Origin: Fluviicola sp.
GTDB taxonomy: Bacteria > Bacteroidota > Bacteroidia > Flavobacteriales_D > Crocinitomicaceae
Direction: 5' to 3'
DNA: 64,000 nt
Assembly: GCA_029866325.1 (NCBI GenBank)
Contig: JARWZO010000004.1
Span: 62,001-126,000, forward strand
Numbering within the stretch: the stretch's first letter is position 1; each line of letters begins with the position of its first letter. The translations under genes and the position numbers were made by a program. Of this stretch, positions 1 through 64,000 are shown in pieces. The notes under the pieces are model-generated. The model saw only the letters and a list, made by a program, of their open reading frames with translations, made no database searches and had not been told where the DNA came from.

Positions 1-556
1 ACTTGATTTCGGACTACCAACCGGTGGTTTGGCGATGGTAGTTGGAGCTATAGAAGAGCAAAACGCTACCATGATTTATTCCTTGATGGCAAAACATGGA
101 GCAGTGCGTGTACCAAAAGATCACTACACTGATTTGCCTCATTACCTCGACAACGGAATGATTCCGATTCTTACCTCCAATCCACCACACCACTATTGGG
201 AAAAACCACCGAAGAAAGGTGTTTTGCCTGAAAGTGGCGCCGATTTTGGAGCGTATATGACTGCCGAAGGTTTGGGAGCCCGTTCAATGATTTTTGTAAA
301 AGATCAGGATGGACTTTACGACAAAGATCCTGCTCGTCATGCGGATGCGAAACACATTGAACGCATTTCTGCTCAGGAAATCTTAAACGGAGATTTTGAA
401 GACTTGATCGTAGACAGAATGGTCATTGAAATGTTGGCAAAGGCGCGTCACGTAAAAGAAATCCATATCGTTAACGGCTTAAAGTATGGAAACATTACCA
501 AAGCGATCAACGGTGAAAATGCAGGTACAATTATCTATAAAGACGAACAAAAATGA
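1..556 (+). CDS. mosA: Molybdenum storage protein, alpha-type subunit (5' truncated)
   Basis: This is the C-terminal part of an amino-acid-kinase-fold subunit like those of the Azotobacter molybdenum storage protein (MoSto), which packs polyoxomolybdate in an ATP-dependent way in the cytoplasm. The reading frame is open to the window edge, so the N-terminus is missing. Visible marks are the family segments GLGARSMIFVKDQDGLYDKDP and HIVNGLKYGNITKAINGE. A PPHHYWEKPP segment carries paired histidines where, as I recall, the Azotobacter alpha subunit has a His cluster near its metal site. The stop overlaps the next gene's ATG by 4 nt (ATGA), so the two subunits should be translationally coupled. 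Assignment to alpha rather than beta is an inference from those histidines. A uridylate-kinase-like enzyme is the alternative but fits less well. Confidence 0.78.
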   Translation, partial: LDFGLPTGGLAMVVGAIEEQNATMIYSLMAKHGAVRVPKDHYTDLPHYLDNGMIPILTSNPPHHYWEKPPKKGVLPESGADFGAYMTAEGLGARSMIFVKDQDGLYDKDPARHADAKHIERISAQEILNGDFEDLIVDRMVIEMLAKARHVKEIHIVNGLKYGNITKAINGENAGTIIYKDEQK

Positions 557-1344
557 GTAATAGAGAAGAGTTGGCCAACTACATGGAAAATTCCATGGAA
601 GAAGCAGCCTTAAATTATAAGAATGATTTGCGCATCCTGCCTGATGTAAAAGTGATGAAGCTGGGTGGACAAAGTGTGATGGATCGCGGGCGCAAAGCAG
701 TGTTTCCAATTTTGGACGAGATAGTTGAGAACAGTAAAAAACACGGAATTATCATCACAACCGGTGGTGGTACGCGTGCTCGACATACTTATCAGGTTGC
801 CATTGACTTAGGAATGCCTGTTGGTGTTTTGGCCGAAATGGGCGGATCGATTACTGTGCAGAATGCGCGTATGTTACAAATGGTAATGGCCAAGCACGGT
901 GGGATTTTTCTCGATCACTTGGAGTTTGAAAAAATACCCTTGTTTTTGAAGCTAGGTTGCATTCCAATCATGCCGGGTATGCCTCCATACAGCTTTTGGG
1001 AAGACATTCCGGATCATGGTTCCATTCCATTAAATAGAACCGATGTTGGTGCATTTTTTACTGCTGAAGCATTAGGTGCCGATACTGTTTATTACATTAA
1101 AGATGAAAAAGGACTTTACACGGATGATCCCAAAAAGAACCCGGATGCAACCTTTATTCCACGCATTCATGTAGATGAATTGATCGCCAAAGATTTGGGC
1201 GATTTGATTGTTGAACGTGTGGTACTCGATTATTTGAAACGTTCAAAATTTGTGGAACGATTAGTGATAATAAACGGAATGGAAAGCGGAGCCTTAACAA
1301 AAGCATTGAACGGTGAGGAAACCGGAACTGTGATTTACCGTTAA
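553..1344 (+). CDS. mosB: Molybdenum storage protein, beta-type subunit
   Basis: This complete 263-aa subunit is a homologue of MoSto. The N-terminal segment RILPDVKVMKLGGQSVMDRG (about residues 27-46) matches the MoSto beta signature closely as I remember it. It is followed by the phosphate-binding TTGGGTRARH stretch, the GMPPYSFWE segment and the DEKGLYTDDP and INGMESGALTKALNGE motifs of the fold. The length agrees with the known subunits (about 270 aa). It starts inside the stop codon of the upstream paralogue. The family stores molybdate or tungstate as oxide clusters in a hexamer of alpha and beta subunits. The modABC molybdate importer lies convergently 675 bp away, which supports a molybdenum role over a generic amino acid kinase. 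Metal identity is inferred. Confidence 0.85.
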   Translation: MSNREELANYMENSMEEAALNYKNDLRILPDVKVMKLGGQSVMDRGRKAVFPILDEIVENSKKHGIIITTGGGTRARHTYQVAIDLGMPVGVLAEMGGSITVQNARMLQMVMAKHGGIFLDHLEFEKIPLFLKLGCIPIMPGMPPYSFWEDIPDHGSIPLNRTDVGAFFTAEALGADTVYYIKDEKGLYTDDPKKNPDATFIPRIHVDELIAKDLGDLIVERVVLDYLKRSKFVERLVIINGMESGALTKALNGEETGTVIYR

Positions 1345-1388
1345 GAAACCTCATTCTTTTATATAGTTGTAAACGAACAAGATACATT

Positions 1389-1949
1389 ATGAAAAAACTA
1401 CTTTTACTAGTAATTATTCTTTCAAGCTTTGGTGCAAAAGCTCAAGATTCTACAGTTGTTTATCAGCATGAAAACGTCTATTTTCTCACAACCGTTCCAG
1501 GTTTAGGCGAAAAAAAAGTAGAACGTTTGGCTGTAATGCTTTCAACGTATTTAAGTGCAATAGAAGACAATAAATACGATACGTGGTATGCAAGTTTGTC
1601 TGATAGTACAATTGCTCGCATTAATCCGGCTTTAAATGCGAAGAAATTTCAGACCAAGTTTAATCGCTTTAGAGAATACGGTATTGATTGTGATTCGATT
1701 CGTGTCTTGTCGGTTAAAAAATTACCGAAAGCGTTAGATAATGAAGTCGGAACGCAATACGAGTTGATCATTGACTTTGGGAAGGATTTGACTATTACCA
1801 ACCGAGTTAGTCACGATAGTGTGAAGGCAAGTAAAGATCGAACCAATCCGCGGTTGTTTGGAGTAGATGTGATCGTTTCAGAGAAGGATTTCAAAATTTG
1901 CCTGCATCAATACGAGGTTGAGAAAGAAAACAAGAACAAAAATGACTGA
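1389..1949 (+). CDS. Secreted protein of unknown function
   Basis: I do not recognise this 186-aa protein. It begins with a clear Sec signal peptide (MKKLLLLVIILSSFGAKAQ, cleavage near residue 19), so it is exported, probably to the periplasm. The mature part is mixed alpha/beta, mostly charged, and ends in a Lys/Asn-rich tail. There is no lipobox, no C-terminal T9SS tail and no recognisable catalytic motif. It sits 44 bp after the storage-protein pair on the same strand and is followed by a rho-independent terminator, so it may be the last gene of that transcript. A link to molybdenum is possible only by position. Confidence 0.7.
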   Translation: MKKLLLLVIILSSFGAKAQDSTVVYQHENVYFLTTVPGLGEKKVERLAVMLSTYLSAIEDNKYDTWYASLSDSTIARINPALNAKKFQTKFNRFREYGIDCDSIRVLSVKKLPKALDNEVGTQYELIIDFGKDLTITNRVSHDSVKASKDRTNPRLFGVDVIVSEKDFKICLHQYEVEKENKNKND

Positions 1950-1972
1950 TAATCAGTTTTAAAGCATAAAAG

Positions 1973-2000
1973 AAAAGCATTCGAAAGGATGCTTTTTTTT
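1973..2000 (+). terminator. Rho-independent terminator
   Basis: An 8-bp stem, AAAAGCAT/ATGCTTTT, with an 8-nt loop runs into a T tract. It lies just after the secreted unknown. Because the upstream side is A-rich it could also work on the minus strand for modC, whose stop is at 2019. Confidence 0.75.
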
Positions 2001-2018
2001 GTGGAATCAAACGTCGTT

Positions 2019-2696
2019 TTACAGAGAGCGAGAAAGGGTGTTTTCTGTTGTTCCTTGAACAGTTTCAGTCCCTTTCATGTGAACAACTTCTTTGGCCATT
2101 TCGAAGATAACATCCTTGCGATGACTCACCACAATAATCATCATTTGAAGATTTTGCTGAATGTAGTTGATCTCCGTTATCAGCTCGCGAATACTATCGT
2201 CATCCAATGCAGAAAAAGGTTCATCCAATAACAATAATTCGGGCTGTTGACAAAGTGCTCTAATAATGGCAATACGTTGTCGTTGACCACCCGAAAGCTG
2301 AGAAGGGTAGGAGCTCAATAGCGATTTTAGCTGCAGGGTTTCTAGCAATTGAAGAATGTTGCTTGCAATTTTACCGTCTTCACTTGCATAAGTCAGGTTT
2401 CGTTCAATGGTCATGTTCGGAAACAAGTTGTAATCCTGAAATACAAAACCCATTTTACGTTTCCCTGCAGGCACCATTATCTTTTTTTCACTTGAAAACC
2501 ATATAATGTCATTAAAAACAATGCTTCCGGAGTCAGGTGTTTCCAAGCCGGCAATCATTCGTAACACCGACGATTTTCCTACGCCCGACTTTCCGTAAAG
2601 AGCAGTTGTAATACCCTGTTGAATAGTTGCCGAACACGAAATGTTGACTTCTCTTCGTTTGGTCTTGAACGTTTTATGTATCGAAAACTCAAGCAA
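2019..2696 (-). CDS. modC: Molybdate ABC transporter ATP-binding protein
   Basis: This 225-aa ATPase powers molybdate import at the cytoplasmic membrane. Walker A is GKSGVGKSS (residues 35-43), the Q-loop is in FVFQDYNLFP (about 85-93), the ABC signature LSGGQRQ is at 134-140, Walker B is LLLLDEP (154-160) and the switch His is H192. It lacks the C-terminal Mop/regulatory domain of classic ModC (about 350 aa), so the usual intracellular molybdate-sensing domain is absent. It overlaps modB by 8 nt and is last in modABC. The ATPase alone could serve another small-anion importer; the molybdate call rests on modA and modB. Confidence 0.85.
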   Translation of the reverse strand: MLEFSIHKTFKTKRREVNISCSATIQQGITTALYGKSGVGKSSVLRMIAGLETPDSGSIVFNDIIWFSSEKKIMVPAGKRKMGFVFQDYNLFPNMTIERNLTYASEDGKIASNILQLLETLQLKSLLSSYPSQLSGGQRQRIAIIRALCQQPELLLLDEPFSALDDDSIRELITEINYIQQNLQMMIIVVSHRKDVIFEMAKEVVHMKGTETVQGTTENTLSRSL

Positions 2697-3354
2697 GCTC
2701 AGATTGGTTTTTACGGGTTAATATCTTTAACACAAGAATCATCACAAAACTGATAAGAAGCAAAATGATTGCATACGTATTTGCAACATCATAATTCAGG
2801 TTATTCATCTGATCGTAAATGGCGATAGAAGCCACATTGGTACCCTGAACTTTCCCGCCGATCATCAATACAATACCGAATTCGCCGATTGTGTGGGCAA
2901 AAGTGAGTAGAATCGCGCTCCAAATAGAGCGTTTGATGTTGGGTAATAAAACATACCACAAAGCGTTCATCCTCGATTTTTTAAGCAAATACGTAGATTC
3001 AATGATGTTTTTTGGAATAGACCTGAAGCCATTGATGATTGGGTTGATCATGAATGGCATGCAATAAATCATAGAGCCCAGTAATATGCCTTCAAATGAA
3101 AAGGCAAACGAAATCCCGAAGGTTTTCTCAAAGAATGATCCAACCGCGCTCTCCGGGCCTAAAAATGAAATATAATAAAACCCCAAAACAGTTGGCGGTA
3201 AAATCATAGGCATCATCAGAAGACTCTCTAATATGATTTTACCTTTCCATTTTGAAAATGCTAAAAAATAACTGATCGGAATAGCAACCAACAACAAAAG
3301 TGAGGTTGTTAAAATGGCAAGCTTAAATGTTGTAAGAAAAGGGCTGTAATCCAT
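2689..3354 (-). CDS. modB: Molybdate ABC transporter permease
   Basis: This 221-aa inner-membrane permease has about five membrane segments. The MMPMILPPTVLGFY stretch (about residues 47-60) and the cytoplasmic HTIGEFGIVLMIGG loop (about 156-169) are typical of ModB/CysW-type permeases and contact the ATPase. The length fits ModB (220-230 aa). Its ATG shares one base with the modA stop (TAATG), and its end overlaps modC by 8 nt, so the three genes form one tightly coupled operon. Confidence 0.88.
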   Translation of the reverse strand: MDYSPFLTTFKLAILTTSLLLLVAIPISYFLAFSKWKGKIILESLLMMPMILPPTVLGFYYISFLGPESAVGSFFEKTFGISFAFSFEGILLGSMIYCMPFMINPIINGFRSIPKNIIESTYLLKKSRMNALWYVLLPNIKRSIWSAILLTFAHTIGEFGIVLMIGGKVQGTNVASIAIYDQMNNLNYDVANTYAIILLLISFVMILVLKILTRKNQSELA

Positions 3355-4109
3355 TAGTTCACAATATAACCAAAATGTTTCAAGACAGATTTACATTCAT
3401 TCGTTTTGAAATATTCCAAGAGCAGTTCAGATTCTTTGCTATGCTTATTGCTACCATGTTTTAGAATCGTTATTCCTTGTTTTATTTCAGGATAATGGCT
3501 TGGATCGACTTCAAAAAAGTGGAAATCTTTTCCATAGTGTGTCAAAAAGGAATTACTCGTAAACGCCGCATCAACCGATTTTGAAATAAAGTATTGATTG
3601 ACTTGTTCTATACTTTCGCCGTAAACCAGTTTATCCTTATAAGGTAGATATTGATGTGTAGATTTTAGGTAATGATTCGTTGCAATACCATAAGGAGCTC
3701 CAATTGTATCAGCTTGTGCAAAGCGTTTAATAAGCGGTGAACGTAACGCTTCTTCCAAGGTGTTAAAGTGCGCCTGTTTCCTGTAAACAAAAATCAATTT
3801 CCCCTTTGCAAAAGAGTAAGGCTTTTTCGCGAAACCGGCCGACTGTAATTTGTGGATGAACGTTAAGTTGGCGGATAGAAAAAGGTCGTAAGGTGCGCCT
3901 TGCAGTATCTGAGAAGTCAAGATTCCCGAAGAATTAGAAATAATCTCGCAACGAATGTGATGCTTCTTTTCAAACAAAACGGCAATTGAATCCATCGCAA
4001 ATTGCATGTCTGCTGATACAGCAACTTGCATGTTTTTTTCTTCAGGATTGTTTGAACAATTGGTCAAAAAACCGAGTGTAAGTAATAAGACTAGACTAAA
4101 GCGCAACAT
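3354..4109 (-). CDS. modA: Molybdate-binding lipoprotein
   Basis: This 251-aa solute-binding protein is the periplasmic receptor of the ModABC importer. The start MLRFSLVLLL at 4109 was chosen because it opens a lipoprotein signal peptide (FLTNC, Cys18). The frame is open further upstream, but that stretch runs through the tRNA gene and cannot be coding. Family marks are the VAVSADMQFAMD strand, ISNSSGILTSQILQGAPYD (substrate loop serines) and the GIATNHYL region. Asn at -1 of the lipobox is unusual, so lipidation is likely but not certain. Molybdate versus tungstate cannot be told apart by eye. Confidence 0.85.
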   Translation of the reverse strand: MLRFSLVLLLTLGFLTNCSNNPEEKNMQVAVSADMQFAMDSIAVLFEKKHHIRCEIISNSSGILTSQILQGAPYDLFLSANLTFIHKLQSAGFAKKPYSFAKGKLIFVYRKQAHFNTLEEALRSPLIKRFAQADTIGAPYGIATNHYLKSTHQYLPYKDKLVYGESIEQVNQYFISKSVDAAFTSNSFLTHYGKDFHFFEVDPSHYPEIKQGITILKHGSNKHSKESELLLEYFKTNECKSVLKHFGYIVN

Positions 4110-4362
4110 CGTTTTTTGATGAACTGCAATATTACACTTTTTTGATGAAATGAAGGGTTGAATGGCGGGCGTTAATCTAAAAACTGAAACCAAAATCCCA
4201 CACTCAATTCTCACGCTCACGCTGAAAGAAAAAGCATTTTCTAAATAGTGTGAGTTTGAGAGCGAGTCGCCGCGGTGGAGAGGAAAAAAAAAGTCGGTTC
4301 TAATCATGAGGCATTCCAGTAGCAGACTTCCTTCGTCAGTCGCTACGGACCACCACGAAGCG

Positions 4363-4393
4363 AAAAAGCCATCCGTGTTAAGGATGGCTTTTT
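4363..4393 (-). terminator. Terminator of tRNA-Val (possibly bidirectional)
   Basis: A 12-bp perfect stem (AAAAAGCCATCC/GGATGGCTTTTT) with a 7-nt loop lies 9 bp past the tRNA 3' end. T tracts on both sides would allow function in either direction. Confidence 0.8.
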
Positions 4394-4402
4394 CTGCTTC
4401 TG

Positions 4403-4480
<78 letters not shown>

Positions 4481-4557
4481 ATTTTGCGCTTTGCGAGTAA
4501 CCGCTGTTCCTCAAACGCGAGTGCAAATATAAAGCGTTTTTTCGCATCCGCAAGTGT

Positions 4558-5781
4558 TTAAGCGAAAAAAACTTCAAAAAAATCACCGATTAAAAAAAAC
4601 GATCCTAGTATCAATAAGGTATCTTCCTTGCTTGCAGCGCGTTTCATCTCGTCCAATGCCAGAATCGGATCGCTGTAAAAATGGACTTTTTTTGCGCTTT
4701 CGCCAAAAGCTGCCTTCAACTGTTGTAGATCGGCACTTCTCGGATTTCGAAAAACGGTCAGGAAATAGTTAGCATCATCGGGCAACAAAGGTTCTATCGC
4801 TTTGATGTCTTTGTCGGCACTAGTACCATAAAGGATGAACAATTTCCCTTGTTGGAGTTCTTGCACGCTCTCGATGGTTTTGGTAATTCCTTCCGGATTG
4901 TGGGCACAATCGAGAATAATGAATGGATCGTTCCCTACAATTTCCAATCGACCGATAAATCCGGTGTTCTTCCGCAGATTTTTGATACCGCTCTCAATGT
5001 CTTGTTGACTGATGTTCCAACCTTGGAGGCGCAATTCGCCGATAGTAGCCATTACCGTATCAAAATTAGCGCGTTGGTAACCGATCAGCGATGTTGGGTA
5101 ATCCGTGAGTTGTGAGGCAATCGTAACCTTACTTTTATTGACTTCGGCTTGCCGCAGGATGACTTGTTCGATTTCGGCATCCAGTGCTCCCATTACAAGT
5201 GGAGTGGAAGGTTTAATGATTCCGGCTTTCTCAAAAGCAATGGCTGCTCGCGTATTCCCAAGTATATTTGTATGATCTAAGCTGATGGTGGTAATCACAC
5301 TTACCAACGGCGAAACGATATTGGTAGCATCTAATCTCCCGCCCAAACCTGTTTCGGCTACCACGATGGTGCAACCTTGCTCTTTGAAGTAACACAAGGC
5401 CATGAGCCAGGTAATTTCAAAGAAAGAAGGTTCTATTTCCCAAGTCTTGGAACGAATGTCGGCACAAAAACGAATCACAAACTCTTCGTCAACACAAGTG
5501 CCGTTTACCCGTATTCTTTCTGTGAAATCGTGAATGTGTGGAGAAGTAAACAATCCTGTTTTCTGACCGTTTTCGGTTAGAATTGATGCCAGCATATTGG
5601 AAGTGGATCCCTTTCCGTTGGTTCCCGCAATGTGAATGAATTGCAGTTCCTGTTCCGGGTTACCGAATGCTGCTGCCAACGCTCGGATATTATCCAAACT
5701 CGGTTTGTACGCACTTACACCTTGAAGGTGATATGCCGGAAATTGTTCAAACAGCCACGAAATGGTTGCTTCGTAGGTCAT
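4558..5781 (-). CDS. folC: Bifunctional dihydrofolate synthase/folylpolyglutamate synthase
   Basis: This 407-aa Mur-ligase-family enzyme adds L-glutamate to dihydropteroate and to reduced folates in the cytoplasm. The ATP loop GTNGKGST lies at residues 53-60. It is followed by the FTSPHIHDFTERIRVNG folate-binding stretch, the VAETGLGGRLDATN motif and the C-terminal domain with ILDCAHNPEG. The length is typical. Its ATG overlaps the tonB stop by one base (TAATG), so it is translated as the last gene of the exbB-exbD-tonB-tonB run, a neighbourhood I recall from other Bacteroidota. Confidence 0.95.
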   Translation of the reverse strand: MTYEATISWLFEQFPAYHLQGVSAYKPSLDNIRALAAAFGNPEQELQFIHIAGTNGKGSTSNMLASILTENGQKTGLFTSPHIHDFTERIRVNGTCVDEEFVIRFCADIRSKTWEIEPSFFEITWLMALCYFKEQGCTIVVAETGLGGRLDATNIVSPLVSVITTISLDHTNILGNTRAAIAFEKAGIIKPSTPLVMGALDAEIEQVILRQAEVNKSKVTIASQLTDYPTSLIGYQRANFDTVMATIGELRLQGWNISQQDIESGIKNLRKNTGFIGRLEIVGNDPFIILDCAHNPEGITKTIESVQELQQGKLFILYGTSADKDIKAIEPLLPDDANYFLTVFRNPRSADLQQLKAAFGESAKKVHFYSDPILALDEMKRAASKEDTLLILGSFFLIGDFFEVFFA

Positions 5782-6686
5782 TAACTAGCCGAAACTTTGA
5801 TTGTCAGGACTTCCTGAGTAGGAGCTGAGCCGGCAGGTAATTTGCTGTATTTGGCTTTTTCTTTCACCAATCGCACCACTTCGTTGAGGACAACGGAATT
5901 GGATGTTGTTGTTCTGGAGTCTCTTACCACTGTAGGAGTACCAATCACATTTCCATCAGCGTCTACTCTCACTTTGAGCAAAATGCTACAGTTTTCATCA
6001 GAATCTACACTTGCGGTACTTGGTTTTTCGATAATAGTACGCTTGCCATTACCGCCCTGTCCATCGCCAAATCCGGGACCTTTGCCATTGCCGTCGTCGT
6101 CACCCAAACCATTGCCCTTTCCTTTCCCTTTTCCGCCACCTTTTCCACCGCTTCCACTAAACGGACTTGTTTCACGAGTTGAGGCTTCTTCGTTCGGGTC
6201 TTTTCCGGTGTTGCTGTTCCCTTTTCCGGGCTTGAATGGTGTAACGGTCGGTAAAATACCTTCCATTTGCATCATCGGGTTGGGAGTCGGGTCGAATTTA
6301 GAATTATCGGGAGTTCCGGAACCACCACCACCAACAATTTTATACGGATTAGGTAAAGTAGAAACATGCGCTTCAGGTGGTGCGTCCAATGTCATGAGAG
6401 TGGTGTCCATTTTCACAACCGGCACTGCCAATTCTTCAACAGGCGTGCTCAAGCCGAAGCTAACCATGGTGAAAATTCCGAATAAGCCCACTATTCCCAA
6501 TACGATAAACAAGACGAGATCATTGTAATCGCGGCGAATGGAGTAGGCTCCGTATTTCTTGTTGCGGTCTTCAAATATCACATTGATACGGTCCACACAC
6601 GTAATGTGTTGCCAATCTTTGGAGTCGAAGTAATCATACAGGGAAACTCCCAGCACAATAACGGCAATAACAATCATTAGTGACAT
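5781..6686 (-). CDS. TonB-like energy transducer, glycine-rich
   Basis: This 301-aa protein probably links the proton-motive force to outer-membrane receptors. The Bacteroidota-type N-terminal motif FEDRNKKYGAYSIRRDYN (about residues 38-55) sits between two membrane segments (about 3-17 and 57-78). A long periplasmic linker follows, with PNP runs and a striking Gly/Lys-rich part (about 150-215). The last about 80 residues resemble a TonB C-terminal domain (LKVRVDADGNVIGTP). It is a paralogue of the gene just upstream and overlaps folC by one base. The Gly-rich linker replaces the usual Pro/Lys-rich spacer, which is odd. An AgmX/PglI-type TonB relative is an alternative label. Confidence 0.8.
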   Translation of the reverse strand: MSLMIVIAVIVLGVSLYDYFDSKDWQHITCVDRINVIFEDRNKKYGAYSIRRDYNDLVLFIVLGIVGLFGIFTMVSFGLSTPVEELAVPVVKMDTTLMTLDAPPEAHVSTLPNPYKIVGGGGSGTPDNSKFDPTPNPMMQMEGILPTVTPFKPGKGNSNTGKDPNEEASTRETSPFSGSGGKGGGKGKGKGNGLGDDDGNGKGPGFGDGQGGNGKRTIIEKPSTASVDSDENCSILLKVRVDADGNVIGTPTVVRDSRTTTSNSVVLNEVVRLVKEKAKYSKLPAGSAPTQEVLTIKVSAS

Positions 6687-6907
6687 AGCTCTCTATTTTT
6701 ATATTCCATACAACCTGCATGCCAGAGTGTTCAACATGTCAAGGAAGTATTTAAACTTTCAAACCTAGTTATAAACAGGATGTGTAAAATAGATGCATAC
6801 GCAGAATTATGAACGTTTAGCTGTTAAGATTACTGTTCTGTACGGATCAAAGATGAACATCCTTGATGTAGTTATAGTCTAAAAATGGAAAAAGGTTACA
6901 AAAAAGC

Positions 6908-7855
6908 TTACTGCGCTTTGAATTTGTAGGTAATTGTGCCTTCCTGCAAGGGTTTTGTGGAGGCATTGAAACGTGCTTTTTTGGCGTATTTTTTGGCGTT
7001 TTCCAATACACATGGGTCTACTCCGGAAGTGTTAAGTGGTTCAACCTTTCTTACGAGACCATTGTCATCAACCGTTATTTTGAGTGTAATTGTTCCGCCT
7101 TTCTGACAAGTGTAGGTTGGGTATTGCAAATACCAGTTATCGTTATTGAAAGGTGTTCTTCCGTCGAGATCAAAGTCAGCAGCTTCTTTTGTTTCAGGAG
7201 TTGAGCCTTTGTTTCCTTGTGATCCTTTTACGTCTTGACCGGCCTTCCTTGCTGCATCCTGTTTTTCTTTTTCTTTCTTTTTCGCTTCCCGATCAGCCTG
7301 ACGTTTTAACATGTCTGAGCGTGTTTGGTCAAAATGATCAGCGTTCCTGTTGATCTCATCGTCAGAAGTTCGGGGCTTTGGTTTTGGTGGTTTTTCAGTA
7401 TTGTTATTGGATTGCTCATCCGGATTATCAGAAGATTCCGACGACGTCTCCTGCGCTTCCTGGTCAGCTGCATTTTGTCCACCTGAACCACGGTCACTTT
7501 TGATCGAGTAGGATGGAGGTAGCTTTACTTCGTCTTTTGGTGGAGCGTACAAACTCAGCAATGTGGTGTCTTCAGCTGAAGTTGCTTTCATGATATTGGG
7601 CAATTCTCCTCGGCTGCCAAAGGAATATTGTGTTCCGAATGTAAGTCCGAATAACGCAACCACCGCCGCGATAATGGTGAGCATAACGCTGTTGTAGGTT
7701 TTTCGCATCGAATAGGCGCCGTAGCGTTTGTTGCGATGATCAAATACCATATTATTGTGTACGGTCGATGTGAGTTGATTCATATCTTTTGAATCAACAT
7801 AATTGTAAAGGGAAATTCCCAATGCAACTACCACGATGAGCCATACTACTACCAT
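6908..7855 (-). CDS. TonB-like energy transducer, charged linker
   Basis: This 315-aa protein is the second TonB-like paralogue of the operon. It has the same plan: N-terminal hydrophobic segment, cytoplasmic loop FDHRNKRYGAYSMRKTYN, membrane segment at about 62-80, periplasmic linker, and a TonB-like C-terminal domain (LKITVDDNGLVRKVEP, then CVLENAKKYAKKARFN). Here the linker is a Lys/Glu/Asp/Arg-rich, probably helical stretch (about 160-220) rather than the Gly-rich one of its neighbour. It is preceded by exbD with a 78-bp gap. A 221-bp gap follows before the next paralogue, leaving room for an internal promoter. Confidence 0.8.
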   Translation of the reverse strand: MVVVWLIVVVALGISLYNYVDSKDMNQLTSTVHNNMVFDHRNKRYGAYSMRKTYNSVMLTIIAAVVALFGLTFGTQYSFGSRGELPNIMKATSAEDTTLLSLYAPPKDEVKLPPSYSIKSDRGSGGQNAADQEAQETSSESSDNPDEQSNNNTEKPPKPKPRTSDDEINRNADHFDQTRSDMLKRQADREAKKKEKEKQDAARKAGQDVKGSQGNKGSTPETKEAADFDLDGRTPFNNDNWYLQYPTYTCQKGGTITLKITVDDNGLVRKVEPLNTSGVDPCVLENAKKYAKKARFNASTKPLQEGTITYKFKAQ

Positions 7856-7933
7856 TGAATCAAATTTACGACTTCTGAATGATCTGAAACTGAATCAGGC
7901 AAAGATTAAGCCTAAATTACGTTAAACGAACTA

Positions 7934-8344
7934 CTACTGAGGATTTGCTTCCTTTGTGAAATCCAATCGGTATTGCCAGTTGTTTTTCTGCGCTAAGGCC
8001 GCAACGTTATAGATTGTTTCGTATTTGGCTGTCTGAGCTCCTTCTATTTTCAGTTGTTTATTCTGACTTTCAATCATTTTGTCGCCGATCAATGTCTTAA
8101 TTTCATCAAATGATCGTTTGTCTTTCGCCGTTTCACCCGGGAGTATATAATACTCGTTGTCTTTGGTAATCACTACTGTAAGGCTTGGCTCAAAATTTTC
8201 AGTTGATTCTATAGCAATCGGTTTGTCTTCCTTTTTGGAAGCCACTGCCATTACCATGAAGAAAATAAGCATCACCAATACAACCGAAGAAATGGCGGTA
8301 AGCCCGTTGCCTACTTTGACCTTGTTTTTCTGACCGAAATTCAT
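7934..8344 (-). CDS. exbD: ExbD-like biopolymer transport protein, atypical membrane helix
   Basis: This 136-aa protein has one N-terminal membrane helix (about residues 15-35) and a periplasmic domain, and lies 2 bp after exbB, so it should be the ExbD of a TonB motor. The helix reads AISSVVLVMLIFFMVMAVAS. Aligned by eye on the LIFFM core, the aspartate found in ExbD, TolR and MotB relatives (TDIVFLLLIFFM-type) is replaced by Ser. The periplasmic domain keeps LTVVITKDNEYYILPG. It may be a motor with altered proton coupling or a structural ExbD paralogue working with a canonical copy elsewhere. Confidence 0.75.
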   Translation of the reverse strand: MNFGQKNKVKVGNGLTAISSVVLVMLIFFMVMAVASKKEDKPIAIESTENFEPSLTVVITKDNEYYILPGETAKDKRSFDEIKTLIGDKMIESQNKQLKIEGAQTAKYETIYNVAALAQKNNWQYRLDFTKEANPQ

Positions 8345-8346
8345 AA

Positions 8347-9042
8347 TTACTTGCCCGGTTCGTTTAACAAATCCATGAATTCAATGGCGGTGTTTTCCAT
8401 ATTATAGACAATGCGCCCGATGCGTGCCACCAGAAAATTGTACCCCAGATAAGCAATTACACCCACCATCAATCCTTCAACGGAAGTAATCAAAGCAGTA
8501 AGAATTCCCGGAGAAATAGATTTTAAATCGATGTTTTTCGCCATTTCCACGTCCATAAACAACATCACCAATCCGGCGAGTGTGCCCAGAAATCCAAGCA
8601 TCGGTCCTGCTCCTGAAGCAGTTGCCAAAAAGCTCACGCGTTGTTCCAAGGTCATGATTTCCAATTTCCCACTGTTTTCAATAGTAGCGGCAATATTGTC
8701 CATCGGTTTCCCCAAACGATTGATTCCTTTTTCCAGCATGCGTGCCGAAGGACTTTCTGAATTGGCACAAAACTTACGTGCAGCATCAATGTTTCCCTCT
8801 ACCAGATAGCCTTTGATCTTTTTCAGGAAATCGTCTTCCTCGCGTGAAGCACGTCTTAGCGCAGTAAAACGCTCTACAAAGATGAAGACAACATATCCGA
8901 ACATGGCCAATAATCCCAGGTTGATCAACCAGCCTATTCCGGCATTGGAATCAATGATGATGTCCATGATAGAGATTTTATTTACACTCGATTTTGCGGC
9001 TTCGTCGCCCACAACCATCTGAAGATTCAATAATGCGCTCAT
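8347..9042 (-). CDS. exbB: ExbB/TolQ/MotA-family proton channel protein
   Basis: This 231-aa inner-membrane protein forms the channel of the TonB motor. Three membrane segments are visible: about residues 37-57, 135-160 and 172-200. The first of the last two contains the family pattern GAGPMLGFLGTLAGLVMLF. The second contains TALITSVEGLMVGVIAYLGYN, with the conserved Thr facing the pore. A cytoplasmic helical loop lies between segments 1 and 2. It is the first gene of exbB-exbD-tonB-tonB-folC, with only 2 bp before exbD. The 30-residue N-terminus before the first helix is a little long for the family. Confidence 0.9.
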   Translation of the reverse strand: MSALLNLQMVVGDEAAKSSVNKISIMDIIIDSNAGIGWLINLGLLAMFGYVVFIFVERFTALRRASREEDDFLKKIKGYLVEGNIDAARKFCANSESPSARMLEKGINRLGKPMDNIAATIENSGKLEIMTLEQRVSFLATASGAGPMLGFLGTLAGLVMLFMDVEMAKNIDLKSISPGILTALITSVEGLMVGVIAYLGYNFLVARIGRIVYNMENTAIEFMDLLNEPGK

Positions 9043-9399
9043 AGTTTTTTATTCGTCAGTTTTGTTAACCGTTCTTTACGTACACTCATAACTGCTGAAT
9101 TTGAAAAGATTACAGCGTAGTTGAATGAATACCGACAAAAAAACAAAAAAAAACAGTCGAAGAAACGCAGCACTGAACCCGTTAATCAACAATTGGTTTT
9201 TAATTGCCAACAGGAGAGTTCCAGAAATGGATAGGAGATAAATGCATTCCCACAGATGCACAGATTTTTTGCTCGGCTACCGCACTCGCTTTACATAGCA
9301 TATTGCCAAGCAATTCACATGTAACATTGTCACATACTGAGCGAGGCCGTTAGGTGAGCCGTAATCTGTGAATCTGTGGGAGAGAACCTTATCTGGAAA
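9043..9399. other. 357-bp intergenic region with inverted repeat element
   Basis: It lies between the exbB start and the stop of the dehydrogenase gene. The part nearest exbB (9043-9150) presumably holds its promoter, but no good TTG/TAnnTTTG pair was found. The rest is mostly the palindromic element at 9248-9381. A short open frame at 9076-9261 on the minus strand has no recognisable content and was not called. Confidence 0.5.
9248..9381. repeat. Inverted-repeat element, CACAGAT type
   Basis: The 19-base ends at 9248-9266 and 9363-9381 are inverted copies with one mismatch; each holds a doubled CACAGAT word. Inner arms around 9271-9289 and 9338-9356 are also complementary at about 14 of 19 positions, so the whole 134 bp could fold as one long hairpin. 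There is no coding content. It ends 18 bp before the dehydrogenase stop codon, so it could act as its 3' structure. Confidence 0.75.
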
Positions 9400-10629
9400 T
9401 TAAACCAGCTGCTTCAGTGCAATTTCAAACGCTGTCTTCGCGATATTGGTTTTACCTCCGTTGATCGCATGTGTTTTCACCAACGCATCACGTATAATTG
9501 AGCTGGTGTCTTCAAAAATACCTTTGTCGGTAATTTGTTTCAGATCATTACTCATCAAGTATGCAAATACGCGCGCCATTCCGCAATTGGAGATAAAATC
9601 AGGGATTACGGAAAGGTGATTATCGGCATAATCGGCTATTGGTCCGAAAAAGATTTCCTTATCGGCAAACGGAACATTCGCTCCGGCAGAAATTACTTCC
9701 ACGCCGGCTTTCACCATTCGGTCAACTTGTTCTTGTGTAATCAATCGCGATGCTGCACATGGGATAAATACATCCGCTTTTACATCCCAGATTTTCGCAT
9801 TCACATCTTCGAATGAAAGCAAATTCGGGTGAACCAGCTCATTACCGTTTTTAGTGAGAAACAAGTCGCGAATTTCTTCCAATGTAAAGCCGTTTTCGTT
9901 GATCAATCCACCAACGCGGTCGATGATTCCAACAATGGTAGCTCCTTGTTGCGCCAAATAATAAGCACCGGCAGAACCAACATTTCCCCAACCTTGCACA
10001 ATGACACGTTTTCCTTTGATGGAGCCGCCCCAGATATCATAAAAATGAGCCACCGATTGAGCTACACCGTATCCGGTAATCATATCGGCAACAACGTATT
10101 TACGTGTTACATCAGGAGAAAACTGAGTATCTTCGATTACTTTCAAAACGCCGTTTCTCAACTGACCGATTCGATTGATTTTTTGGGCTTCACGCGGTTG
10201 AAAGTGTCCGTTAAAAACACCTTCCTGCGGATGCCAAACGCCACAATCTTCCGTAATTGGAATCACTTCATGGATTTCATCTACATTCAAATCACCACCT
10301 GTACCATAATAATGCTTCAGCAACGGAGCAACTGCCGCATACCATCTGCGCAAAACACCTTCTTTACGTGGGTCTTTCGGATCGAAATTGATTCCCGATT
10401 TCGCACCACCGATAGGCGGTCCGGCAACGGTAAACTTCACTTCCATTGTTTTGGCCAATGATTCTACTTCTCGTTTGTCAAGCCCAGCACGCATGCGCGT
10501 ACCACCGCCGGCAGCGCCACCGCGCAATGAGTTAATAACAACCCAACCTTCGGCTTCCGTTTCGGCATCTTTCCATTCAAAGACGATTTCCGGGCGCTTA
10601 TTTTCAAATTGTTCGAGAAGTTGTTTCAT
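9400..10629 (-). CDS. Glu/Leu/Phe/Val-family amino acid dehydrogenase
   Basis: This 409-aa NAD(P)-dependent enzyme oxidatively deaminates an amino acid. The N-terminal domain has the glycine-rich GGAAGGGTRMR and the catalytic-lysine region GPPIGGAKSGINFDP, followed by the GTGGDLNVDEI segment. The Rossmann domain is marked by VIVQGWGNVGSAGAYYLAQQG. The length is close to leucine dehydrogenases (about 360) and glutamate dehydrogenases (about 420-450). Substrate cannot be fixed by eye; in Bacteroidota such genes are usually annotated Glu/Leu dehydrogenase. It is monocistronic, with a -7 promoter box at 10658-10665. Confidence 0.9.
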   Translation of the reverse strand: MKQLLEQFENKRPEIVFEWKDAETEAEGWVVINSLRGGAAGGGTRMRAGLDKREVESLAKTMEVKFTVAGPPIGGAKSGINFDPKDPRKEGVLRRWYAAVAPLLKHYYGTGGDLNVDEIHEVIPITEDCGVWHPQEGVFNGHFQPREAQKINRIGQLRNGVLKVIEDTQFSPDVTRKYVVADMITGYGVAQSVAHFYDIWGGSIKGKRVIVQGWGNVGSAGAYYLAQQGATIVGIIDRVGGLINENGFTLEEIRDLFLTKNGNELVHPNLLSFEDVNAKIWDVKADVFIPCAASRLITQEQVDRMVKAGVEVISAGANVPFADKEIFFGPIADYADNHLSVIPDFISNCGMARVFAYLMSNDLKQITDKGIFEDTSSIIRDALVKTHAINGGKTNIAKTAFEIALKQLV

Positions 10630-10657
10630 GTGCTTGTAGCTTCAATTGATAAAGCCG

Positions 10658-10665
10658 CAAAAGTA
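10658..10665 (-). promoter_or_regulatory. -7 promoter box of the amino acid dehydrogenase
   Basis: TACTTTTG on the minus strand fits the Bacteroidota -7 consensus TAnnTTTG exactly, about 29 bp before the ATG. No TTG is seen at the usual -33 distance, so only half of the promoter is supported. Confidence 0.45.
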
Positions 10666-10700
10666 ATAAAGTATTTGGTTGAATGAGCGTTCTGTTTCAT

Positions 10701-11771
10701 TTATGGAAGGTGCAAAACACCACCACATACGTCTTTTGATGCTCCGGTTACCGAAGAGATACAATTTGGTTCTTTCTCCAAAAACAATACCCCAAGTAAT
10801 GCGAAAATCAGTGCTTCTTTGAAGTCAATCAATTGATTGTCAGGTAGGATAATTTGTCCTTTGAAGTAGCGTTTCAAACGTTCAATAAGATAACTGTTTT
10901 TTGCTCCGCCACCTGTGATCATGACCGATTCCAATTCGTTGTCGTTGAGTGTTTTTCCAATTTGAATCGCAATGTGTTCAACCACTGTCGCCAGATTGTT
11001 CTCGATGTCTTTGTCAAATTTCAACAAAGGGTAAAAATCCTGTTCCAGCCATTCTGTCCCCAATGATTTGGGCGCATCTTTTTCGTAATAGGGCAGGCTG
11101 TTGAGTAGGTCGAGCAGGAAATAATTCAATTCTCCGGTGCTTGCCAATAGTCCATCTTTATCAAACGCCAATTCTTTTGAACGAACCAGTTTGTTGAGAG
11201 GAAGATTTCCCGGACAAATATCAAAAGCACGCATTACGCCATTCTTTTCGAATGAAACATTGGTAAATCCGCCAATGTTGAGGAACGATGCCGCATCGTT
11301 TTTAAACAACAAGCGATCACCGATTGGAACTAACGGAGCACCTTGTCCACCGTATAACACATCTTTTGTCCGGAAATCACCTACAGTAGGAATTCCGGTA
11401 TGAAACGCAATAACGGCCGGATTGCCAATTTGAGTAGTGAATCCTTTTGCCGGTTGGTGATAAACCGTTTGTCCATGAGAAGCAATGGCATCAATCTCCG
11501 ATTTATTCAACTGAAACCGTAGGACAAATGCGTTAATTATTGTAGCGAAGAAAACACCTAAATCATGATCCAATTGAGCGAGTTGCGAGCCCAATAAGTT
11601 GCCGCTTTCGTGTAGCTGATCTAGCAGTGTGTCTGAAAATGCGACCGTTTCGCTTTGTTCTATGGAATAAGACCATTGGCCATTCGATTCACGGTTGAAA
11701 GTAGCGTAAACTAGATCAACACCGTCCAAAGAAGTTCCGGACATTAAGCCGATTATTTTGTACGAATCCAT
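10701..11771 (-). CDS. anmK: Anhydro-N-acetylmuramic acid kinase
   Basis: This 356-aa ASKHA-fold kinase phosphorylates and opens 1,6-anhydro-MurNAc in cytoplasmic cell-wall recycling. The start at 11771 gives MDSYKIIGLMSGTSLDGVD, the canonical N-terminal ATP-binding motif. The frame is open upstream but would overlap the divergent acyl-CoA dehydrogenase gene. Other marks are ASHGQTVYHQP, GDFRTKDVLYGGQGAPLVP, FLNIGGFTNVS and the C-terminal VMITGGGAKNSYL. The length (about 350-370) is as expected. The start is 69 bp from the divergent gene, so the two promoters share a short region. Confidence 0.93.
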   Translation of the reverse strand: MDSYKIIGLMSGTSLDGVDLVYATFNRESNGQWSYSIEQSETVAFSDTLLDQLHESGNLLGSQLAQLDHDLGVFFATIINAFVLRFQLNKSEIDAIASHGQTVYHQPAKGFTTQIGNPAVIAFHTGIPTVGDFRTKDVLYGGQGAPLVPIGDRLLFKNDAASFLNIGGFTNVSFEKNGVMRAFDICPGNLPLNKLVRSKELAFDKDGLLASTGELNYFLLDLLNSLPYYEKDAPKSLGTEWLEQDFYPLLKFDKDIENNLATVVEHIAIQIGKTLNDNELESVMITGGGAKNSYLIERLKRYFKGQIILPDNQLIDFKEALIFALLGVLFLEKEPNCISSVTGASKDVCGGVLHLP

Positions 11772-11773
11772 AA

Positions 11774-11804
11774 CTGTAGGTTTGATATTAAAATGGTACA
11801 TTTG
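11774..11804 (+). promoter_or_regulatory. Promoter of acyl-CoA dehydrogenase
   Basis: The -7 box TACATTTG (11797-11804) matches TAnnTTTG. A CTG, one change from TTG, lies 20 bp upstream at 11774-11776. The predicted start leaves a leader of about 30 nt before the ATG. Confidence 0.45.
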
Positions 11805-11840
11805 CCCATTCATACAAAAATAAAATAAACTGCGATACAG

Positions 11841-12983
11841 ATGAATTTTGAATTGACAGAAGAACAAAAAGCTGTGCGTGATGCTGCTCGTGACTTTGCA
11901 CAAAATGTTTTGAAACCGGGTGTTATTGATCGCGACCGTGAACAACGCTTTCCAATAGAAGAAATCAAACAGCTCGGTGAGCTTGGTTTCATGGGGATGA
12001 TGGTTGACCCGAAATATGGTGGCGGTGGTATGGACACGATGTCTTACGTACTTGCAATGGAAGAGATTTCAAAAGTAGATGCGTCAACTTCGGTTTGTAT
12101 GTCTGTAAATAACTCACTTGTTTGCTGGGGATTGGATAAATTCGGCAACGAAGAGCAAAAAGAAAAATTCCTTATTCCATTGGCTACCGGTGAAAAAATC
12201 GGAGCATTTTGTTTGTCGGAACCGGAAGCAGGGTCAGATGCCACTTCACAGCGTACAACTGCTATTGATATGGGTGATTATTACTTGCTCAACGGAACCA
12301 AAAATTGGATTACCAATGGTTCAACTGCATCTACGTATATTGTGATTGCTCAAACGAACGCTGAATTGGGGCACCGTGGTATCAACGCATTGATCGTTGA
12401 GCGTGGAATGGAAGGATTCATTGTTGGAGCGAAAGAAGATAAATTAGGAATCAGAGGAAGTGATACGCATACATTGATGTTCAATGATGTGAAAATACCG
12501 AAAGCAAATCGCATCGGGGAAGACGGTTTCGGATTCAAATTCGCTATGAAAACGCTTTCTGGTGGTCGTATCGGAATTGCTTCTCAAGCATTGGGTATTG
12601 CGGGTGGAGCGTTGGAATTATCCCTTGCATATTCAAAAGAACGTAAAGCATTTGGTAAAGAAATCTACAAACACCAGGCAATCGCGTTTAAATTAGCTGA
12701 TATGGCTACTGAAATCGAAGCTGCCCGTTTGTTGGTCTATCGCGCTGCTGCAGATAAAGATGCAGGACGTAATTTTGATCAATCTTCTGCTATGGCAAAA
12801 TTGTATGCTTCAAAAGTGGCAATGGAGCAGACGGTTGAAGCGGTTCAAATTCACGGTGGATACGGCTATGTGAAAGAATACCACGTAGAACGTTTGATGC
12901 GTGACGCGAAGATTACACAAATCTATGAGGGCACATCTGAGGTTCAGAAAATTGTGATTTCCCGCGGTGTTTTAGCGGATTAA
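11841..12983 (+). CDS. Acyl-CoA dehydrogenase
   Basis: This 380-aa FAD enzyme introduces the trans-2 double bond into acyl-CoA, the first step of beta-oxidation or branched-chain acyl breakdown. It has the three-domain ACAD layout: N-terminal helical domain, middle beta domain with the CLSEPEAGSDATSQRT signature (about 125-140) and WITNGSTA, then the C-terminal helical domain with FGKEIYKHQAIAFKLADMA and MRDAKITQIYEGTSEVQ. The Glu of YEGTSE is at the catalytic-base position of short/medium-chain types. The length is normal. A strong terminator follows. Chain-length preference cannot be read from the sequence. Confidence 0.93.
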   Translation: MNFELTEEQKAVRDAARDFAQNVLKPGVIDRDREQRFPIEEIKQLGELGFMGMMVDPKYGGGGMDTMSYVLAMEEISKVDASTSVCMSVNNSLVCWGLDKFGNEEQKEKFLIPLATGEKIGAFCLSEPEAGSDATSQRTTAIDMGDYYLLNGTKNWITNGSTASTYIVIAQTNAELGHRGINALIVERGMEGFIVGAKEDKLGIRGSDTHTLMFNDVKIPKANRIGEDGFGFKFAMKTLSGGRIGIASQALGIAGGALELSLAYSKERKAFGKEIYKHQAIAFKLADMATEIEAARLLVYRAAADKDAGRNFDQSSAMAKLYASKVAMEQTVEAVQIHGGYGYVKEYHVERLMRDAKITQIYEGTSEVQKIVISRGVLAD

Positions 12984-13005
12984 AATAAAATTGAATTTAC
13001 TAATT

Positions 13006-13043
13006 GGGTCGAGTCAGTCTTATGCTGATTGCGACCCTTTTTT
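13006..13043 (+). terminator. Rho-independent terminator after acyl-CoA dehydrogenase
   Basis: The outer stem is GGGTCG/CGACCC with a mostly paired inner part AGTCAG/CTGATT, followed by TTTTTT. Confidence 0.8.
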
Positions 13044-13130
13044 ATGGTGCAAAATCAATGGTGAAAAATTCCGTAATATTGCGGGATTACTGAATTTAAG
13101 TAGCTGTAAATAAGTGATTTAATCTTGTTT

Positions 13131-14420
13131 TTAAAGCAAAGGAAGCAACTTCTCTAACTGTATTCCTCTCGATCCTTTCAACAAGATCAATAGTCCTTCC
13201 GGTGGGTTTTTTGTGAAATGTTCACTCAACGGTTCAGTAGATTTCAAAAAAATCGCATTTGGATGTAAGTGTTTCCATTTCAGGAACTCTTCTCCTACAA
13301 AAAAGCCGCTTAACCGGTGTTGAATGGTCAACTGCACAATTTCTTCGTGAACCAAAGCTGCATCATCACCCATTTCACGCATGTCACCTAGAATAAAAAT
13401 CTTCGCGTGGTTGTCGATCAACGCAAAACTATCAATGGCGGAACGCATACTGGTCGGATTCGCATTATAACAATCAACAATAAGCGTGTTTTTAGCTGTT
13501 TCAGTTACTTGTGATCGATTATTGGAAGGAACGTAGCCTTCGATTGCTTTGGAGCAGTTTTTAGGAGTGATTCCAAAGAAAAGACCAATGCGAATTGACG
13601 CTAGAAAATTGATGAAGTTATACTGTCCAACCAAGTGGGTTCTTAATTCAGGACTTGTAAAGTTATCGAAACTCCAAGTCATCTCAACAAACGGACTCAG
13701 GCGCAATAATTTCCCGGAAACTTCTCCGGAATCTCCGTAAGTAGCCAGTTTTATTCCTTCAGGAATTACCTTTGCTAAGGTTTCGTCATCACTATTCAGA
13801 AACAAGACTCCATCTTCATGACCCTGATGGATGTAGCGATACAACTCGCTTTTTGTTTGAATAACTCCTTCCAGTGATTTGAATCCTTCTAAATGTGCTC
13901 TTCCAACATTGGTGATTATTCCGTGTGTCGGTTCTGCAATTTCGGCCAATTCTCGAATATCCCCCGGTTTATTAGCTCCCATTTCAATAACCGCAATTTC
14001 ATGCGTTGAATTTAATTGGAGTAGTGTAAGAGGTACCCCAATATGGTTGTTAAGGTTTCCGTTGGTGTAAAGAATTGTGTATTGAGTTTGAAGAACGGCA
14101 GCGATCAATTCTTTGGAAGTCGTTTTGCCGTTACTCCCAGTAATACCTATGATTGGAATCTGAAACTGTCTGCGATGATGTTGTGCCAATTCTTGTAAGG
14201 CAACAAGAGTGTCTTGTACAAGAATGGTTTTCCCTTCAATGGTGTAATCGGGATTGTCGATTATTGCACAAAGTGCTCCTTTTTTGATGGCTTCTTCTGC
14301 AAATTCATTTCCATCGAAGTTGCCGCCTTTAAGGCAAAAAAACAAGCAATCTTTCGAGATTGTTCGTGTATCCGTTTGTACTCCTGAGCTCTGCAGGAAT
14401 AGAGCGTAGATCTGGTCCAT
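13131..14420 (-). CDS. murF: UDP-MurNAc-tripeptide--D-Ala-D-Ala ligase
   Basis: This 429-aa cytoplasmic Mur ligase adds D-Ala-D-Ala to the UDP-MurNAc-tripeptide in peptidoglycan synthesis. The start MDQIYALFLQ at 14420 was chosen because the open frame upstream runs through the terminator of gldJ. The N-terminal domain has VQTDTRTISKDCLFFCLKG, the ATP loop ITGSNGKTTSKE at residues 93-104, then EMGANKPGDI and ITNVGRAHLEGF. The C-terminal domain has VDCYNANPTSM and ILGDMREMGD. It lies 70 bp after gldJ on the same strand with a hairpin between. Confidence 0.94.
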   Translation of the reverse strand: MDQIYALFLQSSGVQTDTRTISKDCLFFCLKGGNFDGNEFAEEAIKKGALCAIIDNPDYTIEGKTILVQDTLVALQELAQHHRRQFQIPIIGITGSNGKTTSKELIAAVLQTQYTILYTNGNLNNHIGVPLTLLQLNSTHEIAVIEMGANKPGDIRELAEIAEPTHGIITNVGRAHLEGFKSLEGVIQTKSELYRYIHQGHEDGVLFLNSDDETLAKVIPEGIKLATYGDSGEVSGKLLRLSPFVEMTWSFDNFTSPELRTHLVGQYNFINFLASIRIGLFFGITPKNCSKAIEGYVPSNNRSQVTETAKNTLIVDCYNANPTSMRSAIDSFALIDNHAKIFILGDMREMGDDAALVHEEIVQLTIQHRLSGFFVGEEFLKWKHLHPNAIFLKSTEPLSEHFTKNPPEGLLILLKGSRGIQLEKLLPLL

Positions 14421-14431
14421 TTTGCGGGCAT

Positions 14432-14472
14432 AAAAAAACCCACCAATTCGCCTTAGACGGATTGATGGGTTC
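14432..14472 (-). terminator. Terminator between gldJ and murF
   Basis: On the minus strand AACCCATCAAT pairs with ATTGGTGGGTT (10 of 11) and is followed by seven T. It ends 12 bp before the murF ATG, so murF needs read-through or its own start within the hairpin region. Confidence 0.7.
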
Positions 14473-14490
14473 AATCAATTATCAATTCGG

Positions 14491-16530
14491 TTATTTTTTC
14501 TTTTTCTTCTTCTTGCCGTAGTTCATCCCTACCGGACTACCTACACGATCCATTGCACATCTGAAACCAATGGTACAAGTGGATTTTTCTTCATCAAGGA
14601 ATCGACGTGAGCCTGCATTCAACCAGTAAGCGCGATCTCTCCAAGAACCACCTTTGTAAACACGTGATTTATCAGAAATCAATGTTGTAGGCCAAGAAGT
14701 TCTATCCTCAGGTTTAACCTGATTACCGTCCAAACCGTAAGTCTCAAACTCGTTTTGGTACATAATTAAGTTCGGGTCACGTGTTGCCTGATTAATCGCA
14801 TTTTTACGATCATCATTGTTGTAGTAAATCGAACTTTCGATATCACCATCCAAGTAATCGATATAGTCATCGCGACGGTAATTCAAGCGACCAATGTTTT
14901 CCTCTTCGGTTACATTACGGTATTTCAATTTACCAGGAGTGTTTACAATGAATTCTGCAAAACCTTCACGCAACATCGTAACTATTTCAAACGCATACTC
15001 TTCACCGTCACGACCAGTACGCAACTCATCTGCAAAGATTCCGTCGAAGATTTCATCTTGAATCAAAGCAGATGCCTCGATATCGTATTTATTGTTTTTG
15101 TCTTCAATTGCACGATCAAGTACAGCGTTGATTCTACCCAACAAAGCCAATTCGATTGAATCTTTTTTGTTTCCGTGAGAAACATAGAATGGATCCGGAG
15201 CATAACCACGAGCTACACGGTTACGTGATTCTACGTTACGAGCCAAACCATTTGGAATAATCGTATCGTTCGGATCGTGTTTGTCGGCAGAAATACGTTG
15301 GTAGCGAATACGCTCAAACTCATTCAAGTATTCTTTCATTCCGTGAACGTCATACAAAACCTGACCGTTTTTCAACTCGGTAGAACCCTCGTTGTTCAAC
15401 AATTTCGTTTGAAATACATTTCCACGGAACGGACGGAACTCATCAAAATCTTCAGAAGATAGCGGACGGTAAACATCCATTACCCATTCCGAAACGTTAC
15501 CTGCCATGTGATAAAGACCATAGTCATTCGGCCAGAAAGACTCAACAGGAGCAGTAACATCAGCACCGTCATTCAATTGACCTGCAACCCCCATGTAGTC
15601 ACCACGACCACGAACAAAGTTAGCACGGATAGCACCTTGGAATTCTTCATTGTCCTGACGAACAAAGTGACCATTCCATGGATATTGCCGACGCTCTGTA
15701 ATTACCTCTGTACCTTCAGTAAGGTTACCGATCAAACCGATAGATGCGAATTCCCACTCAGCTTCTGTTGGGAGACGGTAGCGCGGCATAAGAATACCAT
15801 CTTCCATGCGCACGATACGTTTTCCTAATTTTTTACCTTCTCTGTTAGAAGGGTCAGTGTCAATCAATTTGCGACCGCCTAATTCTTCTGCTTGCTCATA
15901 TTGATTAACCATGTAAGCATCTGTGTTGAATGTTTGATCATCTGCCTGATCAACATCCCAACCAAGAACACCTTCACGAATAAGAATGTACTCATTCACG
16001 CGGTCAGTTCTCCACTTACAATAATCACTAGCTTGTAGCCAAGACACACCAACTACCGGATAATCACGGTAAGCAGGGTGACGAAGGTAATAATCGACAA
16101 ATTTCTCATTGAACGCCAACGGGCTTCTCCAAGACAATGTGTCAGGAAGTGCGTTTTTGTAAACCATTGGATACGTTGCATCGTATGCACGGTGAATCCA
16201 ATAAAGGTATTCCAACCAGTGGAAATTCGTTACTTCTGTTTGGTCCATGTAAAAGGACGAAACAGTAACACGTGCAGGACGGTTGTTCCAGTCGAACATC
16301 ACATCTTGCTCTACCATTCCCATGGTGAACGTACCACCTTCAATTAATACCAATCCCGGGCCTGTTTCCTGATCCACGTATGGAACCTTTTGAAAACCGC
16401 CTTGATTCACATTGTTGTAATCCCATCCTGTGGAAGAAGAGGATTCTCTGCTACACGAAACGATTGCTAATCCAGCAACCGAAAGCGCAAAAACACTCAA
16501 GAGTTTCATATGCTTGGTTTGTTTTTTCAT
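14491..16530 (-). CDS. gldJ: Gliding motility/T9SS lipoprotein GldJ
   Basis: This 679-aa outer-membrane lipoprotein is related to formylglycine-generating (SUMF1-like) enzymes and is required for gliding and for a stable type IX secretion machine. The signal peptide ends at the lipobox IVSC (Cys26). The SUMF1-like fold is split: GGTFTMGMVEQ and DQTEVTNFHWLEYLYW near residues 62-108, RLPTEAEWEFASIG and YHMAGNVSEWVMD in the middle, and VYKGGSWRD with IGFRCAMD at the end. The protein ends in seven lysines. GldJ rather than GldK is chosen because porU and porV lie beside it, as in Flavobacterium. Promoter spacing also allows the second Met (16509) as start. Confidence 0.88.
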   Translation of the reverse strand: MKKQTKHMKLLSVFALSVAGLAIVSCSRESSSSTGWDYNNVNQGGFQKVPYVDQETGPGLVLIEGGTFTMGMVEQDVMFDWNNRPARVTVSSFYMDQTEVTNFHWLEYLYWIHRAYDATYPMVYKNALPDTLSWRSPLAFNEKFVDYYLRHPAYRDYPVVGVSWLQASDYCKWRTDRVNEYILIREGVLGWDVDQADDQTFNTDAYMVNQYEQAEELGGRKLIDTDPSNREGKKLGKRIVRMEDGILMPRYRLPTEAEWEFASIGLIGNLTEGTEVITERRQYPWNGHFVRQDNEEFQGAIRANFVRGRGDYMGVAGQLNDGADVTAPVESFWPNDYGLYHMAGNVSEWVMDVYRPLSSEDFDEFRPFRGNVFQTKLLNNEGSTELKNGQVLYDVHGMKEYLNEFERIRYQRISADKHDPNDTIIPNGLARNVESRNRVARGYAPDPFYVSHGNKKDSIELALLGRINAVLDRAIEDKNNKYDIEASALIQDEIFDGIFADELRTGRDGEEYAFEIVTMLREGFAEFIVNTPGKLKYRNVTEEENIGRLNYRRDDYIDYLDGDIESSIYYNNDDRKNAINQATRDPNLIMYQNEFETYGLDGNQVKPEDRTSWPTTLISDKSRVYKGGSWRDRAYWLNAGSRRFLDEEKSTCTIGFRCAMDRVGSPVGMNYGKKKKKKK

Positions 16531-16543
16531 TTTTTTGGGAGAC

Positions 16544-16575
16544 CAAAGTTAATGTTATAAACGGATCACGAACAA
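16544..16575 (-). promoter_or_regulatory. Promoter of gldJ
   Basis: On the minus strand, TTG (16573-16575), a 21-bp spacer and TAACTTTG (16544-16551) match the Bacteroidota TTG/TAnnTTTG pattern exactly. Transcription would begin near 16540, only about 10 nt before the first Met codon but about 30 nt before the second. Confidence 0.6.
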
Positions 16576-16591
16576 AAGGTTACAAAAAAAT

Positions 16592-17557
16592 CTAAAAAGA
16601 TGGACAAGATATCGTTCTGAAGGTCTTGTTTGGTGGCTTACAGTTGGCGTTGATTCCAAGTGAAACCTCATGTGAACCACCTGAAACACCATTGTTTAGT
16701 CTGGAAACTGTTACATCATAACTGTATCCGATCTTAAACGTACCTGTGTTAATACCAATTGCCAGAATGAATGCGTCTCTGTTACGGAACCATGCTCCTG
16801 CATTGAACGCACCATACTTCACATACGTACCGATATTCAATTCCATGAATCCTTGTTGGTACTGGTAAATGATGTTTGGCATAATGGAAGTAGTGTTGTT
16901 GTACTTTGAACGAGCACCAACCGGAATTTCAGCTCCCATGTGTCCGGTCAAGCGAATAGGCATCGGGCTGTTACCGATAATCACCGATTCGTTCGGACGG
17001 TTAAGGTGATGAGCTGCAAAACCAAAGAAGAAACGTTTTGAATAACCTACAAAACCTGCAGATGCATCAAAAAATCCTCTTGAACCACCACGCGGAACAT
17101 CTCCGGTTTGGTAAATAAATCCACGTCTCGGATCGATCATATCGCCGAAAGTCAATTTATCCCAGTCAAGAAATTTTTGATACCATGCAGCGCGAGCGCC
17201 GAATAACATGGCAAATTTCCTGCTTACTTTTAGATGGTAAGAGTAGATAAGCCCCAACATGGAAGTGTTAATTGTTCCCTGTCCTTGTTGGTCATGTGTT
17301 GCCAATATGCCGAATCCCCCCGAAATATTTTTAAAATATTGATCGTAGGAAGCACTATAAGTAACGTAATTTCCTGACAAACGAGGCCATTCATTACGAT
17401 AGTTTAGCGCAAACCTTGGACACCCATTTGATCCCGCAAATGCTGGATTTAAATAGAGTGGATTCGCATAAAATTGTGTGAATGTAGGATCCTGAGCATA
17501 GGTAGAGCTCATAGAACACAACATCGCCACAACGGCTAAGATTCTTACATTTTTCAT
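16592..17557 (-). CDS. PorP/SprF-family type IX secretion membrane protein
   Basis: This 321-aa outer-membrane beta-barrel protein belongs to the PorP/SprF family. The signal peptide ends about residue 21 (SMSSTYAQ). The mature N-terminus DPTFTQFYANPLYLNPAFAG is the family's hallmark, and the alternating aromatic strands and YDVTVSRLNNGVSGGSHEVSL near the C-terminus fit well. Family members take part in T9SS function and attachment of specific adhesins such as SprB. This copy sits between gldJ and the divergent porU, so I take it as part of the local T9SS locus. Several paralogues per genome are common, so exact orthology to PorP or SprF is not claimed. Confidence 0.88.
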   Translation of the reverse strand: MKNVRILAVVAMLCSMSSTYAQDPTFTQFYANPLYLNPAFAGSNGCPRFALNYRNEWPRLSGNYVTYSASYDQYFKNISGGFGILATHDQQGQGTINTSMLGLIYSYHLKVSRKFAMLFGARAAWYQKFLDWDKLTFGDMIDPRRGFIYQTGDVPRGGSRGFFDASAGFVGYSKRFFFGFAAHHLNRPNESVIIGNSPMPIRLTGHMGAEIPVGARSKYNNTTSIMPNIIYQYQQGFMELNIGTYVKYGAFNAGAWFRNRDAFILAIGINTGTFKIGYSYDVTVSRLNNGVSGGSHEVSLGINANCKPPNKTFRTISCPSF

Positions 17558-17714
17558 TCGCTTTCGAATATTTTAAATGCGGGTTTATAGCATTGATACG
17601 CCAATGTTACGAAAAAAAAAATCATTGGTTACATCAAAATTGCTGAAACACAAAAATAAAAAAACATTACGTACGTTTTGATGAACAAGACGATCACTTT
17701 ACGAAATTTGTCTC

Positions 17715-20700
17715 ATGAAAAACGAAAGAATGCCTGTAGGTTACAATTTTAACAAAACTTTTCAATTATTGTTATTCCTTTTACTGTCATGGAATCAGCT
17801 TTTTGCTCAAGTCTATACGGTTGATATTCAGTGGCTCCCAAATAGATTTTTTATGGAGAACGGTGAGCAATTAACTGTTCCAGCTATAAAGGACAATGAT
17901 TATTCAAACGGTGCGCCCTATTTCTCTTGGCAACAAAAAGTTAAAAAAGGGAACTACCAATTGACTTATTCGCAAGTTATCACCGAATCTGCTCAGGCAG
18001 TTGATGTACAATTATTATCAAAAAGAGGAATTACAGCACCAAATTCACCGAATATTGAGCTTACAATTTCAAAAGCGCGCAATGAGCGATTTATAGTCGC
18101 CTCCGTTTTTCCTTATATTATGGAAAATGGTTCTTTAAAGCGAATAGTTGGATTTACGATTGAGTCTTCGTTGGTTTCAGTTGAAACAAATTCACAGGAA
18201 AAGGATTTTGTTGCCAATTCGGTGCTTAATAGTGGTGAGTGGTACAAAATAAGCGTAACGGAAGACGGGATTTATAAAATCGACCGAACATTTCTTAAAA
18301 ATTGCGGTATTGATGTGGATAACCTTGATCCGCAGCAAATCAATATTTATGGCAATGCCTCCGGAAGGCTTCCTGAATTGAATAATGCGTCGTTTTTTGA
18401 CGATTTGACAAAAAACTCCATTCAGGTAGTTGGCGAGGCAGATGGTGTTTTTGATGCAACCGATTATATTTTGTTTTATGGAGCGGGTCCTAATCGTTGG
18501 GATTATTCACCCATTAACGGTTTTGAACGAAATCAGCATATCTATAGTGAAGTCAATTGTTATTTCATTCATATTAGTGGCACCGATCTTCCACTTCGTG
18601 TTCAGTCAATCAGTGAATCAGTGAATCCGGTGACCGATTTTGTGACTTCTTATAATTATAACGAGATTCATGAATTGGAGAACAATAGTTTGGTGAGTGG
18701 TGGTCAACGTTGGTATGGAGAGTTGTTTGACGGTGAATTGACCAAGGAAGTATTGTTTAATGTCCCTGAAATTACGATTGGCGCTCCGGTTGTGATTCAA
18801 TATGCAGTAGCTTCGAACGCCACTTCGGGTGGAAATACGTTCCGGTTTTCACTCAACGGCAACCTGCTTCAGTCTCAAAATCTTTCTAGTGGAGGTGGCG
18901 ATTATGGTCGAAATGAAGGCTCTTTTTCCTTTGCAGCCAGCAATGCTTCTATTCCGTTTTCATTAACGCTCAATCGTATTAACCCATCCGTGAAAGGATA
19001 CTTGGATTATATTGAATTAACCACTCGCCGCAACTTAACCATGATGGGCGATCAGTTTCAATTCAGAGATGTGTTGAGTGCTGCACCAGGAAAAACAAGT
19101 GAATTCACGATTTCTTCTATTTTGAATTCGGGCACGGTTTGGGAGATTTCCAATAAAAGAAACCCGGCGTTGGTAAGCGGAACGTTTTCAAACGGTCAAT
19201 TTGTTTTTCGTTTAGATACAGATACAATCCGAGAGTTCATTGCTTTTTCCAATACTGGTTATTTGACACCTTCTTTTGTTGAGGTAGTGGTGAACCAGGA
19301 TTTACATGCGCTTGATCAGGTAGATTATTTGATTGTAACGCATCCGAATTTTCTAGCACAGGCCCAGCGATTGGCAAATCTGCATGAACAACAGGGAACT
19401 ACAACACACGTGGTAACTACTACTCAGATTTACAATGAATATTCATCCGGTGTGGTTGATGCAACTGCGATTCGTCGTTTTGTGAAAATGTTCTATGATC
19501 GTGCTAATGGTGATCCGTTGCTGCAACCGAAACATTTGTTGTTGTTTGGCGACGGAACGTACGATCCGAAAGGTCGTGTGGGGAATAACAATTACATGGT
19601 GCCGACTTATCAGGTTTTGAATTCTGAAAATCACATCAGCGCAATGGTAACCGATGATTATTTCGGATTATTAGATGATTCGGAATCGATTCTTGGGTCG
19701 GATGGTATGGATATTGGCGTTGGACGTTTGTTGATTACAACCCAGCAACATGCGGTGGAACAAGTGAATAAAATAGAGCATTATATGCACAACGGATCTA
19801 CCTTGTATAGTCAGGGTGCCAATGAATGCTGTACCGGAAATGATAATTCCACTTTTGGCGATTGGCGATTGAATTATTCCATTATTGCTGATGATGAAGA
19901 GGGCGGTTATTTCGTGAATACCGATTCCGAACCGTTGATCGATGATGTGCAGGCACTTTACCCTGAAATGAATTACGACAAAATTTACAGCGATGCATAC
20001 ACTCAAACCAGTACGGCAGGTGGATTGCGCTATCCGGAAGTATTTGATGCAATAACTGATCGTGTTGAACGCGGAAGTTTGCTTATCAATTATATCGGTC
20101 ATGGTGGAGAAGTTGGTGCAGCTGAAGAGCGTATTATCACAATTCCACAAATTCAAGGATGGTCGAATATTGACAAAATGCCTTTGTTTGTAACAGCAAC
20201 CTGTGAATTTACCAAGTACGATGATCCAAGTCGTGTTTCTGCCGGAGAATGGATTTCGTTAAATCCTACCGGTGGTGCGATTGCATTGATGACCACCACA
20301 CGTTCCGTATTTTTTGGGGTGAATTCCACAACCGTAAAACGTTTGTATGAAAATGCGTTTGACAGAGATGCCAATAATGATCCATTGACCTTCGGGGAGA
20401 TTATGCGGATTACAAAAAACACTTCCGGTACCAGCGACAACAGAAGAAGCTTTACGTTGATCGGTGATCCGGCGCTTAAAATAGCCTTGCCGAAATGGCG
20501 AATCGTTACCGACAGTATCAATCACAAAGATCCGACGCTTTCTATCGATACCATTCGTGCTTTGAGCAAGATGAATGTGAAAGGTCACATCGAAGATTTT
20601 AACGGAAACGTACTTTCCAGTTTTAACGGAGTGCTTTCCCCAACGATTTATGACAAAGAAAAGCTCAATCAAACGATGCAGAACGATCCGACCTCACCAT

Positions 20701-21578
20701 TGGTGAATTTTTACACACAGAAAAATGCCTTGTATAAAGGAAAAGCTTCGGTAGTAAACGGTTATTTCACATTTGATTGTATTGTGCCGAAAGACATCGA
20801 TTACGATTTCGGATTTGGGAAGATCAGTTATTACGGGAAAGGTTCTCCTGAAACCGATGCCGATGGTTATGATACAAATCTGGTTGTTGGTGGAATTGAT
20901 ACCAATGCGGTGGCCGATGTTCAAGGACCCGATATTAAATTGTACCTTAATAACGACCAATTTGTAAGTGGGGGAATTTCGAGTCAGGATCCGTTATTGG
21001 TGGTTGATTGCTTTGATGAAAACGGGATCAACACAGTTGGAAACGGAGTAGGGCACGATTTAATTGCTATTTTAGATGGAAACACTGCCGATCCGATTGT
21101 GTTGAATAATTATTATGCCGGAAAGCTCGACTCTTATCAATCCGGGCAAATTCAATACACACTAAAAGGATTGTCGGTCGGACCACATACCTTGGAAGTT
21201 AAAATTTGGGATGTGAATAATAACTCTTCGGTAGCTTCAATAGAATTTACGGTAGTGGCTGACGGCAATGTTCAGCTGGATCATGTCTTGAATTATCCGA
21301 ATCCGTTTACAACTAAAACAACCTTCTATTTTGAGCACAATCAATCGTGTTCATCGTTAGAAACTCAGATTCAAATTTATACTGTTTCAGGGCGTTTGGT
21401 AAAAACAATCAACAAACAAGTCGCTACCACTGGTTTTAGGGCAGAAGGTATTGATTGGGATGGAACAGATGACTTTGGTGATCAGTTGGCCAAGGGTGTT
21501 TATGTTTATCGTTTGTCGGTAGATTTACCTGATGGAGGAAAAGCTGATAAATTAGAAAAATTGGTGCTTTTGAAATAA
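17715..21578 (+). CDS. porU: T9SS C-terminal signal peptidase PorU
   Basis: This 1287-aa gingipain-like (C25) cysteine protease acts on the cell surface: it removes the C-terminal signal of T9SS cargo and mediates anchoring. An N-terminal signal peptide ends about residue 31. The C25 domain contains the likely catalytic pair His796 (LINYIGHGGEVGA) and Cys830 (FVTATCEFTKYDDPS). A C-terminal domain (about 1190-1287) has the LNYPNPFTTKTTFYF start and GVYVYRLSV end of a T9SS/FlgD-like fold, which PorU orthologues also carry. The length agrees with the family (about 1100-1300). It is followed 61 bp later by porV, its partner in the attachment complex. Confidence 0.93.
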   Translation: MKNERMPVGYNFNKTFQLLLFLLLSWNQLFAQVYTVDIQWLPNRFFMENGEQLTVPAIKDNDYSNGAPYFSWQQKVKKGNYQLTYSQVITESAQAVDVQLLSKRGITAPNSPNIELTISKARNERFIVASVFPYIMENGSLKRIVGFTIESSLVSVETNSQEKDFVANSVLNSGEWYKISVTEDGIYKIDRTFLKNCGIDVDNLDPQQINIYGNASGRLPELNNASFFDDLTKNSIQVVGEADGVFDATDYILFYGAGPNRWDYSPINGFERNQHIYSEVNCYFIHISGTDLPLRVQSISESVNPVTDFVTSYNYNEIHELENNSLVSGGQRWYGELFDGELTKEVLFNVPEITIGAPVVIQYAVASNATSGGNTFRFSLNGNLLQSQNLSSGGGDYGRNEGSFSFAASNASIPFSLTLNRINPSVKGYLDYIELTTRRNLTMMGDQFQFRDVLSAAPGKTSEFTISSILNSGTVWEISNKRNPALVSGTFSNGQFVFRLDTDTIREFIAFSNTGYLTPSFVEVVVNQDLHALDQVDYLIVTHPNFLAQAQRLANLHEQQGTTTHVVTTTQIYNEYSSGVVDATAIRRFVKMFYDRANGDPLLQPKHLLLFGDGTYDPKGRVGNNNYMVPTYQVLNSENHISAMVTDDYFGLLDDSESILGSDGMDIGVGRLLITTQQHAVEQVNKIEHYMHNGSTLYSQGANECCTGNDNSTFGDWRLNYSIIADDEEGGYFVNTDSEPLIDDVQALYPEMNYDKIYSDAYTQTSTAGGLRYPEVFDAITDRVERGSLLINYIGHGGEVGAAEERIITIPQIQGWSNIDKMPLFVTATCEFTKYDDPSRVSAGEWISLNPTGGAIALMTTTRSVFFGVNSTTVKRLYENAFDRDANNDPLTFGEIMRITKNTSGTSDNRRSFTLIGDPALKIALPKWRIVTDSINHKDPTLSIDTIRALSKMNVKGHIEDFNGNVLSSFNGVLSPTIYDKEKLNQTMQNDPTSPLVNFYTQKNALYKGKASVVNGYFTFDCIVPKDIDYDFGFGKISYYGKGSPETDADGYDTNLVVGGIDTNAVADVQGPDIKLYLNNDQFVSGGISSQDPLLVVDCFDENGINTVGNGVGHDLIAILDGNTADPIVLNNYYAGKLDSYQSGQIQYTLKGLSVGPHTLEVKIWDVNNNSSVASIEFTVVADGNVQLDHVLNYPNPFTTKTTFYFEHNQSCSSLETQIQIYTVSGRLVKTINKQVATTGFRAEGIDWDGTDDFGDQLAKGVYVYRLSVDLPDGGKADKLEKLVLLK

Positions 21579-21604
21579 CATTATCAACAAGCACAAGAAA
21601 AATG

Positions 21605-21612
21605 TATTTTTG
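21605..21612 (+). promoter_or_regulatory. -7 promoter box of porV
   Basis: TATTTTTG matches TAnnTTTG and lies 27 bp before the porV ATG. No TTG occurs at -33, so this may be a weak internal promoter. Confidence 0.4.
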
Positions 21613-21639
21613 CCGTTTAGCAATAAAGAACTTTAAATA

Positions 21640-22899
21640 ATGCTACATAAAATTTTATTACTCGTAACTCTTTTGTTGAGTTTTCAGTCCTTTACTCAGG
21701 TGACTGATGATCAACTTCAATTGAATACAATTACCACATCGATGCCATTTTTATCCATTGTACCAGAGTCGCGCGGTGGTGGAATGGGAGATGCCGGTAC
21801 TGCTTTAAGTGCCAATTCAACTTCCATATTTTGGAATACGGCCATGTTGAATTTTTCGGACGACGATGCTGAAGTAAGTGTAAGTTATACTCCTTGGTTG
21901 CGAAAACTCACCAATGATATTCACTTATCTTACGTTTCCGGATACAAACGCTTGGGAGATCGTCAGGCAATTGCAGCTTCATTGCGTTATTTCAGTTTGG
22001 GAGAAATTACCTTTACCAATGCTGATGCAAGTGTGATTCGTGAGGACAAACCGAATGAGTTTGAAATTGCTGTGGGGTATGCGTTTAAGCTTTCTGAAAG
22101 AAACAGTATCGGGATCAACGGAAAATTTGCCTATTCGAACTTAACAGGTGGATTAGTGGTTGCAGGAGCGCAAACAAAAGCCGGTGTAGCCGGTATTGCT
22201 GATATTTCTTATGCATACCGCAACAAGGATATCAAATGGTTTGGTTACAACGGCGTGATTGCATTCGGAACAACCATTAACAACATTGGTAACAAGATTG
22301 CTTATTCCGAATTGGCTGTACGTGATTTTTTACCGATGAACCTTAAAATCGGATCAGCTTACACGGCTGAATTGGATAAGTACAACAAATTGACCTATTC
22401 ATTAGAGATTCAGAAATTATTGGTTCCTACACCGCCGATCATGCAATTAAACACTTCTACCAATGAATACGAATTGATTTCGGGTAAAAACAACGATGTC
22501 GGTGTAATTGCAGGGTTGGTTCAGTCGTTTTACGATGCTCCCGGACGTGTTCAGGAAGACGATAATGGAGATTATGTGCAAAATACTGACGGTTCTTATG
22601 CTGTAGTAAAAGGAACGAAATTCAAAGAAGAATTGTCTGAGATCAACATTGCAACCGGTTTGGAATATTGGTACAACAACGTGTTTGCTTTGCGCGGTGG
22701 TTTTTTCTACGAAAATAAAAACAAGGGAGATCGCAAATTCTTTACAGCCGGTATTGCAATCCAGTACAATATTTTCGGATTGGATATCTCTTACCTTGCT
22801 GCGTTGAAACGAGATAACCCTTTGGCTAATACCTTACGCTTTACTTTGCGTTTCAAGTTGGGTCAAAAAGTTTCCAAAGATTCGGAAAAACCTGAATAA
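21640..22899 (+). CDS. porV: T9SS outer-membrane shuttle protein PorV (LptO)
   Basis: This 419-aa FadL-like beta-barrel delivers cargo from the T9SS translocon to PorU. A signal peptide ends about residue 20. The PESRGGGMGDAGTALSANSTSIFWN segment start (about residues 45-68) and the VSYTPWLRKLTNDI stretch are characteristic of PorV. The many alternating strands end in LRFTLRFKLG near the C-terminus. The length fits (380-420 aa). It is placed directly after porU, the usual order in flavobacteria, and is followed by ispF after 2 bp. Confidence 0.93.
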   Translation: MLHKILLLVTLLLSFQSFTQVTDDQLQLNTITTSMPFLSIVPESRGGGMGDAGTALSANSTSIFWNTAMLNFSDDDAEVSVSYTPWLRKLTNDIHLSYVSGYKRLGDRQAIAASLRYFSLGEITFTNADASVIREDKPNEFEIAVGYAFKLSERNSIGINGKFAYSNLTGGLVVAGAQTKAGVAGIADISYAYRNKDIKWFGYNGVIAFGTTINNIGNKIAYSELAVRDFLPMNLKIGSAYTAELDKYNKLTYSLEIQKLLVPTPPIMQLNTSTNEYELISGKNNDVGVIAGLVQSFYDAPGRVQEDDNGDYVQNTDGSYAVVKGTKFKEELSEINIATGLEYWYNNVFALRGGFFYENKNKGDRKFFTAGIAIQYNIFGLDISYLAALKRDNPLANTLRFTLRFKLGQKVSKDSEKPE

Positions 22900-22901
22900 T
22901 C

Positions 22902-23381
22902 TTGGATATTCGAATCGGATTTGGGGTTGACGTACACCGATTGGAAGAAGGTCGACAGTTTGTTGTAGGTGGCGTTGTTTTGCCATCGTCATTCGGGGCT
23001 GTTGGTCATTCCGATGCGGATGTATTACTTCACGCTATTTGCGACGGTTTACTCGGAGCGCTCAACTTGCGTGATATCGGCTACCATTTTTCGGATACCG
23101 ATCCGCAATACAAAGGAATTGATTCTACGATTTTACTGGAAAATGTGATGAAACTGGTTTCGGAGAAAGGGTACCGAGTTTCGAATATTGATTGTACAGT
23201 GATTCTGGAAAAACCCAAAGTTAATCCTCATATTCCCGAAATGCAAACCATCATTGCCCGATTGTTGAAGGTAGATGACGATCGCATTTCCATTAAAGCA
23301 ACCACACACGAAAAAGTAGATTCGTTCGGAGAAGGTAAAGCGGTGAAGGCGTATGCTGTTTGCTTGTTGATGAACCCTTAA
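22902..23381 (+). CDS. ispF: 2-C-methyl-D-erythritol 2,4-cyclodiphosphate synthase
   Basis: This 159-aa enzyme closes the cyclic diphosphate ring in the MEP isoprenoid pathway. The metal-binding motif GFGVDVHRLEEG lies at residues 6-17 (Asp and His ligands), with GHSDADVLLHAICDG (third ligand His) and the CMP-binding loop KATTHEKVDSFGEGKAV. No ATG is present in frame near the start; TTG at 22902 opens exactly before the conserved DIRIGFG. It is 2 bp after porV, so it is probably translated by coupling. The length is standard (about 157-160). Confidence 0.95.
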   Translation: MDIRIGFGVDVHRLEEGRQFVVGGVVLPSSFGAVGHSDADVLLHAICDGLLGALNLRDIGYHFSDTDPQYKGIDSTILLENVMKLVSEKGYRVSNIDCTVILEKPKVNPHIPEMQTIIARLLKVDDDRISIKATTHEKVDSFGEGKAVKAYAVCLLMNP

Positions 23382-23406
23382 TGATACCCACTTTCGATGT
23401 TTTGAT

Positions 23407-23454
23407 TATCCGTTACTAACCGTTAGAAACGTTTATCACCTTGCCATTACTGAG
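23407..23454. repeat. Dispersed repeat copy R1 (short form)
   Basis: Bases 23412-23436 are identical to 24086-24110 (25 bp), and similarity continues past that. The core TAACCGTTAGAAACG looks like the longer copies at 24236, 29608 and 58640 with their central hairpin removed. Confidence 0.7.
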
Positions 23455-23533
23455 TTTTAAGTCAAACTTACCTAAGACGAATACTTTTTTTGTTTTTATA
23501 CAGAACGGTGTTTGATGTACCCGAATTTGAATA

Positions 23534-23969
23534 TCATACCGAAGTTTCTGAAATTTCCCGGCTCCATCTTTTGAAGATAAATGGTGAAATGGGACTTCGT
23601 TTCCGGTCAATTGTTATTTCCACACGTTTGTTTTTCACAAATCGGTAGTTGAAACTGAAAACACCATAAGAAGTAACACCATATTTTTCTCACATCCGTT
23701 ACATAGTTAAATATAAAACCAAGCCGTTCGAGTGCTAATCTATCAATTAGGCAACTGTTTTTTTCTTCGCCCATAATACCTTCAAGGATAATGATGTTTT
23801 TCGCTAAGACTTTCATGGTCTCGGAAGCAATTGTTTTGAGCGATTTACGTACCTCACTGTGGTAGTAATTTTTACATTTAATGTCACAGAACCGCTTGTC
23901 TGATCGCCCTATAAGTTGTTTGTTGCAGATCACACATTGTCTGTGAGAAAGATCATTTTTTTGACACAT
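23534..23969 (-). pseudogene. Zinc-ribbon protein, apparently frameshifted
   Basis: The start encodes a small protein with CVICNKQLIGRSDKRFCDIKC (four Cys, about residues 12-32), resembling a widespread Bacteroidota family of about 120-aa zinc-ribbon proteins of unknown function. In the annotated frame the end turns cysteine-rich and unlike the family (stop near 23607). Removing one A from the run of five at 23684-23688 brings in another frame reading SYGVFSFNYRFVKNKRVE, which looks like the family's aromatic C-terminus and stops at 23534. That gives about 144 aa. It may be a broken gene, a slippage site or an assembly error. It is flanked by direct repeats R1 and R2. Confidence 0.6.
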
Positions 23970-24085
23970 GACTCGTTGTTTTCTTATTTAAGTTAATGAA
24001 AAACATGATTTGGACGGCAAGGTGACGCTGTTTTTTTTCGGAAAATGGATCAAAGAACAAGTCTTGTTTCGAAAGGGAAATAAAG

Positions 24086-24126
24086 GTTACTAACCGTTAG
24101 AAACGTTTATGACCTTGTTATTACTT
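24086..24126. repeat. Dispersed repeat copy R2 (short form)
   Basis: It shares 25 identical bases with R1 (24086-24110) and then GACCTTG with a diverging tail. It stands in direct orientation to R1 about 674 bp away, on the other side of the zinc-ribbon gene. Confidence 0.7.
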
Positions 24127-24235
24127 GGATTCATGGAATATTTGACGGCTTTAACGTTATAAAAACACGTTTATAATAGTCCGCTTTTATGTTGCTGCGT
24201 TCGTTGTATAAAACCTCAAATTCATTACTGAAACT

Positions 24236-24291
24236 TATCGGTTTTTAACCGCGTGCCTGCCATAGGCATGGATAGAAACACTTATGCCCTG
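24236..24291. repeat. Dispersed repeat copy R3 (long form)
   Basis: It reads TATCGG, TTTTTAACCGCG, GCCTGCC, AGGCATGGATAGAAACACTTAT. GCCT/AGGC and TAACC/GGATA can pair, giving a small hairpin. It is highly similar to the copy at 29608-29675. Confidence 0.7.
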
Positions 24292-24351
24292 TAAATACGA
24301 GCTTTTAACGAAAGACCTTCTGTTTCGGTGATCAAATTTCAACTTGTACGA

Positions 24352-24380
24352 TTGCCCTGTCGGGGGATTCATTATTTTTG
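24352..24380 (+). promoter_or_regulatory. Promoter of bioB-bioF
   Basis: TTG (24352-24354), an 18-bp spacer and TATTTTTG (24373-24380) match the Bacteroidota consensus. The predicted transcript starts between the box and the ATG at 24398, which argues against the TTG at 24344 as the gene start. Confidence 0.55.
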
Positions 24381-24397
24381 TGGACAAGAACAATTAC

Positions 24398-25492
24398 ATG
24401 AAAGTTAATCCGGCATACAGATCAAAAGAAGCATTGGTTGCGCTTTACAATAAACCTTTATTGGAGTTAGTATTTGAAGCAGCGACCATTCATCGTCAGT
24501 TTCACAATCCACGAGAAGTGCAGATGTCTTCGTTGTTGAGCATCAAAACAGGTGGTTGTCCTGAAGATTGCGGTTATTGTCCGCAGGCAGCGCGTTATCA
24601 TACCGATGTTGAAGCCCATAAATTATTGTCGGTTGAATCGGTGATTGAGCAAGCTACCAATGCGAAAGCAAACGGTTCGTCTCGCTTGTGCATGGGGGCA
24701 GCCTGGCGCGAAGTACGTAATAACCGCGATTTTGATACGGTGGTTGAAATGGTCCAAGCTGTCAATAACCTTGACATGGAAGTGTGTGCTACGCTTGGAA
24801 TGATGGATGCAGATCAGGCTGTTCGGTTGAAAAATGCGGGATTGTTTGCTTATAATCACAACCTCGATACCTCAAAAGAATTTTACGATGATGTGATTTC
24901 GACACGTGAATACGAAGATCGATTGAACACGATAGAAAATGCCCGTAAAGCGGGAATTACCGTTTGTTCGGGCGGAATTATCGGAATGGGTGAAGCCATT
25001 GAAGACCGCATGGGCTTGTTGATGAGTTATATGGAAATGGAAACGCCACCTAATTCCATTCCTATCAATGCCTTGGTAGCCGTTGAAGGAACACCGCTGG
25101 AAAACCAAAAGCCAATTGAACAATGGGAAATGATCCGCATGGTAGCCACTACGCGTATTGCTTTTCCTGAGTCGGTGGTGCGATTGTCTGCCGGAAGAAC
25201 CAAAATGACTATGGAAGGTCAGGCACTTTGCTTTATGGCTGGCGCAGGTTCTATCTTTGCGGGCGATAAATTATTGACCACTCCAAACCCGGAATTCAAC
25301 GAAGACAAAGAAATGTTCGAAATTCTCGGATTGATCCCTAAAGAAGCATTTACCGAAGGTGAGAAACCGGTTACAAAAGCAGATCCGATTATTGACGCTC
25401 GGAAAGCGAAAGAAGCGCAACGTGCAGCAGAATTGGCAGCAGCTAAAAAAGATCCGAATTTTACACCACGCAAAGTGGTTGTTCAGGAATAA
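24398..25492 (+). CDS. bioB: Biotin synthase
   Basis: This 364-aa radical-SAM enzyme inserts sulfur into dethiobiotin, the last step of biotin synthesis. The SAM-cluster motif CPEDCGYC gives Cys54, Cys58 and Cys61. YNHNLDTSKEFY and CSGGIIGMGE are conserved family segments, and RLSAGRTKM holds the Arg of the second cluster. The start MKVNPAYRSK is supported by the promoter just upstream; an upstream in-frame TTG would add 18 residues encoded by the promoter. The C-terminus has an Ala/Lys-rich tail of about 30 residues beyond E. coli BioB. It is followed 8 bp later by bioF. Confidence 0.95.
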   Translation: MKVNPAYRSKEALVALYNKPLLELVFEAATIHRQFHNPREVQMSSLLSIKTGGCPEDCGYCPQAARYHTDVEAHKLLSVESVIEQATNAKANGSSRLCMGAAWREVRNNRDFDTVVEMVQAVNNLDMEVCATLGMMDADQAVRLKNAGLFAYNHNLDTSKEFYDDVISTREYEDRLNTIENARKAGITVCSGGIIGMGEAIEDRMGLLMSYMEMETPPNSIPINALVAVEGTPLENQKPIEQWEMIRMVATTRIAFPESVVRLSAGRTKMTMEGQALCFMAGAGSIFAGDKLLTTPNPEFNEDKEMFEILGLIPKEAFTEGEKPVTKADPIIDARKAKEAQRAAELAAAKKDPNFTPRKVVVQE

Positions 25493-25500
25493 CCTGAAAC

Positions 25501-26586
25501 ATGAAAGCACGGTTTCTACAGAAATTGCAAGAGCGAAAAGATAAAGGGAGTTTGCGCTCCCTTTCGTTGTTTGAAGGGATGGTTGATTTTTACTCAAACG
25601 ACTATCTGGGAATGGCGAAAACCGAAGTTCAACCGCTTGTTTATGCAGGAAGTACGGGTTCAAGACTCATTTCCGGAAATTCAAAAGAAGCTGAAGCAGT
25701 GGAATATTTTCTAGCCTCTTTTTTCGAAGCTGAAGCAGCCTTGGTTTTTAATTCGGGATACGATGCCAATGTGGGATTGTTTTCTTCTGTTCCGCAGAAA
25801 GGCGATACAGTGCTTTATGACGAACTGATTCACGCTTCAGTGCGCGATGGTATTCGGTTGAGTCACGCTAAGGCATATTCATTTCGCCACAATGATCTTG
25901 CTGATCTTGCAAAGAAATTCAAGCAGGCCGAAGGAAGTGTTTTCGTGGCGGTAGAATCGTTGTATTCAATGGATGGCGATCAGGCTCCATTGGTGGAACT
26001 GGTTACTTGGTGCGAGCAGAAAGGTGCTTATTTAATTGTAGACGAAGCGCACGCAGGAGGAGTTTATGGAGATAAAGGCAAAGGTTTATTGCATGAGCTT
26101 GGATTAAATCAGCGTTGTTTTGCGCGTCTTTATACATTCGGGAAAGCATACGGCACGCACGGAGCAGTTATTTGCGGAAGCGGGCAGTTGAAAGAATACC
26201 TTTACAACTTTGCACGATCATTTATTTATTCTACAGCACTTCCTCCCAATCAGTACCAACTAATTCAGCAATCGGTTGAGCGCGCCACGGATTTGGACTT
26301 ACGCCACAATTTGTCAGCTGTAATTTCCAGGTTCAGATCATTGATGAAACCCGAGATGCTGATCAGCGATCCTTCATCGCCAATACAGGTAATTCCTATT
26401 TCAACACTCGAACAATGTGTGTTGATTGCTCAAAAAATGCAGGAACATAAACTTGCGGTAAAGGCCATTCTTCCACCTACAGTTCCTGAAAACGGTCAGC
26501 GCTTGCGAATTTGTCTCCACAGTTATAACACCGATGCTGAAGTCGATCAATTGGCAGCATTGCTGAATGAGCTGATTTCGGGATAG
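25501..26586 (+). CDS. bioF: 8-amino-7-oxononanoate synthase
   Basis: This 361-aa PLP enzyme condenses pimeloyl-ACP/CoA with alanine to give KAPA in biotin synthesis. Seen are DFYSNDYLGMAKTE, the GSTGSRLISGNSKE loop, VDEAHAGGVYGDKG (PLP-contacting Asp and His), and the Schiff-base Lys215 in YTFGKAYGTHGAVI. The N-terminus is short compared with E. coli BioF (384 aa), which is common in Bacteroidota. It lies 8 bp after bioB, so the two share a transcript. bioA, bioD and bioC are not in the window. Confidence 0.92.
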   Translation: MKARFLQKLQERKDKGSLRSLSLFEGMVDFYSNDYLGMAKTEVQPLVYAGSTGSRLISGNSKEAEAVEYFLASFFEAEAALVFNSGYDANVGLFSSVPQKGDTVLYDELIHASVRDGIRLSHAKAYSFRHNDLADLAKKFKQAEGSVFVAVESLYSMDGDQAPLVELVTWCEQKGAYLIVDEAHAGGVYGDKGKGLLHELGLNQRCFARLYTFGKAYGTHGAVICGSGQLKEYLYNFARSFIYSTALPPNQYQLIQQSVERATDLDLRHNLSAVISRFRSLMKPEMLISDPSSPIQVIPISTLEQCVLIAQKMQEHKLAVKAILPPTVPENGQRLRICLHSYNTDAEVDQLAALLNELISG

Positions 26587-26620
26587 TGAACTTTTCATCA
26601 GGAAAGTTGTAAAGCATGTT

Positions 26621-27073
26621 ATGAAACAGATCATTTTATTTACGGTAAGTATTTTCATGTTTACAACTCTGAATGCTCAAGCTGAGGCTAAAATTTTTCA
26701 GCATACCTGGGCGGCAGGTATATGTTGCGCTTCAGGTGCGGAAACAACTTTTTCAATCCAATACCAACAAGGAATGTTCACGTGTTTCGACTCGCTTGAA
26801 GTTGAGTTTAACGGCGTAAAACACCTGTTTTCCGATACACAACTTACCAAAAGCAATAAAGCAGATTTGTCGGTTGGTTTCACTGTGAGTTTCAGTTACC
26901 GCACAGATAACAGAGGCTATGATTTGGAAGGAACAGGAACTTATCAAGGCCTTTCACCGGATCAAATCCGAACAATTTCCTATGCGCCTCCGCGATTTAT
27001 TTTGATTCGACATGGTAAACGGGAAGTGATTGAAACTGTAGCGGTTGAGGAGACAATGACCGCGTATCCATAA
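26621..27073 (+). CDS. Small secreted protein of unknown function
   Basis: This 150-aa protein has a signal peptide ending near residue 20 (TTLNAQA). The mature part has CC at about residues 34-35 and one further Cys, alternating strands, and no lipobox or T9SS tail. A motif FILIRHGKRE near the end is noticeable but does not identify a family for me. It is 34 bp after bioF on the same strand and may ride on the biotin transcript; there is no sign of a role in biotin metabolism. Confidence 0.6.
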   Translation: MKQIILFTVSIFMFTTLNAQAEAKIFQHTWAAGICCASGAETTFSIQYQQGMFTCFDSLEVEFNGVKHLFSDTQLTKSNKADLSVGFTVSFSYRTDNRGYDLEGTGTYQGLSPDQIRTISYAPPRFILIRHGKREVIETVAVEETMTAYP

Positions 27074-27084
27074 ACCTTCTGAAA

Positions 27085-27876
27085 CTACAGACTAACTTCT
27101 GCGGTTTGAATAGTCGCTAAAACGCCATCCCAAAGCGCAATTCTGCTTTCAAGTGCCTGTTTAACATAAATCAATGCTTCGTTCCATTTTGCATCGTCGT
27201 TTCCGCATAAAGCTTCTACCATTTGCAATGCCAAAAGACTGTGATGATCGCCGTCTACTTCAATGTGGCGATCTAAGTAATACTTGAAAATGTCGACCTG
27301 ATTTGGGAACCGTTCGTTGATGTCGTTGACGATCGTATGGAACATATTCGGGATCAAATCTTCTCTTCCGAAGGTAAAAACTGCCGCAATGATGTGTGGT
27401 TTTCCGGTTTCGATTACTTCAAATGTAAATTGCAGGAATTGTTTAGCCGCTTCTGGAATGTCAGTCAATTCGATTGCTTCACTGACCGTTTTTCCTTGTT
27501 GAAGCAAGGCAAACAATGCATCAATGCCTTGTGTGGAAGCACCGCATTGCTGCATGGCTTCGAGGTATAATTCAAAGTGACTTTTATGGAAGCCTCCGTC
27601 TTCGTAAGCGCGATCGGATTCTTCACCCGTAACGATTTCATTGATGAGGTAACGCAAGTTTCCATCGCCAACAGGCATCCATGGTATGCTGGTGCAGGTT
27701 AGTTCACGTTGCAAGGCTTTTAGAAGCGACATGAAATCCCAAACCGCATAAATGTGGTGCTCCATAAATACCCGAACATCCTGTAAGTCCCTGATGGCAT
27801 TATAAGCCGGATGATGAACGATAGCTTCTGATAAGGATGCTGTTTTAGACTGTAGTTGAGAAATATGTGTGTTCAT
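27085..27876 (-). CDS. DUF3050 (haem-oxygenase-like fold) protein
   Basis: This 263-aa helical protein matches my memory of DUF3050 proteins. The N-terminal MNTHISQLQSKTASLSEAIV leads into VRVFMEHHIYAVWDFMSLLKAL. Conserved acidic and histidine residues follow in EIVTGEESD, FHKSHFELYLEAM and YYLDRHIEVDGDHHSLLAL. The H/E pattern recalls the haem-oxygenase/TenA-like fold, possibly a di-iron site, but no reaction is established to my knowledge. The start at 27876 follows a -7 promoter box. The open frame upstream to 27942 would include that promoter and was rejected. Confidence 0.82.
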   Translation of the reverse strand: MNTHISQLQSKTASLSEAIVHHPAYNAIRDLQDVRVFMEHHIYAVWDFMSLLKALQRELTCTSIPWMPVGDGNLRYLINEIVTGEESDRAYEDGGFHKSHFELYLEAMQQCGASTQGIDALFALLQQGKTVSEAIELTDIPEAAKQFLQFTFEVIETGKPHIIAAVFTFGREDLIPNMFHTIVNDINERFPNQVDIFKYYLDRHIEVDGDHHSLLALQMVEALCGNDDAKWNEALIYVKQALESRIALWDGVLATIQTAEVSL

Positions 27877-27903
27877 AAGATGATATGCTACTTTAATTGA
27901 CTG

Positions 27904-27911
27904 CAAAAGTA
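27904..27911 (-). promoter_or_regulatory. -7 promoter box of the DUF3050 gene
   Basis: TACTTTTG on the minus strand matches TAnnTTTG, with a leader of about 20 nt before the ATG at 27876. A TTG exists upstream but at 28 bp, outside the usual spacing. Confidence 0.4.
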
Positions 27912-27998
27912 ATGTGATATTGCTTTTTAGAGGAAGAATCAACTTTTTTTAATGGAGACAACCTTTGTGTTTTTGAATAGTAACTAAAACAAAAGATC

Positions 27999-28916
27999 AT
28001 GAAAAAAACAACTACAATTCTCCTATGTTCATTAATGAGTTTAGTGAACTTCTTTGCATCTGCACAAGATTCAACATCTACAGATGGCTGTAATTCAGCC
28101 TGTACCTTTTCTTATTCGACCAACGGTCAGGGAGTCACTTCTTTTTCCGGACAATACTCTGGATCTGTAACGAACCCTATTTTCACATGGTATGTTGGTG
28201 GAAATGTGGTGGGTAGCGGGCAGAATTATTCTGGAAACGTAGCCAACCAAACAGAAGTTTGTTTTGAATTGGAAGGTTACTCAATTACATTTGATTCCTT
28301 GCAAGGTCAACAAATAGACACCTGTTATGCCATTTATTGCGATTTCGTAGTGATTGGTGATACGAGTGGTGGAACTGATACGAGTGCTACTTCAGATTGC
28401 GGAACAACTTCGTTTTATACTTATACAACAAACGGCAATAATCAAACAAGCTTTATTGGACAGTACACCGGAACAACTAATCCGTATTTCTTCTGGAAAG
28501 TAAATGGCGTATTACAGGCCGGAAATGCATCCACATTCACTGCAAATAATCTTACGAACGGTGATCAAGTTTGTTTTGAGGTACGTGAATACGTTATGAT
28601 GTGGGATTCTCTTAATCAATGGGTAGATACTTGTTCTGCCATATACTGCAACACCTTTCAATTGGCTTCTTTGAGTGAGTTGAATAATTCCCTTATCTCA
28701 CTTTACCCCAATCCTGCCAACGATGTGATTTCCATTGTAGCAAAGAAAGAAGGTGCTGTAGTGGTGATAACGGATGTAAAAGGAGTTGTGGTTTTGACAT
28801 CAAAATCGTTATCAGATATTGATATTTCAATGTTAACCAAAGGAATGTATTATGTACAGTTGTGCGGTGAGAATGGCACTGTTGCCAGTAAAACGGAGCG
28901 CTTGATTAAGGAATAA
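27999..28916 (+). CDS. Secreted repeat protein with T9SS sorting tail
   Basis: This 305-aa protein has a signal peptide ending about residue 22 (NFFASAQ). Two tandem domains of about 90 residues follow (about 30-120 and 130-220). Each has a Thr-Asn-Gly stretch, SFxGQYxG, a WxVxG core, VCFE and DTCxAIYC, so each probably holds paired cysteines in an Ig/PKD-like beta-sandwich. The last about 75 residues (SLYPNPANDVISI to MYYVQL) form a type A T9SS sorting domain. It should be exported through the machinery encoded by gldJ/porU/porV. Its function is not recognised. A clear terminator follows. Confidence 0.8.
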   Translation: MKKTTTILLCSLMSLVNFFASAQDSTSTDGCNSACTFSYSTNGQGVTSFSGQYSGSVTNPIFTWYVGGNVVGSGQNYSGNVANQTEVCFELEGYSITFDSLQGQQIDTCYAIYCDFVVIGDTSGGTDTSATSDCGTTSFYTYTTNGNNQTSFIGQYTGTTNPYFFWKVNGVLQAGNASTFTANNLTNGDQVCFEVREYVMMWDSLNQWVDTCSAIYCNTFQLASLSELNNSLISLYPNPANDVISIVAKKEGAVVVITDVKGVVVLTSKSLSDIDISMLTKGMYYVQLCGENGTVASKTERLIKE

Positions 28917-28936
28917 GTTCTACCTTTAAATAAGTG

Positions 28937-28968
28937 AAAAGCCGTCAGCTTAAAGTTGGCGGCTTTTT
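28937..28968 (+). terminator. Rho-independent terminator
   Basis: AAAAGCCGTCAGCT pairs with AGTTGGCGGCTTTT (G-U and one mismatch tolerated) and ends in TTTTT. It serves the T9SS cargo gene and may also stop the convergent SRPBCC gene. Confidence 0.8.
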
Positions 28969-28983
28969 GCGTTTAGCGTTATT

Positions 28984-29526
28984 CTAATGCGACTCAACCA
29001 ATTTTTTCATATTAGTCAAACCAATAGTAAAATCATTTCCGATCATTTTTTCCATGTTCACTACAAGGAGTAGAATATTCATCGGATAATTCATTCGACT
29101 GTTAAATCCCCAAACAACTGTCGTTTCGTTTGCTGAAAGGGCAGTGGTTGTCATATAGGCATGTGCTATTCCTGGAAAGGGTTTCAAAAATCGCAATTCA
29201 GACTCGATGCGTTGGCCTTCAATCAATTTTTTGATTTCCTGTTCACCATGACCGACTTGTTTGTGGTCGCTTTCCCATTTTGAGATGAAACCAACCGTTC
29301 CATCGGTTCCGATGTATTCTTTTTTCATATTCGGATCCAAACTAGCCCATTTACTGAAACGGTCTTGGTTGCGTAATGATTTCAAAAAAGCAAAGGTTTC
29401 CTCGTTTGATTTATCAACCACAATTGTACGCTCTACACTGTAGTCTTTTTTGGTGAAAGCGGCAATGATTAGAACAAGGATAATCAATCCGAGAAGTGTA
29501 CTTAGAACCATCCAAAGTATAATCAT
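28984..29526 (-). CDS. Membrane-anchored SRPBCC-domain protein
   Basis: This 180-aa protein has an N-terminal membrane helix (about residues 3-23), then a START/polyketide-cyclase-like (SRPBCC) domain. It opens YSVERTIVVDKSNEETFAFL, has WASLDPNMKKEYIGTDGTVGF and closes with a long helix containing MIGNDFTIGLTNMKKLVE. The fold forms a cavity for lipids or hydrophobic ligands; the ligand is unknown here. Membrane-anchored SRPBCC proteins of this size are common in Bacteroidota. It is convergent with the upstream T9SS cargo gene. Confidence 0.8.
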   Translation of the reverse strand: MIILWMVLSTLLGLIILVLIIAAFTKKDYSVERTIVVDKSNEETFAFLKSLRNQDRFSKWASLDPNMKKEYIGTDGTVGFISKWESDHKQVGHGEQEIKKLIEGQRIESELRFLKPFPGIAHAYMTTTALSANETTVVWGFNSRMNYPMNILLLVVNMEKMIGNDFTIGLTNMKKLVESH

Positions 29527-29607
29527 GATATCAGCGTTTTATTGGGGTGAAGCTACAAAAAAGTTTTCTGTGAAAATGAGCTAAATCCATTTTTTACCGT
29601 TGAAATT

Positions 29608-29675
29608 TATCCGATTCTAACCGCGAGCCTACCTCAGGCATGGTTAGAAACACTTATTGGCTTGCTATCACTGAG
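29608..29675. repeat. Dispersed repeat copy R4 (long form)
   Basis: TAACCGCGAGCCT, ACCTC, AGGCATGGTTAGAAACACTTAT: TAACC/GGTTA and GCCT/AGGC pair to form a hairpin. It closely matches R3 and ends with GGCTTGCTATCACTGAG, similar to the tail of R1. It lies between two minus-strand genes. Confidence 0.7.
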
Positions 29676-29748
29676 ATTGGTGAAATAAGTGGATTTCGTT
29701 TCCAGAAATATCAATAAATCCGAATGATTGGCTTTATAGAACTTGTTC

Positions 29749-31032
29749 CTAGCGGCGCTCTGTCATATAACACAAACAATACTTTTCAACCGGACTCGAA
29801 AGCGCCGAAATATTCAAGTTGTCAGAAGCTTTTGAAACATCTACAATCGTTCCGTTTTTCATCACTAAATTGATGTTTTGGTTGGTTTGATTGTAGGCAT
29901 TGTTGGTCAATAATTCCGAGTAAACAAAGTATTGAACTTCCTCGTCGTTGAGGTCGAATTGCTGCCGAACAATTTCTTGTTCCATCTTAATGCGATCCGG
30001 TCCGAAAGGGTCTTTGGAGATTTCTACTTTGTGCAATCGGCGATTTACCAAGTTCGTGGAAAGAATGGATAACACTTTGTCAGGATGTTGTTGCCATACT
30101 TTTACAGCACCCATAATGTCGTAGTCGTCTAACTGCGCAAAAGTGTCCAAAACACTCGGATCGTTTTCAAAATCGGCTTTCGTAACATCGTTTTTTAGGA
30201 AAAAATCCAAGGCTGGACTGGCAAAAACTGTTTCGCCCCGTTTCACCAATTGTTTGGCGCGTCTGAGTACGTTAATGAGCATGAATTCGGCACTGACAAC
30301 CGTTTTGTGGAGGTAGACCTGCCAGTACATCACACGTCGAGCAACCAGAAATTTTTCGATTGAATAAATCCCTTTTTCTTCTACTACCAATTGGTCGTTG
30401 ACGACATTCAACATTTCAATGATGCGCTCTGTTCCGATGATTCCTTCCGAAACACCGGTGAAAAAGCTGTCGCGATTCAGGTAATCCAACCTGTCCATAT
30501 CCAATTGACTGGAAACCAGTTGATGGAGGAACCGTTTCGGGTATTTATCCTTGAAAATCATCAGGGCGCGTTCCAAATCTTCTTTTCCTTCGAGGTGTTC
30601 TTGTGCAAGACGCTCCAAGAAATAAATCGAAATCTGCTCATGGCTCACACCGTTTACAATGTCGTATTCCAGCGCGTGGCTAAATGGACCGTGACCAATA
30701 TCGTGCAACAAAATCGCAATCAATGCGGCGCGTTCTTCTTCTTCCAAAATCACGTGTCCCTTGCGGCGAATAGAGTGAATTGCCTGCTGCATCAGGTGCA
30801 TAGCTCCGATCACATGATGAAAACGCGTGTGCAAAGCCCCCGGATATACCAAATGTGTCATTCCCAATTGCTTGATTCTGCGCAAACGCTGTAAAAACGG
30901 GTGCTCGATCAGGTCGAAAATAAATTCATCGGGAATAGTAATAAAACCGTATACGGGATCGTTGATGATTTTCTTTTTGTTATTTCTGTGGGCGTTTGTT
31001 CGCAATTGAATACTTTTAGAGACCGAATTCAA
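29749..31032 (-). CDS. HD-domain phosphohydrolase (dGTPase-like)
   Basis: This 427-aa cytoplasmic metal-dependent HD enzyme contains ALHTRFHHVIGAMHLM and the HD signature ILLHDIGHGPFSHALE, with further conserved HEQISIYFLERL and SQLDMDRLDYLNRD. The class hydrolyses nucleotides such as dNTPs; the substrate here is unknown. No ATG lies in frame near the N-terminus: an in-frame stop occurs just upstream, so translation begins at TTG 31032 or TTG 31005. The gene diverges from porX with only about 20-47 bp between, an arrangement I recall in related genomes. Confidence 0.88.
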   Translation of the reverse strand: MNSVSKSIQLRTNAHRNNKKKIINDPVYGFITIPDEFIFDLIEHPFLQRLRRIKQLGMTHLVYPGALHTRFHHVIGAMHLMQQAIHSIRRKGHVILEEEERAALIAILLHDIGHGPFSHALEYDIVNGVSHEQISIYFLERLAQEHLEGKEDLERALMIFKDKYPKRFLHQLVSSQLDMDRLDYLNRDSFFTGVSEGIIGTERIIEMLNVVNDQLVVEEKGIYSIEKFLVARRVMYWQVYLHKTVVSAEFMLINVLRRAKQLVKRGETVFASPALDFFLKNDVTKADFENDPSVLDTFAQLDDYDIMGAVKVWQQHPDKVLSILSTNLVNRRLHKVEISKDPFGPDRIKMEQEIVRQQFDLNDEEVQYFVYSELLTNNAYNQTNQNINLVMKNGTIVDVSKASDNLNISALSSPVEKYCLCYMTERR

Positions 31033-31052
31033 AGCTAATTATTCTAATTAAC

Positions 31053-32594
31053 ATGCAAGCAAAGATTCTTTGGGCAGACGACGAAATGGAGTTCTTGAAA
31101 CCCCACGTGCTCTTTTTGGAAGCCAAGGGTTACCAAGTCGATTTAATTAATAATGGCTCAGAAGCTGTAGAATTGTGTCAGGAGAACAATTACGATATCG
31201 TTTTCTTAGATGAAAACATGCCCGGAATTTCCGGATTGGAAGCGTTGGCGCGCATCAAAGAGATACAACCGCAATTGCCGGTGGTGATGATTACCAAAAG
31301 TGAGGAAGAATCCATTATGGAAGATGCAATCGGGAGTAAAATTGCCGATTACCTCATTAAACCTGTGAACCCTAATCAGTTGATCTTGTGCCTGAAAAAG
31401 AACCTGGATCACCGCAAATTGGTATCGCAAAAAACCAATTCCAATTACCAGCAAGATTTCCGCCAACTCGGCATGCAACTCAACGGACGTTTGGATGCTA
31501 ATGAATGGGCGGAAGTTTACAAGAAATTGATTTACTGGGATCTGGAATTCGAAGGTCTGGAAGATCAAGGCATGCGCGAAATTCTGAAGGCGCAGAAAAA
31601 AGAAGCCAATGATTTGTTTTGCCGATTCATTGAAAAAAACTACGAAGATTGGTTCGATGGTGATGACGACGCGCCCGATATGGTGCACCATTTGCTGAAA
31701 GATCACGTGTTCCCCTTGTTGGATGAACCGATTTTCCTCATCGTGATTGATAACCTGCGTTACGATCAGTGGCAGGTATTGAAGCCGATTGTTTCCAACT
31801 ATTTTACGGTCGAAAAAGAAGAAATCGTTTATTCGATTTTGCCAACAGCTACGCATTATGCACGTAATGCCTTGTTTGCCGGGTTGGTTCCTACCGAAAT
31901 TGCCAAACGTTTCCCGAATCATTGGTTGAACGAAGAAGACGAGGGCGGAAAAAACATGCACGAAGCCGTTTTCTTGGAAGGAAACCTGAAACGCAACGGT
32001 AAGAACGTAAAATGGTCGTACAATAAAATCACCAACCTCGATGCCGGTAAAAAACTGGTAGATCAGTTTCACAATCTGAAAGACAATCAACTGAACGTGA
32101 TCGTTTACAACTTTGTGGACATGCTTTCACATGCACGTACAGAGATGGACATGATCAAAGAACTCGCGGCTGATGAAGCAGCTTATCGTTCACTGACACT
32201 TTCGTGGTTTGAGCATTCGCCATTGCAAGAGATTTTCAAGAAAATTGCCGATAAAGGAGGAAAGGTGGTTGTTACCACAGATCACGGAACGGTACGCGTC
32301 ACCAATCCGGTGCGTATTGTCGGAGATCGCTCTACAAACTCGAATCTGCGATACAAAACCGGACGAAATTTATCTTACAAAGACAAAGAAGTGTTCGCCA
32401 TTAAGCATCCCGAGAAAGTCGGTTTACCGAAATCGACTATTTCAAGTGAATATGTATTTGTGCGTGAAAACGATTATTTCGTGTACCCAAACAACTACAA
32501 TCACTTTGTGCATTATTACAACGATACGTTCCAGCACGGTGGTGTTTCCATGGAAGAATTACTCATTCCGTTTATCATTTTGCAGTCTAAATAA
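31053..32594 (+). CDS. porX: T9SS response regulator PorX (receiver + PglZ domain)
   Basis: This 513-aa protein has an N-terminal receiver domain (about 1-120) with phosphoacceptor Asp53 in DIVFLDENMPG, acidic pocket DDE at 9-11 and conserved Lys103. A helical linker leads to a C-terminal PglZ domain of the alkaline-phosphatase-like superfamily (IVIDNLRYDQW, ATHYARNALFAGL, TTDHGTVRV, FQHGGVSMEELLIPF). This is the architecture of PorX, which with the kinase PorY controls T9SS gene expression. The PglZ part keeps Asp/His metal ligands, consistent with the phosphodiesterase activity reported for PorX. Its stop overlaps the tsaE start by one base. No porY is in the window. Confidence 0.94.
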   Translation: MQAKILWADDEMEFLKPHVLFLEAKGYQVDLINNGSEAVELCQENNYDIVFLDENMPGISGLEALARIKEIQPQLPVVMITKSEEESIMEDAIGSKIADYLIKPVNPNQLILCLKKNLDHRKLVSQKTNSNYQQDFRQLGMQLNGRLDANEWAEVYKKLIYWDLEFEGLEDQGMREILKAQKKEANDLFCRFIEKNYEDWFDGDDDAPDMVHHLLKDHVFPLLDEPIFLIVIDNLRYDQWQVLKPIVSNYFTVEKEEIVYSILPTATHYARNALFAGLVPTEIAKRFPNHWLNEEDEGGKNMHEAVFLEGNLKRNGKNVKWSYNKITNLDAGKKLVDQFHNLKDNQLNVIVYNFVDMLSHARTEMDMIKELAADEAAYRSLTLSWFEHSPLQEIFKKIADKGGKVVVTTDHGTVRVTNPVRIVGDRSTNSNLRYKTGRNLSYKDKEVFAIKHPEKVGLPKSTISSEYVFVRENDYFVYPNNYNHFVHYYNDTFQHGGVSMEELLIPFIILQSK

Positions 32595-33016
32595 TGGAAT
32601 GGATTGCGCATTCGCTGGATGATTTACCTTTTGTTGCCAAGTCGTTTTTAGAATCGCTTGGTCATGCAAAGATTGTGGTGTTCGACGGACAAATGGGTGC
32701 GGGTAAAACCACCTTCATTACCGCTATTTTAAAAGCAATGGGAATCACCGATCCGGATGGTTCCCCCACATATTCCATTGTCAATTCCTATCATTCGGAT
32801 TATTACGGTACAGTTTATCATTACGATGTTTACCGTCTGAATTCGGTGGAAGAGGCGCTCAATGTCGGTATGGAAGAAAACCTTTACACCGATGCCTATT
32901 GTTTCATCGAATGGGGCGAAAAAGTGCAAGAAATCTTACCGGAAGATACTGTTTGGGTGACGATTGAGGTGAATGAGATAGGGGAGCGCATTGTACGATT
33001 GACGGAAAATAGCTAA
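32594..33016 (+). CDS. tsaE: tRNA threonylcarbamoyladenosine ATPase TsaE
   Basis: This 140-aa P-loop ATPase is part of the TsaBDE machinery that makes t6A37 in ANN-decoding tRNAs. Walker A is GQMGAGKTT (residues 32-40), followed by SPTYSIVNSY, the YHYDVYRL strand and IEWGEKV, all family signatures. The length is normal. The ATG shares one base with the porX stop (TAATG), so it is coupled to porX. This porX-tsaE-ald order is one I recall from other Bacteroidota. Confidence 0.94.
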   Translation: MEWIAHSLDDLPFVAKSFLESLGHAKIVVFDGQMGAGKTTFITAILKAMGITDPDGSPTYSIVNSYHSDYYGTVYHYDVYRLNSVEEALNVGMEENLYTDAYCFIEWGEKVQEILPEDTVWVTIEVNEIGERIVRLTENS

Positions 33017-33333
33017 CCTATAGATTCTTGTTTTTCATTAACCACATAGGTCACATAGAAAACATAGGCAAAGTTTTATTGTAAACCTTTTGATAACTAC
33101 TATTTTCTTCTGTCAACTAATTCCGTTGCGTTGAAATTTCACCAAGCACGTAAAATCTATGTTTCCTTATGTGTGCTATGTGGTTAAATAACTATAGTAG
33201 TTTTAAGTAGCTATCCTACGTAAAATTTGTCCTAAATCCAGTGTTCAAAAAGTCCAAAGTCATCTAGAGTGATTCTCGCGAATTGCTCGTATATTCGTAA
33301 TGCCGTCAGCAGGTGGTAAAAACGCACGATATT
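33017..33333. other. Intergenic region between tsaE and ald
   Basis: This 317-bp stretch is dominated by the inverted repeat element at 33038-33187. A TATATTCG, one mismatch from the -7 consensus, lies near 33290 and may belong to the ald promoter. No coding content was seen. Confidence 0.45.
33038..33187. repeat. Inverted-repeat element, CACATAG type
   Basis: The left end 33038-33068 and right end 33155-33187 are inverted copies (TTAACCACATAG then a second CACATA and AACATAG word) with a few mismatches and a one-base gap. The 150-bp element has no coding content. Its build, ends made of doubled CACA-type words, resembles the element at 9248-9381. Confidence 0.72.
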
Positions 33334-34560
33334 ATGGTAAAAGATCCGGAACTACTGAAACAATTATTGAAAGAAGGCAACATTCTTCCGATGGAGGAAA
33401 TGCTGGAAATCTCGAAGAAAAAAGGGAGTTTAATGATCGGTATTCCCAAAGAAACCAGTTTTCAGGAACGCCGCGTGGCATTGGTTCCCGAAGCCGTTTC
33501 ATTGTTGATAGCCAATGGTCATAATGTGCGTATAGAAACCGGAGCTGGTGAATCCAGCAATTTTTTGGACAACGAATACAGCGAAGCAGGAGCAGAGATT
33601 GTTCCTTCTGCCAAAGAGGTGTTTGAATGCGATATCATTCTCAAAGTAGCGCCGCCTTCCGAAGAGGAAGTTGATTTCATGCCCGGCGGACAAACATTGA
33701 TTTCGGCGTTGCAGCTTAGTGTGCAACCCAAAATCATTCTCCAAAAACTGATTCAGAAAAAAGTCACTGCAATCGCTTGGGATTATATCCGCGATGAAGA
33801 AGGTGTGTTTCCGGTGGTGCGAACCATGGGTGAAATTGCCGGTACAACGTCGATTTTGATTGCCGGAGAATTGTTGTCATCCTTCAATTCCGGAAAAGGA
33901 ATCATGCTCGGCGGAATTGCCGGTGTGCAACCTACCGAAGTAGTGGTTCTTGGAGCCGGAACCGTTGGTGAATTTGCTACCAGAGCCGCCATGGGATTGG
34001 GAGCTTCCGTGAAAGTATTCGACAATAGTTTATCGCGTTTGCGTCGCTTGCAAAACGACCTCGGATCGCGGATTTATACGTCCATCATTCAACCCAAAGT
34101 ATTGGCGAAAGCCGTTATGCGGGCTGATGTGGTGATTGGCGCCATTCGTTCACCATTGGGAAGAACGCCTTGTGTGGTTTCGGAAGAAATGGTCGAAAAC
34201 ATGAAAGAAGGATCTGTAGTGGTGGATGTGAGTATTGATCAGGGCGGATGCTTTGAAACTTCTCGTGTTACCAATCACAACAAGCCGACTTTTGTGAAAT
34301 ACGGAGTCACGCATTACTGTGTGCCTAACATCGCTTCACGGGTTCCGAGAACAGCTTCTTTTGCTCTATCGAACATTTTCTCGCCTATTTTGTTATCAAT
34401 GGGAGATTCGGGCGGTGGTTTGGATTTGATTCGCAACGATCAGGGTTTCAGAGGTGGTGTTTATATCTATCGTGGAATTCTCACCAGTGAAGTGCTCGGA
34501 AAAGTGTTTGATCTGAAATACAAAGATTTAGACTTGCTCATGATGGGGTTAAAAGGTTAG
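33334..34560 (+). CDS. ald: Alanine dehydrogenase
   Basis: This 408-aa NAD-dependent enzyme interconverts alanine and pyruvate plus ammonia. The catalytic domain starts MIGIPKETSFQERRVALVPE (about residue 33), has the LKVAPPSEEEVDF region and the nucleotide loop VVLGAGTVGEFATRAA, and ends with the helices around CVPNIASRVPRTAS. A 33-residue N-terminal leader (MVKDPELLKQLLKEG) precedes the part shared with Bacillus Ald; I recall such leaders in Bacteroidota homologues. The ATG at 33334 is preferred over the GTG at 33313. Confidence 0.92.
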   Translation: MVKDPELLKQLLKEGNILPMEEMLEISKKKGSLMIGIPKETSFQERRVALVPEAVSLLIANGHNVRIETGAGESSNFLDNEYSEAGAEIVPSAKEVFECDIILKVAPPSEEEVDFMPGGQTLISALQLSVQPKIILQKLIQKKVTAIAWDYIRDEEGVFPVVRTMGEIAGTTSILIAGELLSSFNSGKGIMLGGIAGVQPTEVVVLGAGTVGEFATRAAMGLGASVKVFDNSLSRLRRLQNDLGSRIYTSIIQPKVLAKAVMRADVVIGAIRSPLGRTPCVVSEEMVENMKEGSVVVDVSIDQGGCFETSRVTNHNKPTFVKYGVTHYCVPNIASRVPRTASFALSNIFSPILLSMGDSGGGLDLIRNDQGFRGGVYIYRGILTSEVLGKVFDLKYKDLDLLMMGLKG

Positions 34561-34768
34561 GTCTTTGTGCTTGAGGTATATAGCTGCGAAGCAACTGCGG
34601 ATTGAATCAACGTCTGTTTTTTTGTTAATAAACTAGAACGATTTTAAATGGTCATTGGTCTACATTTTTTGTGAATTGAACGTAAAAAATAGCATCTTCA
34701 ATTAAAGAAAGAATTGTATTTTTAGAACGTTTACCGAATGTACTGCTGAAAACATTAATTAACTACTT

Positions 34769-35311
34769 GTGAAAAAACTCAACTATTCTGAAGAGGAATT
34801 GGTGTTATTGTTACAACAAAAAGACCTGAAGGCATTCAGTTATCTATACGATAACTACGCTCCGGGTTTGTTGGGGGTAATCATGCGTTTGTTGCGCAAT
34901 CAAGCTGTTTCCGAAGATGTGTTGCAAACGGTTTTCGTTAAGATTTGGAAAGGAATGGAAGGATACGATGCTTCCAGAGGACGGCTCTATACCTGGATGA
35001 TCAATATCTCAATCAATTCAGCCATTGATTACTCAAAATCCAAACAAGCAAAAAAAGAAACAAATACCTCGGGAATAGAGTCCAATTTCGGAGTAGTAGA
35101 CCGGACAAACTTCACCACATTCAACACGGATGTGATTGGTTTGAAAGATCAGGTGGATACGCTTAAAGACGAATACAAAATCTTGATCGAATATATTTAT
35201 TATCAAGGTCTCACGCACGATGAAGCTGCTAAAGAACTTGACTTGCCTTTGGGAACCGTTAAAACACGCGTGCGTTCTGCTGTTGCTCAGTTGCGCGAAT
35301 TAATGAAATGA
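34769..35311 (+). CDS. ECF-type RNA polymerase sigma factor
   Basis: This 180-aa group-4 sigma factor has region 2 (YLYDNYAPGLLGVIMRLL to RLYTWMINISINSAIDY, about residues 25-90), which binds the -10 and core, and region 4 (YYQGLTHDEAAKELDLPLGT, then VKTRVRSAVAQLREL, about 145-178), which binds the -35. The start is GTG at 34769; a stop lies directly upstream in frame. The neighbour two genes on (36341) looks like its anti-sigma factor, with lepB between. porX is about 2.2 kb upstream. PorX is known in P. gingivalis to act with an ECF factor, SigP, but orthology to SigP is unproven. Confidence 0.9.
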   Translation: MKKLNYSEEELVLLLQQKDLKAFSYLYDNYAPGLLGVIMRLLRNQAVSEDVLQTVFVKIWKGMEGYDASRGRLYTWMINISINSAIDYSKSKQAKKETNTSGIESNFGVVDRTNFTTFNTDVIGLKDQVDTLKDEYKILIEYIYYQGLTHDEAAKELDLPLGTVKTRVRSAVAQLRELMK

Positions 35312-35348
35312 ATCGGTATTCCGCTTCCAACAGCCTATTCGTTGAAGT

Positions 35349-36191
35349 ATGAAATTGTTTAAAAGACGAAGTGAAACGAAAAGAACACCACTTAACCGCT
35401 TCGCACGCATCGTTTTCCTTAGCTTTTTGGCTTGGTTGATTCTCCGATCATGTGTAGTACAAATTTATAAAGTACCTACAGGTTCTATGAACAACACTTT
35501 CAAAGAAGGTGATTACATAGTAGTGAACAAATTGGTTTATGGAGCCAGAATTCCCATGACACCGCTTTCGCTTCCTTTCGGGCATACCTATTTAGACTGG
35601 ATCACTTTCTCCTATCACCGACTTCCCGGATTTTCTTCCATACAACGCAATGATGTTCTGGTGTTCAATTATCCGGCAGAAAAAGACCTTCCGATCGATC
35701 ACCGGAAAGAATATGTAAAGCGCTGTGTGGGTTTGGCAGGTGATACCATTTCGATCAGAAAAGGAATCGTGTATGTAAACGGTCGAAAACGCAAGGAAAC
35801 TTCAATGGCAATACCTATCTATGCCAATAATTACAAACGAACCGCCACAGATAGTTTGTTTTACAGTCCGGCTTATTTCCCTCATTCAGGTAGTGTGAAA
35901 TGGAATTCAGATCGTTTCGGACCACTGTTCGTGCCGAAAAAAGGAGCGCGTATTCGATTGACACATGAACAGTTACTGATTTATCGTGAAGTCATCGAGT
36001 CTTATGAACATAAAGAAATTAAAGAGCTAAATGAACTGTTCTTTATAAACGGGAAACGTCAAAAATACTACACGTTTGAAATGAATTATTATTTTGTGTT
36101 GGGTGACAACAGAGCCAATTCGCTCGATTCGCGTTTTTGGGGATTTGTACCCGAAGATCACATCATCGGAAAAGTGGTGTATTCATTTTAA
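35349..36191 (+). CDS. lepB: Signal peptidase I
   Basis: This 280-aa inner-membrane serine protease cleaves Sec signal peptides. A membrane anchor spans about residues 20-38. The catalytic Ser46 lies in VPTGSMNNT and the Lys124 general base in KEYVKRCVGLAGD. The downstream boxes GLAGDTISI and GDNRANSLDSRFWG are intact. A region of about 80 residues between the Lys box and the GDNR box (about 145-240) is inserted relative to the E. coli core, as in some Bacteroidota LepB. It lies 37 bp after the ECF sigma gene. Confidence 0.94.
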   Translation: MKLFKRRSETKRTPLNRFARIVFLSFLAWLILRSCVVQIYKVPTGSMNNTFKEGDYIVVNKLVYGARIPMTPLSLPFGHTYLDWITFSYHRLPGFSSIQRNDVLVFNYPAEKDLPIDHRKEYVKRCVGLAGDTISIRKGIVYVNGRKRKETSMAIPIYANNYKRTATDSLFYSPAYFPHSGSVKWNSDRFGPLFVPKKGARIRLTHEQLLIYREVIESYEHKEIKELNELFFINGKRQKYYTFEMNYYFVLGDNRANSLDSRFWGFVPEDHIIGKVVYSF

Positions 36192-36340
36192 ACATAACTG
36201 AAATACCTTGTAGAAAGGCAAAAAATAAGTCGCAAAAAAGTGTTGGTATTAAGTGTAAGTTAAGATAAAATTCGTACTTTCGATGTACGCAAAATAACAG
36301 GTTAGACTCAACAAAACCGTTATAGCTTTATTAGATAAAA

Positions 36341-36949
36341 ATGGACATTAACGCATATTTGGATTCAGGCATTGTGCAGTTGTATATCTTGGGATATGCT
36401 TCTGACGATGAGTGTCGTGAATTTGAATCGTTGATGCGCATTCATCCTGAAATTGCTGCAGCATTTGAGTCGCATCAGAAAGCATTGGAAGAAGTTATTG
36501 AAGAGAATCAGGTAAATCCTCATCCGAATCTGAAACCCCTTGTTTTAGCCACGTTCGATTATATTTCTCGTTTGGAAAATGGTGAAGAACAAAGTTTTCC
36601 ACCTGTTTTGAACGAACATTCCACCATCGAAGATTTTCAATTGTGGATAGAGCGCGATGATATGGTAGCTCCGGAAGATTTTGAAGAAGTTCACGCGAAA
36701 ATCATTGCCGCTACTCCCGATATGACCTGCGCCATGGTGTGGATCAAAAACATGGCTCCGGAAGAAATTCATACAGATGAATACGAGAAATTCCTAATTC
36801 TGGAAGGTTCATGTACAATCGTTGTCGGTTCAGAAGAAAACAAATTGGTGGCAGGCGATTATTTTGCCATTCCGCTTTATGAAGATCACAAAGTTATTGT
36901 TACGTCCGAAGAACCCTGTGTGGTGATTTTGCAGCGAATTGCAGCGTAA
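36341..36949 (+). CDS. Cupin-domain anti-sigma factor (ChrR-like)
   Basis: This 202-aa soluble protein has two parts. Residues 1-55 (LDSGIVQLYILGYASDDECR) resemble the N-terminal module of Bacteroidota and RskA-type anti-sigma factors. Residues 100-200 form a cupin with EEIHTDEYEKFLILEG (motif 1, His and Glu) and GDYFAIPLYEDHKVIV (motif 2, His). This mirrors ChrR, where an anti-sigma part is fused to a metal-binding cupin sensor. The classic HxxxCxxC zinc motif of ChrR is not seen. With the ECF sigma factor at 34769 it probably forms a sensing pair; the signal is unknown. The absence of a membrane segment means it would sense inside the cell. Confidence 0.75.
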   Translation: MDINAYLDSGIVQLYILGYASDDECREFESLMRIHPEIAAAFESHQKALEEVIEENQVNPHPNLKPLVLATFDYISRLENGEEQSFPPVLNEHSTIEDFQLWIERDDMVAPEDFEEVHAKIIAATPDMTCAMVWIKNMAPEEIHTDEYEKFLILEGSCTIVVGSEENKLVAGDYFAIPLYEDHKVIVTSEEPCVVILQRIAA

Positions 36950-37399
36950 TTCTACGGAAATTCCCCAAAAGCTAGATTGATATGATTGTCATTTTTGGAT
37001 GATGACGTGTTTGGTGTGTATTGTCCCGCACCTATGGAGCGGAAAAAGGACGAGTAGTTTATCTTTTACCATATTCCGTCCCTACAGGACGGAAATAGAG
37101 ATTGTATCACTCATTTATTAATTGGTTGTGCATTAATTCTAGAGCTTAACTTAATGACATTGCCCTACGGGACTTGTTTCCCAATGATTAAGTTTCATAG
37201 TCCCGTAGGGACGGAATATGGTAAAAAACGAACCTCTTTTTAAATCCACCCCGTAGGGGTGGGACATTGACATTATATATCATCCATGCCTAACATGATT
37301 ATCACCAACAAAAAAGTGAGCCTCAAACAGACTCACTTTAGTAGTGAAATAGAACGTATTTACAAGATTTATGTCATTGATGAATGATTTAGTATTGAA
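36950..37399. other. 450-bp intergenic region holding a palindromic repeat island
   Basis: No coding frame is credible. Most of it is the repeat island 37022-37265. The last about 100 bp before the receptor stop codon are AT-rich; AGTGAGCCTC/CTCACTTT at about 37315-37340 may form the receptor gene's terminator hairpin (minus strand). Confidence 0.5.
37022..37265. repeat. Composite palindromic repeat island (CCGTCCCTACGGG family)
   Basis: Three nested structures are exact: a hairpin TTCCGTCC-CTACA-GGACGGAA at 37074-37094; 12-base arms CCCTACGGGACT (37163-37174) and AGTCCCGTAGGG (37199-37210); and 22-base arms at 37064-37085 and 37205-37226, perfect inverted copies. Related words occur at 37022 (TGTCCCGCACCTATGGAGCGG) and 37248-37264 (CCCCGTAGGGGTGGGAC). 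I recall intergenic repeats with such TCCCTACGGGA words in Bacteroidota genomes. Confidence 0.85.
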
Positions 37400-39706
37400 T
37401 TAAAACAAATACCCAACTGATAATTTCACCGCAAACGGTGTACCCGGTGTATAGTGAATTTCACTGACCGACTGCGTTTCATTCTGCATTCTGCTTTCGG
37501 TATCAAATTGGGCTTCATTCCAAGCTACGTTGAGCATGTTCTCAACGTTTAATCCGATTTTGAAATGTTGTGCCTGATAATTGACACCAGCGTCAAAGAT
37601 TAAATAACCCAAAGCAATTACTGTGTTTGCTTCATTCGCAGCACGATCTGCCATGTAACGGTAACGCACAGATGCATTGATTTTATTGAGTTTGTAGGTC
37701 AAACCACCGGTGGAAGTCAACGTTGGCGCGAGCGGAATGTGGTAATCACTTTCATTGCGTTGGCCAAACAATGATTCAGTTAAGTAATTTTCCGACATAT
37801 TAAAATCGACATCTGCAATTAATGACGGAATGATTTGCCAGCGTGCACTTACGTCAACTCCGATTCTTCTGCTCGAACCTTTGTTTTCGGTAGTTCCTGC
37901 ATCGCCGACATATACCAATTCGTTTTCGAGGTTCAAGGTCCAAAGCGCAGCTGAAATCACCACTTTTTTCCCAAAATGCAACAAAGTTCCTACTTCACCA
38001 CCTACCGAAAGCGGCAATTGATGGGCGTTTTGTTCCTGAACCGTTGATCGCGCGTCGTTGGAATGGAAACCGTGACCATAGTTCATGAAAAACTGATATC
38101 GCGAAGACGGCGAGTAGATGAGGTTTGCTTTCGGGCTAAACGCCGTTTGGTAGTTGAATCCGGAGTAATTCTGGCGAGTTGTATCGCTCGGAATGTGATC
38201 TTCAACATTGAATGTCAGGTAATCGTATCGACCACCCAATTCAAGGCGCAGCTTGTCACTAAAGCGAATGACTTCGTTGAAATAAAAGGCTGTAGCGACT
38301 TCGTTGATGTCGGCCAACGCGGTAATGCCCAAGCGCTGTCTTTTTATGGTACGCCATAATTCATTGTTGATATCATCGGCTCTAAACGTAGCGCCAACTG
38401 TTAAGCGATTGTTGAGTGAACCGAGTTTGTGTGCCACGGAATAACTGCTGTTAATTCCTGAAGTTGTGCGTACATCACCTTGTTCAATCTGATCACCATT
38501 GATGGAATCTTCCAGGAAAAAAGTGAAGTTGGAGTACAATCTGAATTTGTAAGCAGAAGTATAAACTTGGGTCTCAAAATCTCCTTTTTTGAGTTTTGCT
38601 TTGTAGATCAGGTTGGCGTTCATGCGTGAAGTGGTACCACCTTCCGTAGGATCAATGCTTCCGAAACGGGTGATCAATCCTGCTTTTACCGCCCGATCAG
38701 GAATCTGACCCGAAGCATCCCAGGAGGAACTAAAGCCGGAGAAACTGAGACTCAATGAGCTGGTTGCATTGATCGCGAATACCGTTTTTGAAAACAGGTT
38801 GTAACGATTAAAATGCTGATTTTGCTCAAAATAGCTTCTGTTATTAGTAACATCTACGGCAAAATAGGAGTGAACACGATTGTTCTCAATCGGCAATTCG
38901 TACATACCTACAAAACGTTTGGAGGTGATGTTTTTCTGTGTTGGAACCGCAGTCGTTTCGATAAGAAACAAGTTGTTGGTGAGTGAATCGAGCGTATTAA
39001 AACGAACCGAAGCTGCAGTAGCAAAATTCCCGTCTTTCGCCTGATACGGACCTTTTGCCAAATCCATTCCTTTTACCGTTTCAGGAATGAGAAAGTGCAG
39101 ATCTTCGTAGCCTTGTCCATGACCGTGACTTGGCATATTCACCGGAATTCCGTCCACAAATGAAGCCACATCCGTTCCGTGATCGCAGTCGAAACCGCGT
39201 ACAAAAATTTGCTCGGCTTTACCACCACCGGCATGCTGGGCAATGAACAATCCGGGAACCAAACGCAACATATCTTGTGCTGAGTTTTTCGGTCGGTATT
39301 CAAAATCCAACTGACTCAGATATTTCGACGAAGCTGCAGAGGTTGGTCTGTCGGCTTTGATAGTCACTTCATAAAGTGTTTCACTTGTTTGAGTTGATTG
39401 AAAATTGATGGAAACGGTTTTCACTTCTCCCGCAGCAAGCGTATAATTTAGGCTCAGTGTATCTCTGAAAGCTTCCGCAAGGCGAATCGTGTAATTCCCG
39501 GCAACGAGTTCCGAAAAGCGAAAGCAACCGTTTGAATCGGTAGTTGTCAACTTGTCGGTTGTAGCATTGTAACAACGCACCTGTAGTGTAGATTGGTATT
39601 CTGATTTTGTGCGGATTACGCAACCGTTAATAGCTCCTGTTTGGGCAAACAGCAGATTAACCGTGAGTAAAAAACAGGCGCACGTAAGTATGTGTATGTA
39701 TTTCAT
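37400..39706 (-). CDS. TonB-dependent outer-membrane receptor with carboxypeptidase-like N-domain
   Basis: This 768-aa receptor is an outer-membrane importer energised by TonB. The start MKYIHILTC at 39706 opens a signal peptide ending at LLFAQ (about residue 22). A carboxypeptidase-regulatory-like domain spans about 25-105. The plug (about 120-230) reads LVPGLFIAQHAGGGKAEQ and FVRGFDCDHGTD, then PVNMPSHGHGQGYED; this histidine-rich part is unusual and suggests a metal or metal complex. The beta-barrel ends in Phe after LSVGYL. It is the last gene of the DUF4331-DUF4331-TPR-HupE-lipoprotein run, which makes metal or metallo-cofactor uptake a plausible guess. The substrate is not known. Confidence 0.9.
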   Translation of the reverse strand: MKYIHILTCACFLLTVNLLFAQTGAINGCVIRTKSEYQSTLQVRCYNATTDKLTTTDSNGCFRFSELVAGNYTIRLAEAFRDTLSLNYTLAAGEVKTVSINFQSTQTSETLYEVTIKADRPTSAASSKYLSQLDFEYRPKNSAQDMLRLVPGLFIAQHAGGGKAEQIFVRGFDCDHGTDVASFVDGIPVNMPSHGHGQGYEDLHFLIPETVKGMDLAKGPYQAKDGNFATAASVRFNTLDSLTNNLFLIETTAVPTQKNITSKRFVGMYELPIENNRVHSYFAVDVTNNRSYFEQNQHFNRYNLFSKTVFAINATSSLSLSFSGFSSSWDASGQIPDRAVKAGLITRFGSIDPTEGGTTSRMNANLIYKAKLKKGDFETQVYTSAYKFRLYSNFTFFLEDSINGDQIEQGDVRTTSGINSSYSVAHKLGSLNNRLTVGATFRADDINNELWRTIKRQRLGITALADINEVATAFYFNEVIRFSDKLRLELGGRYDYLTFNVEDHIPSDTTRQNYSGFNYQTAFSPKANLIYSPSSRYQFFMNYGHGFHSNDARSTVQEQNAHQLPLSVGGEVGTLLHFGKKVVISAALWTLNLENELVYVGDAGTTENKGSSRRIGVDVSARWQIIPSLIADVDFNMSENYLTESLFGQRNESDYHIPLAPTLTSTGGLTYKLNKINASVRYRYMADRAANEANTVIALGYLIFDAGVNYQAQHFKIGLNVENMLNVAWNEAQFDTESRMQNETQSVSEIHYTPGTPFAVKLSVGYLF

Positions 39707-39883
39707 ATAGCGTCTTGATAAATAAAATGACAAAGCGAATTGAGAGTGGAATCAACAATTTGTTCTAAGCGATACAGTTCACTTATCCGTGATGTGTAGA
39801 CAAGAACGTATTTACTAAAACCGGCTTTGAAAAAAGAAACAGTATCGATCCAATGAAAATTACATCACTGTTTCGTCTTTTAT

Positions 39884-40282
39884 TTACAAGACTTGGGGAG
39901 GAGGGTAGTTGGGTGAAACAGATCGGCCATTAAAGAAAGCCTGACTATGAACAGCAATCTTTACCGACGTTTTGTGATAGAAAATGGGGTATTTTGAAAG
40001 TTCAAATAGGATCTCAGGGGCGCAGTGCAAATCCATTTTCAGATTTGTTTCATTGACCGGAGCTTCCGAATCACTGTTTTTTGATTGTGCGTCTTTCGCA
40101 ACTTCAGTGTGCAAGTGGTATTTTCCATTTTCGAAATGCACAGTTGCCACGTGGTCAAATTCATTGAAGGTATGTGCCACAAAATCGCTCGCAAAAGGAA
40201 GAATAGGTTTCAACGGCATACAGGAATAAACAGCTACCAAAAGCAGAATTCCGAAGTATCGTATGTGTTGAATTAGTTTCAT
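39884..40282 (-). CDS. Small His-containing lipoprotein candidate
   Basis: This 132-aa protein has a hydrophobic N-terminus and a possible lipobox (VAVYSC, Cys21). The rest has seven His residues in clusters (VHFENGKYHLHTEV, LHCAPE, FYHKTSVKIAVHS) and a Pro-rich end. It lies between the HupE/UreJ-like gene (48 bp) and the TonB-dependent receptor (177 bp). Small His/Cys proteins often sit beside metal-related TonB receptors in Bacteroidota, and I suspect this is one, but I cannot name a family. A metal-binding role is an inference from composition and context. Confidence 0.6.
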   Translation of the reverse strand: MKLIQHIRYFGILLLVAVYSCMPLKPILPFASDFVAHTFNEFDHVATVHFENGKYHLHTEVAKDAQSKNSDSEAPVNETNLKMDLHCAPEILFELSKYPIFYHKTSVKIAVHSQAFFNGRSVSPNYPPPQVL

Positions 40283-40330
40283 CTTTTTTATCTACGAAGT
40301 TTTTCCTGTTATGGATTGGCAGAAGTGAAA

Positions 40331-41032
40331 TTAACCTGCAAAAAAGGTGCGTTCGATGGTCCAATACAGCGCGATTACTGCAATCACTGCCGAAATGGGG
40401 ATAACGATGCGTTTTTTGTACCACGGTTTTTTACTGAACCACTTTCCTACAAGAAGCCATGCAATCAAGATCACGGTTATTTGCCCGAGTTCGACTCCAA
40501 CGTTAAATGTAATGAGCGAAGTCGCAAATTTATCTTCGGGCATGCCTAGGTCTTTCAATACGCTTGCGAAACCCATTCCGTGAATTAACCCAAAAGCAGC
40601 TACCAAGAACATCCGTGTAGGTTTGAGTTCGCTCACAATCATGTTTTCTACTGCTACAAACACAATAGACAAGGCAATGATGGGTTCAATGATGTGACTT
40701 GGCGGAGAAATAACTCCAAAAATGCACAAGCCAAGTGTGATGGAATGGGCAACGGTAAAAGCGAGTGATTGCCAAAGTACCGTTTTTAATTTCGGGCTCA
40801 GGAAAAACAAACACAACACAAACAAAATGTGGTCGAGTCCCAAGGGAAGAATGTGCGTGTAACCCAATTTCAGGTACAGCGCGGCTACATCTTTTGTAGG
40901 AAGGTTCTTTAAATCCATCGCGTGAGCCGAAGCAAGTTGCGGAATGCACAACAAGCAACAGATTACTACAAGCAGGCGCAATTGTCGCTGAAGCGACGGG
41001 TTATTTTTTAAAGCGGTAATAATTGGCTTCAT
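40331..41032 (-). CDS. HupE/UreJ-family membrane protein
   Basis: This 233-aa inner-membrane protein has a signal peptide or first helix ending at PQLASAHA (about residue 37), then about six membrane helices. The family motifs are HILPLGLDHILFVLCLFFL, SLAFTVAHSITLGL and AFGLIHGMGFASVL, all with membrane-embedded His or Asp. HupE and UreJ proteins are linked to nickel (or cobalt) transport for hydrogenase and urease; this second subtype is widespread without those enzymes. Neither urease nor hydrogenase is in the window, so the metal is open. Its ATG lies 32 nt inside the TPR gene, implying coupled translation. Confidence 0.85.
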   Translation of the reverse strand: MKPIITALKNNPSLQRQLRLLVVICCLLCIPQLASAHAMDLKNLPTKDVAALYLKLGYTHILPLGLDHILFVLCLFFLSPKLKTVLWQSLAFTVAHSITLGLCIFGVISPPSHIIEPIIALSIVFVAVENMIVSELKPTRMFLVAAFGLIHGMGFASVLKDLGMPEDKFATSLITFNVGVELGQITVILIAWLLVGKWFSKKPWYKKRIVIPISAVIAVIALYWTIERTFFAG

Positions 41033-42335
41033 TTTTCAGCTTTATGTCCGAAAGTACAGGGTTATTTTTGAACGCGAGTTCCAACAATTTTTTCCCTTCC
41101 TGTTGTTTTCCGGCTTTGAATTTAATCAATCCGGCTCTGCAAAGAAGATTAGGATTCTTTGAACCTGTTCGCAATGCTTTTGAAATAAACACGTTGGCTT
41201 TGGTGTAGTTTTTTTGTTTGTAATACACCCAAGCCACCGTTTCACACACATCAATGTTTTTTGGGCGGCGGTTGTATTCCAACAAGGCGTGTTTCAATGC
41301 TTTTTCGGTATTGTTGATTTTCAGGTAAGCATACGCCAATTCCCGGTCGGCATAATGTCCGTGACCGCTCACACTTTCGTCATCACCGGAAAGTGGACTG
41401 AGCATCTCAATTACCCGATACGCCGATTTATAACCGTTTTTCGGATCACCGTTCAAACGATACAAATCCGTTAATTCATCCGAAAACGAATATTCAATGA
41501 TGGCTTTCTCGGCTTTTCGGTAGTATGAAATGGCTTTTTTGTAATTGCCGTTTACTTTTTCTTTTTTACCCAAACCAGCCAAAGCAAAGGCGTAATCCGG
41601 GCGTTCTTTTAATGCGGTTTGGTATTGAAATTCGGCTGAATCGAGGTGACCTTTCATTTCGTAAAGATGAGCAAGAATCATGCGCGACCAGGCGGTTTCT
41701 TCCAATCCGGGAAATCCGGCATCTACTGCCAATTTTGAAGCAAAGATGGCTCCATCCAGATCACCGTGAATTTCACGCAGGTAAGAAACCCGTGAATACG
41801 AACGAATATCCGGACGAATATTGATCATTTTGTCGGCCATTTTCACAGCTTGTTTGTATTGACCCAATTCTACGTAAGAATCGCACATTAAGCCATAAAT
41901 AAAGGCGTTGTTCGGATTGATTGGAAGCGCTGTTTTAGCAACTTTGAGTGCTTCCGAAAAATGATGTTGTGAGAGCAAAACGGTAGCTTTACAACAAAGC
42001 GCGTCGAAGTTTTCAGGTTCGTTGGCTATGACATCATCCAGCAAAACAAGCGCCGCTGCATCATAATAGGCATGATCTCCGGTAATTCTGGCTTCCTGAA
42101 TATAACCTTTCGACAAGTTTAGTTTTGCTGTATAGTTTTCCGGATTCAGCTCAATTTCTGCTAATAAACTTTCAATCACTTTTTTGGTTTCAACCCATTC
42201 TCCACCTAAGGCAATGGAACCTGTTCTGAGTTTTAGTGTTGCTGCCTTTTTTTCGGGCGATTTGGAAAAAAGAAAGATACAAACCAGCAAGATTCCTGTG
42301 AAACCAATTAAAATAGGGTAAAGGTATTTTCGCAT
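41001..42335 (-). CDS. TPR-repeat protein, membrane-anchored
   Basis: This 444-aa protein has an N-terminal hydrophobic anchor (about residues 5-24) and then about nine tetratricopeptide repeats. Examples are AALVLLDDVIANEPENFDALC, AFIYGLMCDSYVELGQYKQA and YAFALAGLGKKEKVNGNYKK, each with the W/L-G-Y-A-P spacing. A short SGDDESVSGHGHYADRE segment holds His and Asp residues. TPR domains serve as scaffolds, so it may organise partners of this cluster in the periplasm. It overlaps the HupE-like gene by 32 nt and follows the second DUF4331 gene by 71 bp. No enzymatic domain is visible. Confidence 0.85.
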   Translation of the reverse strand: MRKYLYPILIGFTGILLVCIFLFSKSPEKKAATLKLRTGSIALGGEWVETKKVIESLLAEIELNPENYTAKLNLSKGYIQEARITGDHAYYDAAALVLLDDVIANEPENFDALCCKATVLLSQHHFSEALKVAKTALPINPNNAFIYGLMCDSYVELGQYKQAVKMADKMINIRPDIRSYSRVSYLREIHGDLDGAIFASKLAVDAGFPGLEETAWSRMILAHLYEMKGHLDSAEFQYQTALKERPDYAFALAGLGKKEKVNGNYKKAISYYRKAEKAIIEYSFSDELTDLYRLNGDPKNGYKSAYRVIEMLSPLSGDDESVSGHGHYADRELAYAYLKINNTEKALKHALLEYNRRPKNIDVCETVAWVYYKQKNYTKANVFISKALRTGSKNPNLLCRAGLIKFKAGKQQEGKKLLELAFKNNPVLSDIKLKNEANYYRFKK

Positions 42336-42406
42336 AAATCGGGTTTAAAAAAAGTTGAGCGCACCAAGGTACACCCAACTTTTCACGTGTGAACTATTAA
42401 ATTAAA

Positions 42407-44494
42407 TTATTTGATCATGATTCTCAAGCCTTGAACGCGTTTGCCGTTTGCCGACAAGGAAGCGATGTAAGTGCCCGGTTTCACATTTTCAGGTTTCCAA
42501 ACCACTTCGTAAGTTCCGGCGGTTTTCTTTCCATCAATCACAGTAGCAATGCGCTTACCGTTCATGTCATAAACTGTCAGATTTACATTAGCGTTTTGCG
42601 CAACACGGTATTTGAATGTTGTGCTTTCTGTAAACGGATTCGGGTAGTTTTGAACCATACTCAATTCCGGAGCACTCAAATTCAATGCTGTTTCAAACAA
42701 TCCTGATGTTGAAAGTACAGTGGCACCACATGGTCCGAATCCACTCCAAGGCATTTGAACATACGGGAATGTAGCTCTGAACGTTGTATCGTTTTCTTCA
42801 ATTCCTGTTGTATAACTCAAAACATCCAACAAATCGGTTGTTACAGGGTTTGGTCCACCTACCGTGTAATCGTCATACCATAAACCGATAGCGGCCAATA
42901 CAACTCCACCTACGGCTTGCAATTCGATACGTGTTACATCATCTTCCAAACGACGACCGTTCGGGAATCCATCCATGTTTGGAATCCATTGAAGGTTGGC
43001 ATTTGAATTATAAGTAGGATCTGTTAAACCAAGAACTGCAGCTTGAACCAATCCCAAAGAACTGAATTGCGGGTCATTACGTGGAGTAACAGGAACAGCC
43101 ATGTTCAAACGAAGCATGTCACCGAATGTCGGCAAGAAGTTGTTGATGAACGGTTTTCCGACAGCCAATGGATTTCCGTTTTTACCTGTTGCCAATTGGT
43201 AAGGCGCAAGGTTTGGAACTCCAGTGTAGAAAATCGGCAATAAATCGGCAGAACGCGGTTCTCCTTGACGTAACAAGTAGTTACCGAACAAGTTGGTATC
43301 CAATGCAGTTCCTGCTCCACCATTGGTAGCGCGTATTGGCCATAAACCGTCGTTTGTGTTACCGAAGTCGAATGTTTGTAAACTGTTACGTTGAATACGC
43401 AAAGCAGACAATCCCGGAACGGCAGCACCGAACAATGAGTTATCCATGTATAAACCTAACTCAGGATTACAGAAATACGCTTCCATTGCCGGATCTTCGT
43501 TGTATGGAGTCAATGAATTCCATTTGTCTTTGTCACCGATTGGAATAACCGCCTCGTTTGTCAATGGCATACCGATACGAGAAACCTGTACGAATGAACC
43601 TGTATAAGATTCTGTTCCGTCGCCGTTTAATGTACGGATTTGTTGACGGCTAGCAGAAGCCCAAACACCAATGATGTAATCTGAATCTAGAATGTTAACC
43701 GCTGCAGTAACCGGTTGTCCGTTTTTCTGCAAGGTGCTGATCGGAATTTTCAACGCGATTGAATGGATGTTTTTACAAGCGACACCATCTTCAGGCGCAT
43801 CAATTCCAGAACCACCGGCACGTGTTGCACCAAGGTCGAAAATACCACCTAAGTCTACGAAGAACGGATCGTCGGTTGGCCCGCAGAATACGGTTTCACC
43901 GCCACCGCCTGTAGCATTGGTAATAGCTGAAGTCATCAACGATTCATAATTGGCAGCACCCAATCCGGCAGCTCCACTGATGGAACGCGGTCCGATATTC
44001 GGAGGAGGAACAATACCACTGCTTACGATAGTTGTAAAGGGTCCACCATTGATGCTTTTTTCAGCAACATAAGTGGTTTTAAGGTTTTCTGCTCCTAAAC
44101 GAATGTTGAAGAATGTTGTAGGGTCTTCATTCGTTTTAGAGAAGGTAAAACGATACGTGATATCATCACCGGTTGTTCCATCGTTTTCGATGTGAATTTC
44201 GTAGCGTACGTTTTCACCGAAAGAAGCGTAATTAGGGCCACCTTGCGGTAATTGCAACGGAACAAAATTCGCGATGATGGTAACCGTATTGGTATCATCA
44301 GGACTTCTAAAGGCATACAAATCGGTGTTGTCTGCCAAGGGATCGTTTGCAATCAACGGCGCCTCTCTGTGACTGGAAGCCTCGACCGTCGAATTTTGCG
44401 AATCCCATACACTCAACGTAGTTGCAATAGCTGCAATACCGGCAAGCGTAAGAATTTTGGTTGTTGTTATTTTTTTCATAGTCGTAAATTTCAT
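42407..44494 (-). CDS. DUF4331 secreted protein with T9SS sorting tail
   Basis: This 695-aa protein starts at 44494 (alternative Met at 44479) with a signal peptide. The DUF4331 domain opens with the conserved SSHREAPLIANDPLADNTD and runs to about residue 600. The last about 85 residues (MVQNYPNPFTESTTFKYRV to GTYIASLSANG) are a type A T9SS sorting domain, so it is exported to the surface or released. It is a tandem paralogue of the 590-aa protein just upstream, with stretches of near identity. DUF4331 has no established activity that I know of. Its place before TPR, HupE-like and TonB-receptor genes suggests a surface partner for uptake. Confidence 0.88.
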   Translation of the reverse strand: MKFTTMKKITTTKILTLAGIAAIATTLSVWDSQNSTVEASSHREAPLIANDPLADNTDLYAFRSPDDTNTVTIIANFVPLQLPQGGPNYASFGENVRYEIHIENDGTTGDDITYRFTFSKTNEDPTTFFNIRLGAENLKTTYVAEKSINGGPFTTIVSSGIVPPPNIGPRSISGAAGLGAANYESLMTSAITNATGGGGETVFCGPTDDPFFVDLGGIFDLGATRAGGSGIDAPEDGVACKNIHSIALKIPISTLQKNGQPVTAAVNILDSDYIIGVWASASRQQIRTLNGDGTESYTGSFVQVSRIGMPLTNEAVIPIGDKDKWNSLTPYNEDPAMEAYFCNPELGLYMDNSLFGAAVPGLSALRIQRNSLQTFDFGNTNDGLWPIRATNGGAGTALDTNLFGNYLLRQGEPRSADLLPIFYTGVPNLAPYQLATGKNGNPLAVGKPFINNFLPTFGDMLRLNMAVPVTPRNDPQFSSLGLVQAAVLGLTDPTYNSNANLQWIPNMDGFPNGRRLEDDVTRIELQAVGGVVLAAIGLWYDDYTVGGPNPVTTDLLDVLSYTTGIEENDTTFRATFPYVQMPWSGFGPCGATVLSTSGLFETALNLSAPELSMVQNYPNPFTESTTFKYRVAQNANVNLTVYDMNGKRIATVIDGKKTAGTYEVVWKPENVKPGTYIASLSANGKRVQGLRIMIK

Positions 44495-44513
44495 TTTCAA
44501 ATTTCTATCACAA

Positions 44514-46286
44514 TTATTGTCCGGTATGGTTTGCATAACCACTCCAAGGCTGCGCCACATAAGGGAATGTACTGGTGAATGCTACATCATTGCTTTCTAC
44601 ACCGGTTGTGTAACCGAGTACAGCCAAAAGATTTGGCGATAACGGAGATGAACCTATGTTACGGTCGTCATACCACAAACCGATAGCTGCTAAAACAACA
44701 CCACCAACTGCTTGCAATTCGATGCGTGTTACATCATCTTCCAAACGACGTCCGTTCGGGAAACCGTCCATATTCGGAATCCACTGAAGCGATGCATCTG
44801 TGTTGTAAGTAGGATTTGTTAATCCTAAAACGGCAGCGTGAACCAATCCCAATGAATTGAAATCAGGGTGATTTCTTGGTGTAACAGGTACAGCCATGTT
44901 CAAGCGAAGCATGTCTCCGAAAAGCGGTAAGAAATTGTTGATGAACGGTTTTCCGGCAGTGAGTGGGTTTCCGTCTGTTTTACCTGTAGCCAATTGGTAA
45001 GGTACAAGGTTAGGAACTCCGGTGTGGAAAATAGGCAATAAATCTACTGAACGCGGTTTGTTGTCACGTAACAAGTAGTTTCCAAAAAGAGCAGCATCCA
45101 AAGCTGTTCCATTCAATGCAGCATTTCCTGCTAATACAAATAAACCGTCGTTTCCGTTAGAGAAATCTACGTTTCCAAGTACCGTTTGTGATGCTTTTTG
45201 AACACGTAATGCAGAGAATGCGGGTACTGCTCCACCAAATTGAGCATCGTCCATATACAAAGCCAATTCAGGGTTACAGAAGAAATCTTCCATAGCCGCG
45301 TCTTCGTTGTAAGGAGTCAATGAGTTCCATTTGTCTTTTGAACCGATTGGAATAACCGCTTCATTGGTCAATGGCATACCAATACGAGAAACTTGTACGT
45401 AAGAACCGGCATCAGTTGGTGCTCCACCTGAATTGCTCAATGTACGCGTTGCAGGACGGCTAGCCGATGCCCAGATACCAACGATAAAATCGGAATCAAG
45501 AATGTCTGATGCTGCAGTTACGCTCAAACCGTCTTTTTGCAAGGTGCTGATTGGAATTTTTAAAGCGATTGAATGGATGTTTTTGTTTCCAACTCCATCG
45601 GCTGCACCTGCACCTGCACGTGTTTGACCAAGGTCGAAAATACCACCCAAATCTACAAAGAACGGATCGTCGGCTGAACCACAGAATACGGTTTCACCTC
45701 CACCACCTGTTGCGTTGGTTACCGCTGCAGTCATCAAAGCATTGTAACTAGCTGCACCTAAACCAACCGTAGGATCGCTGATTGAACGTGGTCCGATGTT
45801 TGGCGGAGGAACAACTCCACCTGTAACGATTTGCGTGAAAGCTCCACCATTGATGCTTTTTTCTGCTACGTAAGTTGTTTTTAAGTTTTGTTGACCCAAA
45901 CGGATGTTGAAAAACGTAGTTGGATCTTGGTTTACTTTCGAGAATGTAAAACGGTAGGTAATATCATCACCTGCTGTTCCGTCGTTTTCAATATGAATCT
46001 CGTAGCGAATGTTTTCGCCGAAAGACGCATAGTTGGGTCCACCTTGCGGTAGTTGCAACGGCACATAGTTAGCGATAATGGTGACCGTATTTGTGTCATC
46101 AGGACTTCTAAACGCGTATAAGTCTGTGTTGTCGGCCAACGGATCGTTTGCGATCAGAGGCGCTTCTCTGTGGCTTGATGCTTCCACGGGCGAGTTTTGC
46201 GAATCCCAAACACCCAGTGTAATAGCGGTAGCTATCACCCCTGTTGTGGTCAAGATAAAGTTCTTCGTTTTCATCATTGTTTCCAT
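44514..46286 (-). CDS. DUF4331 secreted protein without sorting tail
   Basis: This 590-aa protein is the first gene of the cluster. It has a signal peptide, then the DUF4331 domain starting SSHREAPLIANDPLADNTDL. It shares long stretches with its downstream paralogue (for example RYEIHIENDGT, ATGGGGETVFCG, NGRRLEDDVTRIELQAVGG). It stops right after AQPWSGYANHTGQ, about where the paralogue begins a linker to its T9SS tail, so it should remain periplasmic unless exported otherwise. A second possible Met lies at 46274. The 19-bp gap to the next paralogue indicates a recent tandem duplication within one operon. Confidence 0.87.
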   Translation of the reverse strand: METMMKTKNFILTTTGVIATAITLGVWDSQNSPVEASSHREAPLIANDPLADNTDLYAFRSPDDTNTVTIIANYVPLQLPQGGPNYASFGENIRYEIHIENDGTAGDDITYRFTFSKVNQDPTTFFNIRLGQQNLKTTYVAEKSINGGAFTQIVTGGVVPPPNIGPRSISDPTVGLGAASYNALMTAAVTNATGGGGETVFCGSADDPFFVDLGGIFDLGQTRAGAGAADGVGNKNIHSIALKIPISTLQKDGLSVTAASDILDSDFIVGIWASASRPATRTLSNSGGAPTDAGSYVQVSRIGMPLTNEAVIPIGSKDKWNSLTPYNEDAAMEDFFCNPELALYMDDAQFGGAVPAFSALRVQKASQTVLGNVDFSNGNDGLFVLAGNAALNGTALDAALFGNYLLRDNKPRSVDLLPIFHTGVPNLVPYQLATGKTDGNPLTAGKPFINNFLPLFGDMLRLNMAVPVTPRNHPDFNSLGLVHAAVLGLTNPTYNTDASLQWIPNMDGFPNGRRLEDDVTRIELQAVGGVVLAAIGLWYDDRNIGSSPLSPNLLAVLGYTTGVESNDVAFTSTFPYVAQPWSGYANHTGQ

Positions 46287-46450
46287 AAATTAGTAAATCT
46301 TCAGTTTGCTGTTGCCCAATTTGTTTATTCCACTGCCCTCATCTACGAGAAAAAAATGGATATGGATTTGTAAAGTGAATTTTTGTTAAAGGAACGGCGT
46401 TTTTAATTCATTACGCTTTATGGCAAAATCATCATTTGATTAAGGAAAAT

Positions 46451-46477
46451 AAAAAGACCGACGATTATTCGCTGGTC
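46451..46477 (-). terminator. Probable terminator of the beta-barrel gene
   Basis: On the minus strand GACCAGCGA pairs with TCGTCGGTC (two mismatches) around a 4-nt loop and is followed by TTTTTATTTT. It lies 75 bp past the stop of the gene at 46553. Confidence 0.5.
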
Positions 46478-46552
46478 GAAATTGTTGCGTTGTCGTTGCG
46501 GTGCGGTAGGTTCGGTATCACGCCGGAGTCGGACACGTGCTTCACAAGCCTA

Positions 46553-47242
46553 CTAACCTTTACCTTTATTTCCTCCACGGTATTTCTGCCGCGATTTGGT
46601 CCATTTGTATTTTTTCTTGGTGCTGCTGCCGCGAGAACGGTATTCCGGAAATTTGTAAACCACTCCCAGAGAATGCTGCATGTAATCGGCATCGGAGTTG
46701 AAAAACTGACCGTTGATGCCTAATTTACCACTGGTTTGCAATTGCAAGCCCCAGTTTTTGTAAATCCAGAAATTGAATCCGACGTTGATGTTGAGATTGG
46801 CAATTACAGTTTGCGAATAGGTATCACGGTGGGTCAATCCCAACCCGAGCGAAACGTAAGGATCGAACCATTTCATCGGGTAAAACAACTGATAAAAGCT
46901 GAATTTGGTGTTGAGATCGGTAGAAATAAATAAACCGCTAAGTCCGGTCGTATCATTCACCAATTTAGAGGTTGAATATTGGTTGTAGGCTCCGGCAAAT
47001 TCCAAACTCAATCCTTTTTTGAGGTAACGGTCTACCATTACGCGTGAAGGAAAAAGCGGATAGTTCCAAGATTGTTTCACGTCAAACGGCTGACAAACAT
47101 CGCGTCCGTCGTCGTCAACGGCATTCCAGCTAACACCGATTTGCCATTTATAAGGCTTTTTTTGACCCATCCACCACGTTGGTTGAGCCACTGAACCAAG
47201 GCTCAGACATAAGAATAATAGGAATAGAATCTGCCTTTTCAT
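46553..47242 (-). CDS. Outer-membrane beta-barrel protein of unknown role
   Basis: This 229-aa protein has a signal peptide ending about residue 19 (LGSVAQ) and a mature part of about eight alternating strands (WQIGVSWNAVDDDG, LSLEFAGAYNQYS, FDPYVSLGLGLTHRD, LNINVGFNFWIY, GLQLQTSGKLGING, MQHSLGVVYKF). This is an OmpA/PorT-like small barrel. A very basic tail of about 30 residues (SSTKKKYKWTKSRQKYRGG) follows the last strand and would lie at the periplasmic side. It is monocistronic. No specific family is recognised. Confidence 0.75.
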   Translation of the reverse strand: MKRQILFLLFLCLSLGSVAQPTWWMGQKKPYKWQIGVSWNAVDDDGRDVCQPFDVKQSWNYPLFPSRVMVDRYLKKGLSLEFAGAYNQYSTSKLVNDTTGLSGLFISTDLNTKFSFYQLFYPMKWFDPYVSLGLGLTHRDTYSQTVIANLNINVGFNFWIYKNWGLQLQTSGKLGINGQFFNSDADYMQHSLGVVYKFPEYRSRGSSTKKKYKWTKSRQKYRGGNKGKG

Positions 47243-47328
47243 GTATTCAATCGTTAGCTAATCAGCCGGTTGTACAAAAACAGTGCAAATTTACTTAAAA
47301 TCAAACTAAAAAGACTTGTTAGCGGAAA

Positions 47329-48768
47329 TTACACCTGAATCCCGATGATTAGCATATCGTCGATCTGTTCCAAATCTCCGCGCCAGACATCCATGACTTT
47401 TTGCAATTCATCAAGTTGTTCCTGAAATGGCAACTGCGAATGGGCTAGAAGTGTATCCTGCAATTGTTTCGTTCGAAATTTCTTGCCTTTCGGACCGCCG
47501 AACTGATCAGCATATCCATCCGTTAAGGTATAAATACAATCACCTTTTTGAAGATCGATTGTGTGGGCGGTAAACGGCTCGTTTTTGTGGTAAAATCCGC
47601 AAGGTTGTCTGTTGGCTTTGTGCTCAAAAAGCTCAGGAGTTCCGTCGCCCGATTCACTTTTCCGGATGAGGTATAAATCGTTGTTGGCCGAAGCATAAGT
47701 GAGTTTATTGGCAGCTTTATCCAGTCGACAAATCGTAATATCCATACCGTCTTTACTTTCACCGAAATCACCTGATTGGTTGAGTGCGTTGATGATTTTA
47801 TCGCGCAGCATGTTCAATACTTCCGCAGGATCCTGGATGTTTTTTCCGGCAATAATTTCTTCCAGAAAAGAGAGTCCTAACATGGTCATAAATCCACCCG
47901 GAACACCATGTCCGGTACAATCGCCTGTTACATAATAGACAAGTTGATCGCGCTCATAAACCCAATAAAAATCACCACTTACAATATCTTTCGGCTGATA
48001 AAGCACAAAACTGTCGGTGAAAAACGAATTGAATCGTTCCTTCGAAGGTATTGAAGCCAATTGAATGTTGCGCGCGTAGGTAATACTGTCAGTAATTTCT
48101 TTGTTCTTGTGCTCGAGCGTGATGTTTTGCGATTCGATTTCGACTTTCTGATCCACCAATTGTTCGTTTTGAACTTCAAGTTGTTTTTTGGATTGTTCGA
48201 GTTGCAAACGACTTTTGATTTCGTTATAGGTGAGTCTGTAGCGTGAACGGATAAGAAATAGACTAAACAATAAAACGGTTAGCGTCATCAAACCACCATT
48301 GATAATAAACTCTTTTAGTGTGAGTTCACTGTTGAATTGGTAAAAAACGATGTTGCTAATCACAGTTGCAATGAGTAGCAAAAGCGACATTTTTACTTCC
48401 CACAATACCAACATTCCTGCCCCGATAAACAACACGATGTAAGCAAAGGTATGTTGTTCAAAGTGAGCAAGATCCATCACACTCCACATGTAGGCATTTT
48501 GAACTGAAATTCCCAACACCAAAATAAACATGCAGTTATAGATATTGATATTGAGTTGTTTGCGAAATAAAAGTGTAAGGATACTCACTAAGGAAACACT
48601 CAATCTGAATACGAGAAATGGCACGAAATAATCCGGAATGATGAAATAATCGCTGGTAAACCAAATTAAATTCAACAGCAAACCAACCCAACACGCAATT
48701 ACGTGGGTTTTTTCAGTTGAATCGTAAAACGCTTGCTTTACCTCTTTTTCGGGAATTAAACTTTCCAT
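47329..48768 (-). CDS. Membrane-bound PP2C/SpoIIE-type serine phosphatase
   Basis: This 479-aa signalling protein has about six membrane helices (residues 20-185), a coiled coil (about 190-235, rich in Gln/Glu/Lys) and a C-terminal SpoIIE phosphatase domain. Family motifs include YQPKDIVSGDFYWV, VTGDCTGHGVPGGFMTMLG, GMDITICRLD and the closing LTDGYADQFGG, with the Asp metal ligands intact. Bacteroidota carry many such sensors; its ligand and target are unknown. The start MESLIPEKE at 48768 is preferred over an upstream Met at 48786. It diverges from the S51 peptidase gene. Confidence 0.88.
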   Translation of the reverse strand: MESLIPEKEVKQAFYDSTEKTHVIACWVGLLLNLIWFTSDYFIIPDYFVPFLVFRLSVSLVSILTLLFRKQLNINIYNCMFILVLGISVQNAYMWSVMDLAHFEQHTFAYIVLFIGAGMLVLWEVKMSLLLLIATVISNIVFYQFNSELTLKEFIINGGLMTLTVLLFSLFLIRSRYRLTYNEIKSRLQLEQSKKQLEVQNEQLVDQKVEIESQNITLEHKNKEITDSITYARNIQLASIPSKERFNSFFTDSFVLYQPKDIVSGDFYWVYERDQLVYYVTGDCTGHGVPGGFMTMLGLSFLEEIIAGKNIQDPAEVLNMLRDKIINALNQSGDFGESKDGMDITICRLDKAANKLTYASANNDLYLIRKSESGDGTPELFEHKANRQPCGFYHKNEPFTAHTIDLQKGDCIYTLTDGYADQFGGPKGKKFRTKQLQDTLLAHSQLPFQEQLDELQKVMDVWRGDLEQIDDMLIIGIQV

Positions 48769-48955
48769 TACAGGTCTAAAATACAATTATTCTTTATTCA
48801 ACAATACCGTCTGGTTTTCATCTTCAGAACGGTAGTTATAATTTAAGTTCGTTTTATCTACGCGGACCTTAACTTATTTGGTTTTTCGTTTTTTATTAAA
48901 GACGTCGAATATCTCACGATTAATGCCTATTTTGCTCCATCAAATACCCCAATAA

Positions 48956-50254
48956 ATGCTACTAAAAATTCACCTACAACGAGCTACGGCGATTGCTGCT
49001 TGTGTGTTATTTTCCACAACTTTTTTTGCGCAAAGTTATACTTCCTACTTTACAGGAAATGCCACGGATGTGGTAACGAATCCAACGGGCGGTATTTGCC
49101 TCATGGGCGGAGCCACCGAAAGCGATCAGGCTATGCAGTGGTTTTTGCAACGGGCTGCGGGTGGAGACATCCTTGTCTTGCGCGCTTCCGGATCAAACGG
49201 TTACAACGATTATTTCTATACCGATTTAGGGATTACGGTCAATTCGGTTGAAAGCATTGTTTGCAACGACGCAACTTGTGCGGATGAGGTTTACATTCAG
49301 CAAAAAATTCAACAAGCCGAAGCCATTTGGTTTGCGGGTGGCGATCAGTGGAACTATATTTCGTACTGGCGAAATACGGCCATCGATAGTTTGATCAATG
49401 ATGCCATTCTCAATCGCGGAATTGTGATTGGTGGTACCAGCGCCGGAATGGCCATCCTCGGAAAAGCGTATTTCTCAGCAGAAAACGGAACAGTTAGTTC
49501 GGCAACGGCTTTGGCTAATCCGTACAATTTTTTGGTAGCAGTTGATACGACTGCATTTCTCAAAAATGCTTTTCTTGAAAATGTTGTCACCGATACACAT
49601 TACGACAGTCCTGATCGCAAAGGCAGACACGTCACTTTTATGGCGCGAATGATGAACATGGGTATGAATGCCAAAGGAATTGCCTGCGACGAATACACGG
49701 CGGTTTGCGTTACACCTGAAGGAATTGCTTCCGTTTATGGTGATTATCCGAGCAGTGACGACAATGCGTATTTTATCCAAACGAATTGTTCGTTGACCGA
49801 TCCAACTCCGGAAACGTGTTCAAATGGCACTGCACTTACCTGGAATAGAAACGGTGAAGCGCTTACAGTTTATGCGGTAAAAGGTACAACTACCGGAACG
49901 AACACCTTTAATCTCAACGATTGGGAAACCGGTTCAGGTGGAACGTGGAATTACTGGTCGGTGAACAATGGAGTTTTGACAGAAGCCGCAGGTTTGCAAC
50001 CCGATTGTTTTAATTTGTCTGTGACAGTAAAATCCATCGATTTTTCGGTTTCTCCGAATCCTGTAACAGATGTGTTAGCGATACAATCTTCCGAATCGAT
50101 TCATGCAGTGAACATCTATACGGTGCAAGGTATTTTGGTAAAAGCGATTTCATATAGTGAAACCATTGATGTAAGTGATTTACCTGCCGGGATTTACATG
50201 ATTGAATGCATTTCAACGAATGGATCGGCAATGAATAGAGTAGTGAAACGATAA
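48956..50254 (+). CDS. Cyanophycinase-like S51 peptidase with T9SS tail
   Basis: This 432-aa secreted protein has a signal peptide ending about residue 25 (TTFFAQ). The S51 domain (about 40-330) shows GGICLMGGATESDQA, ILVLRASGSNGYNDYF, AEAIWFAGGDQWNY and the nucleophile Ser162 in VIGGTSAGMAI, plus DTHYDSPDRKGRH. S51 enzymes cleave cyanophycin or Asp-dipeptides. The last about 70 residues (FSVSPNPVTDVLAI to AGIYMIECIS) form a type A T9SS sorting domain, so it should act outside the cell, perhaps degrading cyanophycin from cyanobacteria. The substrate is not proven. Confidence 0.87.
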   Translation: MLLKIHLQRATAIAACVLFSTTFFAQSYTSYFTGNATDVVTNPTGGICLMGGATESDQAMQWFLQRAAGGDILVLRASGSNGYNDYFYTDLGITVNSVESIVCNDATCADEVYIQQKIQQAEAIWFAGGDQWNYISYWRNTAIDSLINDAILNRGIVIGGTSAGMAILGKAYFSAENGTVSSATALANPYNFLVAVDTTAFLKNAFLENVVTDTHYDSPDRKGRHVTFMARMMNMGMNAKGIACDEYTAVCVTPEGIASVYGDYPSSDDNAYFIQTNCSLTDPTPETCSNGTALTWNRNGEALTVYAVKGTTTGTNTFNLNDWETGSGGTWNYWSVNNGVLTEAAGLQPDCFNLSVTVKSIDFSVSPNPVTDVLAIQSSESIHAVNIYTVQGILVKAISYSETIDVSDLPAGIYMIECISTNGSAMNRVVKR

Positions 50255-50390
50255 GAAATCGAATGGCTACTCTTTTTAAAATGAGAACAATGGCTGCTTT
50301 TACAGATCACTCAATCATTGTTACGGATTATCCTTTTTTCAAATGCGCAAATCAAAAAATCGCTAGTATTGATTCATCAATTGAACCGAT

Positions 50391-51254
50391 ATGAAAAAGC
50401 CGATCATGAGTCTTCCGTGCAACATGCACCTCAATGATTTCTCTCAACAGGAAAAGGGGCATCACTGTGCACAATGCGATAAAGTATTGACTGATTTCAG
50501 AACCAAATCAAACGATGAAATTGTGGAAACCATAAAAGCAAGTCCTGGAAGGGTTTGCGGGATCTTCAATAGCGATCAATACGATTTTAAAGTCTCTCAA
50601 CTGACCATTCCACGAGTTCGGCAATCCGTTGGACTATCATTGTTGGGGATTTTAGGGTTTCTAGGTCCAATTGTAAGCAGTTGCGAAACCACACAGAAAG
50701 AAACTGCTCCGATTCGCCAAAATGCGTTTAATAAACTCAAATTCCCGATGCACGTAACGGGAACCTTGCGTGATGAAAAAACGAATGAACCCATCGCGAG
50801 TGCCTGGCTCGAGCTACAGCAAAACGGTAAAACCATTCGCAAAGTCTATACTGATGAAGACGGTTACTTCGATTTCACCATCGAAAAAGGGGATTTGCAC
50901 AAAGAAACGTTTGATTTGATCATTGATGGCAAACTTCATGATGCCGACACATTAAAAAAACAATCCCTTTTTCCTAATTCCAATTGGAAGAAAGTTAAAC
51001 TAACATTGAAGGCTTCTACGGCTGAAATATGCGAAAAGACGGTTGTAGTAAAGGGCGAAACACTGCAAGGTGATGTAATGTTTGAAGGCATTGATGTGGA
51101 TTATCCACCAACAGCAGGTGTTCCGGAAGTACAGATCATTGAACCACCAGAAATCATGCAGGAAGTTATTCCAATGAATGTTTTTGAGCCAGCTTCAGAA
51201 CCACAAAAGGAAGCACCGCACAAAAAAAGAGGATTGTTTAAAAAGCGCAAATGA
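50391..51254 (+). CDS. Cys-motif membrane protein with carboxypeptidase-like regulatory domain
   Basis: This 287-aa protein starts with a Cys/His module: PCNMHLNDF (Cys10), HHCAQCDKVLTDF (Cys26, Cys29) and VCGIFNSDQ (Cys56), which looks like a metal-binding knuckle. I recall this module in Bacteroidota proteins of this type. One membrane segment follows (about 78-97). Then comes a beta-sandwich of the carboxypeptidase-regulatory type (about 115-210: MHVTGTLRDEKTNEPIASAW, DEDGYFDF). The C-terminus is Pro-rich and ends KKRGLFKKRK. The Cys module would be cytoplasmic and the sandwich periplasmic. It may be a sensor or anchor; there is no known function. Confidence 0.75.
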   Translation: MKKPIMSLPCNMHLNDFSQQEKGHHCAQCDKVLTDFRTKSNDEIVETIKASPGRVCGIFNSDQYDFKVSQLTIPRVRQSVGLSLLGILGFLGPIVSSCETTQKETAPIRQNAFNKLKFPMHVTGTLRDEKTNEPIASAWLELQQNGKTIRKVYTDEDGYFDFTIEKGDLHKETFDLIIDGKLHDADTLKKQSLFPNSNWKKVKLTLKASTAEICEKTVVVKGETLQGDVMFEGIDVDYPPTAGVPEVQIIEPPEIMQEVIPMNVFEPASEPQKEAPHKKRGLFKKRK

Positions 51255-51291
51255 AATGGACTTTTGACGAATAAGAATAGTTGCTGTTATT

Positions 51292-51879
51292 ATGGAAATC
51301 AAAAATGGGATTGCTTGTTTTTATGCAAGTAGCCGTGAAAATTGGCGTTTGTGGTTGACCGAAAATCATCAAACTGTTTCGTCCGTTTGGCTGATTATTT
51401 ACCGAAAAGAAAGTGGTGTAGAAAGTGTTTATTATCCGGAAGCGGTTGATGAAGCCTTGTGTTTTGGCTGGGTGGATAGTAAACCCAATAAACGCGATGA
51501 ACAAAGTTACTATCAATTTTTTTCGAAACGCAATCCAAAAAGCAATTGGAGTAAAGTCAACAAAGATAAAGTTGCCAAACTGATTGAGCAGGGCTTAATG
51601 CAACAAGCAGGCATTGAAATGGTGGAATTGGCAAAGAAAAGTGGAACTTGGACAGCGCTTGATGAGGTTGAACAAACCATTGTTCCAACAGATTTAAAAC
51701 ACTTGTTTGATAAAAACGAACTTGCTTGGAAAAACTGGCAAGCGTTTTCGCGCTCCTCACGCAGAGGTATTTTAGAATGGATTCTGAATGCGAAAAAACC
51801 GGAAACTCGTCTGAAACGCCTTGAGGAAACGGTTTCGCTTGCTGAAAAAAACATCAAAGCCAATCATCCTAGTCAATAA
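51292..51879 (+). CDS. YdeI/OmpD-associated family protein
   Basis: This 195-aa cytoplasmic protein matches the YdeI/OmpD-associated family: an N-terminal domain with RENWRLWLTENHQTVSSVWL, YYPEAVDEALCFGWVDS and YQFFSKRNPKSNWS, and a C-terminal helical part with RRGILEWILNAKKPETRLKRLEE. The biochemical role of the family is not established; some members are linked to polymyxin or envelope stress. It is 37 bp after the Cys-motif membrane protein and may share its transcript. Confidence 0.85.
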   Translation: MEIKNGIACFYASSRENWRLWLTENHQTVSSVWLIIYRKESGVESVYYPEAVDEALCFGWVDSKPNKRDEQSYYQFFSKRNPKSNWSKVNKDKVAKLIEQGLMQQAGIEMVELAKKSGTWTALDEVEQTIVPTDLKHLFDKNELAWKNWQAFSRSSRRGILEWILNAKKPETRLKRLEETVSLAEKNIKANHPSQ

Positions 51880-51988
51880 ATGTTGTTGTGAGGTAAGTAT
51901 CATGTTTACTTGTTCATCAAACGGCTGGATTTAAGTAAAGAGATGTCAACAGCTACATTAGTTCAAGAAACAATTTTATATTTAAGGT

Positions 51989-52663
51989 ATGCAAAAGATT
52001 GTTTCTTTTATCAGGAGCTGGAAGTATGAGGTCTTATTGTTTGCTTTGGGGCAGCACCTGTTTGCAGGTATTTTGCTCACAGACTTTGAATTCTACACAC
52101 ATGTAATTTGGCCACTTAATATGCTCATGTTGGGCGTAGCAAGTATTGGTGTTTTTATGGGTAAATCACGCTTAAAAACAATCATTAAAAACATCTTGTT
52201 CGTAATCGTTTTGTTATTGCCAATCGGGTTACCCTTTTTTGAAGACGTGCCCTATTATTTTCAAATGCTCAACATTCTGTATATCCTGTTTTTTCTCTAT
52301 ATTTTCTGGGAAATAATGCGATTTTTGGTCAAGCCGGGATACATCAACGCAGATCTTCTTTCCGCAGCCGCCTGCGGGTATTTTTTACTCATAGAAATAA
52401 GTGTTTTCCTGCTTCAATTTTGTGTTTATAAAGACCCATCATCATTTAATGGTGTGACGATGACGAATTCGGCTGAAATATTTATGGACTTGGTGTACTT
52501 CTGCAGCATTACATTTACAAGTATTGGCTTTGGTGATATTACCCCGAATGCCCATTCAACGAAGTTGATTGCCTCTTTGATAGGTATCGTAGGCCAGTTT
52601 TATTCGGTAATCCTTGTGGGAATTCTCATCAGTAAATTTGCTTCCCGAAACATCGAAAAGTAA
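51989..52663 (+). CDS. Two-pore-type ion channel (K+ channel-like)
   Basis: This 224-aa membrane protein has about six helices. Between the last two sits the pore helix and selectivity filter: FCSITFTSIGFGDITPNA, where TSIGFGD stands for the canonical TVGYGD with Phe for Tyr, as in some K+ channels. There is no cytoplasmic RCK domain; the protein ends shortly after the last helix. The Phe filter and the lack of a gating domain are worth noting. Ion selectivity is inferred. Confidence 0.82.
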   Translation: MQKIVSFIRSWKYEVLLFALGQHLFAGILLTDFEFYTHVIWPLNMLMLGVASIGVFMGKSRLKTIIKNILFVIVLLLPIGLPFFEDVPYYFQMLNILYILFFLYIFWEIMRFLVKPGYINADLLSAAACGYFLLIEISVFLLQFCVYKDPSSFNGVTMTNSAEIFMDLVYFCSITFTSIGFGDITPNAHSTKLIASLIGIVGQFYSVILVGILISKFASRNIEK

Positions 52664-52687
52664 GTAAACCTGAGGTTTTGTGTTACG

Positions 52688-53671
52688 TTAAATTTCAGCG
52701 AGAACCTGTTTGTTGTACTTATTCCGATATTCAATAGGTGTGATGCCCGTTACTTTCCTGAAGACATCCCGAAAAGCTTTTGTATCGCCATAACCCACTT
52801 CAAACATCACTTCCGAAACGTTTTTCTTACTCGATTCGAAACTGCGTTTGGCAGCTTCTATTTTTACCCGCTGAATGTATTCAACCACACTGTTGCCGGT
52901 TGCTTTTTTGAAGCGTCGTTCCAAACTTCGTTTACCAACCGCCACCAATTCGGCCAAGGTATCTAAGGTAAATCGTTCGCCGATATGTGCTTCGATGTGC
53001 AACTGTACTTGTTTGATGGCTTCGTCACCGTGATTTTTCTGTCCGTTGAAAAGCGCAAAAGCACCTTGACTACTTCTGTCAATATCAATGGCAAAATACT
53101 TAGCTGCCAAAATTGCGGTGGCCCTATCAGTGCATTTTTCCACCAGATGAAGCAATAAATTCCAGTAAGAATTGGCGCCACCACTCGAATAAATGCCGTT
53201 TTCTTCGGTAACAATAGAGTCTTCTACCAATTCAACTTGCGGAAATAACGCTTGAAATTGGTTCGAAAATCCCCAGTGAGTGGAGCATTTTTTTTCATTG
53301 AGCAAACCCGTTGAAGCCAAAAGAAAAGCTCCTACGCAAAGTGAAGCTACTTCCGAGCCGCTTTCATACCGTTGGATGATCCATGGAATAAGTGATCGAT
53401 TTTGCTCAATGGCTTTTGTCAGATCACCGAAAAGTGCGGGTACAATTACCAAATCAGTTGTCTTTATTTCGTCGAGAAGGGCATCTACATGAACGGTAAA
53501 TGAGCCACCGCTGAGTTTCACTTCGCGTGATGCACCAACCAGTTGTACCTGAAAAAAGGGTGTTTTGCCCGATAGTTCTAAAAACTGATTAACCGCAGAA
53601 AAGAGGTATTGCGGATCGGCAATCGCTTGCATCACAGATGACTCTGGAACTAAAATGGAAACATGTTTCAT
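52688..53671 (-). CDS. GlxA-family AraC-type transcriptional regulator
   Basis: This 327-aa regulator has an N-terminal DJ-1/PfpI-like domain (about 1-190). Its nucleophile-elbow-like motif SLCVGAFLLASTGLLN keeps a Cys, and ATHWGFSNQ-type CSTHWGFSNQFQALFP follows. The C-terminal AraC domain (about 225-320) has two helix-turn-helix units (LDTLAELVAVGKRSLERRFK, VSEVMFEVGYGDTKAFRDVF). It is divergent from the SRPBCC/VOC operon with 128 bp between, so it likely controls that operon and itself. The effector is unknown. Confidence 0.88.
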   Translation of the reverse strand: MKHVSILVPESSVMQAIADPQYLFSAVNQFLELSGKTPFFQVQLVGASREVKLSGGSFTVHVDALLDEIKTTDLVIVPALFGDLTKAIEQNRSLIPWIIQRYESGSEVASLCVGAFLLASTGLLNEKKCSTHWGFSNQFQALFPQVELVEDSIVTEENGIYSSGGANSYWNLLLHLVEKCTDRATAILAAKYFAIDIDRSSQGAFALFNGQKNHGDEAIKQVQLHIEAHIGERFTLDTLAELVAVGKRSLERRFKKATGNSVVEYIQRVKIEAAKRSFESSKKNVSEVMFEVGYGDTKAFRDVFRKVTGITPIEYRNKYNKQVLAEI

Positions 53672-53799
53672 GAGGCTAAAATAACGAATTTACGTGTCGT
53701 AATTCACCCGTGAGGTTGTCGTTTTCACGTTCCTCTAATTTTCAATTGTTGGTGCATCTTTGTATTATTGTCAAGATGAACAGATTTAACTTATAGGAT

Positions 53800-54219
53800 A
53801 TGGAATTAAAACCAGTTATTACAATTGAAACCACTGTTGATTCACCGCTGGAAAAAGTGTGGGATTATTGGACCAATCCGGAACATATTGTGAACTGGAA
53901 CGCTGCCTCACCTGATTGGCACACACCTCGTGCTACGAACGATTTACGTGTGGGTGGCGAATTATTTTGCCGCATGGAAGCAAAAGACGGCAGTTTCGGA
54001 TTTGACCTCAAAGGAACATATACCGCTATTGAGCCACTCAAACAACTGGATTATATGTTTGAAGACGACCGCAAAATAGGTGTTGCGTTTTCAGTGATCG
54101 ATGGAAAAACGCGCATTGTTCAGCGTTTCGAGGCTGAGAACGAAAATCCGATCGAAATGCAGCAACCAGGCTGGCAGGCAATCTTGGATAACTTTAAAAA
54201 TTATACGGAAAACAATTAA
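53800..54219 (+). CDS. SRPBCC (AHSA1-like) protein 1
   Basis: This 139-aa protein with an activator-of-Hsp90 (AHSA1)/START fold contains IETTVDSPLEKVWDYWTNPE, the HIVNWNAASPDWH stretch typical of the family, and the C-terminal GWQAILDNFKNYTEN helix. It is likely cytoplasmic, binding a small hydrophobic ligand. It is the first of a three-gene run with 4 bp before the VOC gene. Such runs beside an AraC regulator often respond to an external chemical, but the ligand is unknown. Confidence 0.88.
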   Translation: MELKPVITIETTVDSPLEKVWDYWTNPEHIVNWNAASPDWHTPRATNDLRVGGELFCRMEAKDGSFGFDLKGTYTAIEPLKQLDYMFEDDRKIGVAFSVIDGKTRIVQRFEAENENPIEMQQPGWQAILDNFKNYTENN

Positions 54220-54223
54220 GATT

Positions 54224-55057
54224 ATGGCACAACCGATTTACCCTTGCTTCTGGTTTAACAATCAAGCCAAAGAAGCGGCCGTTTTCCATTGTTCATTATT
54301 CGAAGGAGCAACCATTACGGCTGAAAATCCTTTGGTAGTGATGATGGAATTGAATGGGCAAAAATACATGCATTTAAACGGCGGACCGATGTTTAACATC
54401 ACGCCTGCAATTTCGATGTTTGTGACCTGTGAAACCGATCAGGAGATTGAGTCTTTATGGGAAAAACTATCGCACGAAGGCGAAGCCCTAATGCCGTTGG
54501 GAACGTATCCTTGGAGCGAAAAATACGCTTGGGTAAAAGATAAATTCGGTTTGACATGGCAATTGATGTTGGGGCAGGTGCCTCCGCATGGTCAGAAAAT
54601 TCATCCGGTGTTTTTGTTTTCAAGCGAACAATATGGCAAAGCCCGTGCTGCCTTGAATCATTACGCTGCCATTTTCCCGAACTCGATATTACACGAACAA
54701 CAACTTTATACGGCTGGGGAAGGTCAGCCGGAAGGAAACTTGAAATTCGGACATTTTAACCTCAACGGTGCTTTCTTCGCGGCGATGGATGGTCCCGGAG
54801 ACAATACCTTTAGCGAAGGTTTTTCGTTGGTCGTAAATTGCGATACGCAAGACGAAATAGATCATTACTGGAATGCGCTTTCTGAAGGTGGATATGAAAG
54901 TCAATGTGGCTGGTTGAAAGATCAATTCGGTGTTTCTTGGCAAATTGTTCCAACTGTATTCGGGCAACTCATGAGCGATCCCGAAAAATCGGAGAGAGTG
55001 GTACAAGCCTTTATGAAGATGAAAAAAATGGATATAGCAACTTTAGAAAACGCATAA
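54224..55057 (+). CDS. Double VOC (PhnB-like) protein
   Basis: This 277-aa cytoplasmic protein consists of two vicinal-oxygen-chelate domains of the PhnB/3-demethylubiquinone-methyltransferase-like type. Domain 1 (about 1-120) has YPCFWFNNQAKEAAVFH and DKFGLTWQLML. Domain 2 (about 130-260) has HYAAIFPNSILHE, NLKFGHFNLNG and DQFGVSWQIVPT. The C-terminal FGLTWQ/FGVSWQ motif marks both. The start at 54224 (MAQPIYPC) is used; the open frame from 54101 overlaps the upstream gene. It is 1 bp from the next gene. Metal-dependent or antibiotic-binding roles are possible; no enzyme is assigned. Confidence 0.9.
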   Translation: MAQPIYPCFWFNNQAKEAAVFHCSLFEGATITAENPLVVMMELNGQKYMHLNGGPMFNITPAISMFVTCETDQEIESLWEKLSHEGEALMPLGTYPWSEKYAWVKDKFGLTWQLMLGQVPPHGQKIHPVFLFSSEQYGKARAALNHYAAIFPNSILHEQQLYTAGEGQPEGNLKFGHFNLNGAFFAAMDGPGDNTFSEGFSLVVNCDTQDEIDHYWNALSEGGYESQCGWLKDQFGVSWQIVPTVFGQLMSDPEKSERVVQAFMKMKKMDIATLENA

Positions 55058-55058
55058 T

Positions 55059-55487
55059 ATGGAAAAAGCACAAGTAACTTTTACAATCGAAATGAATGCT
55101 TCACCGCAAAAAGTGTGGGATGTACTTTGGGCGGATAATACCTATCAGCAATGGACAACTGTTTTTAGCGAAGGTTCGCGCGCCGTTTCGGATTGGGAAG
55201 AAGGCAGCGAAATTTTATTCGTAAATGGCGATGGCAACGGAATGTACTCGAAGATCGAAAAAATGACTGTTCCATCCGAAATGAGTTTCCTTCATTTGGG
55301 TGAGATTAAAGATGGTATAAGAACCGTTACTGAATGGGGGAATGGTTACGAACGTTATTTTTTGACAGAAAAAGACGGTGGAACCGAATTGCGGGTCACA
55401 TTAGATTCAGTGCCTGAATTTGTTACATTCTTTAATGAAACCTTTCCAAAGGCATTGGCCATTGTGAAAACGCTTTCAGAGAAATAA
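55059..55487 (+). CDS. SRPBCC (AHSA1-like) protein 2
   Basis: This 142-aa SRPBCC protein contains TFTIEMNASPQKVWDVLWAD, QWTTVFSEGSRAVSDWEEGS, GNGYERYFLTEKDGGTEL and a C-terminal FVTFFNETFPKALAIVK helix. It is only distantly similar to the first SRPBCC gene of the run. It is the last of three genes on one transcript; the 106-bp gap that follows separates it from the SlyD-like gene. Confidence 0.88.
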   Translation: MEKAQVTFTIEMNASPQKVWDVLWADNTYQQWTTVFSEGSRAVSDWEEGSEILFVNGDGNGMYSKIEKMTVPSEMSFLHLGEIKDGIRTVTEWGNGYERYFLTEKDGGTELRVTLDSVPEFVTFFNETFPKALAIVKTLSEK

Positions 55488-55593
55488 AAACAGGAATCGT
55501 AGTTGAAAGCTGTTGTGAAATTGCGTCGGAATATCGGTTTAATCAGCTTGGTTTTCTGGAATCTTTTTAATTTTATGGTCTAACTATAGATAC

Positions 55594-56100
55594 ATGACAG
55601 TTGACATTAACATGGTCGTTTCCTTGAAGTACAAGTTAACTAACCAACAAACAGGAGAAACGATTGAAGAAACAGTCGCAGACAAACCGATGGAATTTTT
55701 ATACGGCATTGAGCGTATTATTCCAACATTCGAAGAAAACATTCATGGCCTGAAAGCAGGTGATGCGTTTGATTTCGGTATTGTTTCGTCTGATGCTTAT
55801 GGAGATCGCAATGAAACACAGATAGCACATATTCCCGTTTCCGTTTTTGAAGTAGAAGACGGAAAAATGAATGAGCAGGAAGTATATGTGGGAGCTTTGC
55901 TTCCGATGACAGATAGCGAAGGAAATCACCTACGCGGAAAAGTAATGGACATTACACCTGAAATCGTAGTGATGGATTTTAACCATCCATTGGCAGGAAC
56001 CGATTTACATTTTGTGGGTGAAATTTTGGAAGTACGTGCAGCTACCGAAGAAGAAATCAACCACGGACATTCGCACGGAGCTCACGGGCATCATCATTAA
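55594..56100 (+). CDS. SlyD-like FKBP-type peptidyl-prolyl isomerase
   Basis: This 168-aa enzyme catalyses proline cis-trans isomerisation in protein folding. It has the split FKBP part (VVSLKYKLTNQQTGETIEE, PMEFLYGIERIIPTFEENIHG, and the closing DFNHPLAGTDLHFVGEIL) with the IF insert domain of SlyD (about 70-130). A His-rich tail GHSHGAHGHHH ends the protein and is suited to bind nickel or zinc. The E. coli relative helps nickel delivery to hydrogenase; no hydrogenase is seen here. A strong terminator follows. The gene name slyD would fit but orthology is unchecked. Confidence 0.9.
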   Translation: MTVDINMVVSLKYKLTNQQTGETIEETVADKPMEFLYGIERIIPTFEENIHGLKAGDAFDFGIVSSDAYGDRNETQIAHIPVSVFEVEDGKMNEQEVYVGALLPMTDSEGNHLRGKVMDITPEIVVMDFNHPLAGTDLHFVGEILEVRAATEEEINHGHSHGAHGHHH

Positions 56101-56117
56101 GAATTAAACACACATTC

Positions 56118-56149
56118 AAAAAGCACGGAAGAAATTTCGTGCTTTTTTT
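56118..56149 (+). terminator. Rho-independent terminator after SlyD-like gene
   Basis: AAAAAGCACG pairs with CGTGCTTTTT around a 10-nt loop and continues as a T tract. Confidence 0.85.
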
Positions 56150-56351
56150 GTAGATGAATTTTCGGTTGACTTGTTACTTGAAACTCCTGTCATAAACGGA
56201 TCAATCATAAAGCAAGACCGTTGAGTTGAAAATTCACCTATTTCAAGCCGGATATCGTTTTTCAGAGCTGTATAAATCAGGAAAAAGATGCATAAAAAGC
56301 ATTCGAGTTTTCATTGAATAATCGACAGATTTGAATTGTAATAACGGTGCT

Positions 56352-56861
56352 ATGAAAACAATTTACCTCGTATTCATTCTCCTGATGGCTAATCAGGCAA
56401 TGGCGCAAGACAGTCTTGCAATCAATTCTTTGTTGTCGAAACGCATTCCTGCCTGGGTAAAACCGGTGATCGAAAAATCGGATGTAGCCAAAAACTACAC
56501 CATCATCGATTCGATCAATCCATTTTATTTGGAAGTAGATCTCACAGGCGACAAACTGGATGATATTGTCTTTTTCGTGCGGAATAATCAGGATGGCAAA
56601 AAAGGGGTGATGATCATCAATCGCGGTAAGAACGTGTTGTTTGTTTTAGGCGGTGGAAAAGACATCGGTATGGGCGACAACGTGAATTGGTGCAATCGCT
56701 GGTTTGTTTACCGCGACAAAGGCATTTTTGATGGCGTTGGTAAGAAAAAAGCATCGTTGAAATATCCGGCCATCCGTTTGGAAAAATCCGAGAGACTGAG
56801 TTTATACATCTACTGGAGCGGCAAGAAGTACAAGACTTACGTCCAGTTATTCGAAGAATAG
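56352..56861 (+). CDS. Secreted protein of unknown function
   Basis: This 169-aa protein has a signal peptide ending at QAMAQ (about residue 18); ATG 56352 is preferred to a TTG at 56331 that lies before the signal peptide. The mature part contains LEVDLTGDKLDDIVFFV, which resembles the Asp-rich VCBS/FG-GAP-like calcium loop (DLTGDKLDD), and several basic strands. One such loop alone is too little for a family call. It is monocistronic between 250-bp and 180-bp gaps. Confidence 0.65.
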   Translation: MKTIYLVFILLMANQAMAQDSLAINSLLSKRIPAWVKPVIEKSDVAKNYTIIDSINPFYLEVDLTGDKLDDIVFFVRNNQDGKKGVMIINRGKNVLFVLGGGKDIGMGDNVNWCNRWFVYRDKGIFDGVGKKKASLKYPAIRLEKSERLSLYIYWSGKKYKTYVQLFEE

Positions 56862-57040
56862 CTAGTAAAGGGCCACGAGCAGAAACCAATCGGTGAAAAA
56901 GAAGACCTGACAGTTTTGAATCCTGAATGATCCAATTTCACCTCATAGCGGAGAGAGTAATGTAACGTTGGTGAAGTTCGTGGCTTTTTTTACATCTGAA
57001 AAATTGATGTATTCACGGAAATCAGGAAAGAGTTATCTTT

Positions 57041-57448
57041 ATGGTAAAGCGATTCAATAACTACATGATAACCCTCATTTCCACCCTCGGTAGTTCATTA
57101 ACCCTCTATGGATTGATGTTGTTTCATTTTCCTAAAAGCCATCCAGTCGACTCAGCCATTCAATTTACGTTGATCATTGCTCCGTGTTTGTTGATTTCCA
57201 TTTTATTTTTCCTGAGTATAACAAAATACCTAACGCAATTTACCAACCGGATGAGGCATCCAATCAATCGGTATCTTTCAATGTTTGCGATGTTGGCATT
57301 TTTCGCTTTGCCAAATGGAAAGAGACTCCTTCTCAACGATCTTGTTTTTACCATTGCCTGCGTGGTGACTGTTTGGTGCTGGCTTTCATGGGGATTTTTC
57401 ATGAAGAAACGGGTGGGGGAAGAAGTGGAAATTAACATTGAAAGTTAA
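57041..57448 (+). CDS. Small membrane protein of unknown function
   Basis: This 135-aa protein has four predicted membrane segments (about residues 10-28, 43-62, 80-95 and 103-120). A basic cytoplasmic loop lies between the second and third (FTNRMRHPINRYLS), and the end is charged (KKRVGEEVEINIES). No family is recognised. Confidence 0.55.
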   Translation: MVKRFNNYMITLISTLGSSLTLYGLMLFHFPKSHPVDSAIQFTLIIAPCLLISILFFLSITKYLTQFTNRMRHPINRYLSMFAMLAFFALPNGKRLLLNDLVFTIACVVTVWCWLSWGFFMKKRVGEEVEINIES

Positions 57449-57473
57449 ATCATCAAAAAGAAGATAGTCAGCC

Positions 57474-57656
57474 ATGAAACGAATCAGAAGATTCATATTG
57501 CTTTGTTGTGTTTTACCATCTATCGCGTATATTCAGCGCTCATTGAATATTCAAATGTCCAACGACAAAACTGGGTTAAAGATAAAACATAACGAAATAA
57601 GGGTGGTTTGGATTGGTATTTTGCTTGTTTATAGTGAGTTAACTAACATTAATTGA
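57474..57656 (+). CDS. Possible short membrane peptide
   Basis: This 60-aa frame begins 25 bp after the previous gene with a basic-hydrophobic N-terminus (MKRIRRFILLCCVLPSIAYI) and a second hydrophobic stretch. It could be a real peptide or a chance frame; there is no recognisable homology. Confidence 0.25.
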   Translation: MKRIRRFILLCCVLPSIAYIQRSLNIQMSNDKTGLKIKHNEIRVVWIGILLVYSELTNIN

Positions 57657-57663
57657 AATAATT

Positions 57664-58023
57664 GTGTGGATCAAATCAAAGGAAAAGCTAGCAGGTTTTG
57701 CAATCGTGTTTTTGATTATTATCTTATTGGCATCACAGTTTTTAACTGAATATGAGGAAGATAAACTATTGCGGAATAGTAAAACCACTTTTGGTTATAT
57801 CAAAAAAATATATCATGGTGCTCCAAAAAGCCCCAAGCATGGTGATTTTAAGTATAATGTTGGTGGCAAAGAATATGAGTTCGATCAACCCGGCAACTAT
57901 GAAGCACTTAAAATTGGCGACACCGTCCTAATCGAATACGCTATTGCAGACCATTCGGTTGCTCGTGTTGTAGACAAATACTATATGAAAAAGTACGCCT
58001 ATTTGAAGAAGATTGAAAAGTAA
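57664..58023 (+). CDS. Small membrane-anchored protein, DUF3592-like
   Basis: This 119-aa protein has a GTG start and one membrane helix (about residues 9-28), then a soluble domain with TTFGYIKKIYHGAPKSPKHG, FKYNVGGKEYEF and GDTVLIEYAIADHSVARV. The latter pattern (strand, GDxVxIxYxxxxP/S) recalls DUF3592-type domains. Its function is unknown. It is 31 bp before the next gene. Confidence 0.6.
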   Translation: MWIKSKEKLAGFAIVFLIIILLASQFLTEYEEDKLLRNSKTTFGYIKKIYHGAPKSPKHGDFKYNVGGKEYEFDQPGNYEALKIGDTVLIEYAIADHSVARVVDKYYMKKYAYLKKIEK

Positions 58024-58054
58024 TTTATTTGTCAAATTGTTCAACTGAAGAGTT

Positions 58055-58576
58055 ATGAAAAGAAAATTAATCAACCTACTTCTAGCATCCTTAGTTGTAA
58101 CGGGCATTTCAGCACAAGAGGCAAAACCAACACAAACTTTAGGATTTAACATTGGAATGAATCAGTTTGATAAAGGGTTTGTTTTTGGTGAGATAGACTG
58201 GAGTAGAGAAAGTTCAAAACATCTATACAGACTCTACAACAATAAATTAGCTTTTGGCTATAGTCCATGGAATAAAGGAACAATAGTAGAAGCTAAAAGC
58301 TACATTTCTTTCTTGAGGTTATTTTCCGTTGGTGGCAGTGCTGGGTATTTTTTTTCCGGTAATACGAGCGCCAACACTCTTATTATAAAGCCCCAAATCG
58401 GATTGAATTTTCTCATAGCTTCCATTTATTATGGATATAATTATCAATTTAACCCCAATCCAAACATTGTTACCCACAACATTACACTCTCTATTTTTAT
58501 AGGTGGAATTAATGAAATTGAAAGTCAACAGAGTAGAGAATTTCTTTGGTGGGGAAATCTTTTTAAAAGCGACTGA
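58055..58576 (+). CDS. Secreted beta-strand protein of unknown function
   Basis: This 173-aa protein has a signal peptide ending about residue 19 (VTGISAQ). Alternating aromatic strands (FNIGMNQFDKGFVFGEIDW, FLRLFSVGGSAGYFF, LIASIYYGYNYQF, ITLSIFIGGI) suggest a small outer-membrane barrel. No family is recognised. Confidence 0.65.
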   Translation: MKRKLINLLLASLVVTGISAQEAKPTQTLGFNIGMNQFDKGFVFGEIDWSRESSKHLYRLYNNKLAFGYSPWNKGTIVEAKSYISFLRLFSVGGSAGYFFSGNTSANTLIIKPQIGLNFLIASIYYGYNYQFNPNPNIVTHNITLSIFIGGINEIESQQSREFLWWGNLFKSD

Positions 58577-58639
58577 GTTAACTTGAGGTTAGAGAATTAA
58601 TGGAGAATTTGCTTTTTGTGGGGTGTTAACTTTGAAAGC

Positions 58640-58690
58640 TATCCGTTAGCAACCGCCTGACTGCCTCAGGCTTGTTTAGAATCGTTTAGC
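58640..58690. repeat. Dispersed repeat copy R5 (diverged long form)
   Basis: It reads TATCCGTTAGCAACCGCCTG, then GCCTCAGGCTTGTTTAGAATCGTTTAG. It keeps the CAACCGC start, the GCCT/AGGC hairpin and the TTAGAAxC end of R3 and R4. It lies just before the terminator of the efflux operon. Confidence 0.55.
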
Positions 58691-58700
58691 CGAAACAACA

Positions 58701-58743
58701 AAAACCCCAATCCACCAGCCTTAGGCTAACAGATCGGGGTTTC
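58701..58743 (-). terminator. Terminator of the RND efflux operon
   Basis: On the minus strand GAAACCCCGATC pairs with GATTGGGGTTTTT, with a small AGCC/GGCT hairpin inside. It lies 22 bp past the pump stop codon. Confidence 0.75.
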
Positions 58744-58764
58744 GCAACCTTGATTGTATGTAAT

Positions 58765-61700
58765 TTATTCTTCAGGTACTTTTACAGTAATCGCCGGTGG
58801 AATCAGTTTGTAAATGATCGGCGTGACAATACGCGAAAGCAAGGTAGAACTGATCAAACCACCAATCAATACCACTGCTAATGGCGAAATAAGCGGGTTG
58901 GTCGAAATCGCAATCGGAATCAAACCACCAATGGCTGTTAAGGATGTCAGGACAATCGGTAAGAATCGTACTTCACCTGCTTCACGAATGGCTTCATCTA
59001 ATCCGTAACCTTCTTCGCGGAGCTGATTGGTGAAATCGACCAGCAAGATGGAGTTTTTCACTTCGATTCCCGCCAAGGCGATGAGTCCGATAATGGCGAC
59101 AAACGAGAGTGAATTTCCACTCATCCAAAGCGCGATGACCGCACCCACAATTCCCAACGGAATCACTGATAGTACAATAATGGTGCTTTTGAAGGTTTTG
59201 AACAGCAATACTAGCACAGCGATGAACAAGAATACGGTGATGATGATCACGGTATTGAATCCACCAAATGATTCCTGACGCGATTCAAACTCTCCTCCCA
59301 TCGCATAATTGTATCCGGCAGGCAACGAATCGGCATCCATTTTTTCGATCACGTCATTGATCACATCATCGGCTAGAAAACCTTTCTGTACAAACGCACT
59401 CACCGAAACCGTTCTGATTTTGTTGAGGTGATTGATGAACAAGGGCGAACTTTCCAGTTCCAGGTGCGCAATTTGTTTCAACAACACAGGTTGTCCCTGC
59501 TGATTGTTGATGTACAGATTATCAAACGCCGCAAGTGTAGGACGTTCGCCTTTCGGAGTGGTAAGAATGATGGAGCGCTCGTTGTTGTCTTCATCCGAAA
59601 AAGATCCCATGTCAATTCCGGCAATGGCCATGCGCACCGTGCGATCGATGTCTACGGTATTGATGCCCAGCATGCGCGCTTTGTCTTTGTTGATCACCAA
59701 TCGGAAATCTGACTTGAGGTTACTCACCGGATTGTCGATGTACATTGTTCCTTCGGTGTTTTTGAGTAAGTTCTCGACCCGTTTTGCCATGGCACGCAAG
59801 GTATCCAGGTTATCACCGGATAAACGCACTTCAACCGGAGCTACAATCGGTGGACCTTGTTCAAAGTTTTTTACTTCAATTTTTGCACCTGTGTAATCGC
59901 TGAAAATAGCGCGTAATTGTTCGGTGACTTCCAGTTTGCGTTCGGCTGTGGTTTCTTCTTTTAATTGCACAAAAAACTGTGCAAAATCGGTGCGTTCGTT
60001 TTCCTGAATGACGTTGTAATACACCTGCGGATTTCCTTTTCCTACATTGGCTGCATAGTATTCGATATCCGGAATTTTGGCCAGCTCAGCTTCCACAAAC
60101 TTGCTGGTTTTATTGGTCTCGGCAAGATTGGTTTGCAAGGGCGAAACCACGTTGATCATGAATTGCGGTTTTTCAGAAGCCGGAAACAAACTGAATCCGA
60201 TTACGGGAAACAACTGCAATGATCCGATGAAAATAACCACCGAAACCAATAGCGTAATTACCGGACGTTTCAATGATTTGCTCAACAACACACTGTAGCT
60301 TCCGCTGATGAGTTTTTGCAAACCTCGAAGGAAAATGTTTCCCTTGTGTTGACCTTCGTGTTGTTTCAACAAGCGGCTCGACAAAAACGGAATAATCGTT
60401 AACGAAACTACCATTGACGCGATCACGCTGCAAATAACCGCCATTGGTAAACTCCGAATAAATTCTCCGGCGGCTTCGGGTAAGAAAACAAGTGGTAAAA
60501 AGGCGATGATTAACGTAACCGTACATCCAACTACTGATAAACCGATTTGTTTGGTGGCTTTCAACGTCGCTTCCATACGCGTGTGGCCTTCACGCAACCA
60601 GCGTTCGATGTTTTCGACCACCACAATGCTATCATCAACCAGCAAGCCCAACGCTACTACCAATCCCACAATGCTAAGCTGGTTGATGTTATATCCTAAT
60701 ACATTCAACAATACCAAGCCGATAGCTAATGATAATGGAATGGAAATCATTACAATAATGGCGGCTCTTCCACCAAGTGGCAATAAGGTAATTGCAACCA
60801 ATAAAATGGCGATGATAAAATCGAAACCAAGACCGCTCAATCGTTTGCTCACGTTGTTGGCTTGATCGAAGTGATGCACCATATCAATATTACTCGGTAA
60901 GGTTTTATCGAATGCCGCCAGAACCGGTTGGTAATGCTCTTTGGTTACCGAAATATTGAATCCGTCTTTTTGTCCGGCGGTTACAAACACGCAACGATGC
61001 CCGTTCAAACGTGTAATGTGTTTCTCTTCATCAAAGCCCAATTGCACATTGGCAATGTCTTTCAGTGCGATGGATTTTCCGTTGACAGAATACACAATTG
61101 TCGAAGCAATTTCTTCTACGGAACCGTAATTACCGCTTGTCATGACGTTGAACGACTTGGTTCCCGCATCCAAACTTCCGCCCGGAATATTAGCGATTTC
61201 GCTTTGAATGGTTCCCGTTATGGCATTCAGCGGAATGTTCAGTTGAGCAATTTTATCGAGCTTCAAATCGACCCGAACAATTTCTTCCGGTAAACCGTGA
61301 ATCTTTACGTTCTTCAGCTCGGTGAGTTTTTCCAGGTCTTCCTGCAATTGCTCGGCATTCCGTTTCATGGTTTGTCGGGATGCATTTTCACTGATCAAGG
61401 CAACTTGCAATACATTTACATCAGACGGAGTAATCTTCTTCACGTCTATGCTCAAAATTTCGGGAGGTAATTCATCGCGCATGCCATTGACTTCGCGAAT
61501 CAATTCCTGGTACTTGTCGTTGACAATACTTCCGTATTTGTATTCAACCGTAAGCACCGCAACACCGTCTTTGATGGTCGTTTTTATGCGTTTGATGTTT
61601 TCGAGGCTATAGATTTTCTTTTCAAGAGGCTTCACTACCAATTCCTCCATATCAGACGGACTGGTTCCGGGATAGACCACCACCACAGGAAACATCGGAC

Positions 61701-61824
61701 TATTCGTTACCGGATCTTCACTTCGGGGCATGTCGAAAAGTGTAGAGACACCTAAAGCAATGGCCATAATAAAGATCACAAGGGTAAACTGGTAATTTTT
61801 TACCGCGTATTCGGATATTTTCAT
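58765..61824 (-). CDS. RND-family efflux pump
   Basis: This 1019-aa inner-membrane proton antiporter is AcrB/MexB-like. It has the N-terminal membrane helix, two large periplasmic porter loops and helices 2-6 and 8-12. Helix 4 contains VVALGLLVDDSIVVVENIERW, with the paired Asp of the proton relay. FVEAELAKIPDIEYY and EVRLSGDNLDTL mark the porter domains. It works as a trimer with the adaptor and outer-membrane channel encoded next to it. Hydrophobic drug or metabolite export is likely, while a heavy-metal (CusA) type lacks support from signature Met clusters. The substrate is unknown. Confidence 0.93.
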   Translation of the reverse strand: MKISEYAVKNYQFTLVIFIMAIALGVSTLFDMPRSEDPVTNSPMFPVVVVYPGTSPSDMEELVVKPLEKKIYSLENIKRIKTTIKDGVAVLTVEYKYGSIVNDKYQELIREVNGMRDELPPEILSIDVKKITPSDVNVLQVALISENASRQTMKRNAEQLQEDLEKLTELKNVKIHGLPEEIVRVDLKLDKIAQLNIPLNAITGTIQSEIANIPGGSLDAGTKSFNVMTSGNYGSVEEIASTIVYSVNGKSIALKDIANVQLGFDEEKHITRLNGHRCVFVTAGQKDGFNISVTKEHYQPVLAAFDKTLPSNIDMVHHFDQANNVSKRLSGLGFDFIIAILLVAITLLPLGGRAAIIVMISIPLSLAIGLVLLNVLGYNINQLSIVGLVVALGLLVDDSIVVVENIERWLREGHTRMEATLKATKQIGLSVVGCTVTLIIAFLPLVFLPEAAGEFIRSLPMAVICSVIASMVVSLTIIPFLSSRLLKQHEGQHKGNIFLRGLQKLISGSYSVLLSKSLKRPVITLLVSVVIFIGSLQLFPVIGFSLFPASEKPQFMINVVSPLQTNLAETNKTSKFVEAELAKIPDIEYYAANVGKGNPQVYYNVIQENERTDFAQFFVQLKEETTAERKLEVTEQLRAIFSDYTGAKIEVKNFEQGPPIVAPVEVRLSGDNLDTLRAMAKRVENLLKNTEGTMYIDNPVSNLKSDFRLVINKDKARMLGINTVDIDRTVRMAIAGIDMGSFSDEDNNERSIILTTPKGERPTLAAFDNLYINNQQGQPVLLKQIAHLELESSPLFINHLNKIRTVSVSAFVQKGFLADDVINDVIEKMDADSLPAGYNYAMGGEFESRQESFGGFNTVIIITVFLFIAVLVLLFKTFKSTIIVLSVIPLGIVGAVIALWMSGNSLSFVAIIGLIALAGIEVKNSILLVDFTNQLREEGYGLDEAIREAGEVRFLPIVLTSLTAIGGLIPIAISTNPLISPLAVVLIGGLISSTLLSRIVTPIIYKLIPPAITVKVPEE

Positions 61825-61857
61825 AACTGTTTGTTATTGCGCGTAAATAAGCCCTGA

Positions 61858-62910
61858 TTAGTTCTTAATGATGATGGCAGATGTTTCGTTCAGGTAAGCA
61901 CTTCCCGAAACAATCAATAATTTGTGTGCTTCCAAACCGGAAGAAATCACCACCGATTGCTGTTGAACGGCTCCTACCTGCACCGGGATTTTTTTTACCG
62001 TTTTGCGGTCGTCTGTCACAAAAACAAATCCTTGTCCGGCATCACCGTCAAGCAAGGCTTCGTATGGAATGGTCCAACTGGTGGATTGCACACGCGGGGT
62101 GATTTCGGCTTTTCCAAACATGCCGGAAGCGATCAAGGCATCTGTTTTTTCACTGATGGTTAGATCGATGCTAAACGTCCCTGTATACGGATCGCTGCTT
62201 TCTGCTCTGCGGGAAACAACGGCTTTTACCTTGCGGTTTCCAAATGCTTCCGACTGAATCCAGGCTTCGTCACCTTCTTGAATGCTGTTCCATTCGTGAT
62301 CGCTCACACCAACTTTTAAGTACCATTTTCCGTCACCGGCTCCATTGGTTTGAAACACAGGAGTTCCGGTTGAAACCAATTGACCTTGGTTCACAAAACG
62401 CTTCAGAATGAAACCATCAGCTACTGCGCGTATTTCAGAATATTTTAGGTTAAAACGAGCAGATGAAAGTTGTTGCTCGGCAATGTCCACGGCGGTTTGC
62501 GCATTTTGTACTTGTTCCAAAGTTGCGTAACCGTCTTTCTGCAGATTAGTAGCACGCTCGAGGTCGCGTTTTGATTTTTCCAACCCGATTCTGGCCTGAT
62601 TTACCATGGCATTGATTGCCGTCAAATCAAGTATAGCCAACAATTGTCCTTTGCGTACACGATCGCCTTCTTTCACGAGCAATTGTTTCACGATTCCGCC
62701 GGTAAGGAAGGAAAGATAGGTTTCATCGTCGGTTGTAAACTGCCCCGAAGCATTGATTGTAGCATTCGTCGCCGATTTTTCGATGGTTACCACTTTTACA
62801 GGAATGGTTTCCGTAGCCGATGGAATGACCTTTTCAGGCGTACTTTTTCCGCAAGAAGCTACGATCAGCAGCAAGCTGAAAATGGCGATTGAGTGTTGGA
62901 TTGTTTTCAT
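61858..62910 (-). CDS. RND efflux periplasmic adaptor (lipoprotein)
   Basis: This 350-aa membrane-fusion protein has a lipobox IVASC (Cys20) anchoring it to the membrane. The lipoyl-like strands ASGQFTTDDETYLSF and VKQLLVKEGDRVRKGQLLA flank a helical hairpin (about 110-150) and are followed by AVADGFILKRFVNQGQLVSTG. The beta-barrel and C-terminal domain follow (EGDEAWIQSEAFGN, TWTIPYEALLDGD-like WTIPYEALLDGD). It bridges the RND pump and the TolC-like channel. It lies 33 bp upstream of the pump and 1 bp after the TolC-like gene. Confidence 0.92.
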   Translation of the reverse strand: MKTIQHSIAIFSLLLIVASCGKSTPEKVIPSATETIPVKVVTIEKSATNATINASGQFTTDDETYLSFLTGGIVKQLLVKEGDRVRKGQLLAILDLTAINAMVNQARIGLEKSKRDLERATNLQKDGYATLEQVQNAQTAVDIAEQQLSSARFNLKYSEIRAVADGFILKRFVNQGQLVSTGTPVFQTNGAGDGKWYLKVGVSDHEWNSIQEGDEAWIQSEAFGNRKVKAVVSRRAESSDPYTGTFSIDLTISEKTDALIASGMFGKAEITPRVQSTSWTIPYEALLDGDAGQGFVFVTDDRKTVKKIPVQVGAVQQQSVVISSGLEAHKLLIVSGSAYLNETSAIIIKN

Positions 62911-62911
62911 A

Positions 62912-64000
62912 TTAATTCGTTTTTTGAGTTGTTTCGATTGGATATGTGGCTGTTTCGCGTTCCAGATTGGCTACAGCGCTATTGATTTGTTGTTGTAAAA
63001 GAGATACCTGCAATTCTGCTTGGGTCAATTGATTGGCAGCGTCGATGAATTCAATTTCACTGGCTACACCTTGTTTTTGAGCGTCTTCAATGAGGTGAAA
63101 GTATTCCTGAGCGGTAGCCAATTGTTTTAATGACGACTCGTAATTGGCTGTTGCAGTAGAAAGCGCATTGAGAGCCAATTGTACCGAAAGCGAAAGCTGT
63201 TGCGTCGTTTGTTGAATGGCCAAATCAGCTTGTTTGAGATTCCATTCGGAAAGTTTTACTTTTTGGGTATTACGGGTTCCGTTGAAAATCGGAATGGATA
63301 AGGAAACACCTACCATGTAATACGTCGATTTTGAGCTCACTTCCCAGTCAACACCTTGTGAACCGAGGTCCAGAAATGCATTGAGTTTGGGAACCCAAAA
63401 CAATTCATTCATGCGCAAAACGGTTTGCTGAATGCTTTTGGATTGTTCCAGCAGGTTGATTTCTTCGCGTTTGGAAACATCGGTTGTGGTAGTGGATGCA
63501 TCCGCAACAACGAGTTCGTTTTCAATGGGCGAGGAGAGGTCTTTATTCAAGAGAAAGTTAAAATACACTTGTGCGTTTCGTTGTTGGTTTTCAGCCTGAA
63601 TCAATTGGGCATTCGTAGTTTCCCACTCGCTTTTTACCCGCATCAGATGAATGTTCAATCCTTTACCATTGGCAATCAAGGCTTCGTTCATCGCGATGTT
63701 TTTCTCGAGCGTCGTCAAGGCTTTTTTATAGATTTCGATGGCTTGAACAGACGATTGGTAGTTGAAGTAAGCCACTTTGATGTCGTTGACCAACTGTCGG
63801 GCATACAGGTTCAGATCCAATTGAGTCAGCACGGTTTTCTGTTCCTCGATGCGTTTGTTGTAAATGATATCCGTATTTACAATCGGAACAGCTGTTCTAA
63901 CGTAAGCATCGTAATAATTTTTCGGCAAGAAATCAATCTGTTGGTTTTCAATTTGCGGAAACGATGAAGAGCCGGTTAATTGGTTCAAGGTAGCGTAAAC
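62912..64000 (-). CDS. TolC-family outer-membrane channel (5' truncated)
   Basis: The C-terminal about 360 residues of a TolC-like efflux channel are present. The frame is open to the window edge, so the signal peptide and first helices are missing. Long heptad-rich helices (LDLNLYARQLVNDIKVAYFNY, EIYKKALTTLEKNIAMNEALI) and two short strand regions (YYMVGVSLSIPIFNGTRN) match the repeated OEP domain. It is followed 1 bp later by the adaptor and then the pump, a complete tripartite operon. The transcript start lies outside the window. Confidence 0.9.
   Translation of the reverse strand, partial: VYATLNQLTGSSSFPQIENQQIDFLPKNYYDAYVRTAVPIVNTDIIYNKRIEEQKTVLTQLDLNLYARQLVNDIKVAYFNYQSSVQAIEIYKKALTTLEKNIAMNEALIANGKGLNIHLMRVKSEWETTNAQLIQAENQQRNAQVYFNFLLNKDLSSPIENELVVADASTTTTDVSKREEINLLEQSKSIQQTVLRMNELFWVPKLNAFLDLGSQGVDWEVSSKSTYYMVGVSLSIPIFNGTRNTQKVKLSEWNLKQADLAIQQTTQQLSLSVQLALNALSTATANYESSLKQLATAQEYFHLIEDAQKQGVASEIEFIDAANQLTQAELQVSLLQQQINSAVANLERETATYPIETTQKTN

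Follow-up and report, generated by a model that had tools for sequence, protein, structure and literature searches.

A conserved DUF4331 gene module in Bacteroidota, with an ECF-type promoter and a core present in two other phyla

Two genes for DUF4331, a protein family of unknown function, were found to belong to one conserved module located at positions 37400-46286 of the window (the whole analysed stretch of 64,000 nucleotides from Fluviicola sp., contig JARWZO010000004.1, positions 62,001 to 126,000). The conservation of this module, its ECF-type promoter, the family of its TonB receptor, the conserved N-termini and the type IX secretion (T9SS) tails are all supported by computation. The ECF promoter, the nickel/cobalt-linked receptor family and the Ser-Ser-His N-terminus of DUF4331 are new results, and each provides a testable handle on DUF4331, the receptor family by pointing to a likely metal and the N-terminus by its conservation in the mature protein. 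No paper with DUF4331 was found in the literature searched.

We propose, with about even odds (roughly 0.5), that DUF4331 is a metalloprotein of the cell surface, produced when needed, that has a nickel-type supply route of its own and is under SigK/RskA-type ECF control. A SigK/RskA-type ECF sigma factor would transcribe two units, the first with DUF4331-A, DUF4331-B, TPR and HupE off one promoter and the second with the small His protein and the TonB receptor off another. The receptor would carry a transition metal, with Ni(II) the likeliest and Co or Cu possible, to the periplasm, where the small His-bearing protein and HupE/UreJ_2 would handle it, the TPR protein acting as an assembly partner. 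DUF4331 would be the secreted end product, holding the metal at its mature Ser-Ser-His N-terminus, with one copy periplasmic and the T9SS-tailed copy going to the surface. The acting sigma factor, the identity of the metal, its binding by DUF4331, the direction of metal flow and a stress function are what we infer here. Should nickel be the metal on DUF4331, these organisms, which mostly lack the common nickel enzymes, would secrete a nickel protein. A bolder and rather doubtful extension would make DUF4331 the first of a novel kind of secreted metalloenzyme that uses nickel (or copper). Its Ser-Ser-His hook would be bared by signal-peptide removal and loaded by the receptor, the His carrier, the His-tipped permease and the TPR chaperone, and RskA-type ECF factors would produce it for defence outside the cell in Bacteroidota, Pseudomonadota and Actinomycetota; if true, this would provide the missing output of the SigK/RskA family and a hint of its signal.

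Gene block and module conservation

The ORF listing of the window showed that the six genes are real and all on the minus strand. Pfam/NCBIfam profile searches matched the names given in the initial annotation: DUF4331 twice (E about 1e-131), TPR, HupE/UreJ and TonB receptor. DUF4331-A (44514-46286, minus strand; PF14224, 438 bits) is secreted, with a signal peptide followed by SSHREAP and without T9SS tail, and DUF4331-B (42407-44560, minus strand, likely true start 44494; PF14224 and TIGR04183) carries a T9SS type A tail. They are accompanied by the TPR protein (41001-42335, minus strand; TPR families), the HupE/UreJ_2 permease (40331-41032, minus strand; PF13795, 9.8e-47), the small His-cluster protein (39884-40282, minus strand) and the TonB receptor (37400-39733, minus strand; TonB plug and barrel). 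A comparison of start candidates placed the start of DUF4331-B probably at 44494, 19 nt after DUF4331-A, the longest DUF4331-B ORF having a 47-nt overlap with DUF4331-A. The TPR and HupE ORFs overlap by 32 nt, and arithmetic on the ORF coordinates gave a 177-nt gap between the first internal Met of the receptor (39706) and the small-protein gene. With these two starts, the gaps of 19-177 bp and the 32-nt overlap described before hold, and the earlier observation of a gene cluster is, as a whole, partly confirmed.

The association of these genes with DUF4331 is far beyond chance. Among 67 Bacteroidota loci with at least 7 kb downstream of DUF4331 (window included; four short-type loci, L048-L051, excluded), tblastn found TPR near DUF4331 in 60, a TonB receptor in 42 and HupE/UreJ_2 in 37, with the best matches to all three on the DUF4331 strand; DUF4331 stood without TPR, HupE or TonB in 7/67. 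These tblastn counts were preferred because a simple ORF caller overlooked genes, for example HupE in G166; in the 99-locus survey, the ORF family labelled DUF4331 includes a few stray ORFs joined through the sorting tail. The DUF4331-TPR-permease core was found also in annotated plasmid loci (hand-picked, 17 of 32 records) of Pseudomonadota and Actinomycetota, and 10/15 of them (seven Pseudomonadota, three Actinomycetota) have a gene for HupE/UreJ or a nickel transporter downstream of DUF4331. In three of the 15, from Rhodobacterales, a type II secretion cluster replaces the TPR/permease partners. The co-occurrence of DUF4331 with HupE/UreJ named in the initial annotation is borne out. The neighbourhood is conserved well past close relatives, in Bacteroidota and, as the DUF4331-TPR-permease core, in the two other phyla, so that the first refuting condition set in that annotation does not hold. 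HupE loci apart from DUF4331 (20 fetched, HupE found in 19) were rejected as instances of the same module and contain divergent paralogues; an M1 peptidase-like family, named by eye, was seen in 10 of these 20 loci.

In three Streptomyces-type loci the DUF4331 and TPR genes are still accompanied by one for a nickel-type permease, and this third gene codes for a NicO-family protein. Streptomyces-type bacteria have no outer membrane, and the NicO family includes the exporter RcnA. Surplus metal could then be exported, with HupE/NicO pumping it out and DUF4331 sequestering it outside. In the available part of a report on Sphingobium ba1, a HupE/UreJ-domain gene was the most up-regulated in high nickel (PMC5557971), which agrees with export; however, the TonB receptor found near DUF4331 in 42/67 loci is an importer, and no recurrent association with metal exporters is seen, an RND-pump-like family (by eye) occurring in 5/99 DUF4331 loci with the copy of the window outside the block. 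We consider export very unlikely.

ECF-type promoter and sigma factor genes

An ECF-type promoter, AAATCC-N16-CGTA, was located before DUF4331-A (46341..46369, minus strand), with CGTA ending 57 nt before the ATG. A second one lies 10 nt before the ATG of the small-protein gene (40293..40317, minus strand), from which the transcript is possibly leaderless. The strict form AATC(C/T)-N16/17-CGTA was present upstream of DUF4331 in 50 of 90 loci, compared to 0 for the reversed pattern and 3 on the opposite strand, and absent in the other 40, a count made on the same loci where the motif was found, many of them close relatives. The spacing was 16 in 38 loci and 17 in 13, and the remaining spacings between 8 and 25 summed to 9; shuffled sequences gave a mean of 0.7 of 93, and unlabelled other genes 5/686. 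A looser form reached 58/90 loci but with 2 reversed and 6 opposite-strand matches, and was found in 7/15 plasmid loci with 0 in the controls. The small-protein gene and the ECF/RskA loci served as separate tests. An ECF-type motif preceded the small-protein gene in 10/14 cases (the window and 9/13 relatives), against 0/13 in reversed or opposite-strand controls. In the same way, AATC(C/T)-N16/17-CGT(A/T) was found upstream of RskA_C in 22/30 ECF/RskA loci (three of the 22 already seen before the count) versus 1 and 3 in the controls, 18 of the 22 sites lying 868-1123 nt before RskA_C. Genome-wide, 15 sites were counted in the window's own genome versus 5 for the reversed-pattern control, and 38 versus 14 in ten other genomes, many of the sites falling inside ORFs. 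A DUF4394 gene (G190) and a ferritin-like protein gene (G033), both named by eye, are single-site leads only.

Since a near-identical element precedes DUF4331 and the ECF/RskA genes, the module is most likely part of a SigK/RskA-type regulon. A stress-response sigma factor, rather than metal shortage, seems to turn it on. Directly outside the six-gene block, on the plus strand (34769-36949), are an ECF sigma factor gene (34769..35311, 44% identity to an ECF of the same genome that is partnered with RskA), a gene which we take to be signal-peptidase-I-like (35349..36191, its family near DUF4331 in 17/99 loci, window included) and an anti-sigma gene (36341..36949) coding for an RskA-like N-terminal part, with 38% identity over the first 69 aa to the RskA of the genome, and a cupin domain (PF07883). 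No ECF-type motif was found upstream of these three genes. The RskA_C domain of this genome is on contig C18, the partner of the window's ECF carrying a cupin instead. An ECF match was within 9 kb of DUF4331 in 21/67 loci; RskA_C was present in 31/35 DUF4331 genomes versus 71/212 others, numbers not corrected for relatedness, and within 5 kb of DUF4331 in 12/35, as read off the coordinates.

The RskA-type control suits also a reading in which DUF4331 would serve against envelope or photo-oxidative stress and take no direct part in metal handling, the receptor and permease only sharing its ECF control. A fasciclin gene with the motif at one locus and the TspO gene adjoining the ECF/RskA pair of the own genome point in this direction, as do the light-induced mpt83/mpt70 homologues and tspO of M. 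kansasii in the available part of PMC9861118. Against it, the DUF4331-TPR-permease core is kept intact across three phyla, more than co-regulation alone would require, and the permeases that were aligned or inspected have a His where the mature protein presumably begins; we hold this explanation to be unlikely. A motif-bearing desaturase gene, followed by DUF1475, DUF1295, CMAS and amine-oxidase genes, was found in the own genome. The motif was upstream in 2/30 desaturase loci (one the own genome, the other doubtful), and a SigK-like lipid regulon was dropped as support. Relatives do not share the motif of this lipid operon, so there is only a limited resemblance to the SigK regulon of mycobacteria, whose targets include fasciclin and a CMAS/DUF1295 operon.

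Receptor family and exported proteins

The plug, the barrel and the HGTD/HGQGY plug motif of the window's receptor were confirmed, the motif being present in 9/10 receptor sequences compared. In 9/13 plasmid contexts from Pseudomonadota (hand-picked, 13 of 65 records), relatives of the receptor were near NikR, HoxN-type, hydrogenase or cobalamin genes; one of the nine, from Methylorubrum, is without the plug motif. No nickel/cobalt gene was found in 3 of the 13, one of which has the motif. The identity of the window's receptor with these context-bearing receptors is only 28-33%, and is 31% over 640 aa, with the plug motif in common, for the Afipia receptor, whose gene adjoins NikR and hyp genes. 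The receptor belongs to this nickel/cobalt-linked TonB family and is called nickel-type through its relatives only.

A surface DUF4331 could scavenge a metal that passes by the TonB receptor to HupE for cytoplasmic use, as the initial annotation had it. The T9SS tail on DUF4331-B and the nickel/cobalt genes near the receptor family agree with such an import, as does the naming of HupE/UreJ_2 as nickel permeases and 'anglerases' feeding a permease in the available part of PMC12537917. Against it, 13/17 genomes with full-length DUF4331 had neither urease nor [NiFe]-hydrogenase, the two widespread nickel users of the cytoplasm that were looked for, over the cut-off, NikR was found in 0/17, the promoter is ECF-type, and the core persists in the three Streptomyces-type loci. 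Because of this persistence without an outer membrane, DUF4331 may be a consumer of the metal rather than a ligand handler. The import reading is partly supported: a metal route fits with the receptor contexts, DUF4331 as ligand handler for the receptor has no support, and we regard the complete route as rather improbable. The reported lack of urease or hydrogenase nearby extends to the whole genome of the window, in which profile searches gave no urease, [NiFe]-hydrogenase or NikR match; HupE as a helper of either enzyme was rejected for this genome. A nickel superoxide dismutase was also considered as nickel user: no Sod_Ni match was obtained in the 17 genomes, nor in the control genomes, so that its absence is not established.

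The surface metalloprotein that we favour is consistent with the features of DUF4331 itself. SSHREAP follows directly the signal peptide in 145/146 complete DUF4331-family ORFs above 400 aa, an unselected count which replaces the invariance by construction of alignments A1 and A5, whose rows were picked for SSHREAP (A1 was also cut there), and in 15/15 plasmid proteins. The preceding residue is A, G or S in 155/155, an acceptable cleavage site, and the His at presumed mature position 3 is thus conserved. Judged from the sequences, this N-terminus and the permease His could bind Ni or Cu; the SSH end could also be structural. The TIGR04183 type A tail was found on DUF4331-B only in the window (41.4 bits, cut-off 23) and in 65/68 second or last DUF4331 copies scanned, of 77 eligible (E ≤ 0.001). 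DUF4331-B is thereby a predicted type IX secretion cargo, and the proposed pair of T9SS-exported and periplasmic DUF4331 proteins agrees with the tail on B and none on A. The model of DUF4331-A (mean pLDDT 83, pTM 0.89) gave no PDB match with Foldseek at E ≤ 0.001, and a second comparison returned antibody-type immunoglobulin rows with Z ≤ 6.7, treated as uninformative.

The HupE/UreJ_2 permease (PF13795, 159 bits, cut-off 24.5) exhibits a His, H37, invariant in the 32 sequences of alignment A2 and located at the presumed, inferred signal-peptide cut. Its AF2 model has a mean pLDDT of 90; the best Z of 9.1 in the fold comparison is below the level for helical proteins and was not used as evidence. 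PF13795 starts at residue 53 without a separate N-terminal domain, about 175 residues preceding it in the Pseudoalteromonas HupE. The TPR protein has, by eye, an N-terminal membrane anchor. The small protein, with no matching Pfam/NCBIfam model, had been described as a His-rich lipoprotein: the His clusters stand, H37, H44, H49, H56 and H58 being invariant in the 14 sequences of alignment A3, but the lipobox Cys is not conserved among them and the lipoprotein assignment was rejected.

Comparison with known systems

The available excerpts of PMC12537917 describe HupE/UreJ-2 'anglerases', DUF4198 and DUF6702 as signal-strapping metalloproteins, with two HupE/UreJ-2 N-terminal domains assayed for metal binding, one preferring Cu with Ni weaker, and with TonB receptors and NikR among the neighbours of DUF4198. 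The window's HupE/UreJ_2 shares with anglerases the His at the presumed signal-peptide cut but is without their large N-terminal domain, and the His of DUF4331 is residue 3, not residue 1 as in these families; the DUF4331 module and ECF control are not described in those excerpts. For SigK/RskA, the parts of PMC7509140 and PMC9861118 available report an autoregulated promoter and an mpt83-sigK-rskA cassette with a SigK site in Gram-negatives, the inducing signal being reported as unknown (PMC7509140). An ECF with RskA-type anti-sigma and an autoregulated promoter are shared with the regulon so described, whereas the targets here differ (DUF4331, TPR, HupE and TonB receptor) and in Bacteroidota the desaturase/CMAS-type operon is not among the conserved targets; the DUF4331 operons provide harmless hosts in which to look for the inducing signal. 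Several TonB-dependent nickel receptors are named in the accessible part of PMC11247825, for example Bll6948. The window's receptor may resemble such receptors through its NikR/hyp-adjacent Afipia relative, but its genome is without NikR, hydrogenase or urease match and its promoter is ECF-type. Nickel superoxide dismutase has an N-terminal nickel hook and, although different in sequence from DUF4331, is alike in the proposed metal on a freshly exposed N-terminus and in a peptidase gene nearby.

The six-gene block and its neighbours

The six genes described in the initial annotation, at 37400-46286 on the minus strand, were all present, and searches against Pfam and NCBIfam confirmed five of their labels: two DUF4331 proteins (A and B), a TPR protein, a HupE/UreJ_2 permease and a TonB receptor. 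The TPR and HupE genes overlap by 32 nt, and the start of DUF4331-B is probably at 44494. The family searches also identified a T9SS type A tail on DUF4331-B but none on DUF4331-A. The remaining small gene was matched by no Pfam or NCBIfam model. Since the cysteine of its product was not conserved among 14 aligned sequences and five histidines within 22 residues were, the label of lipoprotein was rejected and replaced by that of small His-cluster protein.

Within Bacteroidota, DUF4331 was found in 35 of the 247 sampled genomes, full-length in 17 and as a shorter, divergent type in 18. ORF clustering over 99 loci (20 genome stretches, 78 named loci and the window) gave eight families present in at least 14 loci: DUF4331 (98), TPR (74), TonB receptor (47), HupE (39), ECF sigma (28), RskA-like anti-sigma with or without a cupin (25), signal-peptidase-like (17) and the small His protein (14). 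No other family exceeded five loci. By tblastn, in 67 loci having each at least 7 kb downstream, window included, DUF4331 was accompanied by TPR in 60, TonB in 42, HupE in 37, ECF in 21 and the small protein in 14. All the best TPR, HupE, TonB and small-protein matches lay on the DUF4331 strand, and seven of the 67 loci had none of TPR, HupE or TonB nearby. A TonB match on the opposite strand occurred at loci L120 and L122, both excluded from the 67 for short flanks. HupE_UreJ_2 was present in 70 of the 247 genomes, mostly distant from DUF4331, and the 19 distant copies examined were divergent paralogues; judged by coordinates, in 7 of the 17 full-length-DUF4331 genomes a copy stood no more than about 3 kb from DUF4331.

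At L173 (genome G208, C5:694000-713900) TPR, an unnamed gene, HupE and an 813-aa ORF stand in a row with DUF4331 about 1 Mb off, showing that the module can split. Bacteroidota HupE/UreJ_2 paralogues at seven loci (L155, L156, L160, L162, L166, L171, L174) lie near genes that, by eye, look like those of an M1 peptidase and of a small secreted protein, probably DUF6702; M1 peptidases adjoining DUF6702 genes are mentioned in PMC12537917. The short-type DUF4331 matched the Pfam model piecewise in genomes G029, G053, G057, G068, G103, G130, G142, G154, G202, G218 and G234, with stop codons within one matched stretch, which looks like a domain divided among successive ORFs.

Outside these genomes, 32 plasmid records with DUF4331 were found, of which 17 were fetched and 15 were annotated. 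Ten of the 15 (Pseudoalteromonas, three; Marinobacter; Lichenicola, two; a comamonad; Streptomyces-type, three) had a HupE/UreJ or nickel-transporter gene downstream of DUF4331, with one to three genes between; seven of these ten belong to Pseudomonadota and the three Streptomyces-type ones to Actinomycetota. Three unnamed middle genes were tested, and the TPR match was above the cut-off in two and below it in one; at the Streptomyces locus tested, the middle gene was TPR and the permease NicO. ECF and anti-sigma genes were directly upstream of the module at all three Pseudoalteromonas loci fetched, and the one anti-sigma tested was RskA_C. The other five loci comprised a DUF4331-TPR pair in Miltoncostaea, the same pair with a divergent, split TonB receptor in Adhaeribacter, and three Rhodobacterales loci with a type II secretion gene set beside DUF4331. 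On the Paracoccus, Jannaschia and Sulfitobacter plasmids (L130, L138, L139) DUF4331 and a small gene adjoin this set, suggesting that DUF4331 is its cargo in Rhodobacterales. Annotated DUF4394 genes were also seen near DUF4331 on Streptomyces-type plasmids (L178, L180).

An ECF-type promoter and a probable RskA link

Comparison of the sequences upstream of DUF4331 revealed a common element, AATC(C/T)-N13..18-CGTA, present in 43 of 93 regions, with a mean of 0.7 and a maximum of 3 in 30 dinucleotide shuffles. It preceded 5 of 686 unlabelled other genes of the same loci and, among the labelled ones, the cupin anti-sigma (7/18), TPR (10/72), LepB-like (2/16), ECF (2/29) and TonB (3/46) genes. The spacer before DUF4331 was of 16 nt in 38 cases and 17 in 13, all other lengths within 8-25 together accounting for 9. 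The strict form, AATC(C/T)-N16/17-CGTA, measured from the codon of SSHREAP (the residues right after the presumed signal peptide), was found at 50 of 90 DUF4331 loci, the very loci on which the motif was defined (reversed 0, opposite strand 3), and was absent from 40. The looser ATC(C/T)-N16/17-CG(T/A)(A/T) was present at 7 of the 15 plasmid loci (three Pseudoalteromonas, two Lichenicola, Adhaeribacter and Paracoccus), with 0 in both controls. A second copy in the window lies within the 48-nt gap 5' of the small His gene and is kept in 9 of 13 relatives, both controls again giving 0; in the window and six relatives the motif ends exactly 10 nt from the start codon, a distance suggestive of leaderless transcripts.

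Loci of RskA_C provided a separate test. The motif, ending in CGTA or CGTT, was upstream in 22 of 30 (reversed 1, opposite strand 3), these being the best 30 by score from the 247 genomes, many from one family, and three of the 22 (own genome, G033, G072) having been seen before the test. It lay 868-1123 nt before RskA_C in 18 of the 22, where a promoter of the ECF gene itself would be expected; in the other 4 it was closer. RskA_C itself was present in 31 of 35 DUF4331 genomes compared with 71 of 212 others (raw counts, relatedness ignored), and in 12 of the 35 it lay no further than 5 kb from DUF4331. From the motif before both DUF4331 and the ECF/RskA genes, together with this co-occurrence, we concluded that transcription of the module most probably depends on SigK-like ECF factors partnered by RskA. 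No motif was found upstream of the window's own ECF (34769..35311, plus strand) or cupin-type anti-sigma genes. This ECF is 44% identical to an RskA-partnered ECF of the same genome, and the N-termini of the cupin-type anti-sigma and of the genome's RskA are related. Either of the two ECFs may drive the operon.

The motif was also seen elsewhere. In the own genome, genes for an ECF sigma and an RskA-type anti-sigma come after a TspO gene (L197, C18, 5054-7003). Here the motif falls within the sigma gene, ahead of the anti-sigma, and it likewise precedes the anti-sigmas at L056, L059, L061, L067 and L068. On contig C6 (L198, 1-5170) amine oxidase, CMAS methyltransferase, DUF1295, DUF1475 and fatty acid desaturase genes form a run, with a motif before the desaturase that is not conserved in relatives; the run resembles the genes found at the SigK locus of mycobacteria. 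By eye, a DUF4394-like gene follows the motif in another Bacteroidota genome (L229, G190 C5:59531). As for the stress signal, PMC7509140 states the inducer of SigK as unknown, and PMC9861118 reports light induction of tspO and the mpt83/mpt70 homologues in M. kansasii.

Receptor contexts and a likely metal

Receptor relatives were present on 65 plasmids, of which 13 contexts were examined. Nickel or cobalt genes lay within a few kb in nine. Five of these contained NikR (Afipia, Methylomagnum, Paraburkholderia, a comamonad, Polymorphobacter) and four a HoxN-type permease (Cupriavidus, Bradyrhizobium, Paraburkholderia, Novosphingobium); Afipia and Bradyrhizobium also carried hydrogenase genes, and Methylorubrum and Novosphingobium cobalamin genes. 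The Hymenobacter GOD-10R context had HupE/UreJ and DUF3500 genes, and no nickel or cobalt gene was seen in three of the 13. The plug motif (HGTD/HGQGY) was found in 9 of 10 receptors compared (the window's and nine from the 13 contexts), and not in that of Methylorubrum. The window receptor is 31% identical over 640 aa to that of Afipia, whose gene adjoins NikR and hyp genes. The Hymenobacter plasmid locus (L237, 1835-12672) carries cytochrome c peroxidase, DUF3500, HupE/UreJ, an HTH gene, a TonB receptor of the window receptor's family and two further DUF3500 genes, and seems to be a sibling module with DUF3500 in place of DUF4331.

None of the 17 genomes with full-length DUF4331 had a NikR match, three had urease, and one had [NiFe]-hydrogenase above the cut-off, a second giving a match under the threshold. 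The window's genome had no match to NikR, [NiFe]-hydrogenase or urease, so that the lack of urease and hydrogenase noted near the block extends to the whole genome. DUF4331 could scavenge the metal or use it. We prefer the second for three reasons, though no single one is decisive: the usual consumers of nickel are largely missing, the core is retained in Actinomycetota, which have no outer membrane, and the promoter does not belong to any known metal-limitation type.

Protein N-termini and comparison with known systems

SSHREAP was present in 145 of 146 complete DUF4331-family ORFs longer than 400 aa (an unselected count), the sole exception having a very different start and probably having joined the family through its sorting tail, and in all 15 annotated plasmid proteins. 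The residue before SSH (n=155) was Ala in 140, Gly in 8 and Ser in 7, and five short-type proteins of these loci have ADH at this place. We infer that the signal peptide ends before SSHREAP; cleavage before the His is likewise compatible. A free X-X-His terminus is a classical Cu(II)/Ni(II) site. Of 77 eligible second or last copies of DUF4331, 68 were scanned, and 65 of these had the T9SS tail. The DUF4331-A model (pLDDT 83, pTM 0.89; residues 1-10 only 57) is beta-rich in its N-terminal half and largely helical in its C-terminal half. It matched no solved structure at E <= 0.001, and a second comparison gave weak rows showing just a generic sandwich.

Our best reading is that DUF4331 is a putative metal-loaded secreted protein which would have its own supply line and be expressed when needed under the control of an RskA-type ECF factor. 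No paper on DUF4331 or PF14224 was found in openly licensed PMC text and, as far as our searches show, neither the module nor its ECF control nor the N-terminus of DUF4331 has been described. The parts of the module are of already known kinds. HupE has an invariant His at the presumed signal-peptide cut (32/32 aligned), and all eight plasmid permeases inspected have AH there. In this the window HupE is like the N-terminal-His HupE/UreJ-2 proteins presented in PMC12537917, from which it differs in being short and without a separate N-terminal domain; one such domain is described there as stabilised by Cu and less by Ni.
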